Source: Brevibacillus ruminantium (GTDB lineage: Bacteria; Bacillota; Bacilli; Brevibacillales; Brevibacillaceae). From it: a DNA stretch of 64,000 bases. The notes beneath the pieces are model-generated. The model worked only from the letters and a program-made list of their open reading frames with translations, was not told where the DNA came from and ran no database searches. The stretch spans positions 5,295,001 through 5,359,000 of the forward strand of contig NZ_CP098755.1 of assembly GCF_023746555.1 (NCBI RefSeq), written 5' to 3'. The translations under genes were made by a program, and so were the position numbers. Within the stretch, counting starts at the first letter, position 1, and each line of letters begins with the position of its first letter. Below, in pieces: positions 1 through 64,000 of this stretch.

Positions 1-651
1 CGGGTAGTTCTTCATTCTCCAGCCGTCCATATTCTTGTTGCCTCCGTAGAGCGGGTCCGCATAGACACCCTCCAGCGTGCTTGCCCGCAGCATTTTGAAA
101 AAGCCGCTGGCCGAAATCGTGGTCAGCTTGACTTCATCGGATTCAAAGGCTTTCAAGACACCGTCTTGCTGGTTTGGCTCCAATTCATAAAATCGCTTTT
201 GATGTTTGGCCGTACTGTAGTTGTTCATTTCCTGAATTCCGATATCAAAAATCTCCCGCCGCTTTAGCCTGCCTTGGTATCCCTGCGTCGCCTCGCCCGG
301 ATAAAACGGCCCCTGCATATATTCACGAGAGTTGAACCCCCAATCTCCTGCGAGTTGGTGGTCGATAAAGTAAGCCGCCCCCAACGTCTTGGCACCAGGT
401 CCGTGTTCGTCTTCCGGAAAAATCCGTTCTGTAGCTGCTTCGACAACCCGGAATTGTTCGGGCGTAAAATACATCAGTGCCTGGTTAAAATCAGGTGCAG
501 CAGGAGCTGCCTGCGGTGCGGGCGGGGCTTTTGTCTTGAGCAAACTGCCAGCCACACCCCCTACTACCAGGCCACCCAACACCAAACCGGAGTTTTTCAA
601 GAATTTCCTTCTTGATACGGGTTGCTCTTGTCGTTCATCTGTCTGTGCCAT
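1..651 (-). CDS. Gluconate 2-dehydrogenase subunit 3 family protein (partial)
   Basis: This is the N-terminal 217 codons of a Tat-exported small subunit of a membrane-bound GMC-type dehydrogenase; the C-terminus lies off the left edge. The protein opens with a short polar stretch, a twin-arginine motif SRRKFLK at about residues 13-19, then a hydrophobic glycine-rich segment, so it is folded before export. After a Pro/Ala linker comes the family start (YFTPEQFRVVEAATERIFP). In known complexes this subunit accompanies a large FAD subunit and a cytochrome; the partner would be expected further left. An AGGAGG site precedes the ATG at 651. The sugar-acid substrate cannot be told from this subunit. 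Confidence 0.85.
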   Translation of the reverse strand, partial: MAQTDERQEQPVSRRKFLKNSGLVLGGLVVGGVAGSLLKTKAPPAPQAAPAAPDFNQALMYFTPEQFRVVEAATERIFPEDEHGPGAKTLGAAYFIDHQLAGDWGFNSREYMQGPFYPGEATQGYQGRLKRREIFDIGIQEMNNYSTAKHQKRFYELEPNQQDGVLKAFESDEVKLTTISASGFFKMLRASTLEGVYADPLYGGNKNMDGWRMKNYP

Positions 652-807
652 CGCTACCACCTCCTGATTGTCTATCTTTTATTTGCGCAATCCTAAGCCA
701 AAATAACCGCAAATCGAGAAAATTTTCCAAGCAGCCGCATCAATAAATATCCAATAATCGGCAAACCCTATCGGTAGCAGGAAGAAAATAGTGGAGGGAT
801 ACAGCGA

Positions 808-1581
808 ATGCAGATGAAAAAGTTGATCAGCGCAGTCGGAATCGTTTGTCTCCTGGCAGCCTGCGCCAATCAGGCGGCCCCTAATAAAGGGACTGGCAAT
901 CAAGCGGCCCGTCAACAAGCCACGCAAAAGCAGACAGCTCAGAAACCGGGCGCACAAACCAAACAGGGGACACAAACCAAAGCCACCCAACATCCCGGCG
1001 GCGGACATGATCACATCACCGTCATCCCCAGTGTAGACCGCGATAAAAAACTGACGACCAATCGGTACGATTCGACCAACAGCGGCATGGGAACCGCCAC
1101 CTACAGCATGATGGGCAGCTCCAGCCTGCTCGATGGCGGTCCTTCCTCCAATCTGGAGTCGCAGCTCGCGGCAGCCGGTGTACACGGGGTAAAGGCTCTG
1201 GTTATGGATGACTGCGTGTTTGTCGCACCGGCAGATGGCAAGACCCTCTCCGTCAATCACATGGATGAGACACAATCCCATCTCCTGAGCGGGTATCAAG
1301 GAAGCTCCGCGCGCGGAAAACAGCCAGGGGATAAAGTCGGCACACTGGGTACAAGCGATCAAGCAGGGCTGATGGCCAGAGCCCATGATCAAATCGAACG
1401 CATTTATGGCGGACGCGTACAAATTCGGACCGTGACGAATCCGGACGCGGTTGCGGCGATGGAGCGCATCAGACAAAGCTTGTCGAAGCACCATCCTCAG
1501 GCTGCTACCATGCAAAAAACTAATCTCGCCAGTGATCTGTCACTGCTGCTTCGTTCGGCTTCTACGAGCAAACAACCTTGA
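808..1581 (+). CDS. YhcN/YlaJ-family sporulation lipoprotein
   Basis: The protein is a 257-residue predicted lipoprotein. A short hydrophobic signal ends in the lipobox LAAC, with the modified Cys near residue 19. A low-complexity Gln/Ala/Thr/Lys linker of about 45 residues follows, then a globular domain with the YhcN/YlaJ pattern (VKALVMDDCVFVA) and a conserved central Cys. In Bacillus these proteins are made during sporulation and found in spores or germinating cells, with no known enzymatic role. A GGAGGG site lies upstream of the ATG at 808; an in-frame ATG at 814 is an alternative. The gene is divergent from the dehydrogenase subunit on its left, so it probably has its own promoter. Confidence 0.75.
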   Translation: MQMKKLISAVGIVCLLAACANQAAPNKGTGNQAARQQATQKQTAQKPGAQTKQGTQTKATQHPGGGHDHITVIPSVDRDKKLTTNRYDSTNSGMGTATYSMMGSSSLLDGGPSSNLESQLAAAGVHGVKALVMDDCVFVAPADGKTLSVNHMDETQSHLLSGYQGSSARGKQPGDKVGTLGTSDQAGLMARAHDQIERIYGGRVQIRTVTNPDAVAAMERIRQSLSKHHPQAATMQKTNLASDLSLLLRSASTSKQP

Positions 1582-1708
1582 TCGGCCAAAAACAATCTGC
1601 CATTATTTGCCATGATTGCCTAGTGTCGTTCTGGGCTTCACCTGTTTTTAGGAATCTTGCCCACAGGTGTCCCGGACCGGCCCTCGGAACCTCGCAACCT
1701 CGCAACGC

Positions 1709-1756
1709 AAAAAGGACAAGCCTGCCTGGTATTTGCCAGTCAGCTTGTCCTTTTCC
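1709..1756 (-). terminator. Terminator after glnS
   Basis: A 12-bp inverted repeat (AAAAGGACAAGC paired with GCTTGTCCTTTT) lies just beyond the glnS stop codon, with a run of T on the minus-strand side. It could also stop transcription arriving from the lipoprotein gene on the plus strand. Confidence 0.75.
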
Positions 1757-1765
1757 TTTTTCCTA

Positions 1766-3427
1766 TTATCCTTGTTTCGGCAGTTCAAATGAGCTTTTCA
1801 GAGAGACGATTCGGTTAAACACCAGCTTATCCTCTGCCGTGTACTTCGGATCGACATTGAAGTACCCATGGCGGAAGAATTGGTATTTGTCCTGCGGCTT
1901 AGTCTCTTTCATGTTGGGCTCTACAAAGCCTTGCAGCGTCTCCAGAGAATTTGGATTCACGTTGTCGAGAAAGCTGTTGCCTTCTTCCTGATCATCCAGA
2001 ATCAGCGGTTCATACAGGCGGAATTCAGCCGGCAGCGCGTGCTTTGCGTCCACCCAGTGAATCGTGCCCTTCACCTTGCGGCCGGTAAATCCGCTGCCGC
2101 TCTTCGTTTCCGGGTCATACGTGCAATGAATCTCTAGCACATTTCCTTGCTCGTCCTTGATCACATCGGTGCACTTAATGAAGTACGCGTTCTTCAGCCG
2201 CACTTCATTTCCCGGGAACAGTCGAAAATATTTGCCGGGTGGATTTTCCATAAAGTCGTCCTGCTCAATGTAAATCTCACGAGAGAACGGGATTTGTCTC
2301 ATGCCCATCTCCGGATTTTCCGGATTGATCTCTGCGTCCAGCATTTCTACCTGATCTTCCGGGTAGTTGGTGATGACCACCTTCAGCGGGCGAAGCACTG
2401 CCATTGTCCGCGGAGCTTTCAGCTTCAGGTCTTCACGGATAAAATGCTCCAGCATTTTCTCATCTACCGTGCTGTTGTTGCGCGCCACGCCAATTTCCCG
2501 GGCAAATGTGCGGATCGCTTCCGGTGTAAATCCGCGGCGGCGAAGGCCGGAGATCGTCGGCATGCGGGGATCGTCCCAGCCATCCACGACATTCTCGTCC
2601 ACCAGTTGTTTCAGCTTCCGCTTGCTCATGACCGTATTGGTCAGGTTCAACCGGGCAAATTCGTACTGTCTCGGTACCTTTTCCATTTCACATTCGCGCA
2701 CGACCCAATCATACAGCGGACGATGATCCTCGAATTCCAGCGAACAGAGCGAGTGCGTCACGCCTTCGATCGCATCCTCCAGCGGGTGGGCATAATCGTA
2801 CATCGGGTAGATGCACCATTTGTCACCTGTATTGTGGTGAGTCGCATGGGCAATCCGATACAGCACCGGATCACGCAGGTTGATATTCGGAGAGCTCATA
2901 TCAATCTTGGCGCGCAATACTTTCTCGCCGTCCTTAAACTCACCATTGCGCATCCGTTGGAACAAATCCAGATTTTCTTCTACTGACCGATCGCGATACG
3001 GACTGTTTGTTCCTGGCTCGGTCAGTGTTCCCCTGGTCTGGCGAATTTCTTCCGCCGACAGGTCGCATACGAAAGCCAGTCCTTTTTTGATCAGCAGTCC
3101 AGCGCGATCGTACATCTCTTCGAAGTAATCAGAAGCAAAGAACAGCCCGTCCCATTCAAAACCAAGCCATTGTATGTCTTCCTTGATCGCGTTTACGTAT
3201 TCCGTATCTTCCTTGAGCGGATTGGTGTCGTCAAAGCGCAGGTTGGCTCTGCCGTTAAATTCTTTTGCCAGTTCAAAGTTCAGGCAAATCGCTTTCGCAT
3301 GTCCGATGTGAAGATACCCGTTAGGCTCTGGAGGAAAGCGTGTCACGATTTCCTTGACTCGGCCTTCTTTCAGGTCTTCCAGGACGATGTTGCGGATAAA
3401 GTTGGATGATGCCGATTTGTTTTCCAA
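1766..3427 (-). CDS. glnS: Glutamine--tRNA ligase
   Basis: GlnRS charges tRNA-Gln with glutamine directly using ATP. It is a class I synthetase: the HIGH motif is LHIGH at residues 39-43 and the KMSKS loop appears as VMSKR at 266-270. At 553 residues it matches the E. coli enzyme in length and N-terminal layout ([15 protein letters not shown]). A TTG start at 3427 is preceded by AAAGG. Most Bacilli lack GlnRS and make Gln-tRNA by the Glu-tRNA amidotransferase route, so an ancient lateral gain is likely. It looks complete and monocistronic, with a terminator after it. Confidence 0.96.
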
Positions 3428-3613
3428 TGAAAATCAACCTTTCCCTTCACCTTTACATTCCATAATACTGATTCCATCGTGATAGTTCAACAAAATCACC
3501 CTGCTTGTCCAATCATCTGCCGTTCATTCTCTATCCAGAGCCCCGAGGTTGCATGTACGTCGGAAATCACTGTATTCCCGGTCGCCTGCAACCCCGCGGT
3601 TCTCTTTCCTCTC

Positions 3614-4231
3614 TCATCCCCGAGCTTGGTTTTCCGGCTCACTGCTGCGGTTGAAATACAAATGTCTGATCGAATCCAGCAAGGTCTGATTTTCCGCTAC
3701 GGCACGCACTCGCTCACGATGAACAGGTCTGATCAGGGGTAAAAGCGGTTGTGGTACGTGAAGAAGCGCTGCAAAGGCTTCTCCCGCCATCTGATCCCAC
3801 TGTTGATAATACCGAAGGAGATCATCTGGCAATACGCATCGACGGTCCGTCCCTTCTTCCGGCATACAAGCAAACGGTTCATCCAGATTGAGCGTGCCGT
3901 AATCATCGGTCAACTGTTCACCAGGAAGGATATCCCGCGCAGCCAGCTCCATGTCATACATCGTACCTACGCAATTTGCATGAAAGCTGTGATTGACGAA
4001 GCGTGCTTTATCCCAACACAAGATGTACTGTCCGTGTTGATTGCGGAAAGAATATTTGATCACATCCCGCTTGCGCAGCTCATCAAGTGCCGCTACATAT
4101 TCAGGCTCCAGCACTTGATCCAGATCATCCAGTACCCAGACGATGGTACCTTTGGGAATCAGCTTGGTCGCAAATACACCGTACCCGATCTCCTCATTCA
4201 TAAAGCGCAATTCCGTATCCGGATGCATCAT
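3614..4231 (-). CDS. SET domain-containing protein
   Basis: This is a small SET-domain protein, a fold that in other organisms transfers methyl groups from S-adenosylmethionine to lysine. Visible SET signatures are RFVNHSFHANC (the NHS motif) and GEQLTDDYG (the catalytic-tyrosine DYG motif), with GYGVFATKLIPKG at the usual start of the fold. I chose ATG 4231, preceded by AAGGGG, because family members begin close to ELRF; the frame is open to a GTG at 4369, which would add 46 residues. No post-SET cysteines are visible. The target protein is unknown and the gene stands alone between glnS and a chemoreceptor. Confidence 0.75.
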   Translation of the reverse strand: MMHPDTELRFMNEEIGYGVFATKLIPKGTIVWVLDDLDQVLEPEYVAALDELRKRDVIKYSFRNQHGQYILCWDKARFVNHSFHANCVGTMYDMELAARDILPGEQLTDDYGTLNLDEPFACMPEEGTDRRCVLPDDLLRYYQQWDQMAGEAFAALLHVPQPLLPLIRPVHRERVRAVAENQTLLDSIRHLYFNRSSEPENQARG

Positions 4232-4573
4232 GGTCTGTTTTTCACCCCTTGGCAAATCTGCTTGCGGTAAAAGCCTATACCCGTCTGTTAGATCGCGGAC
4301 GATAACAATCGAAGCGCCCTTGCAGAGGTTTTTACCATCATAAGCAGATGCCTGCGAATGGGTGTTCACGAAAATCCACCAACAGCTTCACAGCTCGTCC
4401 AAGTAAACGGACGTATTTGACAAAAGTTTATTATTACCGAATCGAGGGAATATCATCCAACAGATAAACAACTTCCCAATTCGAGGTGATTTGTCACATC
4501 CACTACACAGCCTGGATTTATGGTCCGACTAGCTTGAAACATCAACATGTCTTCACGAAAGGATGCGACAACC

Positions 4574-6568
4574 ATGCGACTGTTTAACAAACTGCGCCAT
4601 AAAATTGTCCTCTGGTTCCTGCTCTTGGCCGTACTGCCTTTGATTCTGAACTCTTATCTGATTATTACCGACAGTACGAACATTTTGATCGAAAAACAAA
4701 AGCTATCCACCGTTCACTTGACCGAATCCACCGCACAAGCAATGGATCAGTGGTTGGACAGGCGTCTGTCGGAAGTAATGGTGCTCGCCCGATCCTCAGA
4801 CATCCAATCGGACGACGCCGAAGCGAAAAACCAGTTTATCCGCAAGTTTACGGATGAAATCAAGCTTTTTGACGGGAATACATTTATTTCTTCTGACGGT
4901 ATCGTTCGTGCAGACACGTTTCCCGGCAGCGTCGGGATCAGTTTGAAGGATCGTCCGTTCTACCAACAGGGTATGGAAGGAAAGACCAGCTACTCGGACA
5001 TGCTCATCGCCAAAACGACAGGAAACCGCTCCATTGTGGTGGCGGCACCTGTCGTCAACAATGCGGGGATGACGCTTGGCGTTTTGACTGGTCTCGTCAA
5101 TGTAGACTCGTTTTTATCGACGTTTTTGCATGATCTGGACCTGGGTGAAGGCGGCTATCCAATTCTCGTGGATCACAATGGTTTGATCCAGGCGCACCCC
5201 GATCCTGAACTGATCGGCAAATCCATCGAGGAAGCGTCTCTCCCGGAGGGACTGGGCAGCATCTTGAAAAACGGTGCTCCATCTGCTGGTTCCTCGATCT
5301 ACTCGGACAGTGGAAAAGAGTATCTCGTCACTTTCGCAGCGATTCCCCAAACCGGTTATAGCCTGTTCTTCCATCTGCCGATATCGACGATAACCGCTGA
5401 GGTATGGGGAATGGTCAAAAATATCACCCTGATCTGCTCGATTATCACAGCTATCATTTTGACTGCAGCTTTCTTTGTATCTCGTCAAATTAGTCGACCG
5501 ATTGCAGAGGTTTCCGTCATCGCAGGGCGGATATCGGAAGGTGACTTGGCTGTAGAACCGTTGACGATCAAAAGCCGGGATGAAGTCGGACAGCTTTCTG
5601 AATCGGTCAACCAGATGGTCGGCAACCTGCGGAGCATTATCCAGCAGGTAAACTCCTCGGCAGAAGAACTCGCCGCATCGGCTGAAGAGCTTTCTGCCAA
5701 TGCCGAAGAGACGAGCAAGGCTACCGAGCAAATTGCTTCGTCCATCCAAGAAGTCGCGTACGGGGCAGAGCAGCAGGTGCACAGTGTTTCCGAAAGCGTC
5801 GGCACCATCGATGCTGTCTCCAAGGGTATCCAACAGATCGCGTCCAACGCGGAACACGCTGCCGACACGGCAAATTCCGCATCGCAAATTGCTGCGAACG
5901 GGAACGATGTCATCCAAACGGTCATGCATCAAATGCAATTGATCCACGCGACGGTAAATGACATCGCATCCATTATCAAACGTCTGGGAGAGAGCTCACA
6001 GGAAATCGGACAGATTGTCCAAGTGATTACGGCGATAGCCCAACAAACCAACCTGCTCTCCCTCAACGCAGCGATTGAGGCTGCAAGAGCAGGGGAACAC
6101 GGCCGAGGATTTGCCGTGGTCGCCGATGAGGTACGCAAGCTGGCGGAAGAATCCGCAAAGTCCGCACAGCAGATCGAACAGCTGATCACGGCTATTCAGG
6201 CGGAGTCCAATCAAGCTGTGCACTCGATGGAAAAGGGAACGCGGGAGGTTGCCCTGGGCATCGATGTGGTCAATGAAGCAGGTAAATCCTTCGTGCAGAT
6301 CCGTGATTCTGTCTCACAGGTAGCTACCCAGATCCATGAGGTTCAGGCTTACTCCCTGCAAATGACGAAGGACACCGAGCAGGTCGTCCATCTGGTCGGA
6401 CAAATCTCCAAGGTTGCCGAAAATGCTGCGGATGGCACTCAAAATGTCTCTGCTGCCACCGAGGAGCAACTGGCTGCTGTCCAGCAAGTGACCTCTTCCG
6501 CAGAGTCCCTGGCCAAAGTGGCAGAGGATTTGCAGGATCAGGTTCGCAAATTTATCTTGTACCGTTAA
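4574..6568 (+). CDS. Methyl-accepting chemotaxis protein (dCache type)
   Basis: This is a transmembrane chemoreceptor of 664 residues that would signal to CheA/CheW. A first membrane helix near residues 10-32 and a second near 280-302 flank an extracellular region of about 240 residues with the double-Cache look ([19 protein letters not shown] and [10 protein letters not shown]). A HAMP domain follows, then a long coiled-coil signalling domain whose conserved hairpin tip reads [23 protein letters not shown] 4574 is preceded by AAAGGA; the upstream in-frame ATG at 4547 has no such site. Amino acids or carboxylates are common dCache ligands, but the ligand here is unknown. Confidence 0.9.
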
Positions 6569-6570
6569 TT

Positions 6571-6617
6571 GAAAAAAGCACGGGTCGGGAACATCTGCCG
6601 ACTCCGTGCTTTTTGAC
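6571..6617 (+). terminator. Terminator after the chemoreceptor gene
   Basis: Inverted arms AAAAAGCACGG and CCGTGCTTTTT flank a short loop directly after the receptor stop codon. Both flanks carry A/T runs, so the hairpin can also serve the minus strand. Confidence 0.85.
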
Positions 6618-6619
6618 TT

Positions 6620-7027
6620 TTAGGATGAAGAGTGATTGCTGAGCTTTGCATAAAATTCCGGTCTGCGATGAACCATGCTTGGCAGCTTGTCCTTTACCCG
6701 CTTCACCCGGTTCTGATCGATTTCGGCCAAAATCAGCCCTTCCTCCTCGCCTCCGCTTGCCAGGATGACGCCCATCGGATCAGCCACCATGCTTCGGCCC
6801 GAAAAGATATTGCCGGTTTGGTTCGCCGCGCACACGAAGGTAGTATTCTCAATCGCCCTGGCCCTCACAAGCACTTCCCAGTGGTCTTCTTTTAATATCC
6901 CGCCATACCAGCCAGCCGAAACGATCAGGAAATCTGCTCCCTCCAAAGCCAGCTGCCTGCTCACCTCAGGAAAACGCAGTTCATAGCAAATGACCAGCCC
7001 AAGCTTGCCGAACTCGGTGTCGATCGG
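6620..7027 (-). pseudogene. Carbon-nitrogen hydrolase (nitrilase family) remnant, 5'-truncated
   Basis: This is the C-terminal half of a nitrilase-superfamily amidase. The frame begins at PIDTEFGKLG just after a TGA and runs through the catalytic-cysteine motif GLVICYELRFPE and the later conserved stretch ARAIENTTFVCAANQTG to a normal stop. The N-terminal part, which carries the catalytic Glu and Lys, is absent, so the product cannot be active. A GTG at 6964 could start a 114-residue fragment that lacks even the cysteine. The break lies beside a truncated GntR gene, which points to one deletion or rearrangement. Confidence 0.8.
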
Positions 7028-7119
7028 TCATGTCCATGCGGGGCCAAACGCCGTACTTAGCTTAAAACGGGAGGGGTGGAAAGAAATCGTCAGGTCCTTC
7101 AGTAAAAGAGTGAGAGTCT

Positions 7120-7314
7120 ATGAAAAAGCGGGAGAAAATCTCACAGAAAATTTGTCGAGAAGTGCTGCAGATGATCAAGACAGGTCAATACCCTTCCGGC
7201 TCGAAACTGCCTACCGAAATGGAGCTGGCTGCCCCGTTCGGCGTCGAATCGCCAACGAAAACGGCTCTTGCGAAGTGTATGAAAGACACCTCGCAAGAGC
7301 CGAATAAAGTTTAA
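7120..7314 (+). pseudogene. GntR-family regulator remnant (N-terminal winged helix only)
   Basis: The first 40 or so residues match the GntR winged-helix DNA-binding domain (QKICREVLQMIKTGQYPSGSKLPTEMELAAPFGV). After FGV the expected S/T-x-VREAL helix is replaced by unrelated residues. From 7262 the sequence is the terminator of the opposing operon, so the frame ends after 64 residues. The recognition helix and the whole ligand domain are lost. A weak AAAGAGTGAGAG site precedes the ATG. Confidence 0.65.
7255..7302 (-). terminator. Terminator of the glpP-ugp-ugpQ operon
   Basis: A perfect 12-bp inverted repeat (CGGCTCTTGCGA and TCGCAAGAGCCG), extended by further pairs towards the loop, is followed on the minus strand by TTTTCGTT. 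It ends the seven-gene operon transcribed leftward. Confidence 0.9.
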
Positions 7315-7331
7315 CAAGAATTTAATGCCGA

Positions 7332-8051
7332 CTAGCAAATCGCCAGCATCCGCTCCGGGTGGTTGGTGCATATCTGCACGTCGGGATACGCTTTGAGAAG
7401 CTGACGCATCGCCTGAGGGTCATCCACTGTCCAGGCAATGATCTCTACACCTTGCTCCAACGCAGCGCTTGCCAGCTCCTCTGTCAGATAAGGATAGGCC
7501 ATCGACAGGATCGTCGCCCTGGCAGCATGCAACTGCTCCAGCAGCATGACCGGATTTCCATACACGATCAAGCCCGTCCTCACCTCGTCATCCAAGCTTC
7601 GGAAGCGGCGGATTTCCTCGTGATCAAACGACGTCACGTACACCTCGCCTCTCATGTCATAGCGCTTCAGCAAAGCCAGTACACTCTCGGACAGTCCCGG
7701 ATGCATACCGGGTGCCGTCTTTAACTCGATGTTTAGCGTGCAGCGTCCCTTCACGGCCTGCAGCACTTCTTCGAGGGAAGGAATCCGCTCTCCGGCAAAC
7801 CTTTCTCCAAACCAACTGCCAGCATCCAGCGCACGCAGCTCTTCATAGGTGTACGCAGAAATCAGGCCGCTCCCATTTGAGGTCCGCTCCAGCGTGAAGT
7901 CATGAAACAATACGGGAATGCCATCCTTGGACAACTGGACGTCTATCTCGATGGCCCCAATCGCCGGTTCTGCCAGCGCCAGGCGTATCGCGGTCATTGT
8001 GTTTTCCGGAGCTTTTCCCGACCAGCCGCGGTGTGCCATACACACGTTCAT
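7332..8051 (-). CDS. ugpQ: Glycerophosphodiester phosphodiesterase
   Basis: The enzyme hydrolyses glycerophosphodiesters to sn-glycerol-3-phosphate and an alcohol. Conserved catalytic features are visible: AHRGWSGKAPENT near the N-terminus, EIDVQLSKDGIPVLFHD, and NIELK. It has no signal peptide, so it is cytoplasmic and would act on imported diesters. ATG 8051 is preceded by GGAGGG; the longer frame from 8066 has no site. It is the last gene of the operon with UgpBAEC, as in E. coli ugpQ. At 239 residues it has the typical length. Confidence 0.92.
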   Translation of the reverse strand: MNVCMAHRGWSGKAPENTMTAIRLALAEPAIGAIEIDVQLSKDGIPVLFHDFTLERTSNGSGLISAYTYEELRALDAGSWFGERFAGERIPSLEEVLQAVKGRCTLNIELKTAPGMHPGLSESVLALLKRYDMRGEVYVTSFDHEEIRRFRSLDDEVRTGLIVYGNPVMLLEQLHAARATILSMAYPYLTEELASAALEQGVEIIAWTVDDPQAMRQLLKAYPDVQICTNHPERMLAIC

Positions 8052-8103
8052 GCTGCTTCCCTCCATCTTTTTCCCGGCAGCTATAGAAAGCTGCCCGGTC
8101 CTG

Positions 8104-9447
8104 TTACTTTTTCAAAAGCTTCTGTCCCTTTTCCACCGCATTGCCAATCGCTTGGTCGACTGTGGCTTGCCCCAATACGGCCCGTTGAATTTCCGTCATA
8201 ATGACTTCCTGCAATTCCTTGTAGCCCGGCACCATTGGACGCGGCTTGGCGTATTCCAGCTGCTTGACGGCTACCTGGAAGTTCGGCTCTTTCTCGTAAG
8301 CCTTTTTCATATCTTCGGATTCCACTGCATCTTTGGTCACGGGCATATAGCCGGTTTCCAGCGACCACGGAATGGTTTGCTTCGTATCAGTCATCCACTC
8401 GATAAATTCCCACGCTGCTTTCTTCTCCTCGTCGGAAGACTTCGCCAGCATGACCAGATTGGCTCCGCCAGTCGGCGCTCCGTAGCTCTTGTTGGCTGGG
8501 AGGAACGCGGTGCCCATGTCAAACTTGGCCGCTTCCTTGAGGCCGCGCAGATCGCCCGTCGACGTGAAGATCATCGCTACCTGCTGGTTGATGAAATCCT
8601 GTTTGGCGACGTCCCAGGCATTGTACTTTTCACCAGGAGGTGCCTTCATTATGCCTTCTTTCAGCATCCCCGTCCAGAAATTCAGCGGTGCTTTTCCGGA
8701 CTCTTCGTTTATAAGCAGGCTTTTGCCGTCTTCGCTCAAAATATTGCCGCCGCTTTGGAATACCAGCGCTTCGTAGAACCAGATGTCGATCGGCGTAGAG
8801 AATCCGTACGTCGTGGTTTTCGCTCCCTCTTTTTTCGTCAGCGCTTTGGAAAATTGCTGCAGCTCTTCCCAGGTTTTCGGCCCTTCCGGATCAAGTCCTG
8901 CTGCTTTCAGCAAATCGCGGTTCAGGTACAACAGCGGCGTGGAACGGTTAAACGGGATGGCGTACAGCTTCTCTTTCCAGTAAGAGTTGCCCAGCAGACC
9001 GGGAATGTATTTCTCCTCCGCACCATTGGCGTACGGTCCCAGATCCTGCAGTACCTTGGCTTCGGCAAAGGCACCGATGGAGCCTACCTCCACCATCGTC
9101 ACGTCCGGCTGATTGCCTGCAGAGACGGCGGCAAGCACCTTGGAGTGGTTCTCATAGTAACTGCCCTGATAAGCGGGTTTGACCACAATATGCTTATGCG
9201 ATTCGTTGAAATCTTTGACCATCTTTTCAATGATTTCCCCGTTGCGCCCGCCGAGCGCGTACCAGAAATCGATCTCCACCGGCTTGGCTGCTTCTGCTGC
9301 TTGTTGCTGCGGCTGCGCAGTCGTGCCGCCAGTCCCGCTGCTTGCCGGCTGCTGGGTTGCCGCTTGATTGCCCCCGCCGCATCCGGCCAGTACGGCCGTC
9401 AAACCTAGTACACATGCCAAGACAGATCCACGAACTTTTTTCACCAC
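8104..9447 (-). CDS. ugpB: ABC transporter substrate-binding lipoprotein, glycerol-3-phosphate type
   Basis: This is the extracellular binding lipoprotein of a carbohydrate-type (CUT1) importer. The signal ends in LAGC (Cys near residue 23), followed by a Gln/Ala/Ser-rich linker and a MalE-like fold (IDFWYALGGRNGEIIEKMVKDFN). Operon company (GlpP, phosphodiesterase, MsmK-like ATPase) points to sn-glycerol-3-phosphate or its diesters rather than sugars; the ligand is inferred from context. Tandem GTG codons at 9447 and 9444 follow AAGGAGG, and either can be the start. Confidence 0.85.
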   Translation of the reverse strand: MVKKVRGSVLACVLGLTAVLAGCGGGNQAATQQPASSGTGGTTAQPQQQAAEAAKPVEIDFWYALGGRNGEIIEKMVKDFNESHKHIVVKPAYQGSYYENHSKVLAAVSAGNQPDVTMVEVGSIGAFAEAKVLQDLGPYANGAEEKYIPGLLGNSYWKEKLYAIPFNRSTPLLYLNRDLLKAAGLDPEGPKTWEELQQFSKALTKKEGAKTTTYGFSTPIDIWFYEALVFQSGGNILSEDGKSLLINEESGKAPLNFWTGMLKEGIMKAPPGEKYNAWDVAKQDFINQQVAMIFTSTGDLRGLKEAAKFDMGTAFLPANKSYGAPTGGANLVMLAKSSDEEKKAAWEFIEWMTDTKQTIPWSLETGYMPVTKDAVESEDMKKAYEKEPNFQVAVKQLEYAKPRPMVPGYKELQEVIMTEIQRAVLGQATVDQAIGNAVEKGQKLLKK

Positions 9448-9489
9448 TTGTGCCTCCTTTTATATGCAGGGACCTGAAAACTCCCTGGT

Positions 9490-10317
9490 TTACTTGGATT
9501 GATAGACAAATGCCCTGATAATGTGCCGTTGTGCGAAGAAGAAGATGAGCAGGATCGGGAAGACGAGAATCATATTGCCCGCCATGATCACATTCCACTG
9601 TTTTCCGCCCTCCACCGCCTTCAGCATGGAAATCCCGATGGGTAGTGTTCGCACTTCCTGGCTGTTGGTCATGATCAGCGGCCAGAAATAGTCGTTCCAG
9701 TGGTAGATGAAGCTGAACAGACCAAAGGTGACAAGGACCGGCTTCGCCATCGGCACCATAATGGTCCACATGATTTTCCACTCCGAGGCATTGTCCAGCC
9801 GGGCGGCTTCGATCACTTCATCCGGCACCTGCATGAACGACTGCCGCAGCAAAAAGATGCCAAACGCACTCGCACCGTAGGGCAGAATCAAAGCCCACAA
9901 GGTGTTGACCAGCCCCCAATGGCTAAGCTCTACGTAGACCGGCAGAAAAATGACCTGTGCGGGAATCATCAGCGCAATCAGGGTGAGAGCAAACAGCGCC
10001 TCTTTGCCGCGAAAACGGTAGCGGGCAAATGCATAGGCCGCAGGCACCCCGGTGAGCAGCTGCAGAACAAGAATCCCGCCCGCTACGAGAAAGCTGTTCC
10101 ATACGTAGGTGAGAAAGGGCCCTGATCTCCAGGCGGTCTGGAAATTCTGAAATTGCCAGGACTCCGGCAGCCACGTGGGAGGGAATTGGTAAACCTCCGG
10201 CATGGTTTTAAACGCAGTGAGAAACATCCAGAGAAACGGAAACACGAAGACCAGAGCTACAGCGATGAGCAGAATCCCTTCTATTGTTTTCCACGCCGTC
10301 GTACCAGCTTGTCGCAA
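9490..10317 (-). CDS. ugpE: ABC transporter permease, UgpE type
   Basis: This is one of two inner-membrane channel subunits of the CUT1 importer. Six predicted helices are seen, and the cytoplasmic EAA loop that contacts the ATPase is EVIEAARLDNASEWKIMW. The TTG start at 10317 lies after AAAGGAGGGG; no better ATG is near. Length (275 residues) fits the family. It pairs with UgpA immediately upstream and UgpB downstream. Confidence 0.9.
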   Translation of the reverse strand: MRQAGTTAWKTIEGILLIAVALVFVFPFLWMFLTAFKTMPEVYQFPPTWLPESWQFQNFQTAWRSGPFLTYVWNSFLVAGGILVLQLLTGVPAAYAFARYRFRGKEALFALTLIALMIPAQVIFLPVYVELSHWGLVNTLWALILPYGASAFGIFLLRQSFMQVPDEVIEAARLDNASEWKIMWTIMVPMAKPVLVTFGLFSFIYHWNDYFWPLIMTNSQEVRTLPIGISMLKAVEGGKQWNVIMAGNMILVFPILLIFFFAQRHIIRAFVYQSK

Positions 10318-10378
10318 TGTTGTCCCCTCCTTTCGTCTATGGGATGATCCATTTGCTCGTCCATCTATTTACGAGGGA

Positions 10379-11335
10379 TCAGCGATAATGAACGCGTTTT
10401 TCCATCAGTCGAAAATGCAGCATGGTAAGCACGCCGATCATCCCCAAAAGGATCACGGACGCTGCCGAAGCGATGCCGCCGTTGTAAAAATCGATCCCTT
10501 GCTCGTAGATGTAGAACACGAGCATATTGGTGCTGTTGACGGGCCCGCCCTGTGTCATGATGTAAATCGTGTCAAAGACCTGAAAGGACGAAATCGTATT
10601 GATCACCAGCAAAAAGAAGATCGTCGGCGAAAGCATCGGGATCGTAATCCGGGTCAGTGTTCGCCACCAGGGGAAGCGGTCCAGCGAAGCCGCTTCGTAG
10701 ATATCTTTAGGTATGCTTTGCAGCCCGGCAATAAACACGATCGTATTGTACCCGACTACCTTCCAGACGCTGACCAGGATGAGCGAGAGCAGCGCGCTGT
10801 TGGTATCTGCCAGCCAGCTATAGGCAGGCAGTCCGAAGAACTCCAGGATGGCATTGAGCAGGCCGTACTGCGGGTCCATCAGCCACATCCAGAGCATCGC
10901 GACGGACACCAGCGAGATAATATGCGGGCTGAACACCGCTGCCTGGATAAATCCAAAGATTTTCGCCTGGCGATTGAGCCAGAGAGCGAGGAAAAAGGCG
11001 ATGCCGATTCCCAGCAGTACGGTGCTGAACGTATACATGATCGTGTTTCCCAGCACTTGGCGAAAATCGCTGTCCCGGAGAACCTCCCCGAAGTTCGCCA
11101 GCCCCACCCACTCGATTTCCTCCAGATTTAGCAGGGACCAATCAAAAAAGGACAAGTAGATGACATAGGCAATCGGAAAGAAGAAAAAGGCACCGAAAAA
11201 CGCGAGCGCGGGTGTAATGTACAGATAAGGGCGAAGGGTGTGCAGCAAATCTGACATCCCTGCCTTGGCTCCTGCCCCGGCAATCGCCCCCGGTTCGGGG
11301 GCCGCAATCTCGCGCATGGCCACCGCTTTTCGCAT
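10379..11335 (-). CDS. ugpA: ABC transporter permease, UgpA type
   Basis: This is the second channel subunit. About 25 hydrophilic Ala/Pro/Gly-rich residues precede the six membrane helices, and the EAA loop reads DIYEAASLDRFPWWRTL. The ATG at 11335 overlaps the ugpC stop codon (TGATG arrangement), showing translational coupling; the longer frame uses a TTG one codon earlier. The site GGAGGGGTGG lies inside the end of ugpC. Confidence 0.9.
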   Translation of the reverse strand: MRKAVAMREIAAPEPGAIAGAGAKAGMSDLLHTLRPYLYITPALAFFGAFFFFPIAYVIYLSFFDWSLLNLEEIEWVGLANFGEVLRDSDFRQVLGNTIMYTFSTVLLGIGIAFFLALWLNRQAKIFGFIQAAVFSPHIISLVSVAMLWMWLMDPQYGLLNAILEFFGLPAYSWLADTNSALLSLILVSVWKVVGYNTIVFIAGLQSIPKDIYEAASLDRFPWWRTLTRITIPMLSPTIFFLLVINTISSFQVFDTIYIMTQGGPVNSTNMLVFYIYEQGIDFYNGGIASAASVILLGMIGVLTMLHFRLMEKRVHYR

Positions 11336-12411
11336 CAAACCACCCCTCCAGCCAGCACAGGCTGCACAGGCCGCCGCTCTTCCGTTTTTACACGCCTGAT
11401 CCGCTGTCCGGTGAGGCGATCAAATACATAGATGCTGCTCTGCGCCACTGTGACATGCACAGTCACACCTGTATTCATCAACGATTCCGTATCTGTTTTC
11501 ACCACGATTTGCCCTTTGTCGGTCTCGATATGGTAGAGGGCATCCGAACCAAGAATCTCGCGGGATACGATCCTTCCCTGCAAGCTCATCCCTTCTGCAG
11601 CTGAAACCGGGGAGACTCCCGTGTGCTGAATCGTCGCTTTTTCCGGGCGAAAACCCCACAGCTCACCCTCACTGTCATTCGCCGGCACAATATTCATCGC
11701 GGGTGAACCGATAAACTGAGCGACGAACAGGTTTTCCGGCTCCTGATATAATTCCATCGGGGCTGCTACCTGCATGATCCGTCCTTCGTTCATGACCACA
11801 ATCTGGTCGCCCATCGTCATCGCTTCCACCTGATCATGCGTGACGTAGATAAAGGTGCTTCCCAGCTGTTTGTGCAGGCTGGTCAGCTCCACCCGCATCT
11901 GGTTGCGCAGCTTGGCATCCAGATTGGAGAGCGGTTCATCCATGAGAAAAACCTCCGGCTTCTTCACCATGGCCCGCGCCAGTGCTACGCGCTGCCTCTG
12001 TCCGCCGGAAAGCTGCGAAGGCTTCCGCTTCAGATAGTCGGACAAACCCACCACCCCGGCGATCTCCGCGACCAGCACCTGGCAATCCTTTTTGGAGTAA
12101 CCGCGGTTTCGAAGACCGTACGCAATGTTGTCGTAGACGCTCATGGTGGGATACAGGGCGTAGTTTTGAAAAACCATAGCCACATCCCTTTTTCCGGGCG
12201 GCACGTGATTGACAGACTGCTCTCCGATCAAAATCTCTCCGCCTGTCGCCTCTTCCAGCCCGGCAATCATCCGCAGGGTCGTCGACTTCCCGCATCCGGA
12301 CGGCCCCACCAGTACGGTAAAGGAACCATCCGGGATGACCAGGTCAAGACCTTTGACCACGCTTTGGTTCTGAAACGCTTTGCTTACTTGCTTCAATACC
12401 ACCTGTGCCAT
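11335..12411 (-). CDS. ugpC: ABC transporter ATPase, UgpC/MsmK type
   Basis: This is the ATP-hydrolysing subunit that powers the importer. It shows Walker A GPSGCGKST, the signature LSGGQRQRVALARA and Walker B VFLMDEP, then a C-terminal OB-like regulatory domain (residues about 240-340) typical of the MalK/UgpC/MsmK group. ATPases of this group are often shared among several sugar importers. The start follows GGGAGGGG, which overlaps the end of the phosphatase gene. Confidence 0.92.
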   Translation of the reverse strand: MAQVVLKQVSKAFQNQSVVKGLDLVIPDGSFTVLVGPSGCGKSTTLRMIAGLEEATGGEILIGEQSVNHVPPGKRDVAMVFQNYALYPTMSVYDNIAYGLRNRGYSKKDCQVLVAEIAGVVGLSDYLKRKPSQLSGGQRQRVALARAMVKKPEVFLMDEPLSNLDAKLRNQMRVELTSLHKQLGSTFIYVTHDQVEAMTMGDQIVVMNEGRIMQVAAPMELYQEPENLFVAQFIGSPAMNIVPANDSEGELWGFRPEKATIQHTGVSPVSAAEGMSLQGRIVSREILGSDALYHIETDKGQIVVKTDTESLMNTGVTVHVTVAQSSIYVFDRLTGQRIRRVKTEERRPVQPVLAGGVV

Positions 12412-12414
12412 CTG

Positions 12415-13071
12415 TCATTCCCCTCCCTGCGCCTTGACGGCCAACATCTCATCCGCAAAGCTGCGGATATCGGCAAACCGGTAATCCGGCGCAATGTAAT
12501 TCCACTCCTGGGGACCGTACCACTCCAGTACAACGGATCGGACTCCCGCACCCACCGCAGCGAGGACGTCATACCGGCTGTCTCCCACCATCAGTGCCTC
12601 TTCCGGCTCCATCCCCATCAGGGTTAGCGCCTTCTCAATCGGTTCTCCCGATGGTTTGCCGCGCGATACGTCATCCACTGCGACAACAACCTCAAACAGC
12701 CCGGCAATTTCCGCCAGCTCCAGGCCGGCGACCGCGAATTCCCGCTGTTTGTTTGTCACGACGCCGAGTCGGAAACCGGCATCCCGCAAACGCCCCAGCT
12801 CCTCGCTCACACGCGGAAACAGGCGGACATGATCGTTGTGATGGGCGCGTACATAGGAAAGATAGGTGTCCATCACTGCTTTGCGGTCATACTCCTCACC
12901 GGCTGCCGCTGCCAGGAAATCATCAAAGGACTCCCCAAAACGCCACACCAGATCATGCCGGCTAAATCGTCCCGGGGCAAATCGTTCGGCAGTATGCGCC
13001 ACCGCGTCAATCACCGCTTCTCTGCTGTCCAGCAAGGTTCCGTCCAGGTCAAACAACAGGCATGGATACAT
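12415..13071 (-). CDS. HAD-family phosphatase (PpaX/Gph-like)
   Basis: This is a haloacid-dehalogenase hydrolase of subfamily IA. Motif I is DLDGTLLDS near the N-terminus, motif II VTNK, motif III lysine in RGKPSGEP, and motif IV VGDSRYD; a helical cap lies between motifs I and II. Relatives include PpaX, phosphoglycolate phosphatase and glycerol-phosphate phosphatases. Its place between glpP and ugpC suggests a phosphorylated three-carbon substrate, which is inference only. ATG 13071 follows GGAAGGAG; the gene overlaps the end of glpP by 23 bp. Confidence 0.85.
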   Translation of the reverse strand: MYPCLLFDLDGTLLDSREAVIDAVAHTAERFAPGRFSRHDLVWRFGESFDDFLAAAAGEEYDRKAVMDTYLSYVRAHHNDHVRLFPRVSEELGRLRDAGFRLGVVTNKQREFAVAGLELAEIAGLFEVVVAVDDVSRGKPSGEPIEKALTLMGMEPEEALMVGDSRYDVLAAVGAGVRSVVLEWYGPQEWNYIAPDYRFADIRSFADEMLAVKAQGGE

Positions 13072-13651
13072 CAGCAAGACACTCCTTCCATAATGAATAG
13101 CTGCCCACAGAGACGGCTGCGGCTCCGTAGTGCAAGGCAAGCTCCATCTGTTCCCGCTTGCGGATCAGACCGCCGGCGATGATCGGGGTTTGTCCCAGCT
13201 CCTGCGCGTACTCCGCGATGAATTCCGGCAGCAGCGCGGGCATCAGCTCCACCGCATCCGGCTGTGTTTCCTTGACAGACTGCAGGCCGGAACGGAGCGC
13301 GTCGCTGTCCACCAGGAAAAGGCGTTGAATCGTCAGAAGCCCCTCTTTTTTCGCCAGCTTGACCAGTGTATTGCGCGTGGTGACGATCCCGTCCGGTTTG
13401 ACATAGTGGGCGACGAAAGCCACCCCTTCCCGGTCATAGCTAATCCCGCCAATACGCTCCAGATGAAGAAAAACAGGAACATCGCGACTCTTGAACAGGT
13501 CCACGTAGCGCTTGATCACCCCGATGTTTCCCGTAGAGAGAACCACCGCACTCACCTCTGCTTCCGCGGCTCGTTCCAGATACTTGGCCTCTTTGACCGA
13601 GGCAATCATTTTCTGCCTGCCCAACCGCTGGTAAAACTCTGTTTGTTTCAC
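13049..13651 (-). CDS. glpP: Glycerol-3-phosphate-responsive antiterminator GlpP
   Basis: GlpP is an RNA-binding protein that, with glycerol-3-phosphate bound, lets RNA polymerase read past leader terminators of glp genes in Bacillus. The 200-residue product shows the family pattern throughout (STGNIGVIKRYVDLFKSRDVPVFLHLERIGG, VTTRNTLVKLAKKEG, and IIAGGLIRKREQ with the phosphate-binding GGLI loop of a TIM-barrel fold). The GTG at 13651 follows AAGGAGG; the longer frame from 13762 runs through the leader and is not expected to be translated. It is the first gene of the ugp operon, and a terminator hairpin sits just upstream. Confidence 0.92.
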   Translation of the reverse strand: MKQTEFYQRLGRQKMIASVKEAKYLERAAEAEVSAVVLSTGNIGVIKRYVDLFKSRDVPVFLHLERIGGISYDREGVAFVAHYVKPDGIVTTRNTLVKLAKKEGLLTIQRLFLVDSDALRSGLQSVKETQPDAVELMPALLPEFIAEYAQELGQTPIIAGGLIRKREQMELALHYGAAAVSVGSYSLWKECLADVSMPVV

Positions 13652-13671
13652 ACCGGCTCGCCTCCTTATCC

Positions 13672-13748
13672 ACAACAAAAAAACCCGCGACAAAACAAAT
13701 GCCAAAGACTTCAAGATGAAAGTGCTTGGAAATGAATGTCGGGGGTTT
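13672..13748 (-). promoter_or_regulatory. Leader terminator upstream of glpP (putative GlpP target)
   Basis: On the minus strand a CCCCGACA-type arm (13738-13748) pairs, with one mismatch, with TGTCGCGGG (13682-13692), and seven T follow. A smaller hairpin lies in the loop. A terminator between promoter and first gene is the layout of Bacillus GlpP-controlled leaders, so the operon is probably induced by glycerol-3-phosphate through its own first product. No good -10/-35 pair was recognised upstream. Confidence 0.6.
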
Positions 13749-13866
13749 CTCCAGGGCTCCAACCGATCGATTTATTCACTTGTTAGTTAGAATGGTACTG
13801 TTTATGGGTTAAGGCTGTGTGAAAGGAGTGTTAACGTTTTTCAAGAATTTTGTAAAAGCATAACTG

Positions 13867-13981
13867 CCAAGATGAAATATCGTGCTACGTGGCCATTGGG
13901 GGAAGAATCATGTTTCCCTGCTTGGCTCCGTACATATTGCCTCTTCCCTGATTTCAAATGAGGAAAAGCAAGATCATTTCT
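13867..13981. repeat. Interspersed repeat, copy A (internally deleted)
   Basis: This 115-bp sequence is nearly identical to the two ends of copy B (14821-15106) but lacks its middle. It starts with CCAAGATGAAATATCGTGCT, includes GAAGAATCATGTTTCCCTGC, and then jumps after CCGTAC straight to the distal part ending AGCAAGATCATTTCT. The break falls at a short similarity (CGTAC/CGCAC), consistent with deletion of the 196-bp core plus flank. Confidence 0.8.
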
Positions 13982-14151
13982 TATTGATGAGGCGGCTCAC
14001 TGCAGGATGCTTGAATCAGTTCGTATACTCGTTTGACAAGATCACATCGTGAGACTATTATTGCTGTACCGAATCATACATATTTTCCCATTACGTTCTT
14101 ATGGTTAATCATGCTCATTCGTTTCTGACTACTACAAAGGAGGATTGTGCG

Positions 14152-14787
14152 ATGAAGCGATTTGTTAGTGGATTTATTATTGGAGCCATCTTGTTTGGGT
14201 CGATGCAAGTGAGTGGTGCGATTGGAAAAGTTATTGAAGTCTCGTACAGCATTAATGACGTGAAAGTTAATCAGGTTTCCGTACACTCTGCACAAAAGCC
14301 GTTTCTTTACAATGGCACTGCATATGTTCCCCTGCGATTTGTCAGTGAGTATTTGGGATACAGCGTGAAGTGGGATGAAGAGAGTAATGTGATTCACATT
14401 GACCAAAAAGTAACCGAAGCTCATACTACTGCTGATAAAATTGTTGAAACATTAAAAGCGAATAAGATTTCACTTCTTCCACCAAAATCAAAAGATTCGT
14501 ATTTTCTCTTAAATCAAACGACACCTGTGAGCTATCGAAATGGTACGTACCAGCACATCCACATTTATCAATTCCCTACGATCAAGGATCGTGAAAAGGC
14601 GCTCCAGGATTTCCAGCAGATACGGGACAGAGCTGATATGATTTTGCCCTATGTTTTTGCCATTGAGAATGTGCTTGTTTTTTATGTGCCACACACTTCC
14701 GACCAGCCTTTGCAAGACAAGCTGGAAGAGGCATTCAATACATTGCGCAAAGAGAATCTTTCCGTCGTCCGGATCAATCCCTGGTAG
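14152..14787 (+). CDS. Stalk-domain (copper amine oxidase N-terminal-like) secreted protein
   Basis: This is a 211-residue exported or surface-attached protein. An N-terminal hydrophobic segment (SGFIIGAILFGSM) acts as signal or anchor. It is followed by one Cu_amine_oxidN1-type stalk domain, recognised by NGTAYVPLRFVSEYLGYSVKWDE near residues 60-85. The C-terminal 110 residues are not recognised. Such domains are common on surface proteins of Paenibacillaceae-like bacteria and do not imply amine oxidase activity. ATG 14152 follows AAAGGAGG. The gene is lower in GC than its neighbours and is flanked by repeat copies A and B. Confidence 0.8.
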   Translation: MKRFVSGFIIGAILFGSMQVSGAIGKVIEVSYSINDVKVNQVSVHSAQKPFLYNGTAYVPLRFVSEYLGYSVKWDEESNVIHIDQKVTEAHTTADKIVETLKANKISLLPPKSKDSYFLLNQTTPVSYRNGTYQHIHIYQFPTIKDREKALQDFQQIRDRADMILPYVFAIENVLVFYVPHTSDQPLQDKLEEAFNTLRKENLSVVRINPW

Positions 14788-14820
14788 TTTTTTACGTGAG
14801 GGTCGGATTATCTGGGTTCG

Positions 14821-15106
14821 CCAAGATGAAATATCGTGCTACGGGGCCATTGTGGGAAGAATCATGTTTCCCTGCTTGGCTCCGTACTCCGCCCTGCATG
14901 GGGATTCACTGTCCGCTCCACAGCGGCTGGCCGGGGTCCGCAAAAGCCGTTTCGCTCCGTGGTCATCCCAAGGTTGCGGCCCTGTTTCCCGCCATCCACT
15001 GCTCCGCTGAGCTGGGCTACGCAGTCGCACCGCAGGGAAACATGATTCTTCTCCGCACATACTGCCTCTTCCCTGATTTCAAATGAGGAAAAGCAAGATC
15101 ATTTCT
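14821..15106. repeat. Interspersed repeat, copy B (full length)
   Basis: This 286-bp unit has a core (14856-15051, 196 bp) bounded by a perfect 20-bp inverted repeat, GAAGAATCATGTTTCCCTGC and its complement. Outside the core are 35 and 55 bp shared with copy A. Internal blocks (ACTGTCCGCTCC, GGTCATCCCAAGGTTGCG, CAGTCGCA) recur in copy C in the same order. No transposase is encoded. Confidence 0.85.
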
Positions 15107-15221
15107 CAAAAAATCAAGCGACATACCTTTCATACATTTGGGAAATATTGCGTCCATCGTTAAGTCCCGTCATTTGTATGAACTGATTTCTCTTCTATCA
15201 TTTTAAAATTGCGAAAGAGAA

Positions 15222-15320
15222 ATGCTTATCTGGTTGCCTACTTCTTTGTTCATTTTTACGATTAATCCGGCCGCCTTTGCAGAAGCAAACGCACCGCAGC
15301 TTTCACTCACAGTTTTTTAA
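15222..15320 (+). pseudogene. Possible truncated secreted-protein gene (signal peptide only)
   Basis: This is a 32-codon frame reading as a signal peptide with a plausible cleavage site: a hydrophobic run, then PAAFAEANAPQ, ending TAA sixteen bases before repeat copy C. A weak AAAGAG precedes the ATG. It may be the 5' end of a gene cut by the repeat, or a chance frame. Nothing clear continues beyond the repeat. Confidence 0.3.
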
Positions 15321-15335
15321 TAAGAAACGGTATCG

Positions 15336-15534
15336 AGAAGAAGCATGTTTCCCTGCGATGCGACTGTGGAGCCCTGCCCCAGCGGAGGGGGGTTCGCGGG
15401 ATTAAGGAGCGCAACCTTGGGATGACCTCGAAGCTGTACTGCTTTTGCGATCCCCGCGAATCTCCCCGGAGCGGACAGTGTATGCCCCCTTGCGGGTGGA
15501 ATACGGAGCTTAGCAGGGAAACATGCTTCTTCTC
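15336..15534. repeat. Interspersed repeat, copy C (inverted relative to B)
   Basis: The ends are a perfect 22-bp inverted repeat (GAGAAGAAGCATGTTTCCCTGC and its complement). The core is about 195 bp, the same size as copy B. When reverse-complemented it aligns with copy B block by block while differing at many positions. The outer arms seen in copies A and B are absent. Confidence 0.85.
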
Positions 15535-15624
15535 ACTGCAGCCCCGTTCCCACGAGTTTGAAAATGTAATGCCGAGTACCGATACGAGTTTGTGTAACCT
15601 GCAAAGTGATAAGCTTTTATCAAT

Positions 15625-15675
15625 AAAAAAGAAGCAGATCGCCTTTGAAGCCTGACGGCTTCGCAATCTGCTTCA
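15625..15675 (-). terminator. Terminator of the nup-udp unit
   Basis: On the minus strand a 12-bp arm, GAAGCAGATTGC, pairs with GCGATCTGCTTC (one wobble) around an inner hairpin, GAAGCC/GGCTTC, followed by six T. Confidence 0.9.
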
Positions 15676-15710
15676 TGCCTATTCAACCTTATCTATATGA
15701 GAAGCCAGCT

Positions 15711-16433
15711 TTACTTCACAGCCACAACTGCATCCAGCGCAATCCGCGCCTCTGCCTCGATCGCCTTTTGTGTAGATTCCGTATGCGGATCATACGTCTC
15801 CAGCAGGTCGGCATCAGCGTAACCATCGATGGCCAGGATGGAACCCGCCCGCATGCCGCGCAGAGCAGAGATGACAAACAGCGCGGAATTCTCCATCTCG
15901 ACGGCCAACACACCCGCCTTTTGGTAGAGCTTATGCGGAAATTCTACCACGCCGCTGTAGAATACATCCAGCGTCAGCGTGATTCCTTCTGCTACAGTAA
16001 GGCCCGTATTGTGGTTCTCAGCCGCTGCGGCCAAAGCGTCGACGACATGGCGATTCGCCAATGCCGGGAATCCAGGAGGAACCAACTGGCTGGTCAATCC
16101 ATCCTGACGCACTGCGGCAGAGCTGATGACTAGACTGCCGGGCTCGATCTCCTTTTGATAGGAGCCAGCGGTACCCACGCGAATAATGGTTTTTACCCCG
16201 CCTTTGGCCAGCTCTTCAAAGCAGACGGCCGCTCCCGGCGAGCCGACGCCGTGACTGACCACCGCCACCTCGGTACCGTTCCACTTCCCTTTGTAGCTGT
16301 GGTACTCGCGGTTTTCCGCGACCAGAGCATGCTCCTCCAGGAGAGAAGCGATGCGGACTGCACGCTTCGGATCACCGCAAACGATGACGCGCTCGGGCAA
16401 TTCTTTGGGGTCAATTTTCAGGTTAGGCAGCAT
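15711..16433 (-). CDS. Nucleoside phosphorylase, uridine-phosphorylase-like
   Basis: The enzyme would split a nucleoside with phosphate into base and ribose-1-phosphate. Motifs of the NP-I (PNP/UDP) family are present: CGDPKRA (phosphate site), HGVGSPGAAVCFEEL, RVGTAGSYQ, the ribose-binding VEMENSALF, and the catalytic-region aspartate in AIDGY. It most resembles uridine phosphorylase, but pyrimidine versus purine specificity, or action on methylthioadenosine, cannot be decided by eye. ATG 16433 follows AAAAGGAG and sits beside the stop of the upstream molybdoenzyme, so the genes are coupled. It lies at the end of the nucleoside-uptake operon. Confidence 0.88.
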   Translation of the reverse strand: MLPNLKIDPKELPERVIVCGDPKRAVRIASLLEEHALVAENREYHSYKGKWNGTEVAVVSHGVGSPGAAVCFEELAKGGVKTIIRVGTAGSYQKEIEPGSLVISSAAVRQDGLTSQLVPPGFPALANRHVVDALAAAAENHNTGLTVAEGITLTLDVFYSGVVEFPHKLYQKAGVLAVEMENSALFVISALRGMRAGSILAIDGYADADLLETYDPHTESTQKAIEAEARIALDAVVAVK

Positions 16434-16434
16434 C

Positions 16435-17097
16435 TCAATCAAACTCCTTTTTCTCCCATTCATCTTCCGGGATCGGCAGTGCCTCACCGGAGAACCGCTC
16501 CTCAAGGAAGGGGTCGCCGTTTAGGTGAAAGCCGTTTTGCTCCCAAAAGCCGGGCTTGTTTTCCGTCATAAACTCAATGCCTCGCAGCCATTTTACACTT
16601 TTCCAGAAATACAGATGAGGGACGATCAGCCGCAGCGGCCATCCGTGCTTTTCTGTCAATGGCTCGCCCTCAAAGGAATGCGCCAGCAGGATATCATCCC
16701 GATCCAGATCGGAGAGTGCCAGATTGGCCGTATACCCGTGATCTCCGTGCAGCATCACGTAGGAGCCGCGAGGTTTTACGCCAATCGCTGCGAGGAAATC
16801 GCGAAAACGGATGCCCTCAAAGCGGTTGCCAAAACGGGACCAGCGCGTGACACAATGAATGTCGCAGGTAAGCATACTTTGCGGCATAGCGAGAAGCTCC
16901 TCATAGCGCAGGGTGACTTCCCGGTCAACCTCGCCAAACACCCGCAGCGTCCACGTCTCCAGATCGTAGTTCGGTACCTCACCCTCGTGCAAAATCGGAA
17001 AGCGCTCGGTCAGCACCTGTCCTGGCGGCAGTCTTTCGGCCAGGGCGGGATCGACGGTCGGCACCTTCATGCGTTTGATTCGCTCTGCTTTGTTCAT
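16435..17097 (-). CDS. Molybdopterin-dependent oxidoreductase, sulfite-oxidase fold (YuiH-like)
   Basis: This is a 220-residue cytosolic protein with the sulfite oxidase catalytic domain only. The Mo-ligand cysteine is in DIHCVTRWS, followed by the pterin-contact pattern LHGDHGYTANL and GWPLRLIVPHLYFWKSVKW. There is no signal peptide and no dimerisation domain. It resembles Bacillus YuiH, whose substrate is unknown. It lies between nupQ and the phosphorylase in the same orientation with short gaps, so it is probably co-transcribed; why a molybdoenzyme travels with nucleoside uptake is unclear. The start follows AAGGGAG. Confidence 0.85.
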   Translation of the reverse strand: MNKAERIKRMKVPTVDPALAERLPPGQVLTERFPILHEGEVPNYDLETWTLRVFGEVDREVTLRYEELLAMPQSMLTCDIHCVTRWSRFGNRFEGIRFRDFLAAIGVKPRGSYVMLHGDHGYTANLALSDLDRDDILLAHSFEGEPLTEKHGWPLRLIVPHLYFWKSVKWLRGIEFMTENKPGFWEQNGFHLNGDPFLEERFSGEALPIPEDEWEKKEFD

Positions 17098-17173
17098 CTG
17101 AGTAACTCCCTTCTGCTGTCAAATCTGTCGATTCCTCCGCAGTGTTTTCTCGTTCAGCACGAACTTGGCAACG

Positions 17174-18094
17174 CTATCTCGTACTTTGCTGGCTAGAGCT
17201 CGCGGATGAGGCGCCTTTGTCCTTCAGGAAGAACATCGCCAGAATGGTCAGTACATAAGGCAGCATCGCGGTAAACTGTGTCGGCAGAGAAAAGCCTTGC
17301 AGACGGATGCTCAGCGCGTCCATCAGTCCAAACAGGAAGCTGGAAGCCAGAATCCCCAGCGGGTGAGACTGTCCCAGCATCATCGCCACCAGTGCGATAA
17401 AGCCGCGGCCCGCCGTCATCCCTTCGGAAAACATGGTGACCTGTCCCAGGGAAAGCTGTGCCCCCGCCATTCCGCACAGCACTCCGCACATGGCTATCGC
17501 CAGCACTTGCAGCCGGGTCACCTTGAGGCCAATGCTGCGCGCAGCGGTGTGGTTCATCCCGACCGCCAAGACCCGGAAGCCGGTCACCGTACGCGTAAAG
17601 AAAAGATGAAGCAAAATGGCAATGAGAAAGGCAAGATAGACAAGCGGCGAGTGGCCGGATAACACCTCTCCCAGCACGGGAACATCACCGATCAGCGGAA
17701 GCTTGAGCTGCGGCAGCCCAGCCATATCCTTATCGTAAAACGCTCCTTTTACATCAAAGACGGCGCGCAGCGCAAACGTCGTCAGACCGAGCGCCAAAAA
17801 GTTGATCGCTACCCCCACGACAATTTCATTGGCTCTCAGGCCAATGGTCATGTAAGCAAACAAGAGCGAGAAAAGCACAGTCACAGCAGCCGCAAACAGC
17901 ACAGCGAGAACCAGGCTTCCTGTAAAATGGTTGCCGACGATCGCCGAAAACGCGCCTACCAAAATCAGTCCTTCCAGACCGACATTGAAGACACCGACTC
18001 GCGAGCAGAGCGCGCCGCCCAGCGCAGCGAGCAAAATCGGCGTCACCATCCGTATCGTGGAACTAACGAGGGACCAATCAAGCAGCTCTCCCAT
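17174..18094 (-). CDS. nupQ: Nucleoside ABC transporter permease, NupQ type
   Basis: This is an inner-membrane permease of the branched-chain/ribose-like family (BPD_transp_2) with about nine predicted helices. Recognisable segments are VGVFNVGLEGLILVGAFSA near the N-terminus and GMTAGRGFIALVAMMLGQSHP near residue 230. It forms the channel with the larger permease encoded upstream, whose end overlaps this gene by 17 bp. In B. subtilis the homologous NupNOPQ imports guanosine. ATG 18094 follows GAGGAGGGAG. Confidence 0.88.
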   Translation of the reverse strand: MGELLDWSLVSSTIRMVTPILLAALGGALCSRVGVFNVGLEGLILVGAFSAIVGNHFTGSLVLAVLFAAAVTVLFSLLFAYMTIGLRANEIVVGVAINFLALGLTTFALRAVFDVKGAFYDKDMAGLPQLKLPLIGDVPVLGEVLSGHSPLVYLAFLIAILLHLFFTRTVTGFRVLAVGMNHTAARSIGLKVTRLQVLAIAMCGVLCGMAGAQLSLGQVTMFSEGMTAGRGFIALVAMMLGQSHPLGILASSFLFGLMDALSIRLQGFSLPTQFTAMLPYVLTILAMFFLKDKGASSASSSQQSTR

Positions 18095-19154
18095 GTTGTG
18101 ACTCCCTCCTCTTGCTCTTGCGATTTTTCCACCAGCTGTACGTAAATTTCGCAGAGATAAACAATATCAATACCGCCTGTATCACACTGGCCAGCTCCAG
18201 CGGCACCTCCGTATTTCGCTCCACACCCATCGCCCCCGTCTGCAGCGCAGCCAGAAGCAGCGAAGTAAAGATCACGCCAATCGGATGAGAATTGGCCAAG
18301 AGCGTAGCCATCAAGCCCGTCCATGCAAAGTTGGGAACCGTCAGCGCTCCTTCTACATAACGGTAATGCGAGCCCAAGACTTCTACTGTGCCGGCAAGAC
18401 CAGCGAGACCGCCGCTCAAAAACATGCTGGTCAGCATCACACGCACTCGGTTAACCCCGCCGTACCGGGAAAAGAACGGATTTTGCCCCAGCATTTTCAC
18501 TTCGTAGCCAAATGCCGTGAACCGGATGACAAAAAAGATCAACAGGGCTGCTGCCAGTGCAAACAGGAAGCCTGCGTGGACACTCATCCCTGGAAATAGC
18601 TTGGGCAGCCAGACGCTTTTCTCCAGCATCGGTGTCTGCGGCATTGCCGCCGAACCGGTTTTATCCTGAAACGGGTCGCTTACCAGGTAGCTGGCAAATA
18701 GGACAGCCACGTAGTTGAGCAGCAGAGAGGATATGAGTAACTGAATCCGAAACTTCGCTTCCAGATAACCGGCAAAAAGCGACCAGAGCCCGCCGGCCAA
18801 TACACCTGTCACCAGTGCGGCAAGCATTTTCACCAAGCCGGGGGCGGGCAGGTAAAGGGCGACCAATGTAGCGCTAATCGCTCCGCACACCATTTGCCCT
18901 TCCGCTCCCAGATTGAACACACCGGCCCGAAAAGCAAGCGAGAGGCCAAGTGCGATCAGCATGATCGGTGTGGCCCGGGCCAACGTCGAGGTGAGGAAGT
19001 AAAAGCTGCCAAAAGCGCCCTTCCACATCTCCTGATAGGTGCCGAGAATCGATTCGCCAACAGCGGCGATGAAAATCGCTCCTGTCAACAAGCCGATGAC
19101 GACAGCCAACAGCGGTTGCACCAGCGACTTAGATAGCTGCTTGATTGCTTCCAT
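18078..19154 (-). CDS. nupP: Nucleoside ABC transporter permease, NupP type
   Basis: This is the larger permease subunit (358 residues) with multiple membrane helices. The family pattern LGLSLAFRAGVFNLGAEGQ is seen near residues 68-86 and LLANSHPIGVIFTSLLLAALQTG near the C-terminus. The start follows CAGGAGG and lies inside the end of nupO (26-bp overlap), so translation of O, P and Q is coupled. Confidence 0.88.
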   Translation of the reverse strand: MEAIKQLSKSLVQPLLAVVIGLLTGAIFIAAVGESILGTYQEMWKGAFGSFYFLTSTLARATPIMLIALGLSLAFRAGVFNLGAEGQMVCGAISATLVALYLPAPGLVKMLAALVTGVLAGGLWSLFAGYLEAKFRIQLLISSLLLNYVAVLFASYLVSDPFQDKTGSAAMPQTPMLEKSVWLPKLFPGMSVHAGFLFALAAALLIFFVIRFTAFGYEVKMLGQNPFFSRYGGVNRVRVMLTSMFLSGGLAGLAGTVEVLGSHYRYVEGALTVPNFAWTGLMATLLANSHPIGVIFTSLLLAALQTGAMGVERNTEVPLELASVIQAVLILFISAKFTYSWWKNRKSKRRESQHGRAA

Positions 19155-20658
19155 GAATGCTTCCTCCTGCCATCAACACGCTGAGTTTCTCTTCGGTCGC
19201 TTCAGAACGCTTCAACTCACCGGCAATTTTTCCTTTGTACATCACCAGAATCCGATCCGACAACGCCAGAATCTCTGTCAATTCTGACGAAACCAGGAGG
19301 ATGCCGTCTCCTGCGTTTCGCTTCTCCAAAAGCGCCTGATGGATGTATTCCATCGCCCCGATGTCGACGCCCCGCGTCGGCTCGGCTGCGATCAAAAGTG
19401 GAGTTTTCTGTCCCAGCTCCCGGGCGACGATCAGCTTTTGCAGATTTCCGCCGGAGAGGTTGCCGGCCAACTCCTTCAAGTGAAGGGAGCCTGTCTTGAT
19501 CGCAAACTGCTCCACCCACTTCTCCACCAGACGGCGAAACGCAGTCCGTTGGATGATTCCGCGTCGATTGTATTCCGGCTTTCGCTGATACCCCATCAGT
19601 GCGTTTTCTTCTACCGACTCCAGTTTGGCCGTCCCCCACAGATACCGGTCTTCGGGGATATGCGCCAATCCCGCCTCGCGAATGGCCGCCACCGACAGAT
19701 CAGTCGTCTCTTTCTCTCCCAAACGGATGCTGCCAGCTGACACGGAGCGCAGTCCGGTGATCGCCTCCAACAGCTCGGATTGTCCGTTGCCCGAAACCCC
19801 GGCAATCCCGACAATCTCCCTGTGGTGGACAGTAAACGACACATCTTCCAGCAGCGTCTGTTTCTCCCGCACGGTCACGCCCTTTACCTGCAGAAGCGGT
19901 CGACCCTCCAAACGTACCCGTTCGCTTAGCTGCTGAAGGTCGCGCCCCACCATCAGACGGGCCAGATCATCTGTATTGGTCTCCTGCCGGGAAACGGTCC
20001 CGGTTACACGTCCGCCTCGCAGCACCGTGATCCGGTCAGCTACCTCCATGACCTCCTGCAGCTTGTGCGTAATCAGAATGACGCTTTTGCCGCTTTCGGC
20101 CAGATGGCGGATCGTTTGCAGCAATTCCTTTACCTCCAGCGGTGTCAGCACGGCTGTAGGTTCGTCCAGCACAATAATGTCGGCCCCCTGGTAAAGCACC
20201 TTGAGAATCTCTACCCGCTGCTGCTCTCCGACTGAACAAGCAGATACCTTCGCATGCTCATCAATCGGAATCCGGTAACGCTCACTCAAAGAGCGGACAG
20301 CCTGGACGGCCTCCTTGCGCTGAAACAGCCCTCTATGCTTTGGTTCGTAGCCGATCACGATATTTTCAGCCACCGTAAAGTCGGCAAACAGCATGAAGTG
20401 CTGGTGGACCATGCCGATCCCCTGCCGAATGGCGTCCTCAGGGCCGCGGAAAGCTACTGCCTTGCCGTTCACCACGATCTCGCCCGAAGTCGGTTGCTCC
20501 ATCCCGTAGAGCATGCGCATTAGCGTCGTTTTTCCTGCCCCGTTTTCCCCGACGATGGCATGGACTTCTCCTTCTTTCAGCGTAAACGAGACGCTGTCAT
20601 TCGCGGTAAAGTCACCATACCGCTTGGTCATGTTCCGCATTTCCAATCGAATCGTCAC
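19129..20658 (-). CDS. nupO: Nucleoside ABC transporter ATPase, NupO type
   Basis: This is a fused double ATPase of 509 residues. The first cassette has Walker [12 protein letters not shown], and Walker [12 protein letters not shown]. The second has a degenerate Walker [14 protein letters not shown], with the signature [15 protein letters not shown] and AAEPTRGVD, as in other ribose/BMP-type ATPases where one site is catalytic. The GTG start at 20658 follows AAGGAGGGGG. It is separated from nupN by 89 bp that hold a strong stem-loop. Confidence 0.92.
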
Positions 20659-20697
20659 AGGCTTCCCCCTCCTTTGCTCGTCTCCTCGGCAGAATAG

Positions 20698-20729
20698 GGA
20701 AACCGACTACTGGCATGTAGTCGGTTTCC
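20698..20729 (-). promoter_or_regulatory. Stem-loop between nupN and nupO
   Basis: A perfect 13-bp stem (GGAAACCGACTAC and its complement) with a 6-base loop lies just after the nupN stop. No T tract follows on the minus strand, so it is more likely an mRNA-stabilising or processing hairpin than a full terminator. Such structures often raise binding-protein levels over membrane subunits. Confidence 0.6.
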
Positions 20730-20747
20730 GTTTATCAACTGCTTCCC

Positions 20748-21779
20748 TTATTGCTTCAACGGGTCGGTTACTGTGCGCGTACCGGCCACGATCTCATCTT
20801 TGATCGCTTTTACCTTGTTCACGATCTCTTCACCAATAAACGGATTCAGCGGAGTCGGGCTGTCGTGCGTCACATAGGTCAGTCCCACACCGTTTTCTTT
20901 CAATCCATAGGCGACAACGCCAGGCTGCAGAGTTCCATCCACAAAAGCCTTCACTGTCTCATACACTGCAGAGTCAGTCCCTTTCAGCTGCGAAAGAACG
21001 ATATGCTCCGGATCGATGTTGGTACGATCTACGTCCTGACCGGATGTGTAAAAGCCTTTTTCTTTGGCAGCTTCAAACACACCGAGATCGCCAACTGCTG
21101 CTGCGCCATAGATGAAGTCTGCGCCCTTCGATGCTTGCAGGAGAGCCAATTCTTTCGCTTTTGCCGGGTCGCTGAAGCTGCCGACATAGTTGATTTGCAC
21201 TTCTGCATTCGGATTGGTTGCTTTCAGCCCTTCCTGAAAACCGCCTGTCCATTTTTTCAGGATCGGAATATCCATGGCGGCGACGATGCCGACCTTGTTC
21301 GTTTTGGTTGCCAGTCCTGCTGCTGCTCCTACCAGATAGGCAGCTTCCTGTTCGCGGAACATGACGCTCCGGACATTGGGCAGATCCACTTGTGTATCAA
21401 TGATCGCAAAGCTGCGGTCAGGGTTTTCAGTCGCCACCTTTTTCAGTGCATCTTCTGCTTCAAAGGAAGAGGTGATAATCAAGTCGTATTTTTCCGCCAC
21501 AGCCACTCGGATATTTTCTTCAATGGCTCCGTGGTCCGTGGATTCGATTGTCTTGACGTCTACCCCGAATTCTTGCGCCGCTTTTTTCGCACCGTCATCC
21601 ATCTGCTGGAAAAACGGGTTGACGCCAATTTTTTCGGGAAGCACCAGGGCGATGCGTTTTTTCGGAGCATCTTGTCCGCCTGCCTGGGCTTGTCCTTTGT
21701 CATCGGTGGCGGTTCCGCCTGTCCCGCATCCGGCTGCCAGCACAGCAAATGTCGTCAATGCCAGTAATAACTTTTTCAT
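20748..21779 (-). CDS. nupN: BMP/PnrA-family nucleoside-binding lipoprotein, NupN type
   Basis: This is the extracellular binding lipoprotein of the importer. The signal ends LAAGC, with the lipid Cys near residue 18. The mature part has the BMP fold (RIALVLPEKIGVNPFFQQMDDGAKKAA, GVDVKTIES and GADFIYGAAAVGDLGVFEAAKE). BMP proteins bind purine nucleosides such as inosine, guanosine or adenosine. ATG 21779 follows TAGGAGAG; the frame is open to a TTG at 21800 but that region contains the ribosome-binding site. The gene has its own PurBox-overlapped promoter and lies downstream of a SAM-I riboswitch. Confidence 0.9.
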   Translation of the reverse strand: MKKLLLALTTFAVLAAGCGTGGTATDDKGQAQAGGQDAPKKRIALVLPEKIGVNPFFQQMDDGAKKAAQEFGVDVKTIESTDHGAIEENIRVAVAEKYDLIITSSFEAEDALKKVATENPDRSFAIIDTQVDLPNVRSVMFREQEAAYLVGAAAGLATKTNKVGIVAAMDIPILKKWTGGFQEGLKATNPNAEVQINYVGSFSDPAKAKELALLQASKGADFIYGAAAVGDLGVFEAAKEKGFYTSGQDVDRTNIDPEHIVLSQLKGTDSAVYETVKAFVDGTLQPGVVAYGLKENGVGLTYVTHDSPTPLNPFIGEEIVNKVKAIKDEIVAGTRTVTDPLKQ

Positions 21780-21868
21780 GATGTCTACTCTCCTATCCAA
21801 ACACCTTCGTATTTTTTATGTCTCTTGAAAGAATATTGCGGTTCACACTGGTTGAAATATTTTCAAAT

Positions 21869-21907
21869 CCGAACATTATTATATATTTTATAAATAATGT
21901 TCGTCAA
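21869..21907 (-). promoter_or_regulatory. nupN promoter overlapped by paired PurBoxes
   Basis: The minus strand carries TTGACG (21902-21907), an 18-bp spacer and TATAAT (21878-21883). The same segment holds two inverted PurR half-sites, CCGAAC at 21869-21874 and GTTCG at 21899-21903. The 24 bases between the CGAAC cores are what two facing PurBoxes with a 16-17-base gap would give. Repression by PurR when PRPP is low is therefore expected. Confidence 0.75.
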
Positions 21908-21921
21908 TACCTCCTCTCAAC

Positions 21922-21948
21922 AAAAAAACTCTTCCCGGAGGAAGAGTT
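21922..21948 (-). terminator. SAM riboswitch terminator
   Basis: The minus strand carries AACTCTTCC, a three-base loop, GGGAAGAGTT and a T run. The 5' arm can instead pair with GAGGAAGAGG at the 3' end of the aptamer, giving the antiterminator of an OFF switch. Confidence 0.9.
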
Positions 21949-21970
21949 GGCTGTATATCGCGAACCTCTT

Positions 21971-22089
21971 CCTCATCTGTCAAAACCCTGTGGGTTCTGC
22001 AGGAATTGGCACCTTTCTGTACAGGAAACAATCCTGTACATTGGTTGCCGGGCTTCATCGGGCCAGTCCCTCCGCCGCTCTTGATAAGG
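21971..22089 (-). promoter_or_regulatory. SAM-I (S-box) riboswitch aptamer
   Basis: Read on the minus strand the element starts CCTTATCAAGAG, continues GGAGGGACTGGCCC, GATGAAGCCCGGCAACC, a variable hairpin, then AAGGTGCCAATTCCTGCAG and closes with GATGAGG. These are the conserved S-box blocks in order, with P1 formed by CCTTATC and GATGAGG. With SAM bound, P1 forms and the downstream terminator folds. The next gene on this strand is nupN, 190 bases further on, with another promoter in between. Confidence 0.95.
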
Positions 22090-22122
22090 TAAGGTGAAAC
22101 TATTTAATTAGATGCTGAACTT

Positions 22123-22150
22123 ATTCTAGCAGAACGAAAGGAAAAAGCAA
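22123..22150 (-). promoter_or_regulatory. Promoter of the SAM riboswitch transcript
   Basis: The minus strand carries TTGCTT (22145-22150), 16 bases, then TAGAAT (22123-22128), a SigA-type pair placing the RNA start about 27 bases before the aptamer. Confidence 0.6.
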
Positions 22151-22173
22151 TTCTTTTTTCGCAATTGAAACAA

Positions 22174-23652
22174 TTAGGATTGTCGCTGAAAGGATTGCTT
22201 CAGCTTCAGGGACAATGCATTCAGTTCGCCAATTTCCTCTGTGATCTCCCGCATTTTTTGATGCTGGTTCTCCGCTGTGGCAAACAATTCCTCCAGATTG
22301 GCAACCGATTCCTCGGTGACAGCCGTAATCGTAGACATCTCTGCAGCTACTTCTCCGGAACGGAGCTTTACCTGATCCATGCTGGTGCGGACATGTTCGA
22401 CCGCCTCCAGGAAAGACTCCATTCCTGCACGCACTGTCTCGATGGATGCCACGGTTTCCACTGCCAGCTCCTGTCCTTTTGCCACGGATGTTTCCCCGGT
22501 GCTCATGTGTTTCACAGCGTTTTCGCTCTCTTGGTGCAAGGATTGCAGGATCTCGGCAATTTCCTGCGTTGCTGTCGCACTTTGCTCGGCCAGCTTTCGC
22601 ACTTCATCCGCTACGACAGCGAAGCCTCTTCCGTGCTCGCCTGCACGGGCTGACTCAATCGCGGCGTTCAAGGCAAGCAGGTTGGTCTGGGTCGCAATCT
22701 GATTAATCGTTTGGACGATTTCCTCCACCCGATTGGCCTGCCGGTTCAATTCCCGAATGGTAGAGGAGGCAACCGTAACAGCCCCTACGATTTGCTCCAT
22801 CTGCCGTGACAGCTCCGTCATCATGCTGATGCTCTCAGCCAGACGGCGACTGTTTTGATCGGCTTCTACCTTCATCACGTTCGCTTGCTGGTTCACCGTC
22901 ACGATTTCCTGATCGATAGACTGTACCTCTTCCTCAATTTTCACCGTGGAGTTAGCCTGAGACTCCATCCCTGTCGCTACTTCTTTAAAGGCGATCATCA
23001 TGTCATCTGTATTGCGCTTGGTTGTCTCAGCGTGTTCGTGGACATGCTCGGTAGTGCGTTCCACCTGCTCTGTGACCAGCTTGATATCGCGCAGCAATTC
23101 AACCAGTCGAAGTTCTTTTTCTTCGGCTTCCTGTCTCGCCCGATTTGCGATGGAAAGGGTTGCTTGTCCAGCCAGACAGAGATACGTCAGCCCAGCAATC
23201 ATCAAAATGAAAGCGACGATGCGCAAAAGCAGATTGACCTCGGTAACCACACCGTCAAACAACTGGTAATAACCGGTGTAAAATCCAACGAGAGTTGCCA
23301 CAATTTGCGCAATTCCTGCGGTTACGATCAGCTTCCAGTCCAGGTAGGCTGCCAGAAAACCGAGGACAATAAAGGCCAGGAAAGAGATCTCCTGAAAGGA
23401 AGTAAAGTGGTCAAAGGCGATAGAGTAATAAAGCAGTCCCGTCCCCACCAGATAGCGAATGATGTAGCTGTCTTTCCGAATAAAATAAAACGGGGAAACG
23501 ATCAGCGTTACCAACAATCCCAGGGAAGTGATTTGCCAAAAATTCACGTCCATCTGGTACGCGATCCAACCCGCAACCCAAAGATGATTCCAAAGAATAA
23601 AGATCATGAAGCCTTCCTTGTCTGTCAAGGTGTTGCGAACCAACCGAATCAT
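22174..23652 (-). CDS. Methyl-accepting chemotaxis protein with multi-helix membrane domain
   Basis: This is a chemoreceptor of about 492 residues without an extracellular ligand domain. The first 160 residues form roughly six closely spaced membrane helices joined by short loops, followed directly by a coiled-coil signalling domain with the hairpin tip [24 protein letters not shown]. No HAMP domain is evident. Such receptors are thought to sense membrane state, energy or a membrane-soluble signal. ATG 23652 follows GAGGGGG; the in-frame upstream start at 23676 lacks a site. Its 3' end lies just outside the SAM riboswitch promoter. Confidence 0.88.
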
Positions 23653-23789
23653 ATGTACCCCCTCATTGCCTGTCATACTGGAGAATTGTTCCTATAATGA
23701 TTATAGACCGAGATAAGTCCCAACGACTACGTATAATGTAAAAATGTGTGAAAAAAGTTCTACTGACCATTTTCTCTGCCTGGGCATAG

Positions 23790-24016
23790 GCTGATGGTGA
23801 TCTCAAAGGATACCATCCGGGAAAGGGGCGGGAGCTCTGACAGCCGATGTCCAGACAGGGAAGATATTCCCGCTGCGCGAGCTTTTCAAACCTGGAAGTG
23901 ACTTTGTCCATGTCCTGTCCAATAAGATCAGGCTGCAAATCAAGGAGCGCCAGATTCCAACTCTTGGCGCTCGGAATCATGGCGACCAACGCTTAGCGAG
24001 TGCAGAGCGATATTGA
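23790..24016 (+). pseudogene. RsiV/DUF3298-like fragment, frameshifted
   Basis: On the plus strand a frame reads ALTADVQTGKIFPLRELF, then KPGSDFVHVLSNKIRLQIKE and ends at TGA 24014-24016. This resembles the DUF3298/RsiV extracytoplasmic domain (lTxDlkTGkxyxLxDLFkpgsdY). A matching upstream piece, YHPGKG, is in another frame, so a one-base shift lies near 23830. Stops precede both pieces and no start or membrane anchor is visible. A perfect 8-bp stem (GAGCGCCA/TGGCGCTC) lies within it at 23945-23972. Confidence 0.5.
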
Positions 24017-24054
24017 AAAGCGACAGTTTCTCCCTGTTTGTTTGAGAGAGAAAG

Positions 24055-24102
24055 AAAAAAGAGGCGACCCCGTCAAAGCCGACAGGAGACAACCTCTTTT
24101 TT
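24055..24102 (-). terminator. Terminator after the COG2509 flavoprotein gene
   Basis: The arms AAAAAAGAGG and CCTCTTTTTT flank further internal pairing (GTC/GAC around GGCTTT). The hairpin follows the flavoprotein gene on the minus strand. Confidence 0.75.
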
Positions 24103-24140
24103 ACGTTGTTATGAACCGGTCGTTCGCCAGGACCGCTCGA

Positions 24141-25592
24141 TTACAAAGACTTTTTCAGGATATTGCGGGCAATCCATACGCCTGCTGCACCAGCCTGCGC
24201 AAGACCGCGAGTAATTCCGGCGCCGTCACCGCCGCAGTACAGCCCCTTGACCTCCGTCTCAAACTCCTCCGTCAGCTTCGGACGAGCGGAATAAAATTTC
24301 GCCTCCACCCCATAGAATAGGGTGTGTTCGGAAGCAATCCCTGGCGTTACTTTGTCCAGTGCTTCCACCATCTCGATCAGACTCTTCATCGTATTGTAAG
24401 GCAAAACCAGTCCGAGGTCCCCCGGTACCGCTTCCTTCAAGGTCGGCTCCAAAAACCCCTCGCGGATACGCGACGCTGTGGAACGGCGGCCGCGCAGGAT
24501 GTCACCGTATTTCTGAACGATCACACCGCCATTGGACAGATCATTGGCGCGTTTGCAGATTTCACGCGCATACTCATTCGGTTTGTCGAACGGCTCCGTA
24601 AATTTATGCGAGACAAGCAGCGCAAAGTTGGTATTCTGTGACCCGAGTGCCGGATCTTTGAACGCATGACCATTGGCCGCCATGACCCCGCTGTGGTTCT
24701 CGACTACAACGTGACCGGACGGATTGCTGCAGAAGGTGCGTACTCGCGTGCCCACCGAAGTGTTGTAGATAAATTTCCCTTCGTACAGATGTTCATTGAT
24801 CTCTCGCATGACCACATCTGACGTCTCGACGCGCACGCCGACGTCCACCTGATTGTTGTACATTTTCAGCCGGCGCTTTTTCAAAATCCCGGTTAACCAG
24901 GCCGAACCGTCGCGTCCGGGTCCGATCATCACGTAATCACTCTGATACTCTTCGCCGTTTTTCAATACGACGCCTTGTACGCGGTGTCCGTCCTCACCTT
25001 TTACCGTCAGGATGTCCTCTACCTCTGTTTTGAACAGCATGTCGATTCGTTCTTTCAGATATTCATAGATGGATTTCAGAATCTCCAGGTTTTGCTCCGT
25101 ACCCAGGTGACGAACTTCTGCCCGCAGGAGCTTCAACCCGGCTGCATAGCCGCGCTGCTCAATGCTTTTGATCGTCTCCGTCGTCGGGTCTGTAATCGTG
25201 GTGGTAGCCCCGTGCTTCAGGTTGATTTGATCCACGTATTTGATCAGGTCAAGCACTTGGGATGGAGACAGATAATCCGTCATCCAGCCGCCAAATTCGG
25301 TGGTGATGTTAAATTTCCCGTCGCTGTATGCACCAGCTCCGCCAAAACCGGCTGTAATCGAGCAAGCAGGCAAGCATCCGGCAAACTCCTTCTTTCCGGC
25401 TGCCGGCGGGCACAGCTTGATCTTCTCCTCTAAAATCGGGCATCTGCGGGAATAAATATCATGGCCTTTATCAATCAACAATACCTTCGCTTGCGGCGCT
25501 TTCAGCGTAAGCTCGTAAGCTGCAAAAATACCTGCGGGACCTGCGCCTACGATAATCACATCATACTTATTGTTTTTCATCATATTATTCAC
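24141..25592 (-). CDS. NAD(P)/FAD-dependent dehydrogenase of the COG2509 type
   Basis: This is a cytoplasmic flavoprotein of about 483 residues. The FAD-binding Rossmann motif VIIVGAGPAGIFAAYEL lies near the N-terminus, and a second nucleotide-contact segment, GLYCGGDGAGITRGLAQAG, near the C-terminus. A cysteine cluster (RRCPILEEKIKLCPP and GCLPACSITAGFGG) follows the FAD motif. The reaction is not established for this family. The best start is GTG 25592, eight bases after AGGAGG; an ATG at 25598 is too close to the site. A guanine-type riboswitch and a strong promoter lie immediately upstream, tying expression to the guanine pool. Confidence 0.88.
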   Translation of the reverse strand: MNNMMKNNKYDVIIVGAGPAGIFAAYELTLKAPQAKVLLIDKGHDIYSRRCPILEEKIKLCPPAAGKKEFAGCLPACSITAGFGGAGAYSDGKFNITTEFGGWMTDYLSPSQVLDLIKYVDQINLKHGATTTITDPTTETIKSIEQRGYAAGLKLLRAEVRHLGTEQNLEILKSIYEYLKERIDMLFKTEVEDILTVKGEDGHRVQGVVLKNGEEYQSDYVMIGPGRDGSAWLTGILKKRRLKMYNNQVDVGVRVETSDVVMREINEHLYEGKFIYNTSVGTRVRTFCSNPSGHVVVENHSGVMAANGHAFKDPALGSQNTNFALLVSHKFTEPFDKPNEYAREICKRANDLSNGGVIVQKYGDILRGRRSTASRIREGFLEPTLKEAVPGDLGLVLPYNTMKSLIEMVEALDKVTPGIASEHTLFYGVEAKFYSARPKLTEEFETEVKGLYCGGDGAGITRGLAQAGAAGVWIARNILKKSL

Positions 25593-25612
25593 GTTCATAT
25601 CCTCCTCGCAAT

Positions 25613-25665
25613 AAAAAATCCTAACAAGCGAACGGGTATAGCGGGACACCCATTCGTAGTCAGGA
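25613..25665 (-). terminator. Riboswitch expression platform: terminator overlapping aptamer strands
   Basis: On the minus strand TCCTGAC pairs with GTTAGGA (one G-U), and inside it CGAATGGGT pairs with ACCCGTTCG, directly followed by six T and then the AGGAGG of the flavoprotein gene. The left arms are the 3' strands of aptamer helices P3 and P1, so the folded aptamer and this terminator exclude each other. This predicts that ligand binding turns the gene ON. Confidence 0.75.
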
Positions 25666-25718
25666 ATTTACGGTTCCTTGTAGAGACCCTCAAACCTTAT
25701 TTCTGAGGATATACGAAT
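25652..25718 (-). promoter_or_regulatory. Purine riboswitch aptamer, guanine type
   Basis: Read on the minus strand: P1 ATTCGTA/TACGAAT; P2 CCTCAGA/TTTGAGG with loop AATAAGG; junction GTCTCTAC; P3 AGGAA/TTCCT with the canonical loop CCGTAAA; then GACTAC. The core uridines equivalent to U22, U47 and U51 are present, and the specificity base (position 74 in xpt numbering) is C, indicating guanine or hypoxanthine rather than adenine. Confidence 0.93.
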
Positions 25719-25768
25719 TGTTTTCGTTTGCTCTGTTTTGTTGAGTACAGCATTTCACAACAATTTGG

Positions 25769-25797
25769 ATGATAACGCAAAAATAGGACCTTGTCAA
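25769..25797 (-). promoter_or_regulatory. Promoter of the guanine riboswitch transcript
   Basis: The minus strand carries a perfect TTGACA (25792-25797), 17 bases, then TATCAT (25769-25774). The RNA start would lie about 45 bases before the aptamer. Confidence 0.8.
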
Positions 25798-25871
25798 TCA
25801 ATTGGATAATTTTTATTCGCCTTTTGTTACATTACGTTAATATAAACCCCGAAATATTAATATTTTATACA

Positions 25872-26036
25872 CAAAACACGAACATTAATCCGAACTATCG
25901 TGTCTAAGAAGGTCACACTCCCAATTTTGCCAAGATCAGCCTCGGTCAGTGAGCCGGTAAGCTGTGCGAACATTTTCGGTGACTATACTGCGTCTCTGAA
26001 GGTCGCATCGTAAATGTAGTGACCACCTACCGGGGC
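25872..26036 (-). pseudogene. Possible leucine-rich-repeat protein remnant
   Basis: On the minus strand one frame reads YIYDATFRDAV, a TAG, then MFAQLTGSLTEADLGKIGSV and TFLD. This resembles the repeat-capping segment of Firmicute LRR surface proteins (LTEADLxKLTSLD). No start, signal or further repeats are visible, so it is at best a short degraded piece in the intergenic region between the riboswitch promoter and osmC. Confidence 0.3.
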
Positions 26037-26147
26037 GACGGATTGTTTTGATATAAAGCGAGTGCCTGCTTGCACTTCCTCTGTTCCTCCCACTCCCTCT
26101 TTCTTTATAATGGAACAAACAGAAGATGCAAGGAGGCGCTATTATTC

Positions 26148-26531
26148 ATGGAGTTTGTCGCAAAGGAAAAAGGCTTTATCGCACATTTTTCTTATGGGGA
26201 TCTTCACGTGTCCGGTGACGACGAACACGGATTCCGGCCGTTTCAGTTGCTCGTTTCCTCCATCGCCGTTTGCAGTGGCGGTGTCCTGCGCAAGATATTG
26301 GAAAAGATGAGAATGCCCTGCAGCGATATGAAAGTGACAGCCGAAGTGGAGAGAAATGAAGAAAAGGCCAATCGCGTGGAGAAGATCCACCTTCATTTTG
26401 TCATCACAGGTGAACAGCTTGACCCGGAAAAGGTGAAGAAAGCTGTAGAGCTGGCCAGAAAAAACTGCCCGATGGCCCAGTCCGTTGAGGGCAGCATTGT
26501 CCTCACAGAATCCTTTGAGCTGGTATCCTAA
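26148..26531 (+). CDS. OsmC-family protein
   Basis: This is a 127-residue member of the OsmC/Ohr-like family. It shows the order FQLLVSSIAVCSGGVLRKIL (first conserved Cys) and ARKNCPMAQSVEGSI (second Cys). Two cysteines at these positions form the peroxidatic pair in Ohr and OsmC, which reduce organic hydroperoxides; the small cytosolic YhfA-like members have unproven roles. ATG 26148 follows AAGGAGG; the frame is open further upstream but that part is not protein-like. A TATAAT at 26106-26111 may be its -10 box. A terminator follows the gene. Confidence 0.88.
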   Translation: MEFVAKEKGFIAHFSYGDLHVSGDDEHGFRPFQLLVSSIAVCSGGVLRKILEKMRMPCSDMKVTAEVERNEEKANRVEKIHLHFVITGEQLDPEKVKKAVELARKNCPMAQSVEGSIVLTESFELVS

Positions 26532-26536
26532 ATACA

Positions 26537-26576
26537 AAAACCCGTTCCGCTGATTTCTTTTCAGGGAACGGGTTTC
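26537..26576 (+). terminator. Terminator after osmC-like gene
   Basis: AAACCCGTTCC pairs with GGAACGGGTTT just after the stop codon, with a short T-rich tail. Confidence 0.8.
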
Positions 26577-26669
26577 TTCATGTACTCATCAGCCGACAGG
26601 GCGGTTCGCTCCCGTGTCAGACTTTGTTTTGTACCTTGTGCCGTACTTGGCGCTGTGCTTGGGGTCAAG

Positions 26670-28019
26670 CTATGACGGACGGCCCTCCGCCGTTACATCT
26701 TGCTGTGCCCAGCTCTTTTTTTCCGGGATGATTTGGTTCAGGATCAGTGTCGCCAAAGCACCCACCGTAATATTGGAAGAGAGGATGTAGGCGACGAAGT
26801 CCGGTGCGCCCTGGAGAGCATCCTTGGGCAGTACGGTCACGGCAATCGTCAGCAAGATCGGCAAGCCGATCACCATCATATTGCGATCGTCAATCGTGAT
26901 ATGCTGAATCACTTTGAGTCCGTTCGTGACGATCGCCACGCAGACGATTCCAAAAATACCGCTGATGACAGGTTCAGGGATGCAGGTGATCGCCGTAGAC
27001 AGCTTGGGCACCAATCCCAGCGCGATCAGAATTACTCCCCCTGCCATAATGGCCATCCTGCTGGCTACACCTGTTACGGCGAGCAGCCCCGCGTTGGAGG
27101 AATACCCCGTCATCGGCGTCCCCCCGAACAGAGCGCCCACGAAGCACCCCAGTCCTTCACCGAAGGAAGCACGGTTCAGCCGCTCTTCCGTCAATTCTTT
27201 CCCGGTGATCGTGGAAACGACGAACCACGTACCGGTCGTTTCGATCAAAATAATCAGGTAGACGAACATCATGGTCAAAATCGCACTGATGTCAAAAACA
27301 GGTGCTCCATACGGAAAGAATTTCGGAAGGGAAAACCATGCTGCATTTTGTACCGGGCTAAAATCGACACCGCCAAAAAAGGAAGCTGTCACCGTTCCCA
27401 CTAAAATTGCAATCAGTACGGAAACGAGGCGGAAAAAGGTGCCTGCCTTTCCGACCTTTTGTCCAAGCAGCATACAGGCGACGAGAACCGCTGCCGATAC
27501 AGCCGCCACCAGACTGTTCGTGGCGATATTGCCTTCCGCGTGATAAATGTTGGACATGGCAGTAGGCATCAGCGCAATCCCGACGATGACGATTACGGTT
27601 CCCCCTACGAGCGGCGGGATAAAACGGCGAACGGCCTTCGCAAACCATTTCAACGGATTGCCGATCAGAGCCATCAGCAATGCACCCGGAATGATGCTGC
27701 CGATCATCCCTGCCATTCCCAATTTTCCTCCGATGGCGGCCAAAGCGCCAATCGGTACATATGAAGGACCTTGGACGACAGGCAGGCGAATACCGAAGCC
27801 CGTCTGGATCAGCGTACCGATCCCCGTGGCCAGGAAGCACATTTGGATAAAAAAGGAGGTTCCAGAAGGATCAAGCGCTAATAACCCCGCAATGATAATC
27901 GGCGCAATGTACAAATCCATCGCCAGCACGTGCTGCAAACCGAGCAAAAACGCCTTTCCCACGCTAATCTTGTCATCGACGCCCACCAGCAAACGAACGT
28001 CTTCTCGCTGTTGTTCCAC
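26670..28019 (-). CDS. NCS2 purine/xanthine permease
   Basis: This is a proton-coupled nucleobase permease of 449 residues with about 14 membrane spans. NCS2 signatures are GLQHVLAMDLYIAPIII at the N-terminus, the substrate-site region GTPMTGYSSNAGLLAVTGVASR and the family motif VQGPSYVPIGALAAIGG. It resembles the xanthine/uric acid branch (PbuX, PucJ/K) more than uracil carriers, but the base specificity is inferred. The GTG start follows GGGGAGG. Its promoter region (TATAAT at 28068-28073) carries a PurBox pair just upstream, and it is divergent from a Rieske oxygenase. Confidence 0.88.
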   Translation of the reverse strand: MEQQREDVRLLVGVDDKISVGKAFLLGLQHVLAMDLYIAPIIIAGLLALDPSGTSFFIQMCFLATGIGTLIQTGFGIRLPVVQGPSYVPIGALAAIGGKLGMAGMIGSIIPGALLMALIGNPLKWFAKAVRRFIPPLVGGTVIVIVGIALMPTAMSNIYHAEGNIATNSLVAAVSAAVLVACMLLGQKVGKAGTFFRLVSVLIAILVGTVTASFFGGVDFSPVQNAAWFSLPKFFPYGAPVFDISAILTMMFVYLIILIETTGTWFVVSTITGKELTEERLNRASFGEGLGCFVGALFGGTPMTGYSSNAGLLAVTGVASRMAIMAGGVILIALGLVPKLSTAITCIPEPVISGIFGIVCVAIVTNGLKVIQHITIDDRNMMVIGLPILLTIAVTVLPKDALQGAPDFVAYILSSNITVGALATLILNQIIPEKKSWAQQDVTAEGRPS

Positions 28020-28101
28020 TTCTATGCCTCCCCATTTTTATGGCTATTAACGAATGTTATACGCCAGATTATAGGACATAAGTATACGTTTGTACACAAA
28101 A

Positions 28102-28141
28102 AATCGAATGATCTCGACATAAAAAAATATAATGTTCGCGT
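28102..28141. promoter_or_regulatory. PurBox pair in the permease/Rieske divergent promoter region
   Basis: Facing half-sites AAATCGAAT (CGAAT at 28105-28109) and GTTCG at 28134-28138 are separated by 24 bases, the same geometry as at nupN. The second box, ATAATGTTCGCG, is close to consensus and the first has one mismatch in the core. It lies upstream of the permease -10 (28068-28073) and of the Rieske promoter TTGACT/TAAAAT (28147-28152 and 28171-28176), so PurR may act on both genes. Confidence 0.65.
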
Positions 28142-28249
28142 TTTGGTTGACTCCTCTGATCGTGGCAGGCTAAAATAATGAGGGAAATGGCCATGTATCG
28201 CGCCAAAAAAGCAGCAAGAAGTAGAAGAGGGAAGGGTGGCAATCAAAGG

Positions 28250-29224
28250 ATGGTACAAGATGCCGTACTGAAAAATGATTGGATCGTCGCCTGTCGTTCC
28301 ACAGATTTGCAGGAACAGCCAATCCAGGTCATGATCATGGGAGAACGAATCGTACTCTATCGCAATGAAGAAGGCGTTCATGCGTTCAAGGATTTATGCA
28401 TACATCGCGGTGCCGCCCTCTCTTTGGGCTGTGTCCGTGACGGCAAGCTGGTCTGCCCTTACCACGGTTGGGAGTACGAATCCACGGGAGCCTGTGTGAA
28501 AATTCCTCAGCTTCCCGCCGATCAGTCGATTCCTGCAAAAGCTCGCGCTTTTAAATACGGATGTACCGAGCGTTACGGCTTTATTTGGGTAAACCTGGGG
28601 AACAATGAGCCCGAGATGTTTTCACTCCCGGAGTTCAACGATCCTGAATTCCGCTGTGTCATCTGGGGGCCGCAAAGCGTCAATGCCAAACCGCCACGCG
28701 TTGTAGAAAACTTTCTCGATGTAGGCCATCTGGCTGTTGTTCATGAAGGCTATCTGGGCGTCGCCAGCCATACCGAGATCGGCGATTACCGCGTCCATCA
28801 GGATGGGACAAGCATTCGCTCCGAAGAGATCGAAGTGTTTCAGCCAGACCCGGATGGCAGCGGTCAGGCGAAACATGTGTACTACACGTACGAAATCCTG
28901 CGTCCGCTCTCTGTAAAATTCACCAAGCGCGACCGGGAAACAGGAAACCTGATGTCGATCCTGCTGACTGTCGTGCCGACAGAAGAAGGGAAAACAGTTG
29001 CGTACGGCGTTCTTTCTTTTAACTACGACACGGGAACGACGGACGCGGAAATAGTGGAGTTCCAAAACATGATTTTTGCTCAGGACAAGCCGATTGTGGA
29101 AAATCAAAAGCCGGAAGAGCTTCCGCTCGACCTCCAGGTGGAATTGTCCCTCAAATGCGACCGCGTCAGTATTGCTTACCGCCAGTATTTAAAAGAACTG
29201 GGTGTCACTTTGGGAACCGCATAA
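28250..29224 (+). CDS. Rieske [2Fe-2S] mononuclear-iron oxygenase
   Basis: This is an oxygenase component of about 324 residues. The Rieske cluster ligands are CIHRGAALSLG and CPYHGWEY near residues 45-70; the mononuclear Fe site reads ENFLDVGHLAVVHEG (Asp/His/His) near 150. This is the layout of ring-hydroxylating and O- or N-demethylating oxygenases; a separate reductase is needed and is not in the window. The start at 28250 follows AAGGGTGG; a -10 box at 28171-28176 makes the earlier in-frame ATG at 28178 unlikely. Divergence from a PurBox-controlled purine permease suggests a purine-related substrate, which is inference. Confidence 0.85.
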   Translation: MVQDAVLKNDWIVACRSTDLQEQPIQVMIMGERIVLYRNEEGVHAFKDLCIHRGAALSLGCVRDGKLVCPYHGWEYESTGACVKIPQLPADQSIPAKARAFKYGCTERYGFIWVNLGNNEPEMFSLPEFNDPEFRCVIWGPQSVNAKPPRVVENFLDVGHLAVVHEGYLGVASHTEIGDYRVHQDGTSIRSEEIEVFQPDPDGSGQAKHVYYTYEILRPLSVKFTKRDRETGNLMSILLTVVPTEEGKTVAYGVLSFNYDTGTTDAEIVEFQNMIFAQDKPIVENQKPEELPLDLQVELSLKCDRVSIAYRQYLKELGVTLGTA

Positions 29225-29225
29225 G

Positions 29226-29276
29226 CAAAAAGGGACTGGACAGCTTTCAAAGATGCTGTCCGGTCCCTTTTTTTTG
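29226..29276 (+). terminator. Terminator after the Rieske oxygenase gene
   Basis: AGGGACTGGACAGC pairs with GCTGTCCGGTCCCT, followed by eight or more T. Confidence 0.92.
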
Positions 29277-29361
29277 GATTGACCATAATCGCAGATCGTC
29301 AATCTTTTAGACGTGTGCTCCGCCATCCGGCAGGCCAGGCAGACCACCGCCGCCCGTCAAC

Positions 29362-30303
29362 CTAGGCAAGCAGCTTGCCGCCTTTCATGATGAGTACATC
29401 ATCGGCGTAGACGTCCGGCTCTTTGACCACCAGATCGATATGGACGCCTGCTGCGATGGTGCCGCCAAAGGTGTTGTTGCTGCCAAACGCTACGTGGATG
29501 GTGCCGTACACCTTTTCATCCTCCAGGACAACACCGGTGATGCGCGCTTTGTCATTGGTCCCGATACCAAATTCACCGAGCAAGCGTCCATCTCCATCCC
29601 CCAGGATTTGCAGCAGTCTGTCTGCTGCAGCACCATCTGCCTCCACGATGCGTCCCTCTTTCACGGTCAGGACAAGCGGACTGTCGATTTTGCCGATCCC
29701 GGCGATAGAGCCGTCCACGACGATCTGCCCTTCTGCTGTTCCCTCCACGGGCGCTATGTACGCCTCGCCGGAAGGCAAATTGCCCGATTCACCCGGGTTG
29801 ACGTAGACACCGGTGCTGGGAACGCCGTTTCGTCCAGTGATCGAGAAGGTGAGTGCTTTCCCTTCCTTTTCAATCCGGATGGTTTTCGCCTGGGTCAACA
29901 TACCCGTCACCTTTTCGGTCAGGGCTTTGACCTGGGAATAATCAGCCGTAATCGCTCCCTCCAGGAACATGTCCTCGGTGATCGAAGGCATGGTGGCCAG
30001 ACGTGTACCGTTTGCTGCGGCTTCTTTGCGCGCTTTGGTATGGGTCAGCGAGTGACGGGTTACACAGACCACGACATCAGCCAGTTTCATCGCTTCACTG
30101 ATCGCTGCAGGCGGCTCTTGTCCCGATTTTTCGCGCTGATTCATGACCACAAACATCGCTTCTGCTCCAAGCTGGCGACCCGCTTCCCACAGTGCTTCAC
30201 CCAGCTCCCGCTTTTCGTCGTCGGCGACTACGAGGAATGATTCCCCCGCCTTCAGCGCCATGCAGTTCGTCAATATGCCCTTACTGATTTCGATCAGCTT
30301 CAT
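29362..30303 (-). CDS. AmpS/NicX-like metallopeptidase-family protein
   Basis: This protein of about 313 residues is related to aminopeptidase T/AmpS (M29-like). The N-terminal half is an alpha/beta domain (SFLVVADDEKRELGEALWEAGRQLG). The C-terminal half carries the conserved acidic and histidine segments GRLLGEFGIGTNDKAR and GTIHVAFGSNNTFGG, where metal ligands lie in the family. Relatives include a dihydroxypyridine dioxygenase, so peptidase activity is not certain. Possible starts TTG 30309, GTG 30306 and ATG 30303 all follow GGGAGG. It is the last gene of the OPT/DUF917 operon. Confidence 0.75.
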   Translation of the reverse strand: MKLIEISKGILTNCMALKAGESFLVVADDEKRELGEALWEAGRQLGAEAMFVVMNQREKSGQEPPAAISEAMKLADVVVCVTRHSLTHTKARKEAAANGTRLATMPSITEDMFLEGAITADYSQVKALTEKVTGMLTQAKTIRIEKEGKALTFSITGRNGVPSTGVYVNPGESGNLPSGEAYIAPVEGTAEGQIVVDGSIAGIGKIDSPLVLTVKEGRIVEADGAAADRLLQILGDGDGRLLGEFGIGTNDKARITGVVLEDEKVYGTIHVAFGSNNTFGGTIAAGVHIDLVVKEPDVYADDVLIMKGGKLLA

Positions 30304-30319
30304 CACCAATCCATCCTCC

Positions 30320-31003
30320 CTAAATCATTTCAGATACCAGTTTAGCCATGATAGCATTGGACAGGATAACCGGCAATCCGGTCAATTCAGAGACCAGCTC
30401 CCTGGCCCCCTCGGTGTACCCCATGCAATCCAGCAGCACGATGTCGGCCTGATCCTTCAGCTCGGCACATGCTTCCCGGTAACTCTCAGCATCCTCGACA
30501 TACGGCGAAGCTGCGGCAAAGACAGGAGTCAGCCCATAGCGGTGATACTTTTCCTTTAAGGCTTCCTTTTGCTCAGCGAGCGGGACCAGCACCCCCAGGC
30601 GCTTACCTTTTACCATCGCGGCTACCGTCGGAGGAATGACGTGATCCGGTTCAATCAAAAATGCATGTTGTGCCGACAGACCGGGGAAAACACCCGTGCA
30701 CAAGAGCAAAATCGTTTGGATTCCCGCATTCTCCATGCTTTCAATTTTGCTTTGCAGGATGGGTTGAATTTTTTCGCGTGACATGACCACTGCTTCGCCG
30801 TCTGCCATCCGCGACGTCAACACGTATTCACCCGGACCGGGAGAAAGTTGTTCATCCACTTCCTGTTTCGTCATTCCGTCCAGCACGCCAGCCTGAAGCA
30901 GCTCGGCCCTGCCCGCCAAATGCGTCTCTACAATCGGTGCCACATCGGTGCGCGGCGCCTGCCCAATCGTAATCATTCCGATCCTTTTTATGGTCACGGT
31001 CAT
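30320..31003 (-). CDS. AroM family protein
   Basis: This 227-residue protein matches AroM from end to end: RIGMITIGQAPRTDVAPI at the start, LLCTGVFPGL in the middle and VLLDCMGYTEGARELV near the end. The two cysteine-containing loops recall the Asp/Glu/hydantoin racemase superfamily, in which paired cysteines move a proton. AroM itself has no proven reaction. The gene sits between DUF1177 and the AmpS-like gene with a 10-bp gap to the latter. ATG follows GAGGAG. Confidence 0.85.
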   Translation of the reverse strand: MTVTIKRIGMITIGQAPRTDVAPIVETHLAGRAELLQAGVLDGMTKQEVDEQLSPGPGEYVLTSRMADGEAVVMSREKIQPILQSKIESMENAGIQTILLLCTGVFPGLSAQHAFLIEPDHVIPPTVAAMVKGKRLGVLVPLAEQKEALKEKYHRYGLTPVFAAASPYVEDAESYREACAELKDQADIVLLDCMGYTEGARELVSELTGLPVILSNAIMAKLVSEMI

Positions 31004-31075
31004 CCACTCCTCATAAAACTGGTTCCGTTCTCTCCTCTTTTGAAAGAAGGCAAGGGGATTTCCCCCTCGCCTCGT

Positions 31076-32008
31076 TTACTTGCCCAATGTCTGCAATACT
31101 TTCATGGAGCCGTACAGTGATGTCATTTTGGCAAACTCATCGGCATCGTAAAAACGGCAGGTCCCGCTGGTGTACTCTTTTGCTACTTCAACCGCGTACT
31201 TGGCCGCCAGTGCGATATCCACTTCGTGGCTGGCACCCGTACCGCAGCCCGGAACGGCTGACTGAGCAGTGACCGCCAGTCCGACGACAGGGGCATCCGT
31301 CGCTACGCATGGCTGCAGAATGCTGTTAATATGGTAGAGGTCATTTCCGTAGGGTGTGATATCCTGCATCGTGATCGGGAAAGTGACGGGGAGCTGTCCG
31401 GTCGTCATCTCCATGATCCGTACCAGGTCATCGCTGATTCGCAGGATGTACCCTTCCTTTACCGTAGCGGAAATGGCGATTCCCCGGTGGTTGATCACTT
31501 TATTTCCCTTTGTGGTATCGATGGAAAGGATCGCTTCCATCTCCGGCGTAACCTCGTATTTGTTCATGGTCAAAATATCGACAGGCGAATCCATAAAATC
31601 AACCGGTTCATGCGGACGAGTGGGCGCATGCGGGCAAATGTGGGTAGTGATAATAACATCACCCGGCAAGACATCCCCCTGTTTTTGCATCTCTGCCAGT
31701 TTCAGCGCACTGGCCACTGCAGCTACTGCGCCATCCGCATCGGAGACAAGACCGATTCTGCTCGGACGTGCGCCGATGCCGCCCAAACGGCCGATGATTC
31801 CAAAGGTGGGTGCGCTTCCCCCTCTGGATTTTCCCTCTTTTCCGGGAACGACGATTTTCACGAAATCGGTACTGCCTTTTTCGCCCGTAACCGTTTGAAC
31901 CGTTACCTCAATCCCATCATAACCGGCAAACAGTTTTTTGATTGCCTCTCCGTTTACATAAGCACTGTCCATCGTTTCAAAGACTGTAATCGTTTGTTTC
32001 AATGACAT
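31076..32008 (-). CDS. DUF1177 family protein
   Basis: This 310-residue protein matches the uncharacterised family DUF1177 across its length. Notable segments are FGIIGRLGGIGARPSRIGLVSDADGA, TTHICPHAPTRPHEPVDFMD (His/Cys/Asp-rich and a likely metal site) and VPGCGTGASHEVDIALAAKYAVEVAKEY. There is no signal or membrane segment. The His/Asp pattern suggests a metal-dependent hydrolase, but this is inference. ATG follows GGAGGG. Confidence 0.85.
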   Translation of the reverse strand: MSLKQTITVFETMDSAYVNGEAIKKLFAGYDGIEVTVQTVTGEKGSTDFVKIVVPGKEGKSRGGSAPTFGIIGRLGGIGARPSRIGLVSDADGAVAAVASALKLAEMQKQGDVLPGDVIITTHICPHAPTRPHEPVDFMDSPVDILTMNKYEVTPEMEAILSIDTTKGNKVINHRGIAISATVKEGYILRISDDLVRIMEMTTGQLPVTFPITMQDITPYGNDLYHINSILQPCVATDAPVVGLAVTAQSAVPGCGTGASHEVDIALAAKYAVEVAKEYTSGTCRFYDADEFAKMTSLYGSMKVLQTLGK

Positions 32009-32047
32009 GATTGTTCCCTCCGTCTTAGGTTGTTGTCAGCTCTGTGT

Positions 32048-33103
32048 TTAGAGATAAGGCAAAATTTCTTTGCCAATCACATCTTCAATCGGCTTTAGCA
32101 AGCCCTTGTTCCGCATCGTTGCGCTGAGGATCAGCTTGTCGGCGGGGACGTGAATCACGGCGACCGCCTGGCCGCTCTCAATCGCTGCCGTCACGATCGG
32201 ACGTGCCGTGCGGGCATCCAGGGTCATGATGAGGTCGGGGAAGGTAGCTAGACGCTTGCCGTCTTGCTCCAGCGTCATATACTCGTTCCAGAAGGTCATC
32301 TCTGTGTTGCCGACTATGACCCGGCCCACGTCAAAACCGCCAGTCGTCTCCAGCGAGCACTCTCGTACTTCTCCCTCGGCGACGACACGGCCGCCCAGTT
32401 TGGCGCAGACAGCTTCAATCGCGGCTTCGCCTTTGTTGCCGAGCAGCGCCTCGCCCACCTCGATGGCTTGACGGATACCGCCTGGTGCGCCGTTTGCCCG
32501 GGCATAAGATACCGTCACCGGGTTTCGGGCCACAGCTACCAGCCCGCCTGCTTCTACAGACACCTTCCTGATCATCGACGCCGCTTTTTCAATCGTGGAA
32601 GAAATGCTCATTTCTACATAGCGTTCTCCCTTCCCGCCTGCTGCTGCCTGATGAGAGACGTAATCCGGCAGTTCATGCAGGTTCAGCGAGCCCATGGTTC
32701 CGGTCGGATGTGCCCGGCCGTTGCAGGGCAAGTCTACGATGGGAAGACCCGTCACTGCTGCCTGGAACCAGCCATTGACCGTGGTGCCCGCACCGTTTTC
32801 ATTCGTATGAATCCCGGAGAGCGGCTTTTTCAGCTTTTCTGACAAAAGCTCCAGGGCCCGCACATAGTGGATCGGCTTGAGGAATTTGTCCTTGGCTGCA
32901 GGAGCGCCGACCAGCGAGACGGTCACCAGCAAATCGTCATCAGCCATCTCGTCATCGGAAACAAGCACGGGTTGCCCGACCTCCAAGGCCAACCGCCCGA
33001 TCTGCAGGCCGTCTTCGATCCAGCCTCCGCCCCCGCCGCCTAGCACCGCGCCGCCGTACACAGCGGCTTCCATCATCCGTTCATCCAACAGGATTTTCGA
33101 CAT
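32048..33103 (-). CDS. DUF917 (S-methyl-thiohydantoin desulfurase-like) protein
   Basis: This is a 351-residue protein of the DUF917 family, now named after an S-methyl thiohydantoin desulfurase and often linked to hydantoinase genes. The N-terminal GGAVLGGGGGGWIEDGL glycine-rich loop and PIVDLPCNGRAHPTGTMGSLNL are conserved. In this family the protein usually neighbours hydantoinase or transporter genes; here it follows the OPT transporter. The substrate may be a cyclic peptide-like or hydantoin compound (inference). ATG follows AGGAGGGAG. Confidence 0.85.
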   Translation of the reverse strand: MSKILLDERMMEAAVYGGAVLGGGGGGWIEDGLQIGRLALEVGQPVLVSDDEMADDDLLVTVSLVGAPAAKDKFLKPIHYVRALELLSEKLKKPLSGIHTNENGAGTTVNGWFQAAVTGLPIVDLPCNGRAHPTGTMGSLNLHELPDYVSHQAAAGGKGERYVEMSISSTIEKAASMIRKVSVEAGGLVAVARNPVTVSYARANGAPGGIRQAIEVGEALLGNKGEAAIEAVCAKLGGRVVAEGEVRECSLETTGGFDVGRVIVGNTEMTFWNEYMTLEQDGKRLATFPDLIMTLDARTARPIVTAAIESGQAVAVIHVPADKLILSATMRNKGLLKPIEDVIGKEILPYL

Positions 33104-33114
33104 GTGACTCCCTC

Positions 33115-34746
33115 CTATTTCCGGGTAAATTTGAGCATCGAGTTAAAGAAACTGTAGATCGCATCACCGGCGATAAAACCGGCAGCGAGAATACTCATCG
33201 AGGTTTCGGCTTCTTTGCCTTTCAGCTTCAGGACGATCATGCGAATCAGAATCCCGGCCATTACTGCCCAACCGGCACCCGGATTCAAGATCAACAGACC
33301 GGTAGCAAACAAGACACCCAACTGACGGCTAGGACCGCCTACCAACTGCAGAATCGCGCCAGGAATGGCCCAGAGGAAAAGCTGTTTCGCCACTTCAGGC
33401 GACGCTCCCGCTTCAATCGTTTTCACATACACGGCATCGACCGGCGGAACCAGTCCCTCTGCAAAAAAGCCTTTGTAGGTAAACATGACCGTGATCAGCG
33501 CAACACCAAACGCGATCATACCTGTTACATACTGCTGCTTGCGGCCGTGCAGCTCGAATTCCCTGTCTTTCCCTTCCCCCCGCAGAATGTACCCGGTTTT
33601 CAGGTCGTACCCCATGTCAGCAAAGGCCGGGCCTGTCGCTGCGCTAAATCCGACCAGGAGAGCCAGCGCCACCGGCGGGAAGCCGACCAGAAGCCCGATG
33701 ATCAGGGTAATCAGCGCTACAGCAAAAGCCGGGAACCAACCGGAGTGCATGGCGGCAATCCCTACGATCAGCTCATGCACATAGGCGGCAAAAGCAGCAA
33801 AGATCAAGAAGCCAATCAGCATACCCGGAGACATTTCTGTCATCAGTCCGCCGATCACAGCCAAAATCAGAGAGATTGCCAGATACGCTAGGAATCCAAG
33901 TCCGAGAGTGCGGGTGGTTTCCTTGTCCGCACGCGTATACGTTTCTGCCGGAGCTTGGTCTGCTGTAGCTTGGTCTGCTGCGGCGACAGCTCCCTTTTTC
34001 TTGCGGTTCAGAATCGCCATCGTGACCTGGAACAGCGCAATGACACCGGCCCCGATCATGAAGCCGTGCGGGATGAATGCCGTGTTTACATCCATTCCAA
34101 ACAGCGGTACAGAGTACTGGCGAAGCAACAGCCCGATTCCAAACATGGAAAGCGCCCAGATGTTACCGATAAAAGCTACCCCAAATGCCGACATCGAGAT
34201 GCCGAGCCAGGACCCGAGCAGTCCCCCTGCCGCACCGATACCGAGCAGAGCGGCGCGCTTTCCGCCTTTGTCCCCGGCGATGATCGCCTCAGCCGTAGCC
34301 ACTCCGGACGGCCAGGTGCCAGATGCCGGGAAGATGCGGGAATCAAATAATTTATAGAGAAGAGCAGCATCCACAAACATCGCCAGCGCGGCACCAATCA
34401 GCATCGGCATGATCAAATCGGGCTTGCCCATCACAAAAGGGATACCAATGGGGATTAACAGGCTGTTGGCCGCCCCAAAGGTCGCCGATGAAATCGAGGT
34501 TTGCACCAGATTTTGACGATGAATGGATTTGTATTTGGAAAAGATCGCAATGGGCAGTCGCGCAATCAGCATGGCGATCAATGCCCCGATAATCGCCGTA
34601 TTCGGAGTAATGCCAAGTGACGTCACGAGCTGCATCCCGATGACCGCCCCGATCACGGCGGTAACAATATTGAGAATCAACGCAAAAGGTTCAAAAATCG
34701 AAGGATGTTTCTCTTTTTTCGTCTGTCCATTCTTCATGCTATTCAT
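33115..34746 (-). CDS. OPT-superfamily transporter
   Basis: This 543-residue membrane protein of the oligopeptide transporter superfamily has about 14 hydrophobic spans. Family-like segments are FPASGTWPSGVATAEAIIAGDKGG, MISPHGFM-like IPHGFMIGAGVIALF and PVALALLVGFSAATGPAFADMGYDLKTG. Prokaryotic OPT members move small peptides or metal-chelate complexes; the substrate here is unknown. ATG 34746 follows AAAGGGGG; the longer frame to 34872 runs into the IclR gene. It lies 19 bp after iclR and 11 bp before DUF917, so all are one transcript. Confidence 0.85.
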   Translation of the reverse strand: MNSMKNGQTKKEKHPSIFEPFALILNIVTAVIGAVIGMQLVTSLGITPNTAIIGALIAMLIARLPIAIFSKYKSIHRQNLVQTSISSATFGAANSLLIPIGIPFVMGKPDLIMPMLIGAALAMFVDAALLYKLFDSRIFPASGTWPSGVATAEAIIAGDKGGKRAALLGIGAAGGLLGSWLGISMSAFGVAFIGNIWALSMFGIGLLLRQYSVPLFGMDVNTAFIPHGFMIGAGVIALFQVTMAILNRKKKGAVAAADQATADQAPAETYTRADKETTRTLGLGFLAYLAISLILAVIGGLMTEMSPGMLIGFLIFAAFAAYVHELIVGIAAMHSGWFPAFAVALITLIIGLLVGFPPVALALLVGFSAATGPAFADMGYDLKTGYILRGEGKDREFELHGRKQQYVTGMIAFGVALITVMFTYKGFFAEGLVPPVDAVYVKTIEAGASPEVAKQLFLWAIPGAILQLVGGPSRQLGVLFATGLLILNPGAGWAVMAGILIRMIVLKLKGKEAETSMSILAAGFIAGDAIYSFFNSMLKFTRK

Positions 34747-34765
34747 TGAAATAACCCCCTTTGGG

Positions 34766-35515
34766 CTACAGAATGCGGTGCAATAAGGATTGAATCTCTT
34801 GTTGGGCTGCCTGAAGCACCTGTAACACTCCCGGCACTTTCTCTCTCGGCATTCGATAGTCCGGACCGGCAATGGTCAACGACGCCACCACCTGTCTGTC
34901 TTGGGCAAATAAAGGGACGGCAATCCCGAAAACACTGTCCGTATACTCGCCTACGGAATACGCCCAGCCATCCTGCCTGATTTGGGAAAGCTGTTGCAAC
35001 AGCTTGTCCTTCTCCCGGACCGTGTGCCCTGTTCTCGGCAGCAGACCTCTGTCGAGAATGGCAGCCTGCGTACTCGATGGCAAATACGCCATGATGACTT
35101 TGTTGGATGCACCGGCGTGCAGCACGGTCCTGCTGCCTACGGACAACGCGTATTTGACAGGCTGTCTGCTTTCCGCAATATCCAGACAGATGCCTTCTTC
35201 ACCGTCCAGCCAGGTCAGAAAAACGGATTCATTCGTTTCTTCCACAACCTTTTTCATGACCGGATGAATCAACTGCGTAATATCCAGATTGTCCCTGAGT
35301 ATGGAGGCGTACTCCAAAAAGGCATACCCTAGCTCGTACTTGTTTGTCTTTGCCTCTTTTTTGATAAATCCATAGCGTTCAAATGTGGCCAGCATCCGAT
35401 ATACTGCGGTATGACTGATATTCATTTCCTTGGCCAGTTCTCGAACGCCCCATTGCCGTTTTTCCCGGGTAAAGTATTTGAGCAATTCTAGTGAGTTATC
35501 CAGTGTTTTTAGCAT
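34766..35515 (-). CDS. IclR-family transcriptional regulator
   Basis: This 249-residue regulator has an N-terminal winged helix (NSLELLKYFTREKRQWGVRELAKEMNISHTAVYRMLATFERYGF) and a C-terminal IclR effector domain (SRTVLHAGASNKVIMAYLP and SVGEYTDSVFGIAVPLF). ATG 35515 follows AAGGTGGAG. As first gene of the operon, ahead of the OPT transporter, it probably controls that operon and itself in response to a pathway metabolite. Confidence 0.9.
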   Translation of the reverse strand: MLKTLDNSLELLKYFTREKRQWGVRELAKEMNISHTAVYRMLATFERYGFIKKEAKTNKYELGYAFLEYASILRDNLDITQLIHPVMKKVVEETNESVFLTWLDGEEGICLDIAESRQPVKYALSVGSRTVLHAGASNKVIMAYLPSSTQAAILDRGLLPRTGHTVREKDKLLQQLSQIRQDGWAYSVGEYTDSVFGIAVPLFAQDRQVVASLTIAGPDYRMPREKVPGVLQVLQAAQQEIQSLLHRIL

Positions 35516-35698
35516 GCTTCTCCACCTTATCTGTGAAAAACGGCCATGGCCGCTTTGTTTCTCATTTCGAACCACTGGTTCTCTTTTGGTACATAAAAAA
35601 ATGTGAAACATCACTTCGGACCTCAGTCCCTGATGGCATCACCTGCCTCGATTTGTCGAATTATTTTTGATTGTTAAGTTAATTCCCACTATAACAAA

Positions 35699-35738
35699 AA
35701 CGGGTCTTTTCCCCCTATGGGAAGAGACCCAAAAGAAA
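35699..35738 (-). terminator. Terminator after the PucR-family gene
   Basis: GGGTCTCTTCCC pairs with GGGGAAAAGACCC around a short loop, with a T run on the minus strand. It separates the pucR-like gene from the iclR-OPT operon. Confidence 0.85.
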
Positions 35739-35758
35739 GCGCTTATTTTTAGGCGGCG

Positions 35759-37312
35759 TCACAAACCCTCCGCGTCCGATGCCAAGCCCCTCAGCTTCCA
35801 GGCACGCATGACCAGATCCAGCCTGAAGCGTGTCTCGGCATCATGCAAATTGACTCCCAGGATTTCTGTAATTCGCTCCAGCCGGTACAAAACCGAATTG
35901 CGATGGATAAACAGCTCTTCCCCCACCTTTTTGGTTTGACCGCCTGTCCGCAAAAAGGACTCCAAAGTCGCCAAAAGCTCGGTTCCGAACTCCTGATCAT
36001 ACGCGACCAGGGGGACGATAAATCTGCGGGACAAAGACACGAGCGATGGATGATCTCTCGTCTGTTCGAGCAGATCCTCTACCAGAATATCTTCGAAATG
36101 AACCACCGACTGCGCAGGATGAATCAGACTGCCTATCTGCAGTGCCCGTTTCGCTTCCCGGTAGCTGAGACGCAGATCCTCCAGTTTTTCATGGATGCAT
36201 CCCAGACCGCAGCGCCATTCTTTGTAAACGTCCTGCTCCATGGTGCCGCCGATCCAGTTTTCCAGATAGTGTTTGGCCTCTTCCCTCTGTCCGGCGACAT
36301 CCGTTTGCGTCGTTGCACAGATAACCGCTAACTGATCGTTAATCAACACACCTTTTCGATACGGTTTCTCTCCTTGGTTGATCTTGTTCAATAAGGTCAG
36401 CAGCAGCTCTTCTTTCTTCTGCTGGTCCAAATTCGGATCACTCAAAGCAATCATCATCACGTATTGCTGGCCAACGTGCGGGATGCCAACCTGTTTGGCC
36501 CGATAACGCAGCAATTCCTCCTGACCGGCTGTTCCGGATAACAGCTCTACCAGAAAAGACTCCTGTTCCCGTTCCCGCTGCAACTGGAGAGATTGGCGTA
36601 TCGTAAATTCTATCGCCAATACCGTCACGGCCTGATCCAGACACATCTGGCCGAATCGGTCCTGCTGATCGACAATTCGGGTCAGCGCCACGTAGCCGAC
36701 CGCTCGGTTGTTCACCTGAATTGGCCGTTTGTCTGCGATTCTCTCGGCGGTAAAATGTGCGGTACTGTTTACCACCTCACCCTCTGTATTCAGCACCGCC
36801 ACTTCCCCATGCAGGAGTTTTCCGAGCAGCACGACCAGCTCGGGCGTACGCCGGTTCAGCACCATATGGGTAAACTGCTGATTTATTTCATGGACGCCAC
36901 GCATCACGGCGAGTTGACGATTCAGGATGTTTTCCATCACGGAATGCGTGAGATCAATATAGGGAATTTCGGCCGGAATATCGATGAGCGGGATACGGTA
37001 CAGATCACTTTTCCGCAAAGCCTCTTCCGGAATCTCCTGCAGAAAGCGTTTGGTCTTGATCGCGATGGCCGATCCTCCGACCCGGTGCATCTCCTCCAGC
37101 AAACGGCTGAGCAAAAAGGGCTCATCGCGCAGAGCATAGCCTGTTGTGATGATTAACTCATGGGGACGCAGCCATCCGGTCAGATCGGGGATTTCCATGC
37201 TGTCCACGTAATAGATTTCATTTTTCATGCCCTCGATCCCCGCCATGATTTTGGCGCCTTGAAAAGCGGGCAGATGCATTAACTGTTCGACGGTTAACGG
37301 ATCATTCGCCAC
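35759..37312 (-). CDS. PucR-family transcriptional regulator
   Basis: This 517-residue activator-type regulator has an N-terminal PucR sensor domain (VEQLMHLPAFQGAKIMAG, then LRPHELIITTGYAL), a central GGDEF-like region and a C-terminal helix-turn-helix (TKKVGEELFIHRNSVLYRLERITEILGV). Bacillus PucR controls purine catabolism; other members control amino-acid or aromatic catabolism. The GTG start at 37312 follows AAGGGGG. It is monocistronic and lies between the iclR-OPT operon and the eut operon, so its targets may be either, or the purine genes at 24-29 kb. Confidence 0.9.
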   Translation of the reverse strand: MANDPLTVEQLMHLPAFQGAKIMAGIEGMKNEIYYVDSMEIPDLTGWLRPHELIITTGYALRDEPFLLSRLLEEMHRVGGSAIAIKTKRFLQEIPEEALRKSDLYRIPLIDIPAEIPYIDLTHSVMENILNRQLAVMRGVHEINQQFTHMVLNRRTPELVVLLGKLLHGEVAVLNTEGEVVNSTAHFTAERIADKRPIQVNNRAVGYVALTRIVDQQDRFGQMCLDQAVTVLAIEFTIRQSLQLQREREQESFLVELLSGTAGQEELLRYRAKQVGIPHVGQQYVMMIALSDPNLDQQKKEELLLTLLNKINQGEKPYRKGVLINDQLAVICATTQTDVAGQREEAKHYLENWIGGTMEQDVYKEWRCGLGCIHEKLEDLRLSYREAKRALQIGSLIHPAQSVVHFEDILVEDLLEQTRDHPSLVSLSRRFIVPLVAYDQEFGTELLATLESFLRTGGQTKKVGEELFIHRNSVLYRLERITEILGVNLHDAETRFRLDLVMRAWKLRGLASDAEGL

Positions 37313-37371
37313 GTTTGCCGCCCCCTTCGCTCATTTTTCTTGCTACCATCATACCCTTTTTTGGCAGAAGT

Positions 37372-37407
37372 GAAAAAAGACCGTCCGGGCATATTCCCGA
37401 ACGGTCT
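37372..37407 (-). terminator. Terminator of the eut operon
   Basis: GACCGTTCGGGA pairs with CCCGGACGGTC on the minus strand and is followed by six T, just after eutC. Confidence 0.92.
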
Positions 37408-37416
37408 TGTCACCAC

Positions 37417-38448
37417 TCATAAAACCAGCTTCACGCCGCTTGCTTTTTGCTCCAGCATTTTGCTCAGTATCGTTCCGATATGGGCGCCAGCCTCTACGGG
37501 GGATGTCCCCTGCCGATGGATATTGGAGATGACAGTGCGCTCCGATTCCACCATCCCTTTGCGCGGGCGATAGCACATGTAGGCGCTCATCGAGTGGGCC
37601 GTTACCAAGCCGGGACGCTCCCCGATCAGAAGCACCAGCACCTCGGGCTGCAGGATTTCTCCGATGTGATCCATGCTGGCCACCCGTCCCCCTTTGACAA
37701 AGAAGGGCGTCCCCCAGCTGAGGCCGTAGCTTTTCAAAGAATCATAGAGGGAGGGCAGTACATCCCGCAGGTTGGCATCGACAGCACTGGCACTCAGTCC
37801 GTCCGAGACGATGATTTGCACCTGCGGGCGCTTCTGGCAGCGCTCCTCGATCAGCCTTACCCCTTCCTCGTTGATGATGCGTCCCATGTCAGGCCGCTTG
37901 AGGTAATTTTCGATGTTATCGTACTGGGTCTCTACCGAGAACAACGAGAACGCTTCCAGAATCGCTTGATCGACCTCGCCATACACAGCATCCACAGCAG
38001 CCGCATGATCGCGGCGAAGCTGAAGCATGGTTTTGGTCAACGGACGGACGCCAGTCCTCCATACCCCGATCCGGGCGGGTGTGCTCTCGAGCAGCTCCTG
38101 CAAGCCTTCCTGCCATTTCGGGTGAGGGATCTGTGCGCGCGAGGCTGATGCGTCAGCCGTAAGCGGCGTTTGTACCGCTTCGATCGAAGAACTTTCCGCC
38201 GTGCTTTCTGCTTGGCTTGGGAATTGTCGTTCAGCGTCGCTTTCCGTTTTGCCTTCTGCTTTGTGTTCCGCGTTACTTTCCGCCACACTTTCGGCCCTGC
38301 TCCCCGCTTTCGTTCCCGTTTTCCTTTCAGCGCCCGCCGGATTGATCGCCGATCCCTGAGCTGCGGACGCATTCCCGCTCATTTCGCCCAGCCTTTTTTC
38401 CAGTTGTGCCAGGACCTGATCGACCAGGTAATCTAGCTGTTGTCCCAT
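37417..38448 (-). CDS. eutC: Ethanolamine ammonia-lyase small subunit
   Basis: EutC forms with EutB the adenosylcobalamin-dependent lyase that splits ethanolamine to acetaldehyde and ammonia inside the microcompartment. The catalytic part starts near residue 110 (ARIGVWRTGVRPLTKTMLQLRRDHAAA), with VQIIVSDGLSASAV and GLVTAHSMSAYMCYRPRKGM conserved. Residues 1-20 look like an amphipathic cargo-targeting helix (QLDYLVDQVLAQLEKRL). Between them is an unusual charged low-complexity linker of about 85 residues rich in A-E-S triplets. Start follows GGGAGGG. It is the last gene of the operon. Confidence 0.95.
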   Translation of the reverse strand: MGQQLDYLVDQVLAQLEKRLGEMSGNASAAQGSAINPAGAERKTGTKAGSRAESVAESNAEHKAEGKTESDAERQFPSQAESTAESSSIEAVQTPLTADASASRAQIPHPKWQEGLQELLESTPARIGVWRTGVRPLTKTMLQLRRDHAAAVDAVYGEVDQAILEAFSLFSVETQYDNIENYLKRPDMGRIINEEGVRLIEERCQKRPQVQIIVSDGLSASAVDANLRDVLPSLYDSLKSYGLSWGTPFFVKGGRVASMDHIGEILQPEVLVLLIGERPGLVTAHSMSAYMCYRPRKGMVESERTVISNIHRQGTSPVEAGAHIGTILSKMLEQKASGVKLVL

Positions 38449-38466
38449 CCTTCTTTCCCTCCCTTC

Positions 38467-39828
38467 CTACATAAAAATCGTAGGGTCGCCCGCGAGCGAA
38501 GTCAGTTTGCCGTTTTCCATGATCCCCATTTTTTCCAGCCAGCTTTCAAACGCGGGAGCTGGTCTCAATCCAAGCACCTCTCGGAAAGCTGCGATGTCGT
38601 GAAAGCTCGTGGACTGGTAGTTCAGCATGACATCATCTGCCATCGCCACCCCGATCACAAAGTTGACACCCGCCGCTGCCAAGAGAATCCCGAGATTGTC
38701 CATGTCATTTTGATCGACCTTCATATGATTGGTATAGCAGACGTCACAGCCCATCGGCAGGCCGTGCAATTTCCCCATATAGTGATCCTCCAGACCGGCG
38801 CGGATCACCTGTTTGCTGTCATACAAGTACTCCGGACCGATAAAGCCAACCACGGTATTGACGATAAACGGGTTGTATTTTCGGGCCAAACCGTAGCAGC
38901 GCGCCTCCAGCGTCACCTGATCTATGTCAAAATGAGCTTCGGAGGAAAGCTCCGATCCCTGTCCCGTCTCAAAGTACCAGAAGTTCGGTCCTGTCGAGGT
39001 GCCTTCACGACGCATCAGGTCGTCAGCTTCATCGAGCAAATCCACATCGATCCCGAAGGCGCGGTTGCCTTTTTCCGATCCGGCCAAACTCTGGAACATC
39101 AGATCGGCCGGTCCTCCCTGGCGAATCGCCCGCATCTGCGTCGTGACATGCGCCAGGACACAGTTTTGCGTGGGAATGCTCCATTTCTGCATCACATCTT
39201 TTGTCATTTCCAAAATGTCTTTTACGCTGTCCGCTGTATCGATAACCGGATTGATGCCAATGACTGCATCGCCAATCCCGTAGCTGAGTCCCTCGTAGAT
39301 TGCCGCTTTGATGCCTTGCACGTTGTCGGCCGGATGGTTGGGCTGGACCCGGGCTGCCAGCACGCCCGGCTGGCCGATCGCGATGTTGCAATGCGTAATG
39401 TTTCGGATCTTGGCCGCGGCCGTGATCAAATCCAGATTGGACATCAGCTTGGCCGTCGCGGCGATCATCTCACTGGTCAGCCCGCGGCTGAGGCGCCTGA
39501 TCCCACTCTCTCCTGTCTGATGGCTCAGAATGTATTCACGCAGCTCGGCTACGCTCCAGTTTTTGATTTCGTTGTAGATCTTCTCATTGATGCCTTCTTC
39601 AATCACCCGCGAGACTTCGTCTTCCTCGGGAGAAAGCAGCGGATTGTTGCGAATGTCCGCCAGCGTCAGATCAGCCAGCACCTGTTTGGCAGCTATCCGC
39701 TCCCGGGCATCCTGCGCGGCGATGCCCGCCAGCTGGTCCCCTGATTTCTCTTCATTTGCCTTGGCGAAAATCTCTTTGACGCTGCCAAATTGATAGGTTT
39801 GCCCCAGAACGGTTGTTTTTGTCAGCAT
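38467..39828 (-). CDS. eutB: Ethanolamine ammonia-lyase large subunit
   Basis: EutB carries the substrate site in a TIM barrel and most of the cobalamin contacts. The 453-residue length matches the family; conserved pieces include YGIGDAVIGINPVIDTADSV, FWYFETGQGSELSSEAHF and GLPMGCDVCYTNHMKVDQNDMD. The ATG follows AAGGGGGG. EutC lies 18 bp downstream and EutA 2 bp upstream, so lyase and reactivase are made together. Confidence 0.97.
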   Translation of the reverse strand: MLTKTTVLGQTYQFGSVKEIFAKANEEKSGDQLAGIAAQDARERIAAKQVLADLTLADIRNNPLLSPEEDEVSRVIEEGINEKIYNEIKNWSVAELREYILSHQTGESGIRRLSRGLTSEMIAATAKLMSNLDLITAAAKIRNITHCNIAIGQPGVLAARVQPNHPADNVQGIKAAIYEGLSYGIGDAVIGINPVIDTADSVKDILEMTKDVMQKWSIPTQNCVLAHVTTQMRAIRQGGPADLMFQSLAGSEKGNRAFGIDVDLLDEADDLMRREGTSTGPNFWYFETGQGSELSSEAHFDIDQVTLEARCYGLARKYNPFIVNTVVGFIGPEYLYDSKQVIRAGLEDHYMGKLHGLPMGCDVCYTNHMKVDQNDMDNLGILLAAAGVNFVIGVAMADDVMLNYQSTSFHDIAAFREVLGLRPAPAFESWLEKMGIMENGKLTSLAGDPTIFM

Positions 39829-39830
39829 GG

Positions 39831-41303
39831 TTACCCCCCTTTTTGCGGCGCTTCATCAAATGCCAGCGTTTTGACGATCACCGGGATGATGCTCCCGGAA
39901 ACAGGCTCTCCCAGATCGATATAATCGCCGTATTCGACGCGAACCTGATCGATGCAGATGATTTCCGGCAAGCCCTGGCAGCGCAGAGCCAGCGCCTGAC
40001 CGAGAGCTTTGGCCATATCCGTCTCGCAAATGACGATCATGATGCGACTCTCCGCAAATTTCTGTTTGTACTGCTGGGACAGCTTCTCCGCGATGGTCTG
40101 CAGCAAAGCGTAAGAACAATAGCTGATGCCTGAAAGAGCGAGGGCAAATGGACTGCCTGTCGTCTTCTCAAACAATCGCTGTCCCAGAGCGTATATATTT
40201 TCAATCTCACCGCAAAGCTGCTGCGGATCAGACAGTTGCTTTTCCGTAAGCTCCAGCTTCAAGATCGGCACATTGCGAAGCGGCAGCAGCTCCGGCTTGA
40301 TGTGAACAGTGGAGCCGCTGATCTCCGTACTTTGCATGCCGGCCCCGATCACAGTGGCCCGCACGGTTTGTTCCGGATCGATCCAGTTCACCGGGTAATT
40401 TCCGGCCTCCCGCTCCCGCTTCAGGGCGTACGCCAGCATCGGCCCAAAGTCACCGTAGCGGCACGCCTCGCGGATGGTCTTTGGTTCGGGTGATGCCATG
40501 AGCTGACCGACCCCGCCCGAGATGGAAAGCTCATCCGGTGTCATTCCCTCGGGCAGCGGTGCTCCCAGCACCAGAAGTCCTGACAAGCTCCGTTCCCTGC
40601 CGCTGAGATAGTCCAGCATGCTGCGGGCCATCTGCGTGGAAAAATCACGCAGTCGTTCATTGGTGAGCTGCTCGCCCGCGGCGATTGATACCCCCTTTGC
40701 CTGCATCCACGCCTGAATATGTGGGGAAACATACTGCACCTCCCCCTGTTCACTCAGACGAACCAAACGGCCGCCGACATGAAAGGTGACGGTGGCCACA
40801 GCCTTGCCCCGGTAAAAGAGAGCAGCGTTGGCTGTCCCGCCTCCGATGTCGACGTTGGCAATCCTCCCCTGGATGGCGACCGAGCGTTTTTCTGCTCCTG
40901 CGCCTTTGCCTGCCAACACGCCTTCCAGATCGGCTCCGGCAGTAGCGACGACAAAGTCGCCGGACTTTTCAGCCAACAGGTGCAGAATATGCTGGGCATT
41001 CTTTTTGCTTGCGGTTTCTCCTGTAATAATCACCGCACCCGATTTAATCTCGCCCAGGCTGATCTGCGCCTGCTCATACTCTCTTTGCATGATCGCCCCG
41101 ATTCCGTCTGCGTCAATCTCGTCCCAGCCGCGCAGCGGAGTGGTGTGAACGGGGCTTGCGTACAGCAATTGGCGCTCCACGATCTGATAGCGGGGAAGCG
41201 AAAATGTACTGGACATCCTCCCCAGCCTGAGCCGACTCACGATCATCTTTGTCGTGCTCGTCCCGACGTCTATTCCCACGCTTTGGATCCATTGTTCATC
41301 CAT
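39831..41303 (-). CDS. eutA: Ethanolamine ammonia-lyase reactivating factor
   Basis: EutA is an ATP-dependent chaperone that removes damaged cobalamin from EutBC. The actin/Hsp70-like ATPase opening VGIDVGTSTTKMIVSRL is seen, with IANVDIGGGTANAALFYRG as the second phosphate loop. About 490 residues. Start ATG 41303 (or 41306) follows AAGGAGG; the longer frame runs into the attenuator region. An attenuator with an ANTAR-type hairpin lies between eutV and this gene, so eutABC are controlled separately from the shell genes. Confidence 0.93.
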   Translation of the reverse strand: MDEQWIQSVGIDVGTSTTKMIVSRLRLGRMSSTFSLPRYQIVERQLLYASPVHTTPLRGWDEIDADGIGAIMQREYEQAQISLGEIKSGAVIITGETASKKNAQHILHLLAEKSGDFVVATAGADLEGVLAGKGAGAEKRSVAIQGRIANVDIGGGTANAALFYRGKAVATVTFHVGGRLVRLSEQGEVQYVSPHIQAWMQAKGVSIAAGEQLTNERLRDFSTQMARSMLDYLSGRERSLSGLLVLGAPLPEGMTPDELSISGGVGQLMASPEPKTIREACRYGDFGPMLAYALKREREAGNYPVNWIDPEQTVRATVIGAGMQSTEISGSTVHIKPELLPLRNVPILKLELTEKQLSDPQQLCGEIENIYALGQRLFEKTTGSPFALALSGISYCSYALLQTIAEKLSQQYKQKFAESRIMIVICETDMAKALGQALALRCQGLPEIICIDQVRVEYGDYIDLGEPVSGSIIPVIVKTLAFDEAPQKGG

Positions 41304-41352
41304 CATGAACCTCCTTGAAAGCAGTGGCATACGAAGAAAGCAGTCGCATACG

Positions 41353-41475
41353 AAAAAAAGACGCTTGGAAATCACCGGATGGAGAGTAGAATCCGGCTGA
41401 TTGTCAAAGCGCCTTTGCTTTGTGATTCATTTGGCCAAAGAGACGATTGCAATAAGAGAGCTTGCCCTTTGCTCT
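41353..41475 (-). promoter_or_regulatory. Attenuator between eutV and eutA: terminator plus ANTAR-type hairpin
   Basis: On the minus strand the hairpin CAAAGC-AAAGGC-GCTTTG (41405-41422) has a six-base loop with A at position 1 and G at 4, as in EutV binding sites. Its 3' arm overlaps GGCGCTTTGA, which pairs with TCCAAGCGTC (41360-41369) around an inner stem, followed by seven T: a strong terminator. A second possible hairpin, AGAGC-AAAGGGCAA-GCTCT (41457-41475), overlaps the eutV stop. Hairpin and terminator exclude each other, the known EutV antitermination layout. Confidence 0.7.
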
Positions 41476-42064
41476 ACACAGACGGAGAGTACACCTGGTT
41501 GCCGGAGAGAATATCCTCCGCCAGCTTGACCAGGGGCATGCGACGCTGCATGCTGATACGCTGCATCCATTTGTAGGCGACCTCTTCCTCAAGAGCGTGG
41601 TGGTTCATGATGAGCCCTTTCGCCTTCTCGATGGTTTTGCGATCCTCCATCTTCTGTTTGATTTCATGAATGTCTTTTTTGAGTGCCGCTACTTTTTCCT
41701 TTTGGCTCAATGCAATCTCCACAGCCGGGATGAGGTCTTCTTCAGAGACCGGTTTGACCAGGTAGGCCGTCACTCCTGCTTTGCGGGCATCCCGGACCAG
41801 CTCCCGCTGACTGTACGCCGTGAGCAGCAGAATCGAACAGTCTGAAAAGGAACGAATGATATTGGTCGCCTTGATACCATTGAGGACGGGCATTTTCACA
41901 TCCATGATGATCAGATCCGGCTTGTGCCGATGGGCTTGCGCTACGGCCTCTTCCCCATTCTTGGCTTCCGCCACGACCAGATACCCTTCCCCCTCCAGCA
42001 TTTCCCGCAAATCCATGCGAATAATGGGTTCATCGTCAACGAGCAAAATTTTCGGCTGTGTCAT
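41474..42064 (-). CDS. eutV: ANTAR-domain response regulator
   Basis: EutV is an RNA-binding antiterminator activated by phosphorylation. The receiver domain has the acidic pair DDEP, phosphorylated Asp in IIMDVKMP and Lys in YLVKP. A coiled-coil follows, then an ANTAR domain near residues 130-185 (DRKTIEKAKGLIMNHHALEEEVAYKWMQRISMQRRM). ATG 42064 lies nine bases after AAGGGAG. It overlaps the end of eutW by 29 bp, so kinase and regulator are coupled. Confidence 0.95.
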   Translation of the reverse strand: MTQPKILLVDDEPIIRMDLREMLEGEGYLVVAEAKNGEEAVAQAHRHKPDLIIMDVKMPVLNGIKATNIIRSFSDCSILLLTAYSQRELVRDARKAGVTAYLVKPVSEEDLIPAVEIALSQKEKVAALKKDIHEIKQKMEDRKTIEKAKGLIMNHHALEEEVAYKWMQRISMQRRMPLVKLAEDILSGNQVYSPSV

Positions 42065-43499
42065 CCTGTTCATCTCCCTTATGCAGCGGATAGAGAATCG
42101 TCACCTCTGTTCCATTGCCCGAGTTCCTGAAATGAATGCTTCCCTCCAGATCTTCCTTGACCAGCGTGTCCACGATTTTCAGCCCCAAATGGCCTTTTTT
42201 CAGGAATTGTTCCGTTTCATCGATGCCGATGCCGTCATCGGTTACGGACAGGCTGACAAAATCGTCCTTGGGAACAAGCGATACGATGATATTTCCTTGC
42301 TGTCGATCCCGAAATCCATGAATCATGCAGTTCTGAATCAGCTCCGTCACAATCAAGGCAAAAGAGGTGGCCTTGCTGGACGGCAAAAACACGGATTCCC
42401 CCGTAATGCTTACTTGTATGTCCTGCTCGGAACGCCTCATCGACGAGACGATTGTTTTCGCGATTTTGGTTAAGATATCTTGAAAATCGATTTGCTCCAG
42501 CCCGTCCTGGGCCAGATATTCATGAATAATCGCAATGCTGCTGATCCGGTTGATGCTTTCCCGGTATACCTTTTCAATCTCTGCTGATTGTGAGCGGCGC
42601 ATTTGCAGTCGCAGCAGACTGGAGATGGTTTGGAGATTGTTTTTCACTCGATGGTGGATCTCTTTGATGACCGCCGATTTGATCATCAGCTGCTTTTCCT
42701 TTTCCCGGATGTCAGAGATGTCTCGCAAAAGGACAATCCCCCCTCTGTCATCTGGTTTGTGCGCGACCAGCACCGCCTTCATCAGGAGAAAGATTTTGCC
42801 CCGCGACAGCTCCTCCTGGATAAAGCCGCCGCTCCGAACGAAGCTTTCCGGTGTGAGCAGCCAGGAAAAGATCCGCTCCACACTCTCCCCTTTTTCCGGG
42901 AGGGGATACCCGATTGACGATAACAGCTCAACCGCGCGGCGATTGGCGTATGTGACCTGCCCCTGTGCATCAAACAGAATCATGCCTTCGTGCAGCAGCG
43001 ACGAGATCGGCATGTCTGGTTCGGCAAACTGCATCAGGGTTTCACTGAGATGCTCGGTCGTCTCCTTCAGCAGTTCAACACTTCGCTCTTGCTCGACTTG
43101 CTTGGAGATATCCTGCTCCGTGATCAGCGTGCCGATGGTTTCCCCTTGCGCGTTGCAGATCGGCGTAACGCTTTGCCGCATCACGACCTGCTCCTGGGAA
43201 ACGCCTCGGGAGCCAATCACTGATTTGCCTGTGGTCAGACAGTACATGACAGCCGGTTCGTTGATCGCAGTAGCCAGTTGTCCCACGACCGAGCCTCTGT
43301 ACAGGGATTTGGCCGTTTGGGGAGAAGCCTGTGCTACGACCAGTGCCGAGCTGCGGTCTGCCGTCAGACAGTCGATGAACATATCCGCCTGATACAGGTT
43401 CGAAAAAATTTGCAGCTTGCCGGCCAAATCAGCCAAAATCTGAATCTCTTCCTCGCGCAATGTGGTTTTTGATTGACACAGCTCTTGTAAGGTTTGCAT
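42036..43499 (-). CDS. eutW: Ethanolamine-sensing histidine kinase
   Basis: This is a cytosolic sensor kinase of 487 residues with no membrane helix. The N-terminal domain (ILADLAGKLQIFSNLYQADMFIDCLT) is followed by a PAS domain near residues 165-270, and a HisKA_2-type core with EIHHRVKNNLQTISSLLRLQ (His phosphorylation) and ATP-lid motif VTDDGIGID. This is the kinase type that partners EutV, responding to ethanolamine. The gene is co-transcribed with eutP upstream after a 78-bp gap in which I see no regulatory structure. Confidence 0.93.
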   Translation of the reverse strand: MQTLQELCQSKTTLREEEIQILADLAGKLQIFSNLYQADMFIDCLTADRSSALVVAQASPQTAKSLYRGSVVGQLATAINEPAVMYCLTTGKSVIGSRGVSQEQVVMRQSVTPICNAQGETIGTLITEQDISKQVEQERSVELLKETTEHLSETLMQFAEPDMPISSLLHEGMILFDAQGQVTYANRRAVELLSSIGYPLPEKGESVERIFSWLLTPESFVRSGGFIQEELSRGKIFLLMKAVLVAHKPDDRGGIVLLRDISDIREKEKQLMIKSAVIKEIHHRVKNNLQTISSLLRLQMRRSQSAEIEKVYRESINRISSIAIIHEYLAQDGLEQIDFQDILTKIAKTIVSSMRRSEQDIQVSITGESVFLPSSKATSFALIVTELIQNCMIHGFRDRQQGNIIVSLVPKDDFVSLSVTDDGIGIDETEQFLKKGHLGLKIVDTLVKEDLEGSIHFRNSGNGTEVTILYPLHKGDEQDDTAENFAR

Positions 43500-43577
43500 C
43501 CAATCCCTCTTTATCGTCCGATAATAGGTACGAGTTTTTAAAATTTTCTCATAAAATTTCTTGGACGAAAAGGTGAA

Positions 43578-44021
43578 CTAGACAATCTCCATATTTTTCA
43601 AGTGCTCGATCAGCTCCGCAATGCCTTCCCGGGTAAAGGAGGAAGTGGCGAACACAGGCGCATCACCGAGTGACTGGCGAAGAAACCGTTCTGCTCGGGA
43701 CACATCGGCAGTGGAATGATCGATCTTGGTGATGACTCCGATGCACGGCTGGGGAAAACCTGTGGAAAACCCGGGCGGAAAGTAATTCCTCTCACGCGTA
43801 GCATCCTGTACCATCAGGATTGCTCCTGCCTCCAGCGACGTGGCCATCAGCGTCCGGTAATACATCGGATTTTCACTGTACTCACCCGGCGTGTCGATCA
43901 GCCAGTCACGATACTCCAAAGCCTGCGTTTTTCTCGCCGGCTGCTCATCGTTGAACAGCGCTTTGACCAGAGAAGACTTGCCTGCCTGAATCGCTCCGAT
44001 AATCATCACCCGTTTTTTCAT
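43578..44021 (-). CDS. eutP: EutP/PduV-type small GTPase-like protein
   Basis: This 147-residue P-loop protein has Walker [31 protein letters not shown] as the G3 region and TKIDH as the G4 motif. EutP has been reported to have acetate kinase activity and PduV to link compartments to the cytoskeleton, so the role is unsettled. Start overlaps the end of eutS by 4 bp (ATGA). Confidence 0.92.
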
Positions 44022-44359
44022 GACTTCGTCACCAGCGCCGGTGTAAAACGCAGTTTTTCATGCAAGACGCGATTGACTGCCTCCACCGCCATTTCGACCG
44101 CAGAGACGTCTCCCACGACGATCAATGATCCGGTAAAGCGGTCGAGAAAGCCCAGCTCTACATTGGCCGCTTTGGTGGCGATATCGGCGGCGATAATGGC
44201 TGTCTCCGTCGGAGTGAGGGTCAGAATCCCGATCGCCCCCGCTTCCGCGATTCCCAGCTTGGTGTACAGCATCTGATCAGGGTTGGCAATCACATGTGCC
44301 AGCGTCACCTGCTTTCCCGGCACGAACTCCTGGATGACGCGAGAGCGTTCCTGTTCCAT
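44018..44359 (-). CDS. eutS: Microcompartment shell protein EutS
   Basis: This is a circularly permuted single-BMC-domain shell protein of 113 residues. The N-terminal strand ([21 protein letters not shown]) precedes the core [48 protein letters not shown]. EutS hexamers are bent and are thought to help shape edges of the shell. Coupled to eutP by overlapping stop and start. Confidence 0.93.
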
Positions 44360-44362
44360 CGC

Positions 44363-44650
44363 CTATCCCTCCTCCTCGCTTACTCCCGGCACCTCGAATG
44401 AATCCACGATTCCAACGATAGCGGCATCAATCGGCACACTGTTGGACCCAAACAGAATCCGGGCTGGTGTTCCTCTGGAGACGATCACCTGCTCGCCGAT
44501 CCCTGCTCCGATCCGGTCCGCCGCAATCACCGTCTGGCCATTTTCCAGTCCCCGCCAATCGATGGGCTGGACCACCATCAGCTTCAGATTTTCCATCCCG
44601 CTTTCTTTCTGGGTGGCCCATACGCTGCCAATCACTTTTCCCAAAAACAT
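44363..44650 (-). CDS. eutN: Microcompartment vertex protein EutN
   Basis: This is a pentameric BMC-P vertex protein of 95 residues: MFLGKVIGSVWATQK at the start, LMVVQPIDW, GIGEQVIVSRG and the end PIDAAIVGIVD. Pentamers close the corners of the shell. ATG 44650 follows AAGGGTG and lies next to the stop of the unknown gene upstream; the longer frame is a shadow of that gene. Confidence 0.95.
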   Translation of the reverse strand: MFLGKVIGSVWATQKESGMENLKLMVVQPIDWRGLENGQTVIAADRIGAGIGEQVIVSRGTPARILFGSNSVPIDAAIVGIVDSFEVPGVSEEEG

Positions 44651-44654
44651 GTGA

Positions 44655-45473
44655 TCACCCTTTTCCCAGGTAGGAGAGTGTGATTCCCCGCTCACGCAAG
44701 CTGTCCACCGCCAGCGGCGAAACAATCGTTCCCTGTTTGACTTGCAGGGTCGTCCCCTGGAGCTGGGGCTGTGACCGGACCCAATCTGCCGTAAGCAGGC
44801 GGCCGGTAAAGACGGCTTCTGTCTCATCGAGCGGGGTTAGCACCGGCTTTTCCGAGACTCCCTCCGCCTTTTTCCGGACAGCGTTCAGCCTGGCGATGAC
44901 TCGGTCTGCCAATCGCTTCTGCTCGGCAAACTCTACGCCCAGCTCCTTCATCTCCTGCACATGCCGGTGAAACCGCTTTTCGTACGCGGCGGGGAGAGTT
45001 AACGTCGCCAATGTGCGCCGGTCCGCCCGCTTGATTCCCGGTACATCAGAGCCGACCAGGACGAACTTTCCGGTCACCAGAGCGGAAAAAATGATTTCCG
45101 CCTTGATCGTCCCTTTCATGCCACTCGCCACGCGGGCAGCGTTGTCCAGGTCGATTTCCGGTATCACGATGCCGTCATAGTCTTTCGGTACTTCGAGAGG
45201 GACCGGTGCGTACTCGTCAGCGGCGATGATCTTCCCTGCTCCCCCGCACTCGATCTTGTGCATGCCCAGCCAGCAAGAGGTCTCTCCGTCCAAAAAGAGA
45301 AGGTCGTGGCAAATACCGTGATTTTTTAACTGGATAAAATGATCGGCAAAAGCCTCGTGCGCCTGACTGTCACAAAAGACGTACAGGACGCGCGGCGACG
45401 GCTCTGTCTTTGCCTCATTCATTGATTGCAGGATCTCTCTCGTGATGGATGCCACCATTTCTCGGATATCCAT
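44655..45473 (-). CDS. Uncharacterised eut-operon protein with flavoprotein-like fold
   Basis: I do not recognise a firm family. The 272-residue product starts with an amphipathic stretch, DIREMVASITREILQSM, like cargo-targeting helices. It continues with an alpha/beta region recalling flavoprotein-type Rossmann folds (RVLYVFCDSQAHEAFADHF, then YDGIVIPEIDLDNAARVASG and GKFVLVGSDVPG). It ends with GTIVSPLAVDSLRERGITL, a short motif also seen at the N-terminus of the PduL protein upstream. It lies between pduL and eutN. It could bind a nucleotide or flavin cofactor; no function is assigned. Confidence 0.7.
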   Translation of the reverse strand: MDIREMVASITREILQSMNEAKTEPSPRVLYVFCDSQAHEAFADHFIQLKNHGICHDLLFLDGETSCWLGMHKIECGGAGKIIAADEYAPVPLEVPKDYDGIVIPEIDLDNAARVASGMKGTIKAEIIFSALVTGKFVLVGSDVPGIKRADRRTLATLTLPAAYEKRFHRHVQEMKELGVEFAEQKRLADRVIARLNAVRKKAEGVSEKPVLTPLDETEAVFTGRLLTADWVRSQPQLQGTTLQVKQGTIVSPLAVDSLRERGITLSYLGKG

Positions 45474-45479
45474 GGTGTC

Positions 45480-46259
45480 CTACCTCCCTTGACGGGTAAA
45501 CAACTGGCCGTTTTTGCCTATGACCTGTACCCGGTCACCCGTTTTCAGATGGGCCGCATTTCCCTCATCCAAATCGACGTGAAAATCGAGAGAGAAGCGC
45601 GGATTCACCCGCACCACCACGTCGGGATAGATAATTGGCCGCTCGCTGGTCGTCTGAAGGATCAGCGTATCGCCGTCCTTTACCTGATATTCGGCTGCCT
45701 CCTCTACAGACATGTGCACATGCCGCTTGGCCACGATCACGCCGGATTCCAGCACACGCGATCCTTTTGCCGTCACCAGGATCAGTCCGGGCGTCCCTGC
45801 CAGATCACCTGACATTCGCACCGGCGCGTTCACACCCAGCTGAAAGCTGTCTGTCCGGGAAATTTCCACCTGGGAGACGCCCCGAGCCGGTCCCAGAATC
45901 CGGACTCCGTGCAGGGAGCCTTTGGGACCGACTATGGTCACCGTCTCCTGGCAGGCAAACTGGCCGGGCTGGGACAGCTCGCGAAGAGGGGTCAACTGGT
46001 AGCCGGGACCGAAGAGTGTCTCCACATCCTCCGGCGAGAGATGAACATGCCGGTTGGACACTCCTACCGGAATATAGCGCTCCGGCTGTTCCTGAACGGA
46101 TGGTTGCAGATGTTCTCCTGACGTCTTCACTTCGATCCCTCTTCCCTTTAAAAAATCGGCGGCGGCCGGGGTTAATTTATCCCCCTTTTCCAGCAAAAAG
46201 GGGTTGGGGATGCCTGTCTTATGCAAGGCTCGCAAGGATGTTTCTGTAATCACAGCCAT
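45480..46259 (-). CDS. pduL: Phosphate propanoyltransferase/phosphotransacetylase PduL
   Basis: This enzyme converts acetyl-CoA to acetyl phosphate in the compartment, recycling CoA for EutE, and replaces EutD. Two histidine-rich zinc motifs are seen: NRHVHLS (His 71 and 73) and KRHVHMS in the second half, each starting a PduL repeat. The first 45 residues form a separate segment (ETSLRALHKTG, then DKLTPAAADFLKGRGIEV) typical of microcompartment-associated proteins and likely a targeting or docking element. Length 259. Confidence 0.93.
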   Translation of the reverse strand: MAVITETSLRALHKTGIPNPFLLEKGDKLTPAAADFLKGRGIEVKTSGEHLQPSVQEQPERYIPVGVSNRHVHLSPEDVETLFGPGYQLTPLRELSQPGQFACQETVTIVGPKGSLHGVRILGPARGVSQVEISRTDSFQLGVNAPVRMSGDLAGTPGLILVTAKGSRVLESGVIVAKRHVHMSVEEAAEYQVKDGDTLILQTTSERPIIYPDVVVRVNPRFSLDFHVDLDEGNAAHLKTGDRVQVIGKNGQLFTRQGR

Positions 46260-46265
46260 CCGGGA

Positions 46266-46553
46266 TTACCCTTCGAGCTTTGGCAAAATCAGTTCAATAT
46301 CGCCGTGCGGGCGCGGAATGACGTGAACCGAAACCAGCTCGCCGACTTTTTCTGCCGCGGCTGCCCCAGCATCTGTCGAAGCCTTGACCGCTCCTACATC
46401 CCCTCGTACCATCACCGTGACCAGACCTCCGCCGACATGCACCTTGCCGATCAGTTTTACATTGGCCGCCTTTACCATCGCGTCTGCCGCCTCAATTGCG
46501 CCCACCAGACCCTTTGTTTCCACCATGCCCAATGCTGCCATTTCTCCTGCCAT
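46266..46553 (-). CDS. eutM: Microcompartment hexameric shell protein EutM
   Basis: This is a canonical BMC-domain protein of 95 residues: [49 protein letters not shown] and [12 protein letters not shown]. It forms the facets with a central pore that lets ethanolamine through. ATG follows GAGGAGG. Confidence 0.95.
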
Positions 46554-46598
46554 TCTCGTTTCCTCCTCGGTTCACATTTTTTTTGTGCTGCTTGTGAA

Positions 46599-48110
46599 TT
46601 ATGGTTTGGCACTCATGTCGACCAACACCGCTTTGATGATCTCTTTGATCTCCTCACGGCTCAGTCCGCCTTGCAGCGTAGACACCGCCTGCCCGGCAGG
46701 CTTTGGTTCTACTTTGGCCGATGCCGCTGTATCTGCTGTATCCTCCTTTTGGGCAGCAGGCATTTCACGAATGCCAAACGCGATACGCTTTCGATTGAAC
46801 AGATGCTGCGGACCGATGTTGTCCGATGTAATGTTGTTGCCAAAAGAGCCGCAGCCCAGTGTCAGTGAGGGTAAAATTCCCGTCGTCGCGCCAATCCCGC
46901 CAAAGGTGGTGCCGGTATTGACGACAATCCGGGATGCTGGCTGAGCAAGCCCAAATGCCGTAATCACCGCTTCATCCTGTGCGTGGATGCCCAGCGTATG
47001 ACCGAGTCCTCCCAGCTCGAGCAGCTCCCGGCAACGCTTCGCCCCCTCCCTCCAATCCTGAACCGTGTAGAAGGCCAGAATCGGGGAAAGCTTTTCTACC
47101 GATAGCGGAAACGCCTTGCCCACCTGTGTTTCTTCTCCAATCAGCACCCGGGTATCCGCAGGAATCTTGATCCCTGCCAGCTCCGCGATCACTTGCGGGG
47201 AACGGCCGACAATCGCAGCGTTCAGCGCCCCGTTTTTCATGATGACGGACGCGATCTTTTCTTTTTCCTGTTCGCTGAGAAAATAGGCGCCTTCCCGCTG
47301 CAGGGCGGCAATCACCTGTCGTTGAATCGCTTCGTCGACGACCAAGGCCTGCTCAGACGCACAGATCGTGCCATAGTCAAACGTCTTGCTCTGTACAATC
47401 CGCTTGGCCGCCAGCCCCACCTCTGCCGTGTGGTGAATGTAGACTGGCACATTTCCAGGTCCCACCCCATAGGCAGGTTTTCCGGAGCTGTAGGCCGCTT
47501 TCACCATCGCCGTGCCTCCCGTTGCCAGGATCAGATCGGTCAGCTTGTGCCCGATCAATTCCTGGGTGGCTTGCAGTGTCGGTTGGGTGATGCAGTGAAT
47601 CAGTCCTTCCGGTGCTCCTGCACGGACGGCCGCTTCGGCCATTACTCTGGCCGCTTCCCGTGTACAGGCTGCCGCCGAGGGATGCGGACTGAAAATAATG
47701 GCGTTTCCTGCCTTCAGCGCGATCAAGGACTTGAAGATAACCGTAGAGGTCGGATTGGTGGAAGGGACGATTCCCGCCACAATTCCTACAGGCTGGGCAA
47801 CCTCCCAGACCTTGCTCTCCGCATCTTTCCCGATCAAGCCCACCGTTTTTTGATCTTTGATCGCTTCATAGACCTGCTTGGCCGCAAACCAATTTTTTGT
47901 CCGTTTGTCCGGCACATTTCCAAAACCGGTCTCTTCCACCGCGAGAGCCGCCAAGCGATGCGCTGCTTCCTCTCCGGCCTTGGACATCGCCGCGATGATC
48001 GCGTCCACCTGTTCCTGACTGAAGGCTGCAAGCTTTGCCTGCGCTTCTTTGGCCTGGGACAGGCAGTTTCGCACCTCCTGTACCGAATACAAATCAGCAT
48101 CCAGCATCAT
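46599..48110 (-). CDS. eutE: Acetaldehyde dehydrogenase (CoA-acylating)
   Basis: The enzyme oxidises acetaldehyde to acetyl-CoA with NAD. Catalytic Cys250 is in YGTICASEQ. The aldehyde-dehydrogenase core spans residues 1-430. After an Ala/Pro/Lys linker of about 30 residues the protein ends in an amphipathic helix, LSREEIKEIIKAVLVDM, which matches known encapsulation peptides. Length 503. The ATG at 48110 overlaps the stop of the upstream shell gene (ATGA). Confidence 0.95.
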   Translation of the reverse strand: MMLDADLYSVQEVRNCLSQAKEAQAKLAAFSQEQVDAIIAAMSKAGEEAAHRLAALAVEETGFGNVPDKRTKNWFAAKQVYEAIKDQKTVGLIGKDAESKVWEVAQPVGIVAGIVPSTNPTSTVIFKSLIALKAGNAIIFSPHPSAAACTREAARVMAEAAVRAGAPEGLIHCITQPTLQATQELIGHKLTDLILATGGTAMVKAAYSSGKPAYGVGPGNVPVYIHHTAEVGLAAKRIVQSKTFDYGTICASEQALVVDEAIQRQVIAALQREGAYFLSEQEKEKIASVIMKNGALNAAIVGRSPQVIAELAGIKIPADTRVLIGEETQVGKAFPLSVEKLSPILAFYTVQDWREGAKRCRELLELGGLGHTLGIHAQDEAVITAFGLAQPASRIVVNTGTTFGGIGATTGILPSLTLGCGSFGNNITSDNIGPQHLFNRKRIAFGIREMPAAQKEDTADTAASAKVEPKPAGQAVSTLQGGLSREEIKEIIKAVLVDMSAKP

Positions 48111-48625
48111 GCTGTGGGCTCACCTCCCTCGTTTCGTCTTTCTTCCAAGAGGCGAAGCAAATCTTCTTTTTTCGCCGTGTGAATCTCTTGTGGAGACAGG
48201 GAGAAATCCGTATAAGAACGGGCCAGCTTTCTTAAATCGTTGATCGTCATCCCTTGCAGCTCTGAAACAGTGGGGATATCAACGCCAGACTGCTCAGCCT
48301 CCTGTTGTTTGGGTGCGTCGTATCTTGCCGCGTTCTGCTGGTTGAACTTCTTTTGAATCATCAGCGGCACGGTCTCGTCCGGACGGGGAATGACGTGGGA
48401 GTGCAGCAGCCTTCCTACCCGTTTAGCTGCCTCAGCACCCGCGTCCACGGCGGCCTGTACCGATGAGACATCCCCGATGACGTACACGGTGACGATACCG
48501 GCATCTGCTCCTTCGTACGTGACCACTTGGACATCTGCTGCTTTTGCTGCGGCGTCTGCAGCAGCCACCAGCGCCGGAAATCCCCAAGTCTCTATCATGC
48601 CAAGCGCATAAGCATGTGCGCGCAT
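48107..48625 (-). CDS. EutK-like shell protein with C-terminal helical DNA/RNA-binding-like domain
   Basis: This is a 172-residue BMC protein. Residues 1-92 are a standard shell domain (ALGMIETWGFPALVAAADAAAKAADV and HSHVIPRPDE). After a Gln/Ala-rich linker, residues about 125-165 form a small helical domain, LQGMTINDLRKLARSYTDFS, then IHTAKKEDLLRLLEERR, that recalls Rho N-terminal or SAP folds. EutK of enterobacteria likewise has a C-terminal nucleic-acid-binding-like domain, but a different one. The luminal role is unknown. Confidence 0.85.
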   Translation of the reverse strand: MRAHAYALGMIETWGFPALVAAADAAAKAADVQVVTYEGADAGIVTVYVIGDVSSVQAAVDAGAEAAKRVGRLLHSHVIPRPDETVPLMIQKKFNQQNAARYDAPKQQEAEQSGVDIPTVSELQGMTINDLRKLARSYTDFSLSPQEIHTAKKEDLLRLLEERRNEGGEPTA

Positions 48626-48642
48626 TTACGTTTCCTCCCGCC

Positions 48643-49293
48643 CTATCGTTTTACTGGTTGCTTCGCCACACTGCGCACCGCATCGGCAAATGCCTGAGCC
48701 GCCGCGGTACATGCTGACTGACTGCCAGTCAGGAGCGCTCCTCCGAAGTTAGTCTCTGTCGGCGGGCCGAAAAACTGCTGCAGTGTGACGTCTGCCGCTT
48801 TGAGTGCCGCATCGAGACCGTACACCGCTTCGAGCGGCGGGGCGATCAGATAAGCCAGCGGTTCGCCTTCCCGTATGCCTGCTACCTGGGAAAGGTAGCT
48901 GCCCGTCCGGGAAACGACATGCGCGTAGTAGGCGTGCGTTCCTTCTTCGTTTAATGAGTAGAAGCAAGCGCCGCTCTCCATAAAGGAAATCGCTGCATCG
49001 AGACCGCTTTCCACCTCAGAAGGCGTCGCCCCTCCGATCACGCCGATGAATTCTCCTGACAACGGACCTGACGCATGGGCCGAGCCCGCGTAAAATGAGC
49101 GGGCGTATACGACCTCGACGGCTGCCTTTTTTGTCGCTTCGTCGATTGCAGTGTAGCCGACATCGTCAATCGTCGAGGTGAGCAGTCCCAAGCTTTTCAG
49201 ATGGGGAGCAACACCCAGTTTCTCTGCCAGTCGCGGATCAACATTTGGTATCAGCCGCACAGACAGCGGCGTTGCTCTGATCGGTTTGTCCAT
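48643..49293 (-). CDS. eutL: Microcompartment shell protein EutL
   Basis: This is a tandem-BMC shell protein of 216 residues forming trimers with a gated pore. Conserved pieces are VRLIPNVDPRLAEKLGV, GEFIGVIGGATPSEVESGLDAAI and the end FFGPPTETNFGGALLTGSQSACTAAAQAFADAV. ATG 49293 lies ten bases after AAAGGAG; the longer frame enters the leader terminator. It is the first gene of the operon. Confidence 0.95.
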   Translation of the reverse strand: MDKPIRATPLSVRLIPNVDPRLAEKLGVAPHLKSLGLLTSTIDDVGYTAIDEATKKAAVEVVYARSFYAGSAHASGPLSGEFIGVIGGATPSEVESGLDAAISFMESGACFYSLNEEGTHAYYAHVVSRTGSYLSQVAGIREGEPLAYLIAPPLEAVYGLDAALKAADVTLQQFFGPPTETNFGGALLTGSQSACTAAAQAFADAVRSVAKQPVKR

Positions 49294-49344
49294 GCCTGTC
49301 ACGCTCCTTTCCGGTTGAGGCACCAACCTTTTGCCGAAGAACGC

Positions 49345-49473
49345 AAAAAAGGTGCCGAAACACGCGGGCTTCCACCCTTGTGTTACTGGCACCTTTGCCT
49401 TTTTTATTCACTTCCGAAAAGCAGAAAAGAGTGAGTAAATTCTGATTACTTCCTGTGTAACCACTTTATTATA
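49345..49473 (-). promoter_or_regulatory. eut operon leader: promoter -10, ANTAR-type hairpins and terminator
   Basis: On the minus strand a TATAAT lies at 49468-49473 (no good -35). The RNA would begin near 49461, at a hairpin GGTTAC-ACAGGAA-GTAATC (49444-49462). A terminator then forms by AAAGGTGCC (49388-49396) pairing with GGCACC plus six T (49345-49356). The segment GGC-AAAGGT-GCC can fold alternatively with a loop of A1/G4 type, using the terminator arm. This is the arrangement of EutV-controlled leaders; the first hairpin is imperfect. Confidence 0.6.
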
Positions 49474-49656
49474 GCCTGATCAAAAATGCAAGCGTTTTCT
49501 TCGACTCCTCCTGCAATCTCCGGACCTGCGGACCCGATCAGATCTACGCCTCTCCTCATTTTCCGATTTTCGCAGCTTTTTCTTTTGTCGGCCATTTTCC
49601 AGGCACATTGTCCTTTTGCAATATACGCCTCCAAACCGTTCACGAGAGGCAGGTAT

Positions 49657-50565
49657 TTATTTGTACCGGTCTGCCGAGCCGGGCAAAGCCTCGTGATTTC
49701 GCAGCAGCTCCAGAAAGAGCTCCAGTGCCTTCGTGCGAAATTGATTGGCCTGGGTCACGACAGAAAACTTCCGCCTGACTGGCGTTTCCTGCAGCCGCAC
49801 CAGGCAAAGCGTTCCCAGCTTCAGTTCTTTGCGAATCGCCCAGGTTGACAGCAGACTGATCCCCAGTCCAGCCTCTACGGATTCCTTAATAATCTGGGTG
49901 CTGCCAAATTCCATCAGATTCTGTGGATGAACATCCAGACGGTCAAACATTTTTTCCGCTGCTTCCCTCGTCCCTGATCCTTCTTCCCTGACGATCCATG
50001 TCTCTTCCTCCAACTCCTCGGGCTTCACCGTTTCTTTCCCCGCCAGTCGATGATGAGGCGAGACGATCAGCTGCATTTCATCATCCGCAAAAGGCTCGAT
50101 GCATAGCTTCTCGTCCCGGCACTCGCCCTCGACAATCCCTACATCCAACTGGCGACTGCCGATCAGCTCCACAATTTCCTTGGTATTGTGAATCGAGATC
50201 GTCGGCTTGATCATCGGGTAGAGACTGCGCATGCGTGCGATGACGTGGGGCAGTACATATTCTCCAAACGTATAGCTTGATCCGATCACCAGGTTGCCGC
50301 TCGGAGTGTGCAGAAGATCGTTGACCAGATCAGTCATTCGCGCATGCAGTCCGAGAATCTCTTTGGCATGGTGATAGACGATTTCGCCCGCTTTGTTGAG
50401 ACGAACGTATTTATTGCTTCTCTCCAGCAGCCGTGTGCCGAGCTGCCGCTCCAGTGCCGCAATATGCTGGCTGACAGCCGGCTGCGTCATGTGAAGCTGT
50501 TCTGCAGCACGGGAGAAATTTTGCATTTCCGCGACAGTCACAAAAACAAGTAATGGTTGATCCAC
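49657..50565 (-). CDS. LysR-family regulator
   Basis: This 302-residue regulator has an N-terminal helix-turn-helix (FSRAAEQLHMTQPAVSQHIAALERQLGTRLLER) and a C-terminal effector domain (VIGSSYTFGEYVLPHVIARM, GIGVVEG-like VGIVEGECRDEKL). It resembles CysL/YwfK and YeiE-type LysR proteins. The GTG start follows GGGGAGG. It is divergent from the yeiH-like gene; a dyad ATCATAATGAT at 50630-50640 between them is a likely binding site. Sulfur or sulfite control is plausible by analogy. Confidence 0.9.
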   Translation of the reverse strand: MDQPLLVFVTVAEMQNFSRAAEQLHMTQPAVSQHIAALERQLGTRLLERSNKYVRLNKAGEIVYHHAKEILGLHARMTDLVNDLLHTPSGNLVIGSSYTFGEYVLPHVIARMRSLYPMIKPTISIHNTKEIVELIGSRQLDVGIVEGECRDEKLCIEPFADDEMQLIVSPHHRLAGKETVKPEELEEETWIVREEGSGTREAAEKMFDRLDVHPQNLMEFGSTQIIKESVEAGLGISLLSTWAIRKELKLGTLCLVRLQETPVRRKFSVVTQANQFRTKALELFLELLRNHEALPGSADRYK

Positions 50566-50722
50566 ACGGCCTCCCCTTTCTGTTCCCCAATCATCTTCTT
50601 TCTATCATACCCATTTACTTATCGTATTTATCATAATGATTTATTTTTCTTATTCATCATTCTGTCTTATGCTGAAGTTAGCACACATGTAGAACCTTAT
50701 ACCAAACAACGGAGATGATCTC

Positions 50723-51790
50723 ATGTCAACGCAGTTGAAAGAAAGCTTGTCTGTCGAGCAGCAAGCGGCACGCGCTCACCCCTCTTCCGCCAAAGCGAAG
50801 AATGCCAAAGCGGGCCAGCTCTGGCTTGGCGGCATTGCCTTTACTTTTGTCGTCGCTATGCTGGGCTACGGGCTGGCGCAAATTCCCGGCTTTAACCGCG
50901 TCGGTCAGCTAGCCTGCGCCATTCTGATCGCAGTCGCCTACCGCCAAATCTGGGGATATCCCGAAGCCCTTCGCTCGGGCATTCAGTTTTCCGCCAAACG
51001 GCTGCTCCGCCTGGCGATTATCCTGTACGGGCTGAAGCTCAATATTGATGTGGTGCTGCATGATGGATTAGGCCTTTTGCTGTACGATGCCGGAGTGATT
51101 ATCTTTGCTATTTGCCTGACACTTTTGCTCGCCAAATGGCTCAAGGCCGATATGTCCCTGTCTATGCTGCTCGGGGTCGGTACGGGTGTCTGCGGGGCTG
51201 CTGCCATCGCCGCCGTATCGCCTATCATCAAGGCCAAAGACGAGGATACAGCGATCGGGGTCGGCATCATCGCCCTTGTCGGTACCATTTTTGCCATCGC
51301 CTACACCATCCTGCGGCCGTTCCTGCCTTTGTCTGCGATCGAATACGGCACCTGGTCAGGCGTGAGTCTGCACGAGATCGCACACGTAGCACTGGCCGCC
51401 GCACCGGCTGGACCAGACGGACTTGCGCTCGGTCTTTTGGCTAAATTGGGCCGTGTCCTCCTGCTCGTTCCGCTTTGTTTTGTGCTGATGTACTGGATGA
51501 AGCGCTCGGGCAAGCTGAAAGAAGGCACCCGGATTGAATTCCCTTGGTTCCTGATCGGGTTTATTGTCATGAGTGTGTTCGGAAGCTATGTTCTGGGCAA
51601 ACAAATCCCGGTTTCCGAGAGCTTCAACAGCGGAATTGCCAGCCTGACCACCTTTGTTTTGACGATGGCCATGGTCGGTCTGGGTCTGAATGTAAACCTG
51701 CGCGATTTGCGAACGAAAGCCTCTCGCCCGCTGATTGCCATGACCATTACCTCGGTGTTGTTGTCGACGTTGACCTTTTTGCTGGTGTAA
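50723..51790 (+). CDS. YeiH-family membrane protein (UPF0324, putative sulfate exporter)
   Basis: This 355-residue membrane protein has about ten helices. UPF0324 signatures are KRLLRLAIILYGLKLNIDVV, MLLGVGTGVCGAAAIAAVSPIIKAKDEDTAIGVG and GLGLNVNLRDLRTKASRPL. Members are annotated as putative sulfate or sulfonate-related exporters; none is firmly characterised. The pairing with a divergent LysR regulator mirrors yeiE-yeiH in E. coli. ATG follows GGAGATG. Confidence 0.88.
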   Translation: MSTQLKESLSVEQQAARAHPSSAKAKNAKAGQLWLGGIAFTFVVAMLGYGLAQIPGFNRVGQLACAILIAVAYRQIWGYPEALRSGIQFSAKRLLRLAIILYGLKLNIDVVLHDGLGLLLYDAGVIIFAICLTLLLAKWLKADMSLSMLLGVGTGVCGAAAIAAVSPIIKAKDEDTAIGVGIIALVGTIFAIAYTILRPFLPLSAIEYGTWSGVSLHEIAHVALAAAPAGPDGLALGLLAKLGRVLLLVPLCFVLMYWMKRSGKLKEGTRIEFPWFLIGFIVMSVFGSYVLGKQIPVSESFNSGIASLTTFVLTMAMVGLGLNVNLRDLRTKASRPLIAMTITSVLLSTLTFLLV

Positions 51791-51876
51791 CAAAAAAGAC
51801 AGCCCACAGCCTCGCCGTTCGGCCTTTTTCCTCATTCGTGATATGATAAAGGAAAACCTATCCGTAATATGGAAAA

Positions 51877-52602
51877 ATGATGGACGACGAGGTGAACCCA
51901 TTGCTTACACTAGAGAGGATTACGGGCGGCTACACGGCAGGAAAACCTGCCATTCACGATATCTCTTTTACCGTACAGGCTGGCGAAATCGTGGGTCTGA
52001 TTGGTTTGAACGGGGCTGGAAAAAGCACGATTTTAAAGCATGTACTCGGCTTTTTGCAGCCCAGCTCTGGCACGATCAGCTTCTCCACGGATCGGCAGCC
52101 GCTTTTGGCTTACGTCCCAGAGACACCCGAGCTGTATGAGGAGTTGACCCTTTGGGAGCATCTGCAGTTTATGGCCCGCGCGTACCAAATGGAGGAACAG
52201 CCCTTCCAGGAGCGTGCCGAAAGACTGCTGGAGCTGTTTCGGCTTGCACACAGAGCGCATCATTTCCCCAGCTCCTTTTCCAAAGGCATGCGGCAAAAGG
52301 TGATGATCCTCTGTGCTTTTCTCGTAAAGCCTGATGTCTTGGTAGTTGACGAGCCGTTTGTCGGCCTCGATCCGCTGGCGACGGAGACCCTTCTCGGCCA
52401 GTTGACCGAGCTAAAAAAAGAGGGGACTGCCATTTTGTTGTCCACCCACGTGCTGGGGCTGGCAGAAACCTACGTGGATCGCTTCGTCGTCGTTCACGAT
52501 GGAAGGATCGCCCTCTATGGCACGCTGCCCGAGATGCGCAGTCAAGCCGGCCTGCCGCAGGCTTCTCTGGACGATCTGTTTCTGTCGGTCGTGCGGAGGT
52601 GA
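51877..52602 (+). CDS. ecsA: ABC transporter ATPase EcsA
   Basis: This is the ATPase of the Ecs exporter-like ABC system, which in B. subtilis affects protein secretion, intramembrane proteolysis and competence. Motifs: Walker A GLNGAGKST, signature FSKGMRQKV, Walker B VLVVDEP; the N-terminal LTLERITGGYT matches EcsA. The ATG pair at 51877/51880 has a weak site; a TTG at 51901, six bases after GAGGTGA, is an alternative start. EcsB follows directly. Confidence 0.92.
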   Translation: MMDDEVNPLLTLERITGGYTAGKPAIHDISFTVQAGEIVGLIGLNGAGKSTILKHVLGFLQPSSGTISFSTDRQPLLAYVPETPELYEELTLWEHLQFMARAYQMEEQPFQERAERLLELFRLAHRAHHFPSSFSKGMRQKVMILCAFLVKPDVLVVDEPFVGLDPLATETLLGQLTELKKEGTAILLSTHVLGLAETYVDRFVVVHDGRIALYGTLPEMRSQAGLPQASLDDLFLSVVRR

Positions 52603-52607
52603 TCAGG

Positions 52608-53834
52608 ATGACGTTGGACCCACTTTTTTCCTCACGCTGTCAAGCGGCCTGGAAAACGGGGATTCGGTACGCCAAGCAGGCCGTTTCCGGCAGTAATTCT
52701 TTGGGGCTGGCCGTGCTTTACTTTGCAGCAGCCTTCCTTTATACGAAGACAACCGACTCCCTGTCCGCCACCATCTGGACGCAGCTTGCCGCCGCCCTGT
52801 TGACAGCAGGGTTGGTAGCTCCTGCCTCTGTTCGGACATTCCTGCGAAAAGCAGATCTTGCCCTGCTGGCACCCTCACCCTATCCTATGGTGAGTTATCT
52901 TCGCTCTGCTTTTCTTTACAGTCTCCTGCTCCAATTGGCCAGCATGCTGCTGCTTGCTGCCATCGTCAACCCGTTGTACGTCCAGACGGCCCGGTCGCCA
53001 CAGAGCATTCTGCTGCTGGCGGTCTGCTTGCTCGTGCTCAAAGCGTGGAGTGTCGACCTGCATTGGCGTCATCTGCGCCTCAAACGCGACTCACTTTTGC
53101 TGCTCCTGATCAGGTGGGTGCTCGTCTCGCTCTTTTTGTACGGACTGTGGACGAGTTCCTACCTCTATTTGGGCGGCTCGCTTCTGCTCATGGCTATTCT
53201 AACCATCCAGGCCGCGGCCGGCTCCGCCAGGTACCACCTGCCCTGGCTTGAGCTGATCGAGCGGGAAAACCGGAGGATTGACCTGTACTACAGCGTACTG
53301 AACCTGTTTATCGACGTACCTCACAAGCGCAAAAAAGTTCGCGGCAGAGCCTGGGCTGTCTATCTATTTGATCGCTTGACCGGGGCCAAAAGGGATGCCT
53401 ACCTCTTCCTGCTGGTGCGGCATGTGATCCGAACAGGTGAAACCTTTGCGATCTACCTGCGACTGTCTGCTGTCGCACTGGTCATATTGGCGTGGGCACA
53501 GTCACCAGTCCTGATGTACGCCCTCTGTCTGCTCAGCCTTGCTGCGGCAGGAAAACAGGTGACCCAGCATATTCGCACGATCATCCATCCGCCCGCCATC
53601 CGCCTATTGCCGATCTCATCCGGGCAACGGCAAAAAGCGGCGATGCGGCTTTGCCTGGCCATACTCGGATTGTTGGCTGCCGGTTTGGCTGTGGTCATCC
53701 TGAGTAAAGCCGCACCCGTTTTGCACAAGCTGGCTCTCATCGCAATCTGCCTCATCTGGTCAGCCATCCTGACACTGTACTTTCTGCGAAACCAGACGGC
53801 TTCGCCTACATATCATAGTCTTCCAAAACACTGA
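52608..53834 (+). CDS. ecsB: ABC transporter membrane subunit EcsB
   Basis: This is the membrane partner of EcsA (408 residues) with about eight helices in two groups separated by a charged cytoplasmic loop (FIDVPHKRKKVRGRAWAVYLFDRLTGAKRDAYLFLLVRHVIRTGE). That loop pattern is typical of EcsB. ATG 52608 is nine bases after GGAGG, which overlaps the ecsA stop. No ecsC follows; instead the last 29 bp overlap the end of a convergent LysR gene. Confidence 0.9.
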   Translation: MTLDPLFSSRCQAAWKTGIRYAKQAVSGSNSLGLAVLYFAAAFLYTKTTDSLSATIWTQLAAALLTAGLVAPASVRTFLRKADLALLAPSPYPMVSYLRSAFLYSLLLQLASMLLLAAIVNPLYVQTARSPQSILLLAVCLLVLKAWSVDLHWRHLRLKRDSLLLLLIRWVLVSLFLYGLWTSSYLYLGGSLLLMAILTIQAAAGSARYHLPWLELIERENRRIDLYYSVLNLFIDVPHKRKKVRGRAWAVYLFDRLTGAKRDAYLFLLVRHVIRTGETFAIYLRLSAVALVILAWAQSPVLMYALCLLSLAAAGKQVTQHIRTIIHPPAIRLLPISSGQRQKAAMRLCLAILGLLAAGLAVVILSKAAPVLHKLALIAICLIWSAILTLYFLRNQTASPTYHSLPKH

Positions 53835-54711
53835 AGAATTTTTTCAAAAACTCACAAAACAGACGTTCCGTGGGTGGCAATTCCCGGTCAGCCGGGATGA
53901 TAAGGCCCACGGTTCTCGTCACGCTTGGCTCCGTTACCGGGATCATGACGGTATTGCGTGGCCGGTTGTCCGTCAAGGTAATCTCGGGCAGCAGCGTCAC
54001 GCCCAAACCGGCGGCAACCAGCCCCTTGATCGCATCGATATCCTCTCCTTCAAAGGAAACCGTCGGACGAAAACCGAGCTGACTGCACGCATTGACGACC
54101 AATTCCCGCAAAATAAACCCTTCCGGAAACAGGACAAATGCCTCCTCCCGCAGTTGCCCGAGCTGGAGCGACTTTTCTCTTGCCAAAGGATGGTGCCGGG
54201 GAAGCAGTGCGACGATTTTCTCCAGGAACAGCGTATGGCAGATCACCTGCTTTTCTTCTTTCGGCACCGGGCCCAGCAGCGCGATGTCAATCTCCCCTTT
54301 GATCACGGCTTCAATCAGCGACCGGTACGATCCCTGCCGCAAATGGAACTGGACATGGGCATGCTGCTCCCGAAACGCTGAGATCACGGTAGGCAGCGTA
54401 TAGGCTGCCAGACTGCTGGGAAAGCCGATGCGAATCGTCCCCCGCTCCGGGTCCAAAAACTCCTCGATCTCGCGCTTTGCCTTGTCGATTACCTTCATCG
54501 CCTGCACCATATGATCCAGAAACAGCTTGCCGATTGGAGTCAGCCGCACATTTCTTCCGTCCCGGATAAACAGATTTACCCCCAATTCCGCCTCCAGATT
54601 GACAATCTGCCTGCTGACAGCAGACTGAGCTACATGCAGGGCATGCGAAGCCTCGGTCACATGTTCTCTTTTGGCCACCTCGATGAAATACTGAATTTGC
54701 CTCAGCTCCAC
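53806..54711 (-). CDS. LysR-family regulator, GltC-like
   Basis: This 301-residue regulator begins MELRQIQYFIEVAKREHVTEASHALHVAQSAVSRQI, like GltC and its relatives, with a C-terminal effector-binding domain (IRIGFPSSLAAYTLPTVI and GLVAAGLGVTLLPEI). The GTG start follows AAAGGAG. It is divergent from glutamate dehydrogenase, and a role in controlling glutamate metabolism is likely from that pairing. It overlaps the convergent ecsB by 29 bp. Confidence 0.88.
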   Translation of the reverse strand: MELRQIQYFIEVAKREHVTEASHALHVAQSAVSRQIVNLEAELGVNLFIRDGRNVRLTPIGKLFLDHMVQAMKVIDKAKREIEEFLDPERGTIRIGFPSSLAAYTLPTVISAFREQHAHVQFHLRQGSYRSLIEAVIKGEIDIALLGPVPKEEKQVICHTLFLEKIVALLPRHHPLAREKSLQLGQLREEAFVLFPEGFILRELVVNACSQLGFRPTVSFEGEDIDAIKGLVAAGLGVTLLPEITLTDNRPRNTVMIPVTEPSVTRTVGLIIPADRELPPTERLFCEFLKKFFSVLEDYDM

Positions 54712-54906
54712 CTCTCTTCTCTCTCCTTTCGTTCATTCATCTCATTTCGGCATTAATCTTATCTACATTCTATATTGTTTCGATTAATTCAGACAGATAA
54801 AATAATTTTGTACCCGTTCTTCCTTTGTCAAGAACGGTTCGCCTATGAATGATTTGCATGTAGAGAATACTTAGAAAATACAGAAATAGAGAGAGGGAGA
54901 AGAACC

Positions 54907-56184
54907 ATGGCCATTACTCAGGAGGTTTTACAAAGCGCAGGAGAAAACCTGAACCCGTATGAAATTGTACAGTCGCAAATCGAAACAGCAGCCGCATTGC
55001 TCGGCTTGGAGCGCGGCGTTGTCGAGATCTTGAAAAAACCAAAACGTGTGATGTACGTTTCCTTCCCGGTAAAAATGGATGACGGCAGCGTACGCGTTTT
55101 TGAAGGATATCGTTCCCAGCATAATGATGCTATCGGACCGACAAAAGGCGGCATTCGCTTTCACCCGGATGTGACGCTGGATGAAGTCAAAGCCCTGTCC
55201 ATGTGGATGACGTTCAAATGCGGCGTCGTCAGCCTGCCATACGGCGGAGGCAAGGGCGGTGTCGTGTGCGACCCCCATGACTTCAGCAAAGCCGAAGTCG
55301 AGAGAATCAGCCGCGGCTTCATGGAAGCGATCGCCGAAATCGTCGGCCCCGAAAAGGATATTCCGGCTCCGGACGTCTACACCAACCCGCAAATCATGGG
55401 CTGGATGATGGACACCTACAGCCGCATCAAAGGCGCTTACAGCCCTGGCGTCATTACCGGCAAACCATTGATTATCGGCGGCTCCAAAGGACGCAGCGAA
55501 GCGACTGCCCGCGGCTGTGTCTACACGATCGAGGAAGCGCTCAAAGACGCTGGCAAACCGCTGCAAAATGCCACCGTCGCCATTCAGGGCTTCGGCAATG
55601 CCGGGCGCATCGCTGCTGATCTGTTGTCTGGCCTTGGCTGCAAGATTGTAGCCGTCAGCGACTCCAAAGGGGCACTCTACAATCCCGCCGGACTGGATCT
55701 GGCTGAGGTAGAGCGTCTGAAAGACACCTCGACCATTCTCGATTACGATGCCCGCTATCGTCTGCAAAATCCGGAAGAGCTGCTGGAGCTGGATGTTGAT
55801 ATTCTGGTGCCGGCTGCTCTGGAAAACGTCATCACCCGGAAAAATGCTCATAAAATCAAAGCGCGCATCATCGCAGAGGCAGCGAATGGCCCGACGACAC
55901 CAGATGCTGACAAGGTGCTGCATCAAAACGGCGTGCTCGTCATCCCGGATATTCTCGCCAACGCTGGCGGTGTAACCGTATCGTATTTTGAGTGGGTGCA
56001 AAACCTGATGAATTACTACTGGAGCGAACAAGAGGTCAATCAAAAATTGCGCGATGTCATGACGCAGTCCTATCAGGCAGTCCGCTCTATCGCAAACGAG
56101 TACAAAACAGATCTGCGCACCGCCGCTTACATGATCTCGCTGAAGCGCATTGCCGAAGCGATGAGGGCAAGAGGCTGGGTCTGA
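54907..56184 (+). CDS. gudB: Glutamate dehydrogenase
   Basis: The enzyme interconverts glutamate with 2-oxoglutarate and ammonia. The 425-residue length fits the RocG/GudB group. Visible are the glutamate-binding KGGIRFHP and catalytic-lysine PYGGGKGGVVCDP, PAPDVYTNPQIMGWMMD, and the dinucleotide fold VAIQGFGNAGRIAADLL. The ATG follows AGAGGGAG. RocG and GudB cannot be separated by eye, so the symbol is tentative. The neighbouring GltC-like regulator suggests catabolic control. Confidence 0.92.
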   Translation: MAITQEVLQSAGENLNPYEIVQSQIETAAALLGLERGVVEILKKPKRVMYVSFPVKMDDGSVRVFEGYRSQHNDAIGPTKGGIRFHPDVTLDEVKALSMWMTFKCGVVSLPYGGGKGGVVCDPHDFSKAEVERISRGFMEAIAEIVGPEKDIPAPDVYTNPQIMGWMMDTYSRIKGAYSPGVITGKPLIIGGSKGRSEATARGCVYTIEEALKDAGKPLQNATVAIQGFGNAGRIAADLLSGLGCKIVAVSDSKGALYNPAGLDLAEVERLKDTSTILDYDARYRLQNPEELLELDVDILVPAALENVITRKNAHKIKARIIAEAANGPTTPDADKVLHQNGVLVIPDILANAGGVTVSYFEWVQNLMNYYWSEQEVNQKLRDVMTQSYQAVRSIANEYKTDLRTAAYMISLKRIAEAMRARGWV

Positions 56185-56237
56185 TCCCGCTCCCTGGAAA
56201 ACATACGCGAAAGGCCATCGATTCCTTTGGATATACG

Positions 56238-56271
56238 AAAAGCCGCCTGGCATCAGCTTGGCGGCTTTTTT
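56238..56271 (+). terminator. Terminator after glutamate dehydrogenase
   Basis: AAAAGCCGCC pairs with GGCGGCTTTT and is followed by more T. Confidence 0.9.
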
Positions 56272-56329
56272 CTGTGAAAACGCGTCTCCCCTCAGCGGGG
56301 AACCAAAACTTCGACGTTTTGCGCGGGTA

Positions 56330-57835
56330 CTAGAAATTCCCTCTGTCTCGGTCTCTGTCGCGATCTCTGTCTCTTCTGTTTCTGTTGTTTTGCGGCGCTC
56401 TGCCTTTGGAATGACCCGCTCTTGCGTAGCCGCCGCCACCACCAGGACCGCTCCGTTTTGCACCGCTGCGCGGACCTCTGCCTCGTGGAAAATCCATCAT
56501 TTTCTTCTTGCCGACGCGAAGCGGCGACTCTTCGGTCAACCGAACCGGCGTGGTATCTGGTTCTTTGGTCAGCAGCTTCAAGGCTGCTGCGACCAATGTT
56601 ACGGAATCCGTCTCCTCCAGCAGCTGCTCGGCAAGCGAACGGTACAGATTCAGGGTATCGCTTCCAGCAGTCTCCATCAAACGGTCTACCGTGAGACGCT
56701 GTTGGCCCTCAATCGCCTCAGCCATGGTCGGAACCGGCTTTCTCTCCATCCTGCGGTTGGTCGCCTTTTCAATATAACGCAAATGGTCAATTTCTCTCGG
56801 GGTCACAAGGGTAATGGCTAATCCCGTTTTTCCCGCACGCCCGGTACGGCCGATCCGGTGCACATAGCTTTCCGAATCCTGCGGAATATCGAAGTTGTAG
56901 ACATGTGTAACCCCGCTGATGTCCAGACCGCGAGCGGCTACATCCGTGGCTACCAGCACCTCGATGGTACCTTCTTTGAACTTGCGCAGGACGCTGTCGC
57001 GCTTCGCCTGATTCAAATCGCCGTGAATGCCTTCTGCTCCGTAGCCTCGTTTGTTCAGGGCCTCAGACAATTCGTCGACACGACGCTTGGTTCTGCCGAA
57101 AATAATGGCCAGCTCGGGAGAATGAATGTCGAGAAGACGGCACAATACGTCAAACTTCTGTTTCTCCGGAACTTCCATGAAATGCTGCTGGATATTGGGA
57201 ACGGTCAACTCCTTCGCCTTGATCGAGATCGTGACCGGGTCTTTCATAAAGTTGCGGGCAATCTCCTGGATCGGACGCGGCATGGTAGCCGAGAACAACA
57301 GGGTTTGGCGCTCCTCCGGCATCTCTTTCAGGATCGCTTTGATATCATCCACGAAGCCCATATTCAGCATTTCATCGGCTTCATCCAGGACAACCATTTC
57401 CACACCGTGCAGTCGAATCGTTCTGCGATTCATATGATCCATGAACCGGCCTGGGGTCGCTACGATAATTTGCGGATGCTTTTTCAAAGCCCGAATCTGG
57501 CGCTGGATATCCTGACCACCGTAGATAGGCAGCGCTGTTACTTTTTTGTACTGACCGATCTTGTTCAGTTCTTCTGCTACCTGGACGGCAAGCTCCCGGG
57601 TAGGCGTCAGGACGACAGCCTGAATCAGATCCGGCTCATCACTTACCCGCTCCACCAGCGGGATGCCGAAGGCCGCAGTTTTTCCCGTACCGGTCTGCGC
57701 CTGTCCAATCAAATCCTTGCCCTGAAGGACGGTCGGAATCGTTTCCTCTTGAATCGGAGTGGCCTCTTCAAAGCCCATGTCACTCAGGGCCCGAGCCACC
57801 AAATGATCGAGCCCAAACTCATAAAATGTTGCCAA
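56330..57835 (-). CDS. cshA: DEAD-box RNA helicase, CshA-like
   Basis: This is an ATP-dependent RNA helicase of 501 residues linked to RNA turnover and cold growth. All core motifs are present: Q motif region [42 protein letters not shown] and [11 protein letters not shown]. The C-terminal tail is Arg/Gly-rich and ends in a run of Arg-Asp repeats (from a short DNA repeat at 56337-56375), expected to bind RNA non-specifically. The start is TTG 57835 after AAAGGAG. A Csp gene lies just upstream with its own terminator. Confidence 0.94.
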
Positions 57836-57888
57836 TGCGCGTCAATCTCCTTTACAAAAATCTACAGAGCTTACTCATTAAAATGACC

Positions 57889-57930
57889 GAAAAAAAGGGC
57901 TGTATTCCTTGAGTTGGAATAAGCCCTCTT
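57889..57930 (-). terminator. Terminator after the cold-shock gene
   Basis: On the minus strand AGAGGGCTTATTCC pairs with GGAATACAGCCCT, followed by seven T. Confidence 0.92.
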
Positions 57931-57954
57931 TTCCCTGTTTTATATCAGAAGGAT

Positions 57955-58152
57955 TTACAGTTTGTTTACATTTGCAGCTTGTGGTCCGCGGTTGCCTTCC
58001 ACAATGTCAAATTCTACGCTTTGTCCTTCTTCCAGGCTTTTGAAACCAGATCCTTGGATCGCGGAGAAGTGTACGAATACGTCGTCACCATCTTCACGCT
58101 CAATGAAACCAAAGCCCTTTTCTGCGTTAAACCATTTTACTTTTCCGATCAC
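57955..58152 (-). CDS. Cold-shock protein
   Basis: This is a 65-residue OB-fold RNA chaperone. RNP1 is KGFGFIER and RNP2 is DVFVHFSAI; it starts [12 protein letters not shown]. The GTG start at 58152 follows GAGGAGG and gives the normal Csp length; the longer frame to 58227 lies in the untranslated leader. The leader of about 120 bases between promoter and start is typical of cold-shock genes, where it controls mRNA stability and translation. Confidence 0.95.
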
Positions 58153-58281
58153 GATTGTTGCCTCCTCATGTAAACAATTGATAAAAAGCAAGAAACCCTT
58201 CAAAACCGTTTCCGCTTGAAACCTCATGCACGAGGCCGCAAAATCGTTCCCGGGTATTCATGTCTTTTTAACATACATCTT

Positions 58282-58310
58282 ATCATAGCACCTTTTACTT
58301 GATTTAGCAA
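58282..58310 (-). promoter_or_regulatory. Promoter of the cold-shock gene
   Basis: The minus strand carries TTGCTA (58305-58310), a 17-base spacer and TATGAT (58282-58287). It leaves a long 5' untranslated region. The rest of the 58153-58490 interval shows no other gene. Confidence 0.7.
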
Positions 58311-58490
58311 ACACTGCGAATAAGGAAAATACAGTGATTTTACCCATCGAGCGAGTTGAGCCGAAGCCGTCAAAAAAAGGCCATTCTGTGAACACAGCAG
58401 ATTTGCCCGTGATGCCGGTTGAATATCCAGACAAATAATCATACACTTATATCATAGAAAGGCAAACGAGAAGGAGATGACATATCGCTT

Positions 58491-58934
58491 ATGAAAAAGC
58501 TGTGGATGCTGCTCATTGCTTTCGCGCTTCTGCTGACTCCCGTCGGATTTGGCGTTGACCATGCAGATGCCAAAGGCTACAAATCCGGGAAAAAGTCGGT
58601 TGCTCCAACGAAAACAACGCCGAACAAAGCTGATTCCAATGTAAATGCCACTACGAACAACAATACCAATAACACAACCAATGCCACCACTGCCAAAAAC
58701 ACATCGACTGCCGCTCCGAGCAAAGGCGGCTTTATGAAGGGTCTGTTGGTCGGCGGTTTGGCCGGACTCCTGTTTGGCAGCCTGTTCAGTGATCTGGGCA
58801 TGCTTGGCTCCATCATGGGCTTTTTAATCAACGCTCTGGCGATTGTGGCCCTGTTTGTGTTGATCCGCAAAGTTTACCAGCTCTTTAAAAATCAACGGAA
58901 GAAACAGGAAGATTTGAACCCATGGAAAAGATAA
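58491..58934 (+). CDS. Small membrane protein with signal peptide and Asn/Thr-rich linker
   Basis: This 147-residue protein has an N-terminal signal (MKKLWMLLIAFALLLTPVGF), a low-complexity linker rich in Asn, Thr and Ala (residues about 45-80), then a glycine-rich hydrophobic segment, FMKGLLVGGLAGLLFGSLFSD, followed by a second membrane helix and a basic tail. The glycine-rich membrane segment recalls the Tim44-like/COG4395 group. Function unknown. Its last codons overlap the next small gene, so the two are one transcript. Confidence 0.75.
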   Translation: MKKLWMLLIAFALLLTPVGFGVDHADAKGYKSGKKSVAPTKTTPNKADSNVNATTNNNTNNTTNATTAKNTSTAAPSKGGFMKGLLVGGLAGLLFGSLFSDLGMLGSIMGFLINALAIVALFVLIRKVYQLFKNQRKKQEDLNPWKR

Positions 58935-59221
58935 CGGTTCTGGAACAAGATATTATCAATGCCGTGTGCATGCATGTGGCCAGCAAAAAGCAAATCAAGC
59001 CCGAAGAGGTTCTGGTCGAACTGATGTGGGATGAGGAATACGGCTTTTCTGCCGAAGTAGAGGCACTGGGCCGGCAGCAGATATTGGTGGAAATCAATTT
59101 AATCGAAGCGATCCGCTATTGGCTGCAAACCTATATGAATCGCGATCCCTTTGCGGCTCGTCTGGAACTGGTGCTCGACGATGATGAAGGCATCATCGCC
59201 TATGCCAGCTACGGATCATAA
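58922..59221 (+). CDS. YxcD family protein (DUF2653)
   Basis: This is a 99-residue cytosolic acidic protein beginning EKITVLEQDIINAVCMH and containing VELMWDEEYGFSAEVEALGRQQ, the DUF2653/YxcD pattern. No catalytic residues are evident and its function is unknown. The start at 58922 overlaps the preceding gene by 13 bp; AGGAAG is the likely site. A terminator follows. Confidence 0.8.
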   Translation: MEKITVLEQDIINAVCMHVASKKQIKPEEVLVELMWDEEYGFSAEVEALGRQQILVEINLIEAIRYWLQTYMNRDPFAARLELVLDDDEGIIAYASYGS

Positions 59222-59229
59222 CAACCCAA

Positions 59230-59268
59230 CCAACCCGCCTTCCCTGTGAAGCGGGTTGATTTTTTTTG
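59230..59268 (+). terminator. Terminator after the YxcD-like gene
   Basis: CAACCCGC pairs with GCGGGTTG, followed by eight T. Confidence 0.9.
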
Positions 59269-59405
59269 GCGTATAATCATTTCGTAAGAATATTGTAAGG
59301 ATTTTCAAAGACCTTTTGTAAAAAGTCCTCGGTATGATAGAGGTAGCTTTGGATGGGCGGCCATTGGGCCAAACGGAAATCAGGAAACAAGGTGGGGAAG
59401 CAAAC

Positions 59406-60098
59406 GTGTCTAAATACAAGGTGCTCGTCGTGGACGATGAAGCGGAAATCCGCGACGCCATTGAAATATACCTGAAGAATGAAAACATCAAGGTGTTTAA
59501 AGCCGAGAACGGCCTGGAAGCCTTGGAAGTGCTGGAAAATGAGGACCTGCATCTGATCATCCTCGATATCATGATGCCAAAAATGGACGGGATCAAAACG
59601 ACCTTCGCCATACGCGAGGAAAAAAACATCCCTATCATCATGCTCTCAGCCAAGTCGGAGGACACAGACAAAATCCTTGGTCTCACCGTAGGGGCTGACG
59701 ATTATGTGACCAAGCCCTTTAATCCGATGGAGCTGGTTGCCAGGGTCAAATCCCAACTGCGCCGATACACCAGTCTGGGCACCCATGCAGCCAATGATGA
59801 TGAAATTCACGTCAGAGGGCTCGTGCTCAACACGACCAACAAGACTGTCTTCGTCGATGACGAAGAAGTACGCCTCACCCCGACGGAGTACAAAATCCTG
59901 GAGCTGCTGATGAAAAACAAAGGCCGGGTTTTCTCCATCGAAGAAATATACGAGCTGGTCTGGAAAGAACCCTATCTCAACGCCGAAAACACAGTGGCAG
60001 TCCATGTCAGACGGATACGGGAGAAGATCGAGATCAACCCGAAGGACCCGAAATATCTAAAGGTGGTATGGGGAATTGGTTACAAAATCGAAAAATAA
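59406..60098 (+). CDS. OmpR/VanR-type response regulator
   Basis: This is a two-component regulator of 230 residues. The receiver has DDEAE, the phosphorylated Asp in LIILDIMMPKMDG and Lys in VTKPF; the C-terminal winged helix reads VRLTPTEYKILELLMKNKGRVFS and VAVHVRRIREKIE. The start is GTG 59406 after a GGTGGGG site; the frame open to 59334 runs through the promoter region. The sensor kinase start overlaps its end. Confidence 0.92.
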   Translation: MSKYKVLVVDDEAEIRDAIEIYLKNENIKVFKAENGLEALEVLENEDLHLIILDIMMPKMDGIKTTFAIREEKNIPIIMLSAKSEDTDKILGLTVGADDYVTKPFNPMELVARVKSQLRRYTSLGTHAANDDEIHVRGLVLNTTNKTVFVDDEEVRLTPTEYKILELLMKNKGRVFSIEEIYELVWKEPYLNAENTVAVHVRRIREKIEINPKDPKYLKVVWGIGYKIEK

Positions 60099-62253
60099 GC
60101 TGATTCTAACGCTGGCGGCTCTTCTCTTTGTCTGTCTGCCGGCCCTCTCGTTTCTCACTTCGGAAGACATCCTGCAGCGGACCAATTATCTGCAGGAAGA
60201 TCACTACTTTTCCACGGACCTGTTTGAAAATGAACTGAGCCAGTTTGTGGATATTTTAAAAAATTATTATATCGAGTACCGGGCGAATTATCTGCAGCAA
60301 TCCGACGAGGAAAAAGTCGGGGTCGAACAATATGAACGTTTGAAACAAAACTACGAAGAACAAGTAAAGACTGCGCTTGAAGAGACGACCCAGCAATTCT
60401 CCGACCAGATCAAGCATGCGGAAGCTGAGGGCAAGCCTCAGGAAGCAGCCGCCCTGGAAAAAGAACGCGAGCTGCAATTGCAAAAAATACGCCAGGAGCA
60501 TGAACAAGCTTTTCAAAGCCAGATCAGGGAGATCGTCTCCTCCGGTGAACAGGAATTCAAAAATATCCAGCAAAGCCTGGCTCTGCGTGAAGGATCTTTT
60601 CATTACTATATCCGCAACAAAAAAAATGGCGATGTATACGCCAATATTAAAGAATTGCCGACCGCAGCAGAACTGAGATCAGCCTATCTCTACTCGGTCC
60701 GCTTTCCAAACAGTACCACCTCCAATCGCAGCACGCTGACATGGATTAACCAGGATTTTGTCACGAACCAGCTGGAAGGGACGATTGCCGTTCCCAAGGA
60801 CGTACAGGGATACAGCATGATCCATTCCAACGCGCAGTATTATTCATCCATCCGCCTGCGTCTGATCAAAGAATGTGTCCTGCTGGTCATGTTTGTCGCT
60901 GCTACCGTCGCTCTGTTCTTCTACTTGCGCAGGCACGCAGCCGAGCTTACGTTTGTTGACCGGACATTGGCCCTGCTGCGGCGCATACCTATCGATGTCA
61001 GGATGCTTGTGCTCGCTTTTGCCATACTATGCGCCTACATCCTTGCCTCGACCGTCTCATTCTTCCAGCTGCCCATCCGGCCAGAGCAGTTTCTGATCCT
61101 GGGCCTGGAATCCTGTGCGGCAGCTTACTTGATCCTGTGCATATTGGAGGTGGCGAGGATGAGACAGGACAGCACAATCTGGACACAACAATGGAAAGAC
61201 AGCCTGTTCGTCAAATACCGGGAGCTATTGACGGATACCTTTGCCAACCGCAAAATCCTGTTCAAGCTTGTTGTCTCTGCTTCTTTTTCCCTGGCGTTTC
61301 CGTTCGCAGCCATCATCCTCCTGTACGCCCTCGGCAATCACGAGGGAACACTGCTGCTTCTCTCACTGGGGTACTGCCTGTTCTATGTATTCTTTGTACT
61401 GCCCTACATCCTGCGCCGGATCAGTTTGATGAACAAAATCTTTCGCGGGGCCGAAGAGATGGCTTCGGGCAATCTCGACCATCAGATCCATGCGACCGGC
61501 AAAGGAAATCTGTTCCGTCTGGCGAGTAACCTGAACAATATGAAGCAGGGCTTGAAGCAATCACTGGAGGGTCAGATGAAAAGCGAGCGGATGAAATCGG
61601 AGCTGATCACCAACGTCTCCCATGATTTAAAAACACCGCTCACCTCCATCGTCAACTACGTCAATCTGCTCAAGAGTGAAAACCTGAGGCCCGAGGACAT
61701 GAGCAACTATATCGAGATTCTCGACAGGAAAACCCAGCGTCTGAAGGTCCTGATCGACGATCTGTTTGAAGCCTCGAAAATGGCCAGCGGCGCCGTTGAT
61801 CTCCAGCTGGAGAATGTCAATGTTGCCTCGCTTCTCAACCAGGCGCTGGCAGAGTTTAGCGACAAGATCGAGGACTCCTCTCTCACCTTCCGCGTACAGG
61901 TTGAGAATCAACAGATGTACGCCAAGCTGGATGGGAAGAAAACCTGGCGCGTGATGGAAAACCTGATTGTCAATGCCTTGAAATACTCCATGCCAAATAC
62001 CCGCGTCTACATCAGCTTGCACGATGAAGATAGCGCGGTCGTCATGAGCATAAAAAACGTCTCCGCCTACGAGATTGACTTTGACGCCAAGGAACTCTTC
62101 GAGCGCTTCAAACGGGGAGACAAATCACGCCATACCGAAGGCTCCGGCCTTGGACTCGCGATAGCCAAAAGCATCGTCGAATTGCAAGGGGGAAGCCTCT
62201 CCATCGAGATCGACGGCGACTACTTCAAGGTTAATGTGGTCTTTCCCAAATGA
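60076..62253 (+). CDS. Sensor histidine kinase with coiled-coil extracytoplasmic region and several membrane helices
   Basis: This is the partner kinase (725 residues). A first membrane helix near residues 8-28 is followed by an extracytoplasmic region of about 240 residues that contains a long charged coiled coil (about 75-170, Glu/Gln/Lys rich). Several membrane helices span about 265-460, then HAMP-like linker, HisKA with NVSHDLKTPLTSIVNYVNLL, and a HATPase domain (FERFKRGDKSRHTEGSGLGLAIAKSI). The TTG start overlaps the regulator stop. The signal is unknown; the layout is VanS-like only in its kinase core. Confidence 0.9.
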   Translation: MVTKSKNKLILTLAALLFVCLPALSFLTSEDILQRTNYLQEDHYFSTDLFENELSQFVDILKNYYIEYRANYLQQSDEEKVGVEQYERLKQNYEEQVKTALEETTQQFSDQIKHAEAEGKPQEAAALEKERELQLQKIRQEHEQAFQSQIREIVSSGEQEFKNIQQSLALREGSFHYYIRNKKNGDVYANIKELPTAAELRSAYLYSVRFPNSTTSNRSTLTWINQDFVTNQLEGTIAVPKDVQGYSMIHSNAQYYSSIRLRLIKECVLLVMFVAATVALFFYLRRHAAELTFVDRTLALLRRIPIDVRMLVLAFAILCAYILASTVSFFQLPIRPEQFLILGLESCAAAYLILCILEVARMRQDSTIWTQQWKDSLFVKYRELLTDTFANRKILFKLVVSASFSLAFPFAAIILLYALGNHEGTLLLLSLGYCLFYVFFVLPYILRRISLMNKIFRGAEEMASGNLDHQIHATGKGNLFRLASNLNNMKQGLKQSLEGQMKSERMKSELITNVSHDLKTPLTSIVNYVNLLKSENLRPEDMSNYIEILDRKTQRLKVLIDDLFEASKMASGAVDLQLENVNVASLLNQALAEFSDKIEDSSLTFRVQVENQQMYAKLDGKKTWRVMENLIVNALKYSMPNTRVYISLHDEDSAVVMSIKNVSAYEIDFDAKELFERFKRGDKSRHTEGSGLGLAIAKSIVELQGGSLSIEIDGDYFKVNVVFPK

Positions 62254-62258
62254 TGCTA

Positions 62259-62311
62259 CAAGCAAACAGCCCTCGCTTCCTCAAATCAAGGAACAGGGCT
62301 GTTTTGCTTGA
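62259..62311 (+). terminator. Terminator after the kinase gene
   Basis: AAGCAAACAGCCCT pairs with AGGGCTGTTTTGCTT around a 20-base loop. Confidence 0.75.
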
Positions 62312-62320
62312 AAGTGTGCA

Positions 62321-62357
62321 AAAAAACACCTGGAAGCCGCAGCATTCCAGGTGTTTT
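62321..62357 (-). terminator. Terminator after the betaine-binding protein gene
   Basis: AAAACACCTGGA pairs with TCCAGGTGTTTT, with a T run on the minus strand. Confidence 0.88.
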
Positions 62358-62367
62358 CGATAGTCGT

Positions 62368-63309
62368 TTACTTCTTCAAATCCTCAATCGAGTCGATATC
62401 CATATAGGCGGGAACGACCAGCCCGATCTTGGTGCCCTCCAGATTGGGACCCAAATCCTCCAGGTCTTTGCCCAGTCTCTCGTAGTAATCCGCATGTGTC
62501 GTCGGCAACCACGCCGCTACCATGCCGTCCACGTCACCATTCGCTACTCCCGCCCACATCGGACCGGCTTCTACCTGGCTCAGCTCCACTTTGTACTTCA
62601 GCTTCTGTTCCAGCACCGTCTTCACGACGTTGGTGCTGGCGATTTCCGAATCCCAAGCCACGTACGCCAAAGAGATTTTTTTGCCTTCTTCAGGCTGAAT
62701 ACCTTCCACCCATTTGTTGACGGTTTCTTCGTTGGCGCTTACCCAATCCGCAGCGGCTTCTTCCGGCTTTTTCCCGTCCGTGATGGCCAGCATGACGGAT
62801 TCCATGTCAGCCGTCGTCCAGTGGAAATTGTCGAGGAACGCATACGCGCTCGGATGTTCTTCCTTCAATCCTTTGCGGACAATCGTGTGAATCTGTTCAT
62901 CCGCTCCGTACACGCCCTTGGGGTCCTTCAAGTACTTCAGGTCAAACTTGGAGAACTTCCAGTGCGGTGTCCAGCCTGTAATGATAATTGGCTTTTTGTC
63001 CTTGTAGGCTTGCGTCAGCGCAGCGGTCATGGCTGCACCGGAGCCTTCGACCAGTTCCCAATCCTTCAGATCGTATTCCTGAATCGCTTTCTCGGTTGCT
63101 TTCATCAGACCTGCACCGGGGTCAATCCCGATAATTTTATAATCGACCTGCGCACCGACGCCGCCTTGGCCGCTGCCCGCGCCATCTGAGCCGGAAGCAT
63201 TCTGGTTTTCTGTCGACTTGTCTGTCGGCTGCGACGCTCCCGAACATCCCGCCATCAGCATACTCAACCCCAATACGACAGCAATTCCTGTACTCCATCT
63301 TTTTTTCAA
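62368..63309 (-). CDS. opuAC: Glycine betaine/proline ABC transporter binding lipoprotein
   Basis: This is an osmoprotectant-binding lipoprotein of 313 residues. The signal ends in LMAGC, followed by a Ser/Gly/Asn-rich linker and a ProX/OpuAC fold (KIIGIDPGAGLMKATEKAIQEY, WTPHWKFSKFDLKYLKDP, MWAGVANGDVDGMVAAWLP). The tryptophan-rich segments supply the aromatic cage for the quaternary ammonium. In OpuA the order is ATPase, permease, binding protein; the permease lies directly upstream here. Confidence 0.92.
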   Translation of the reverse strand: MKKRWSTGIAVVLGLSMLMAGCSGASQPTDKSTENQNASGSDGAGSGQGGVGAQVDYKIIGIDPGAGLMKATEKAIQEYDLKDWELVEGSGAAMTAALTQAYKDKKPIIITGWTPHWKFSKFDLKYLKDPKGVYGADEQIHTIVRKGLKEEHPSAYAFLDNFHWTTADMESVMLAITDGKKPEEAAADWVSANEETVNKWVEGIQPEEGKKISLAYVAWDSEIASTNVVKTVLEQKLKYKVELSQVEAGPMWAGVANGDVDGMVAAWLPTTHADYYERLGKDLEDLGPNLEGTKIGLVVPAYMDIDSIEDLKK

Positions 63310-63321
63310 TGAAGACCCCTC

Positions 63322-64000
63322 CTAGGCGTTTTTCTTTTTCCCCATGCTTTGGGTGATTCTATCCAATAAAATGGCCATGATCACGATTGCCAGTCCGGCT
63401 TCAAAACCTGCGCCGATCTTGATCTGCGTCACGGCACGATAGACGTCCGCCCCCAGACCCTTGGCACCAATCATGGACGCGATCACGACCATGGAAAGCG
63501 CGAGCATGATGCTCTGGTTGATGCCCGCCATCACCGTAGGCTTTGCAAGCGGCATCTGCACCTTGATCAGCTTCTGCCACGAGGTGGAACCGAAAGCGTC
63601 GGATGCCTCGATCAGCTCGGCGGGCACCTGTCTGATCCCGAGATTGGTCAGTCGAATCGTCGGCGGCATCGCGAAAATCACGGAAGCAATAACCCCTGGC
63701 ACTTTGCCCAGTCCAAAAAAGAAGATGGCCGGAATCAAATAGACAAAGGCGGGCATCGTTTGCATAAAGTCGAGGATGGGTGTGACCACATTTCGCACAT
63801 TGTCTGACCGTGCACACCAAATCCCTACGGGAATTCCCACAATAATCGAGATAAAGCCAGCCGTCATGACCAGAGCCAGTGTATCCATGGCGTGCGCCCA
63901 GTACCCCAGATTTTCAATCAGAATCAGTCCAATCAATGAAAACAGAGCAATCGGCCATTTTCCGGCACGATACGCGAGCAGCACCAAAGCCAGGATCAGC
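63322..64000 (-). CDS. opuAB: Glycine betaine ABC transporter permease (partial)
   Basis: This is the C-terminal 226 codons of the permease, cut by the right edge. The proW/OpuAB signatures are present: IPVGIWCARSDNVRNVVTPILDFMQTMPAFVYLIPAIFFFGLG and the EAA-type loop ELIEASDAFGSTSWQKLIKVQMPLAKP. At least five membrane helices are seen. It pairs with the binding protein 12 bp downstream; the ATPase gene is expected to the right of the window. Confidence 0.92.
   Translation of the reverse strand, partial: LILALVLLAYRAGKWPIALFSLIGLILIENLGYWAHAMDTLALVMTAGFISIIVGIPVGIWCARSDNVRNVVTPILDFMQTMPAFVYLIPAIFFFGLGKVPGVIASVIFAMPPTIRLTNLGIRQVPAELIEASDAFGSTSWQKLIKVQMPLAKPTVMAGINQSIMLALSMVVIASMIGAKGLGADVYRAVTQIKIGAGFEAGLAIVIMAILLDRITQSMGKKKNA

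Follow-up and report, generated by a model that had tools for sequence, protein, structure and literature searches.

A SAM-I riboswitch and a candidate PurR operator before a predicted nucleoside importer operon of Brevibacillus ruminantium

Introduction

Why should a riboswitch for S-adenosylmethionine (SAM), of the type that precedes methionine genes, stand together with a purine-type promoter in front of a nucleoside importer? This arrangement is found in the window, that is, the whole stretch of 64,000 nucleotides of Brevibacillus ruminantium analyzed here (contig NZ_CP098755.1, positions 5,295,001 to 5,359,000). A preliminary description of this DNA had supposed that the operon is controlled by SAM and PurR and may salvage a SAM-derived nucleoside. 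The regulatory part of that proposal was supported: an S-box (SAM-I riboswitch) occurs in 46 of the 78 ortholog loci that were examined, all 46 being among the 60 that were scored, and 46 of these 60 have a PurBox pair by our rule, while the substrate is still something that we infer from the evidence below.

Results

Operon and riboswitch leader

The operon consists of six genes, nupNOPQ followed by genes for a molybdopterin oxidoreductase and a PNP/UP-type phosphorylase (Table 1). The preliminary description had taken nupN as the only gene downstream, but all six follow, including the molybdopterin-domain gene, which it had overlooked. No signal peptide was seen by eye in the molybdopterin protein, whose Cys82 is invariant in seven aligned rows (window included). 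Its gene is present in the operons of all 20 genus relatives fetched and in 18 of 18 loci of one other family.

Table 1. Coordinates of the nup operon and of the elements in its leader
Feature	Position	Strand	Description
Promoter P1 of the riboswitch	22123..22150	-	TTGCTT 22150-22145, 16-nt spacer, extended -10 TGC-TAGAAT 22128-22123; predicted from pattern
SAM-I (S-box) riboswitch aptamer	21970..22090	-	RF00162; alignment made with the S-boxes upstream of methionine genes in this genome
Antiterminator	21938..21974	-	3' strand of P1 helix (21974-21966) pairs with 21946-21938 (5' arm of terminator); centroid fold
Intrinsic terminator	21922..21948	-	9-bp stem 21948-21927, T-run to 21922; terminator scan and fold
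Promoter P2	21878..21907	-	TTGACG-N18-TATAAT, 11/12 letters; inside PurBox pair, past terminator
Inverted PurBox pair, candidate PurR operator	21870..21903	-	CGAA-N26-TTCG, 10/10 core letters
nupN	20748..21779	-	BMP/PnrA-like lipoprotein, substrate-binding protein of ABC importer
nupO	19129..20658	-	double ABC ATPase; PF00005, two stretches
nupP	18078..19154	-	permease; PF02653
nupQ	17174..18094	-	permease; PF02653
Molybdopterin-domain oxidoreductase, sulfite-oxidase/MsrP type	16435..17097	-	220 aa; PF00174, 146.8 bits
PNP/uridine-phosphorylase-type nucleoside phosphorylase	15711..16433	-	PF01048, 147.4 bits

The complete S-box aptamer with antiterminator and terminator, as described earlier, was recovered by the RF00162 match, the terminator scan and the folds. 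At 86 bits (gathering score 44.4; E 5.9e-19), the match covers the full model from 1 to 108, i.e., a complete aptamer. When the leader was folded, the terminator appeared in the minimum-energy structure and the antiterminator in the centroid (z -4.46), and none of 200 shuffles folded as well. The two structures exclude each other, as is expected of a SAM-I expression platform, and an equivalent antiterminator pairing of at least seven pairs is kept in all 46 S-box leaders, its energy being reached by 0 to 12 of 50 shuffles depending on the locus. Judged by the sequence of aptamer and platform, the RNA should be a genuine SAM-sensing SAM-I switch. Every one of the 24 genus leaders matches the P1 pattern upstream of the aptamer; the spacer is 16 in 23 of them and 17 in one, and the TAGAAT is exact in 21. 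A spermidine riboswitch, the SAM-I variant of PMC10853860, was rejected: it has changed letters at the SAM-contacting positions of J1/2 and of the P3 internal loop, and in these stretches the window has the letters of the RF00162 consensus and of the genome's methionine S-boxes, in a comparison based on excerpts of that paper and made without the variant's exact letters.

The leader has in common with the transcription-terminating off switches of methionine genes the aptamer core, the exchange of antiterminator and terminator, and SAM as the expected ligand. Unlike them, it precedes a nucleoside-type ABC importer and a phosphorylase, and a second promoter with PurBoxes follows. Between terminator and nupN, the preliminary description had also pointed to an AGGAGG without a reading frame. 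The motif exists, at 21915-21910(-) and without an obvious gene, but a 14-codon frame with a TTG start begins 2 nt past it and overlaps P2. By our own rule, whose spacing requirement leaves out this window frame, a frame of at least eight codons follows an AGGAGG-like stretch in one of 24 genus leaders.

PurBox pair and second promoter

The inverted PurBoxes that had been described as overlapping a second promoter past the terminator, their cores 24 bases apart, were confirmed at 21903-21870 (CGAAC 21903-21899 and GTTCG 21874-21870). They form the sole 10/10 pair of the window at CGAA-TTCG spacings of 24 to 27; eight other sites reach 9/10. A PurR operator of the B. subtilis type should consist of inverted PurBoxes close to a promoter; the pair here overlaps P2, the genome has a PurR gene (386.8 bits), and PurR may bind here. 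We take the PurBox consensus to be as used here and the usual spacing to be presumably one or two bases shorter than in this leader. Pairs of 9/10 occur elsewhere in the genome at purE (N27) and pbuX (N26), and guaB has one perfect single PurBox with no pair above 7/10. The genome-wide scans were weak (two matches to the strict pair pattern against one for the backwards control, and six single PurBoxes against five), and the PurBox claim therefore rests on conservation.

The rule applied to the 60 scored loci demanded 8/10 core letters and a CGAA-TTCG spacing of 26 or 27; in 42 of the 46 loci with a pair by this rule, the spacing is exactly 26. These calls include hand corrections (L058, L059 and L078 set absent), a marginal call (L102), and L036, counted as positive although its scored match lies in the terminator, with a weaker pair visible at the usual place. 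S-box and PurBox pair occur together, the pair downstream of the aptamer, in 37 of the 60, and nine of the 46 S-box loci have no pair by the rule, including L015, with 93% NupN identity. In an unscored reading by eye, the other family showed no PurBoxes in any of its 18 leaders.

Conservation of the S-box among ortholog loci

The 60 scored loci comprise 24 genus loci, among them that of B. ruminantium itself, six family loci and 30 from a wider genome-contig set. L026 (contig edge), L063-L077, L085 and L104 (taken as copies of counted genomes) and the paralog loci L116-L122 were left out. The wider-set loci were found via two short peptide patterns and do not form an unbiased census, one ortholog search scored five candidates per genome, and the tree was built by a quick method, 20 of its 64 inner branches falling below 80. 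An S-box was counted as absent when model R1 had no match under default filters (E ≤0.01, or ≤1 for the other family).

Each of the 24 genus loci that have upstream sequence carries an S-box before nupN, at a gap of 166-234 nt. A gap of this size leaves no room for a metabolic gene, which the earlier account had envisaged in relatives. Over all 46 S-box leaders the gap is 91-234 nt. Neobacillus, Mesobacillus, Metabacillus and Peribacillus also have the arrangement, with different neighbours; no locus outside the genus was found to have the chemotaxis gene that adjoins it within the genus, and the flanks of 11 loci, with frames judged by eye, showed no recurring methionine or purine partner. 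None of the seven paralog loci (34-40% identity) has an S-box, and a nupN ortholog is missing in one of 26 genus genomes (G014). The other family contributes 18 of the 32 S-box-less ortholog loci, and all 18 keep the whole operon, so that the substrate does not have to be linked to SAM.

NupN and the methionine genes of the genome

NupN matches PF02608 and has the PnrA fold of BMP/PnrA nucleoside-binding proteins. Its structure model falls among nucleoside binders without pointing to one substrate; the closest solved binding proteins carry guanosine, inosine and adenosine. Asp128, Asp249 and Lys266, which we take to be ribose-side positions of the family, are invariant, and the loop that contacts the base in PnrA and BmpD is changed relative to both Lbp and the genome's canonical BMP paralog. 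Compared with the systems of Lbp (7x0r), T. pallidum PnrA (2fqw) and BmpD (6shu), the window operon adds the molybdopterin oxidoreductase, the phosphorylase and S-box control. A second BMP importer, with the canonical motif and none of the genome's 12 S-boxes nearby, was found when 150 of 379 first-look candidates were scored.

The other 11 S-boxes precede methionine genes, metK, metN, mtnK, mtnE, mtnW and a ribose-type importer (names mostly read from translations; mtnK by family). The binding protein of this importer matches 5ulb (E 2.1e-56) and 4ry8 (E 1.4e-53), the latter being TLET_1677, titled a 5-methylthioribose transporter protein. A relative of TLET_1677 stands under another S-box here, which parallels the nup operon in the proposed uptake of a compound for methionine salvage; unlike the BMP-type NupN, it belongs to the sugar-type (RbsB-like) importers. 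The genome also has an MTA/SAH nucleosidase (L126, 283.5 bits). All 39 genomes of the order have mtnK, whether the operon is present or absent, and its co-occurrence is therefore uninformative.

Phosphorylase pocket

The best solved relatives of the phosphorylase are the Plasmodium PNPs (E 2.2e-37), dual enzymes for inosine and methylthioinosine, with which it shares the Asp206, Arg45 and Tyr47 places and three of five methylthio-pocket residues. In 72 of 72 aligned rows, which include repeats of the same genomes, the acid/base Asp206 of PfPNP and the pocket residues Val66, Val73 and Met183 (window Val63, Val70 and Met180) are unchanged. Unlike in the Plasmodium enzymes, the His7 that contacts the 5'-OH gives way to Asn in 62 rows and to Ile in 10, and Phe holds the Tyr160 place in all 72. 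According to the excerpts of the literature used here, Tyr160 is important for the methylthio group, His7Ser favours methylthioinosine but His7Ala does not, and Phe stands at the Tyr160 place in the PNPs of T. gondii, E. coli and humans, TgPNP being poor on methylthioinosine. The Asn4/Ile4 split of the window numbering did not correlate with the S-box, Ile4 rows occurring with and without one. No curated MTA phosphorylase or nucleosidase model scored over its cut-off (MTA/SAH nucleosidase 50.6 of 169 and 34.7 of 73.8), and the best NCBIfam model, uridine phosphorylase, also stayed below (164.4 of 280.3 bits).

Discussion

S-box control of the nup operon is well supported by the sequence comparison. 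The SAM switch and the purine-type promoter before a nucleoside importer in many bacilli suggest the recycling of a nucleoside like methylthioadenosine (MTA). Our best explanation, for and against which we see about equal weight, is that the operon imports and cleaves a SAM-derived nucleoside, most likely MTA, under two alternative entry controls that answer to shortage of SAM or of purines. Transcription from P1 would begin ahead of the aptamer. If SAM occupies the aptamer, the P1 helix would leave the terminator free to form and transcription would stop; without SAM the antiterminator would let the polymerase read through into nupN. P2, past the terminator, would be SAM-independent, and PurR would shut it off in the presence of ample purines, so that either shortage should switch the operon on. 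Such induction would suit a nucleoside from which the cell gains adenine as well as a precursor of methionine. The phosphorylase would split MTA into adenine and methylthioribose-1-phosphate, which would enter the methionine salvage pathway, itself S-box-controlled in this genome. The more specific reading, a dedicated MTA importer and processing operon (possibly for MTA S-oxide, repaired by the molybdopterin enzyme) with a two-promoter gate, we hold tentatively, as falling somewhat short of an even chance; the gate would open at lack of SAM, through the RNA, or of purines, through PurR, because the cargo is half methionine and half adenine.

Counted for MTA are the conservation of the S-box across genera with differing flanks, the other S-boxes on methionine and salvage genes, the additional S-box-free canonical BMP importer, and the kept methylthio-pocket residues with His7 replaced. 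Against it count the Phe at the Tyr160 place and the mixed effect of losing His7, the nucleosidase already present, the 18 loci of the other family that keep the operon without an S-box, and the ordinary nucleosides in the nearest solved binders. The frequency of 9/10 PurBox pairs and the absence of a good pair at guaB count against the PurR part.

The operon might instead take up ordinary purine nucleosides (adenosine, guanosine, inosine), which we consider unlikely though a serious alternative. The S-box would then boost uptake at low SAM because SAM is made from ATP and its cycle returns adenosine. The nearest solved binders, the invariant Asp and Lys residues of NupN, the Phe shared with the T. 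gondii, E. coli and human enzymes (as excerpted) and the 32 of 78 orthologs without an S-box all agree with this; however, the genome already has a canonical-motif BMP importer free of S-boxes, the base-contact loop of NupN differs, and for the genome's other S-box genes SAM shortage is a methionine signal.

The two controls could also act in series, PurR on its boxes blocking the readthrough polymerase from P1 as well, so that readthrough would count only when purines are low. The pair does lie on the path of the P1 transcript in those 37 of 60 loci, but nine S-box loci lack it, and we think this improbable. Less probable still is another SAM-derived cargo (S-adenosylhomocysteine, 5'-deoxyadenosine or MTA S-oxide), with the molybdopterin enzyme acting before or after cleavage. 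The constancy of the sulfite-oxidase/MsrP-type gene in the fetched genus operons and the other family speaks for it, as do the three ortholog operons (L102, L106 and L115) that lack both this gene and the S-box; three loci are few, however, 29 loci (11 of the 60 and the 18 of the other family) have the gene but no S-box, and we are aware of no case in which such an enzyme was assayed with nucleosides. The preliminary description alternatively proposed an orphan riboswitch whose own gene was lost, which the AGGAGG would fit. That the riboswitch is the remnant of a deleted methionine gene and ends in its own terminator we reject as most improbable, because the conserved gap of 91-234 nt in 46 loci is too short for a metabolic gene, while flanks vary between genera and short frames are rare.

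Returning to MTA uptake, the excerpts of PMC4958253 on MTA use leave the bacterial uptake route open and suggest at most the methionine transporter MetINQ (further literature, cited from excerpts: PMC3766115, PMC7093131, PMC2211319 and PMC3885546). The nup operon is a candidate for this route in easily grown bacilli. If our reading is right, it would offer a small example from nature in which a metabolite riboswitch and a transcription factor control the same operon by way of tandem promoters, and each control would report on its own half of the cargo.

Layout of the operon and fold of its leader

The score of the SAM-I aptamer (S-box) ahead of nupN, the gene of a BMP/PnrA-like binding lipoprotein, is nearly twice the curated threshold. 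In folding energy the nupN leader surpasses its shuffles by 4.5 standard deviations, and its minimum-energy and centroid folds are the terminator and antiterminator states. This antiterminator/terminator competition is kept in all 46 S-box leaders collected here, with at least seven pairs, the P1 3' strand being set against the terminator arm; when that strand was shuffled, 0 to 12 of 50 sequences equalled the antiterminator energy, depending on the locus. The S-box almost certainly regulates the nup operon. After nupN come nupO, nupP and nupQ, then genes for a molybdopterin-domain oxidoreductase and for a PNP/UP-type phosphorylase, and a consensus scan of 15500-21600 returned no promoter-like site on either strand (shuffles average 2.7). 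The preliminary description of the locus placed its elements correctly, at most a base or two off, and omitted the molybdopterin gene.

Features of the nupN leader and its surroundings
Feature	Position	Strand	Remark
Methyl-accepting chemotaxis gene	22174-23676		upstream of nupN leader in the window
Promoter P1	22150-22123	minus	ahead of SAM-I aptamer
SAM-I aptamer	22090-21970	minus	complete; 86 bits
Antiterminator/terminator pair	terminator to 21922	minus	
Promoter P2	21907-21878	minus	
Inverted PurBox pair	21903-21870	minus	overlaps P2
nupN	20748-21779	minus	first operon gene after leader

Conservation of the S-box ahead of nupN

NupN orthologs are present in 25 of the 26 Brevibacillus genomes, and the S-box lies upstream of nupN in all 24 loci with intact upstream sequence, the window's own genome included; L026, a locus cut by a contig end, was left out of this count. 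The riboswitch was also found at four of six orthologs in the rest of the family, and in 18 of the 30 loci kept from named records of Neobacillus, Mesobacillus, Metabacillus, Peribacillus and other Bacillus-group species, so that 46 of the 60 loci scored carry it. Between the aptamer and the ATG lie 166-234 nt in the 24 Brevibacillus loci and 91-234 nt across the 46. The genes flanking the operon vary among S-box genera (11 loci read), the chemotaxis gene being its neighbor only in Brevibacillus; therefore the S-box moves together with the nup operon. In one Halalkalibacter locus, the frame directly 3' of the operon (L103:14300-15307) resembles by eye a second BMP-type binding protein.

A wider draw found NupN orthologs in 46 of 398 genomes of the class, 18 of them new and all from one other family. 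With hits accepted up to E 1, no S-box was seen in any of these 18, and all retain nupNOPQ together with the genes of the molybdopterin enzyme and the phosphorylase; sixteen (L171-L186, one genus) have a common, different nupN leader with TTGACAAGGATCGACA. Seven paralog importers (34-40% identity, both enzymes missing) likewise gave no S-box. On a quick NupN tree, the S-box state changes at least nine times. At five loci (L079, L083, L084, L086 and L088) the aptamer is absent, and it looks as if the sensing half alone was lost, because the terminator and PurBox pair persist there. In a close relative (L015, 93% NupN identity) another sequence stands in place of the PurBox and P2, and the S-box alone is left.

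PurBox pair and probable second control

A PurBox-type pair, CGAA-N26-TTCG, lies between S-box position and nupN in 46 of the 60 loci by a rule whose calls were adjusted by hand, and its spacing is exactly 26 in 42 of these. Both elements occur in 37 loci, the S-box alone in nine, the PurBox alone in nine and neither in five. The PurR gene is present in the window's genome. Upstream of purE, a 9-of-10 pair (N27) stands just ahead of a promoter-like stretch, and guaB has a single perfect PurBox and no good pair. Another 9-of-10 pair (28105-28148, N26) precedes a pbuX-like permease (26670-28019, minus strand), one of eight such places in the 64-kb window. We infer PurR binding at nupN, and additional PurR control of the operon in Brevibacillus ruminantium is likely.

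Elsewhere in the window, a purine riboswitch aptamer (RF00167, 72.9 bits) at 25637-25736 precedes a frame on the minus strand (24141-25595) that is by eye a FAD/NAD-type oxidoreductase, with no NCBIfam match at 1e-10; to our knowledge, this is an uncommon target for such a riboswitch.

Other S-boxes of the genome and the possible substrate

Twelve SAM-I copies were found in the genome, nupN's included. The other 11 precede metH-, hom-, metY- and metI/C-like genes, metN, metK, mtnK, mtnE, mtnW and a ribose-type ABC importer, as named from translations (mtnK also by family); two stand in tandem before the homoserine dehydrogenase-like gene (L002/L003, G000:C1:2107176-2107469). The binding protein of the ribose-type importer (L137:294-4129, G000:C1:438893 onward) best matches 5ulb (E 2.1e-56), called only a putative sugar transporter, and also 4ry8 (E 1.4e-53), titled 5-methylthioribose transporter protein. 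By this likeness it is probably a methylthioribose importer. Judging by the S-boxes at methionine and salvage genes and at this 4ry8-like importer, a lack of SAM seems to prompt the import of salvage compounds in this genome.

The nup operon may or may not, with about even weight, carry a substrate of the 5'-methylthioadenosine (MTA) class, which is our best reading and no proof. We are cautious because of the S-box-less orthologs, the MTA/SAH nucleosidase already in the genome and the phosphorylase residue Phe158, where Plasmodium PNP has Tyr160. In the portion of PMC4958253 consulted, the bacterial MTA importer is still without a name. The nup operon, S-box and PurBox are known parts, and their combination is new. 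A shortage of SAM, and likewise one of purines, would turn on nucleoside import, and MTA would be the simplest cargo for both signals, as it yields adenine and methylthioribose phosphate.
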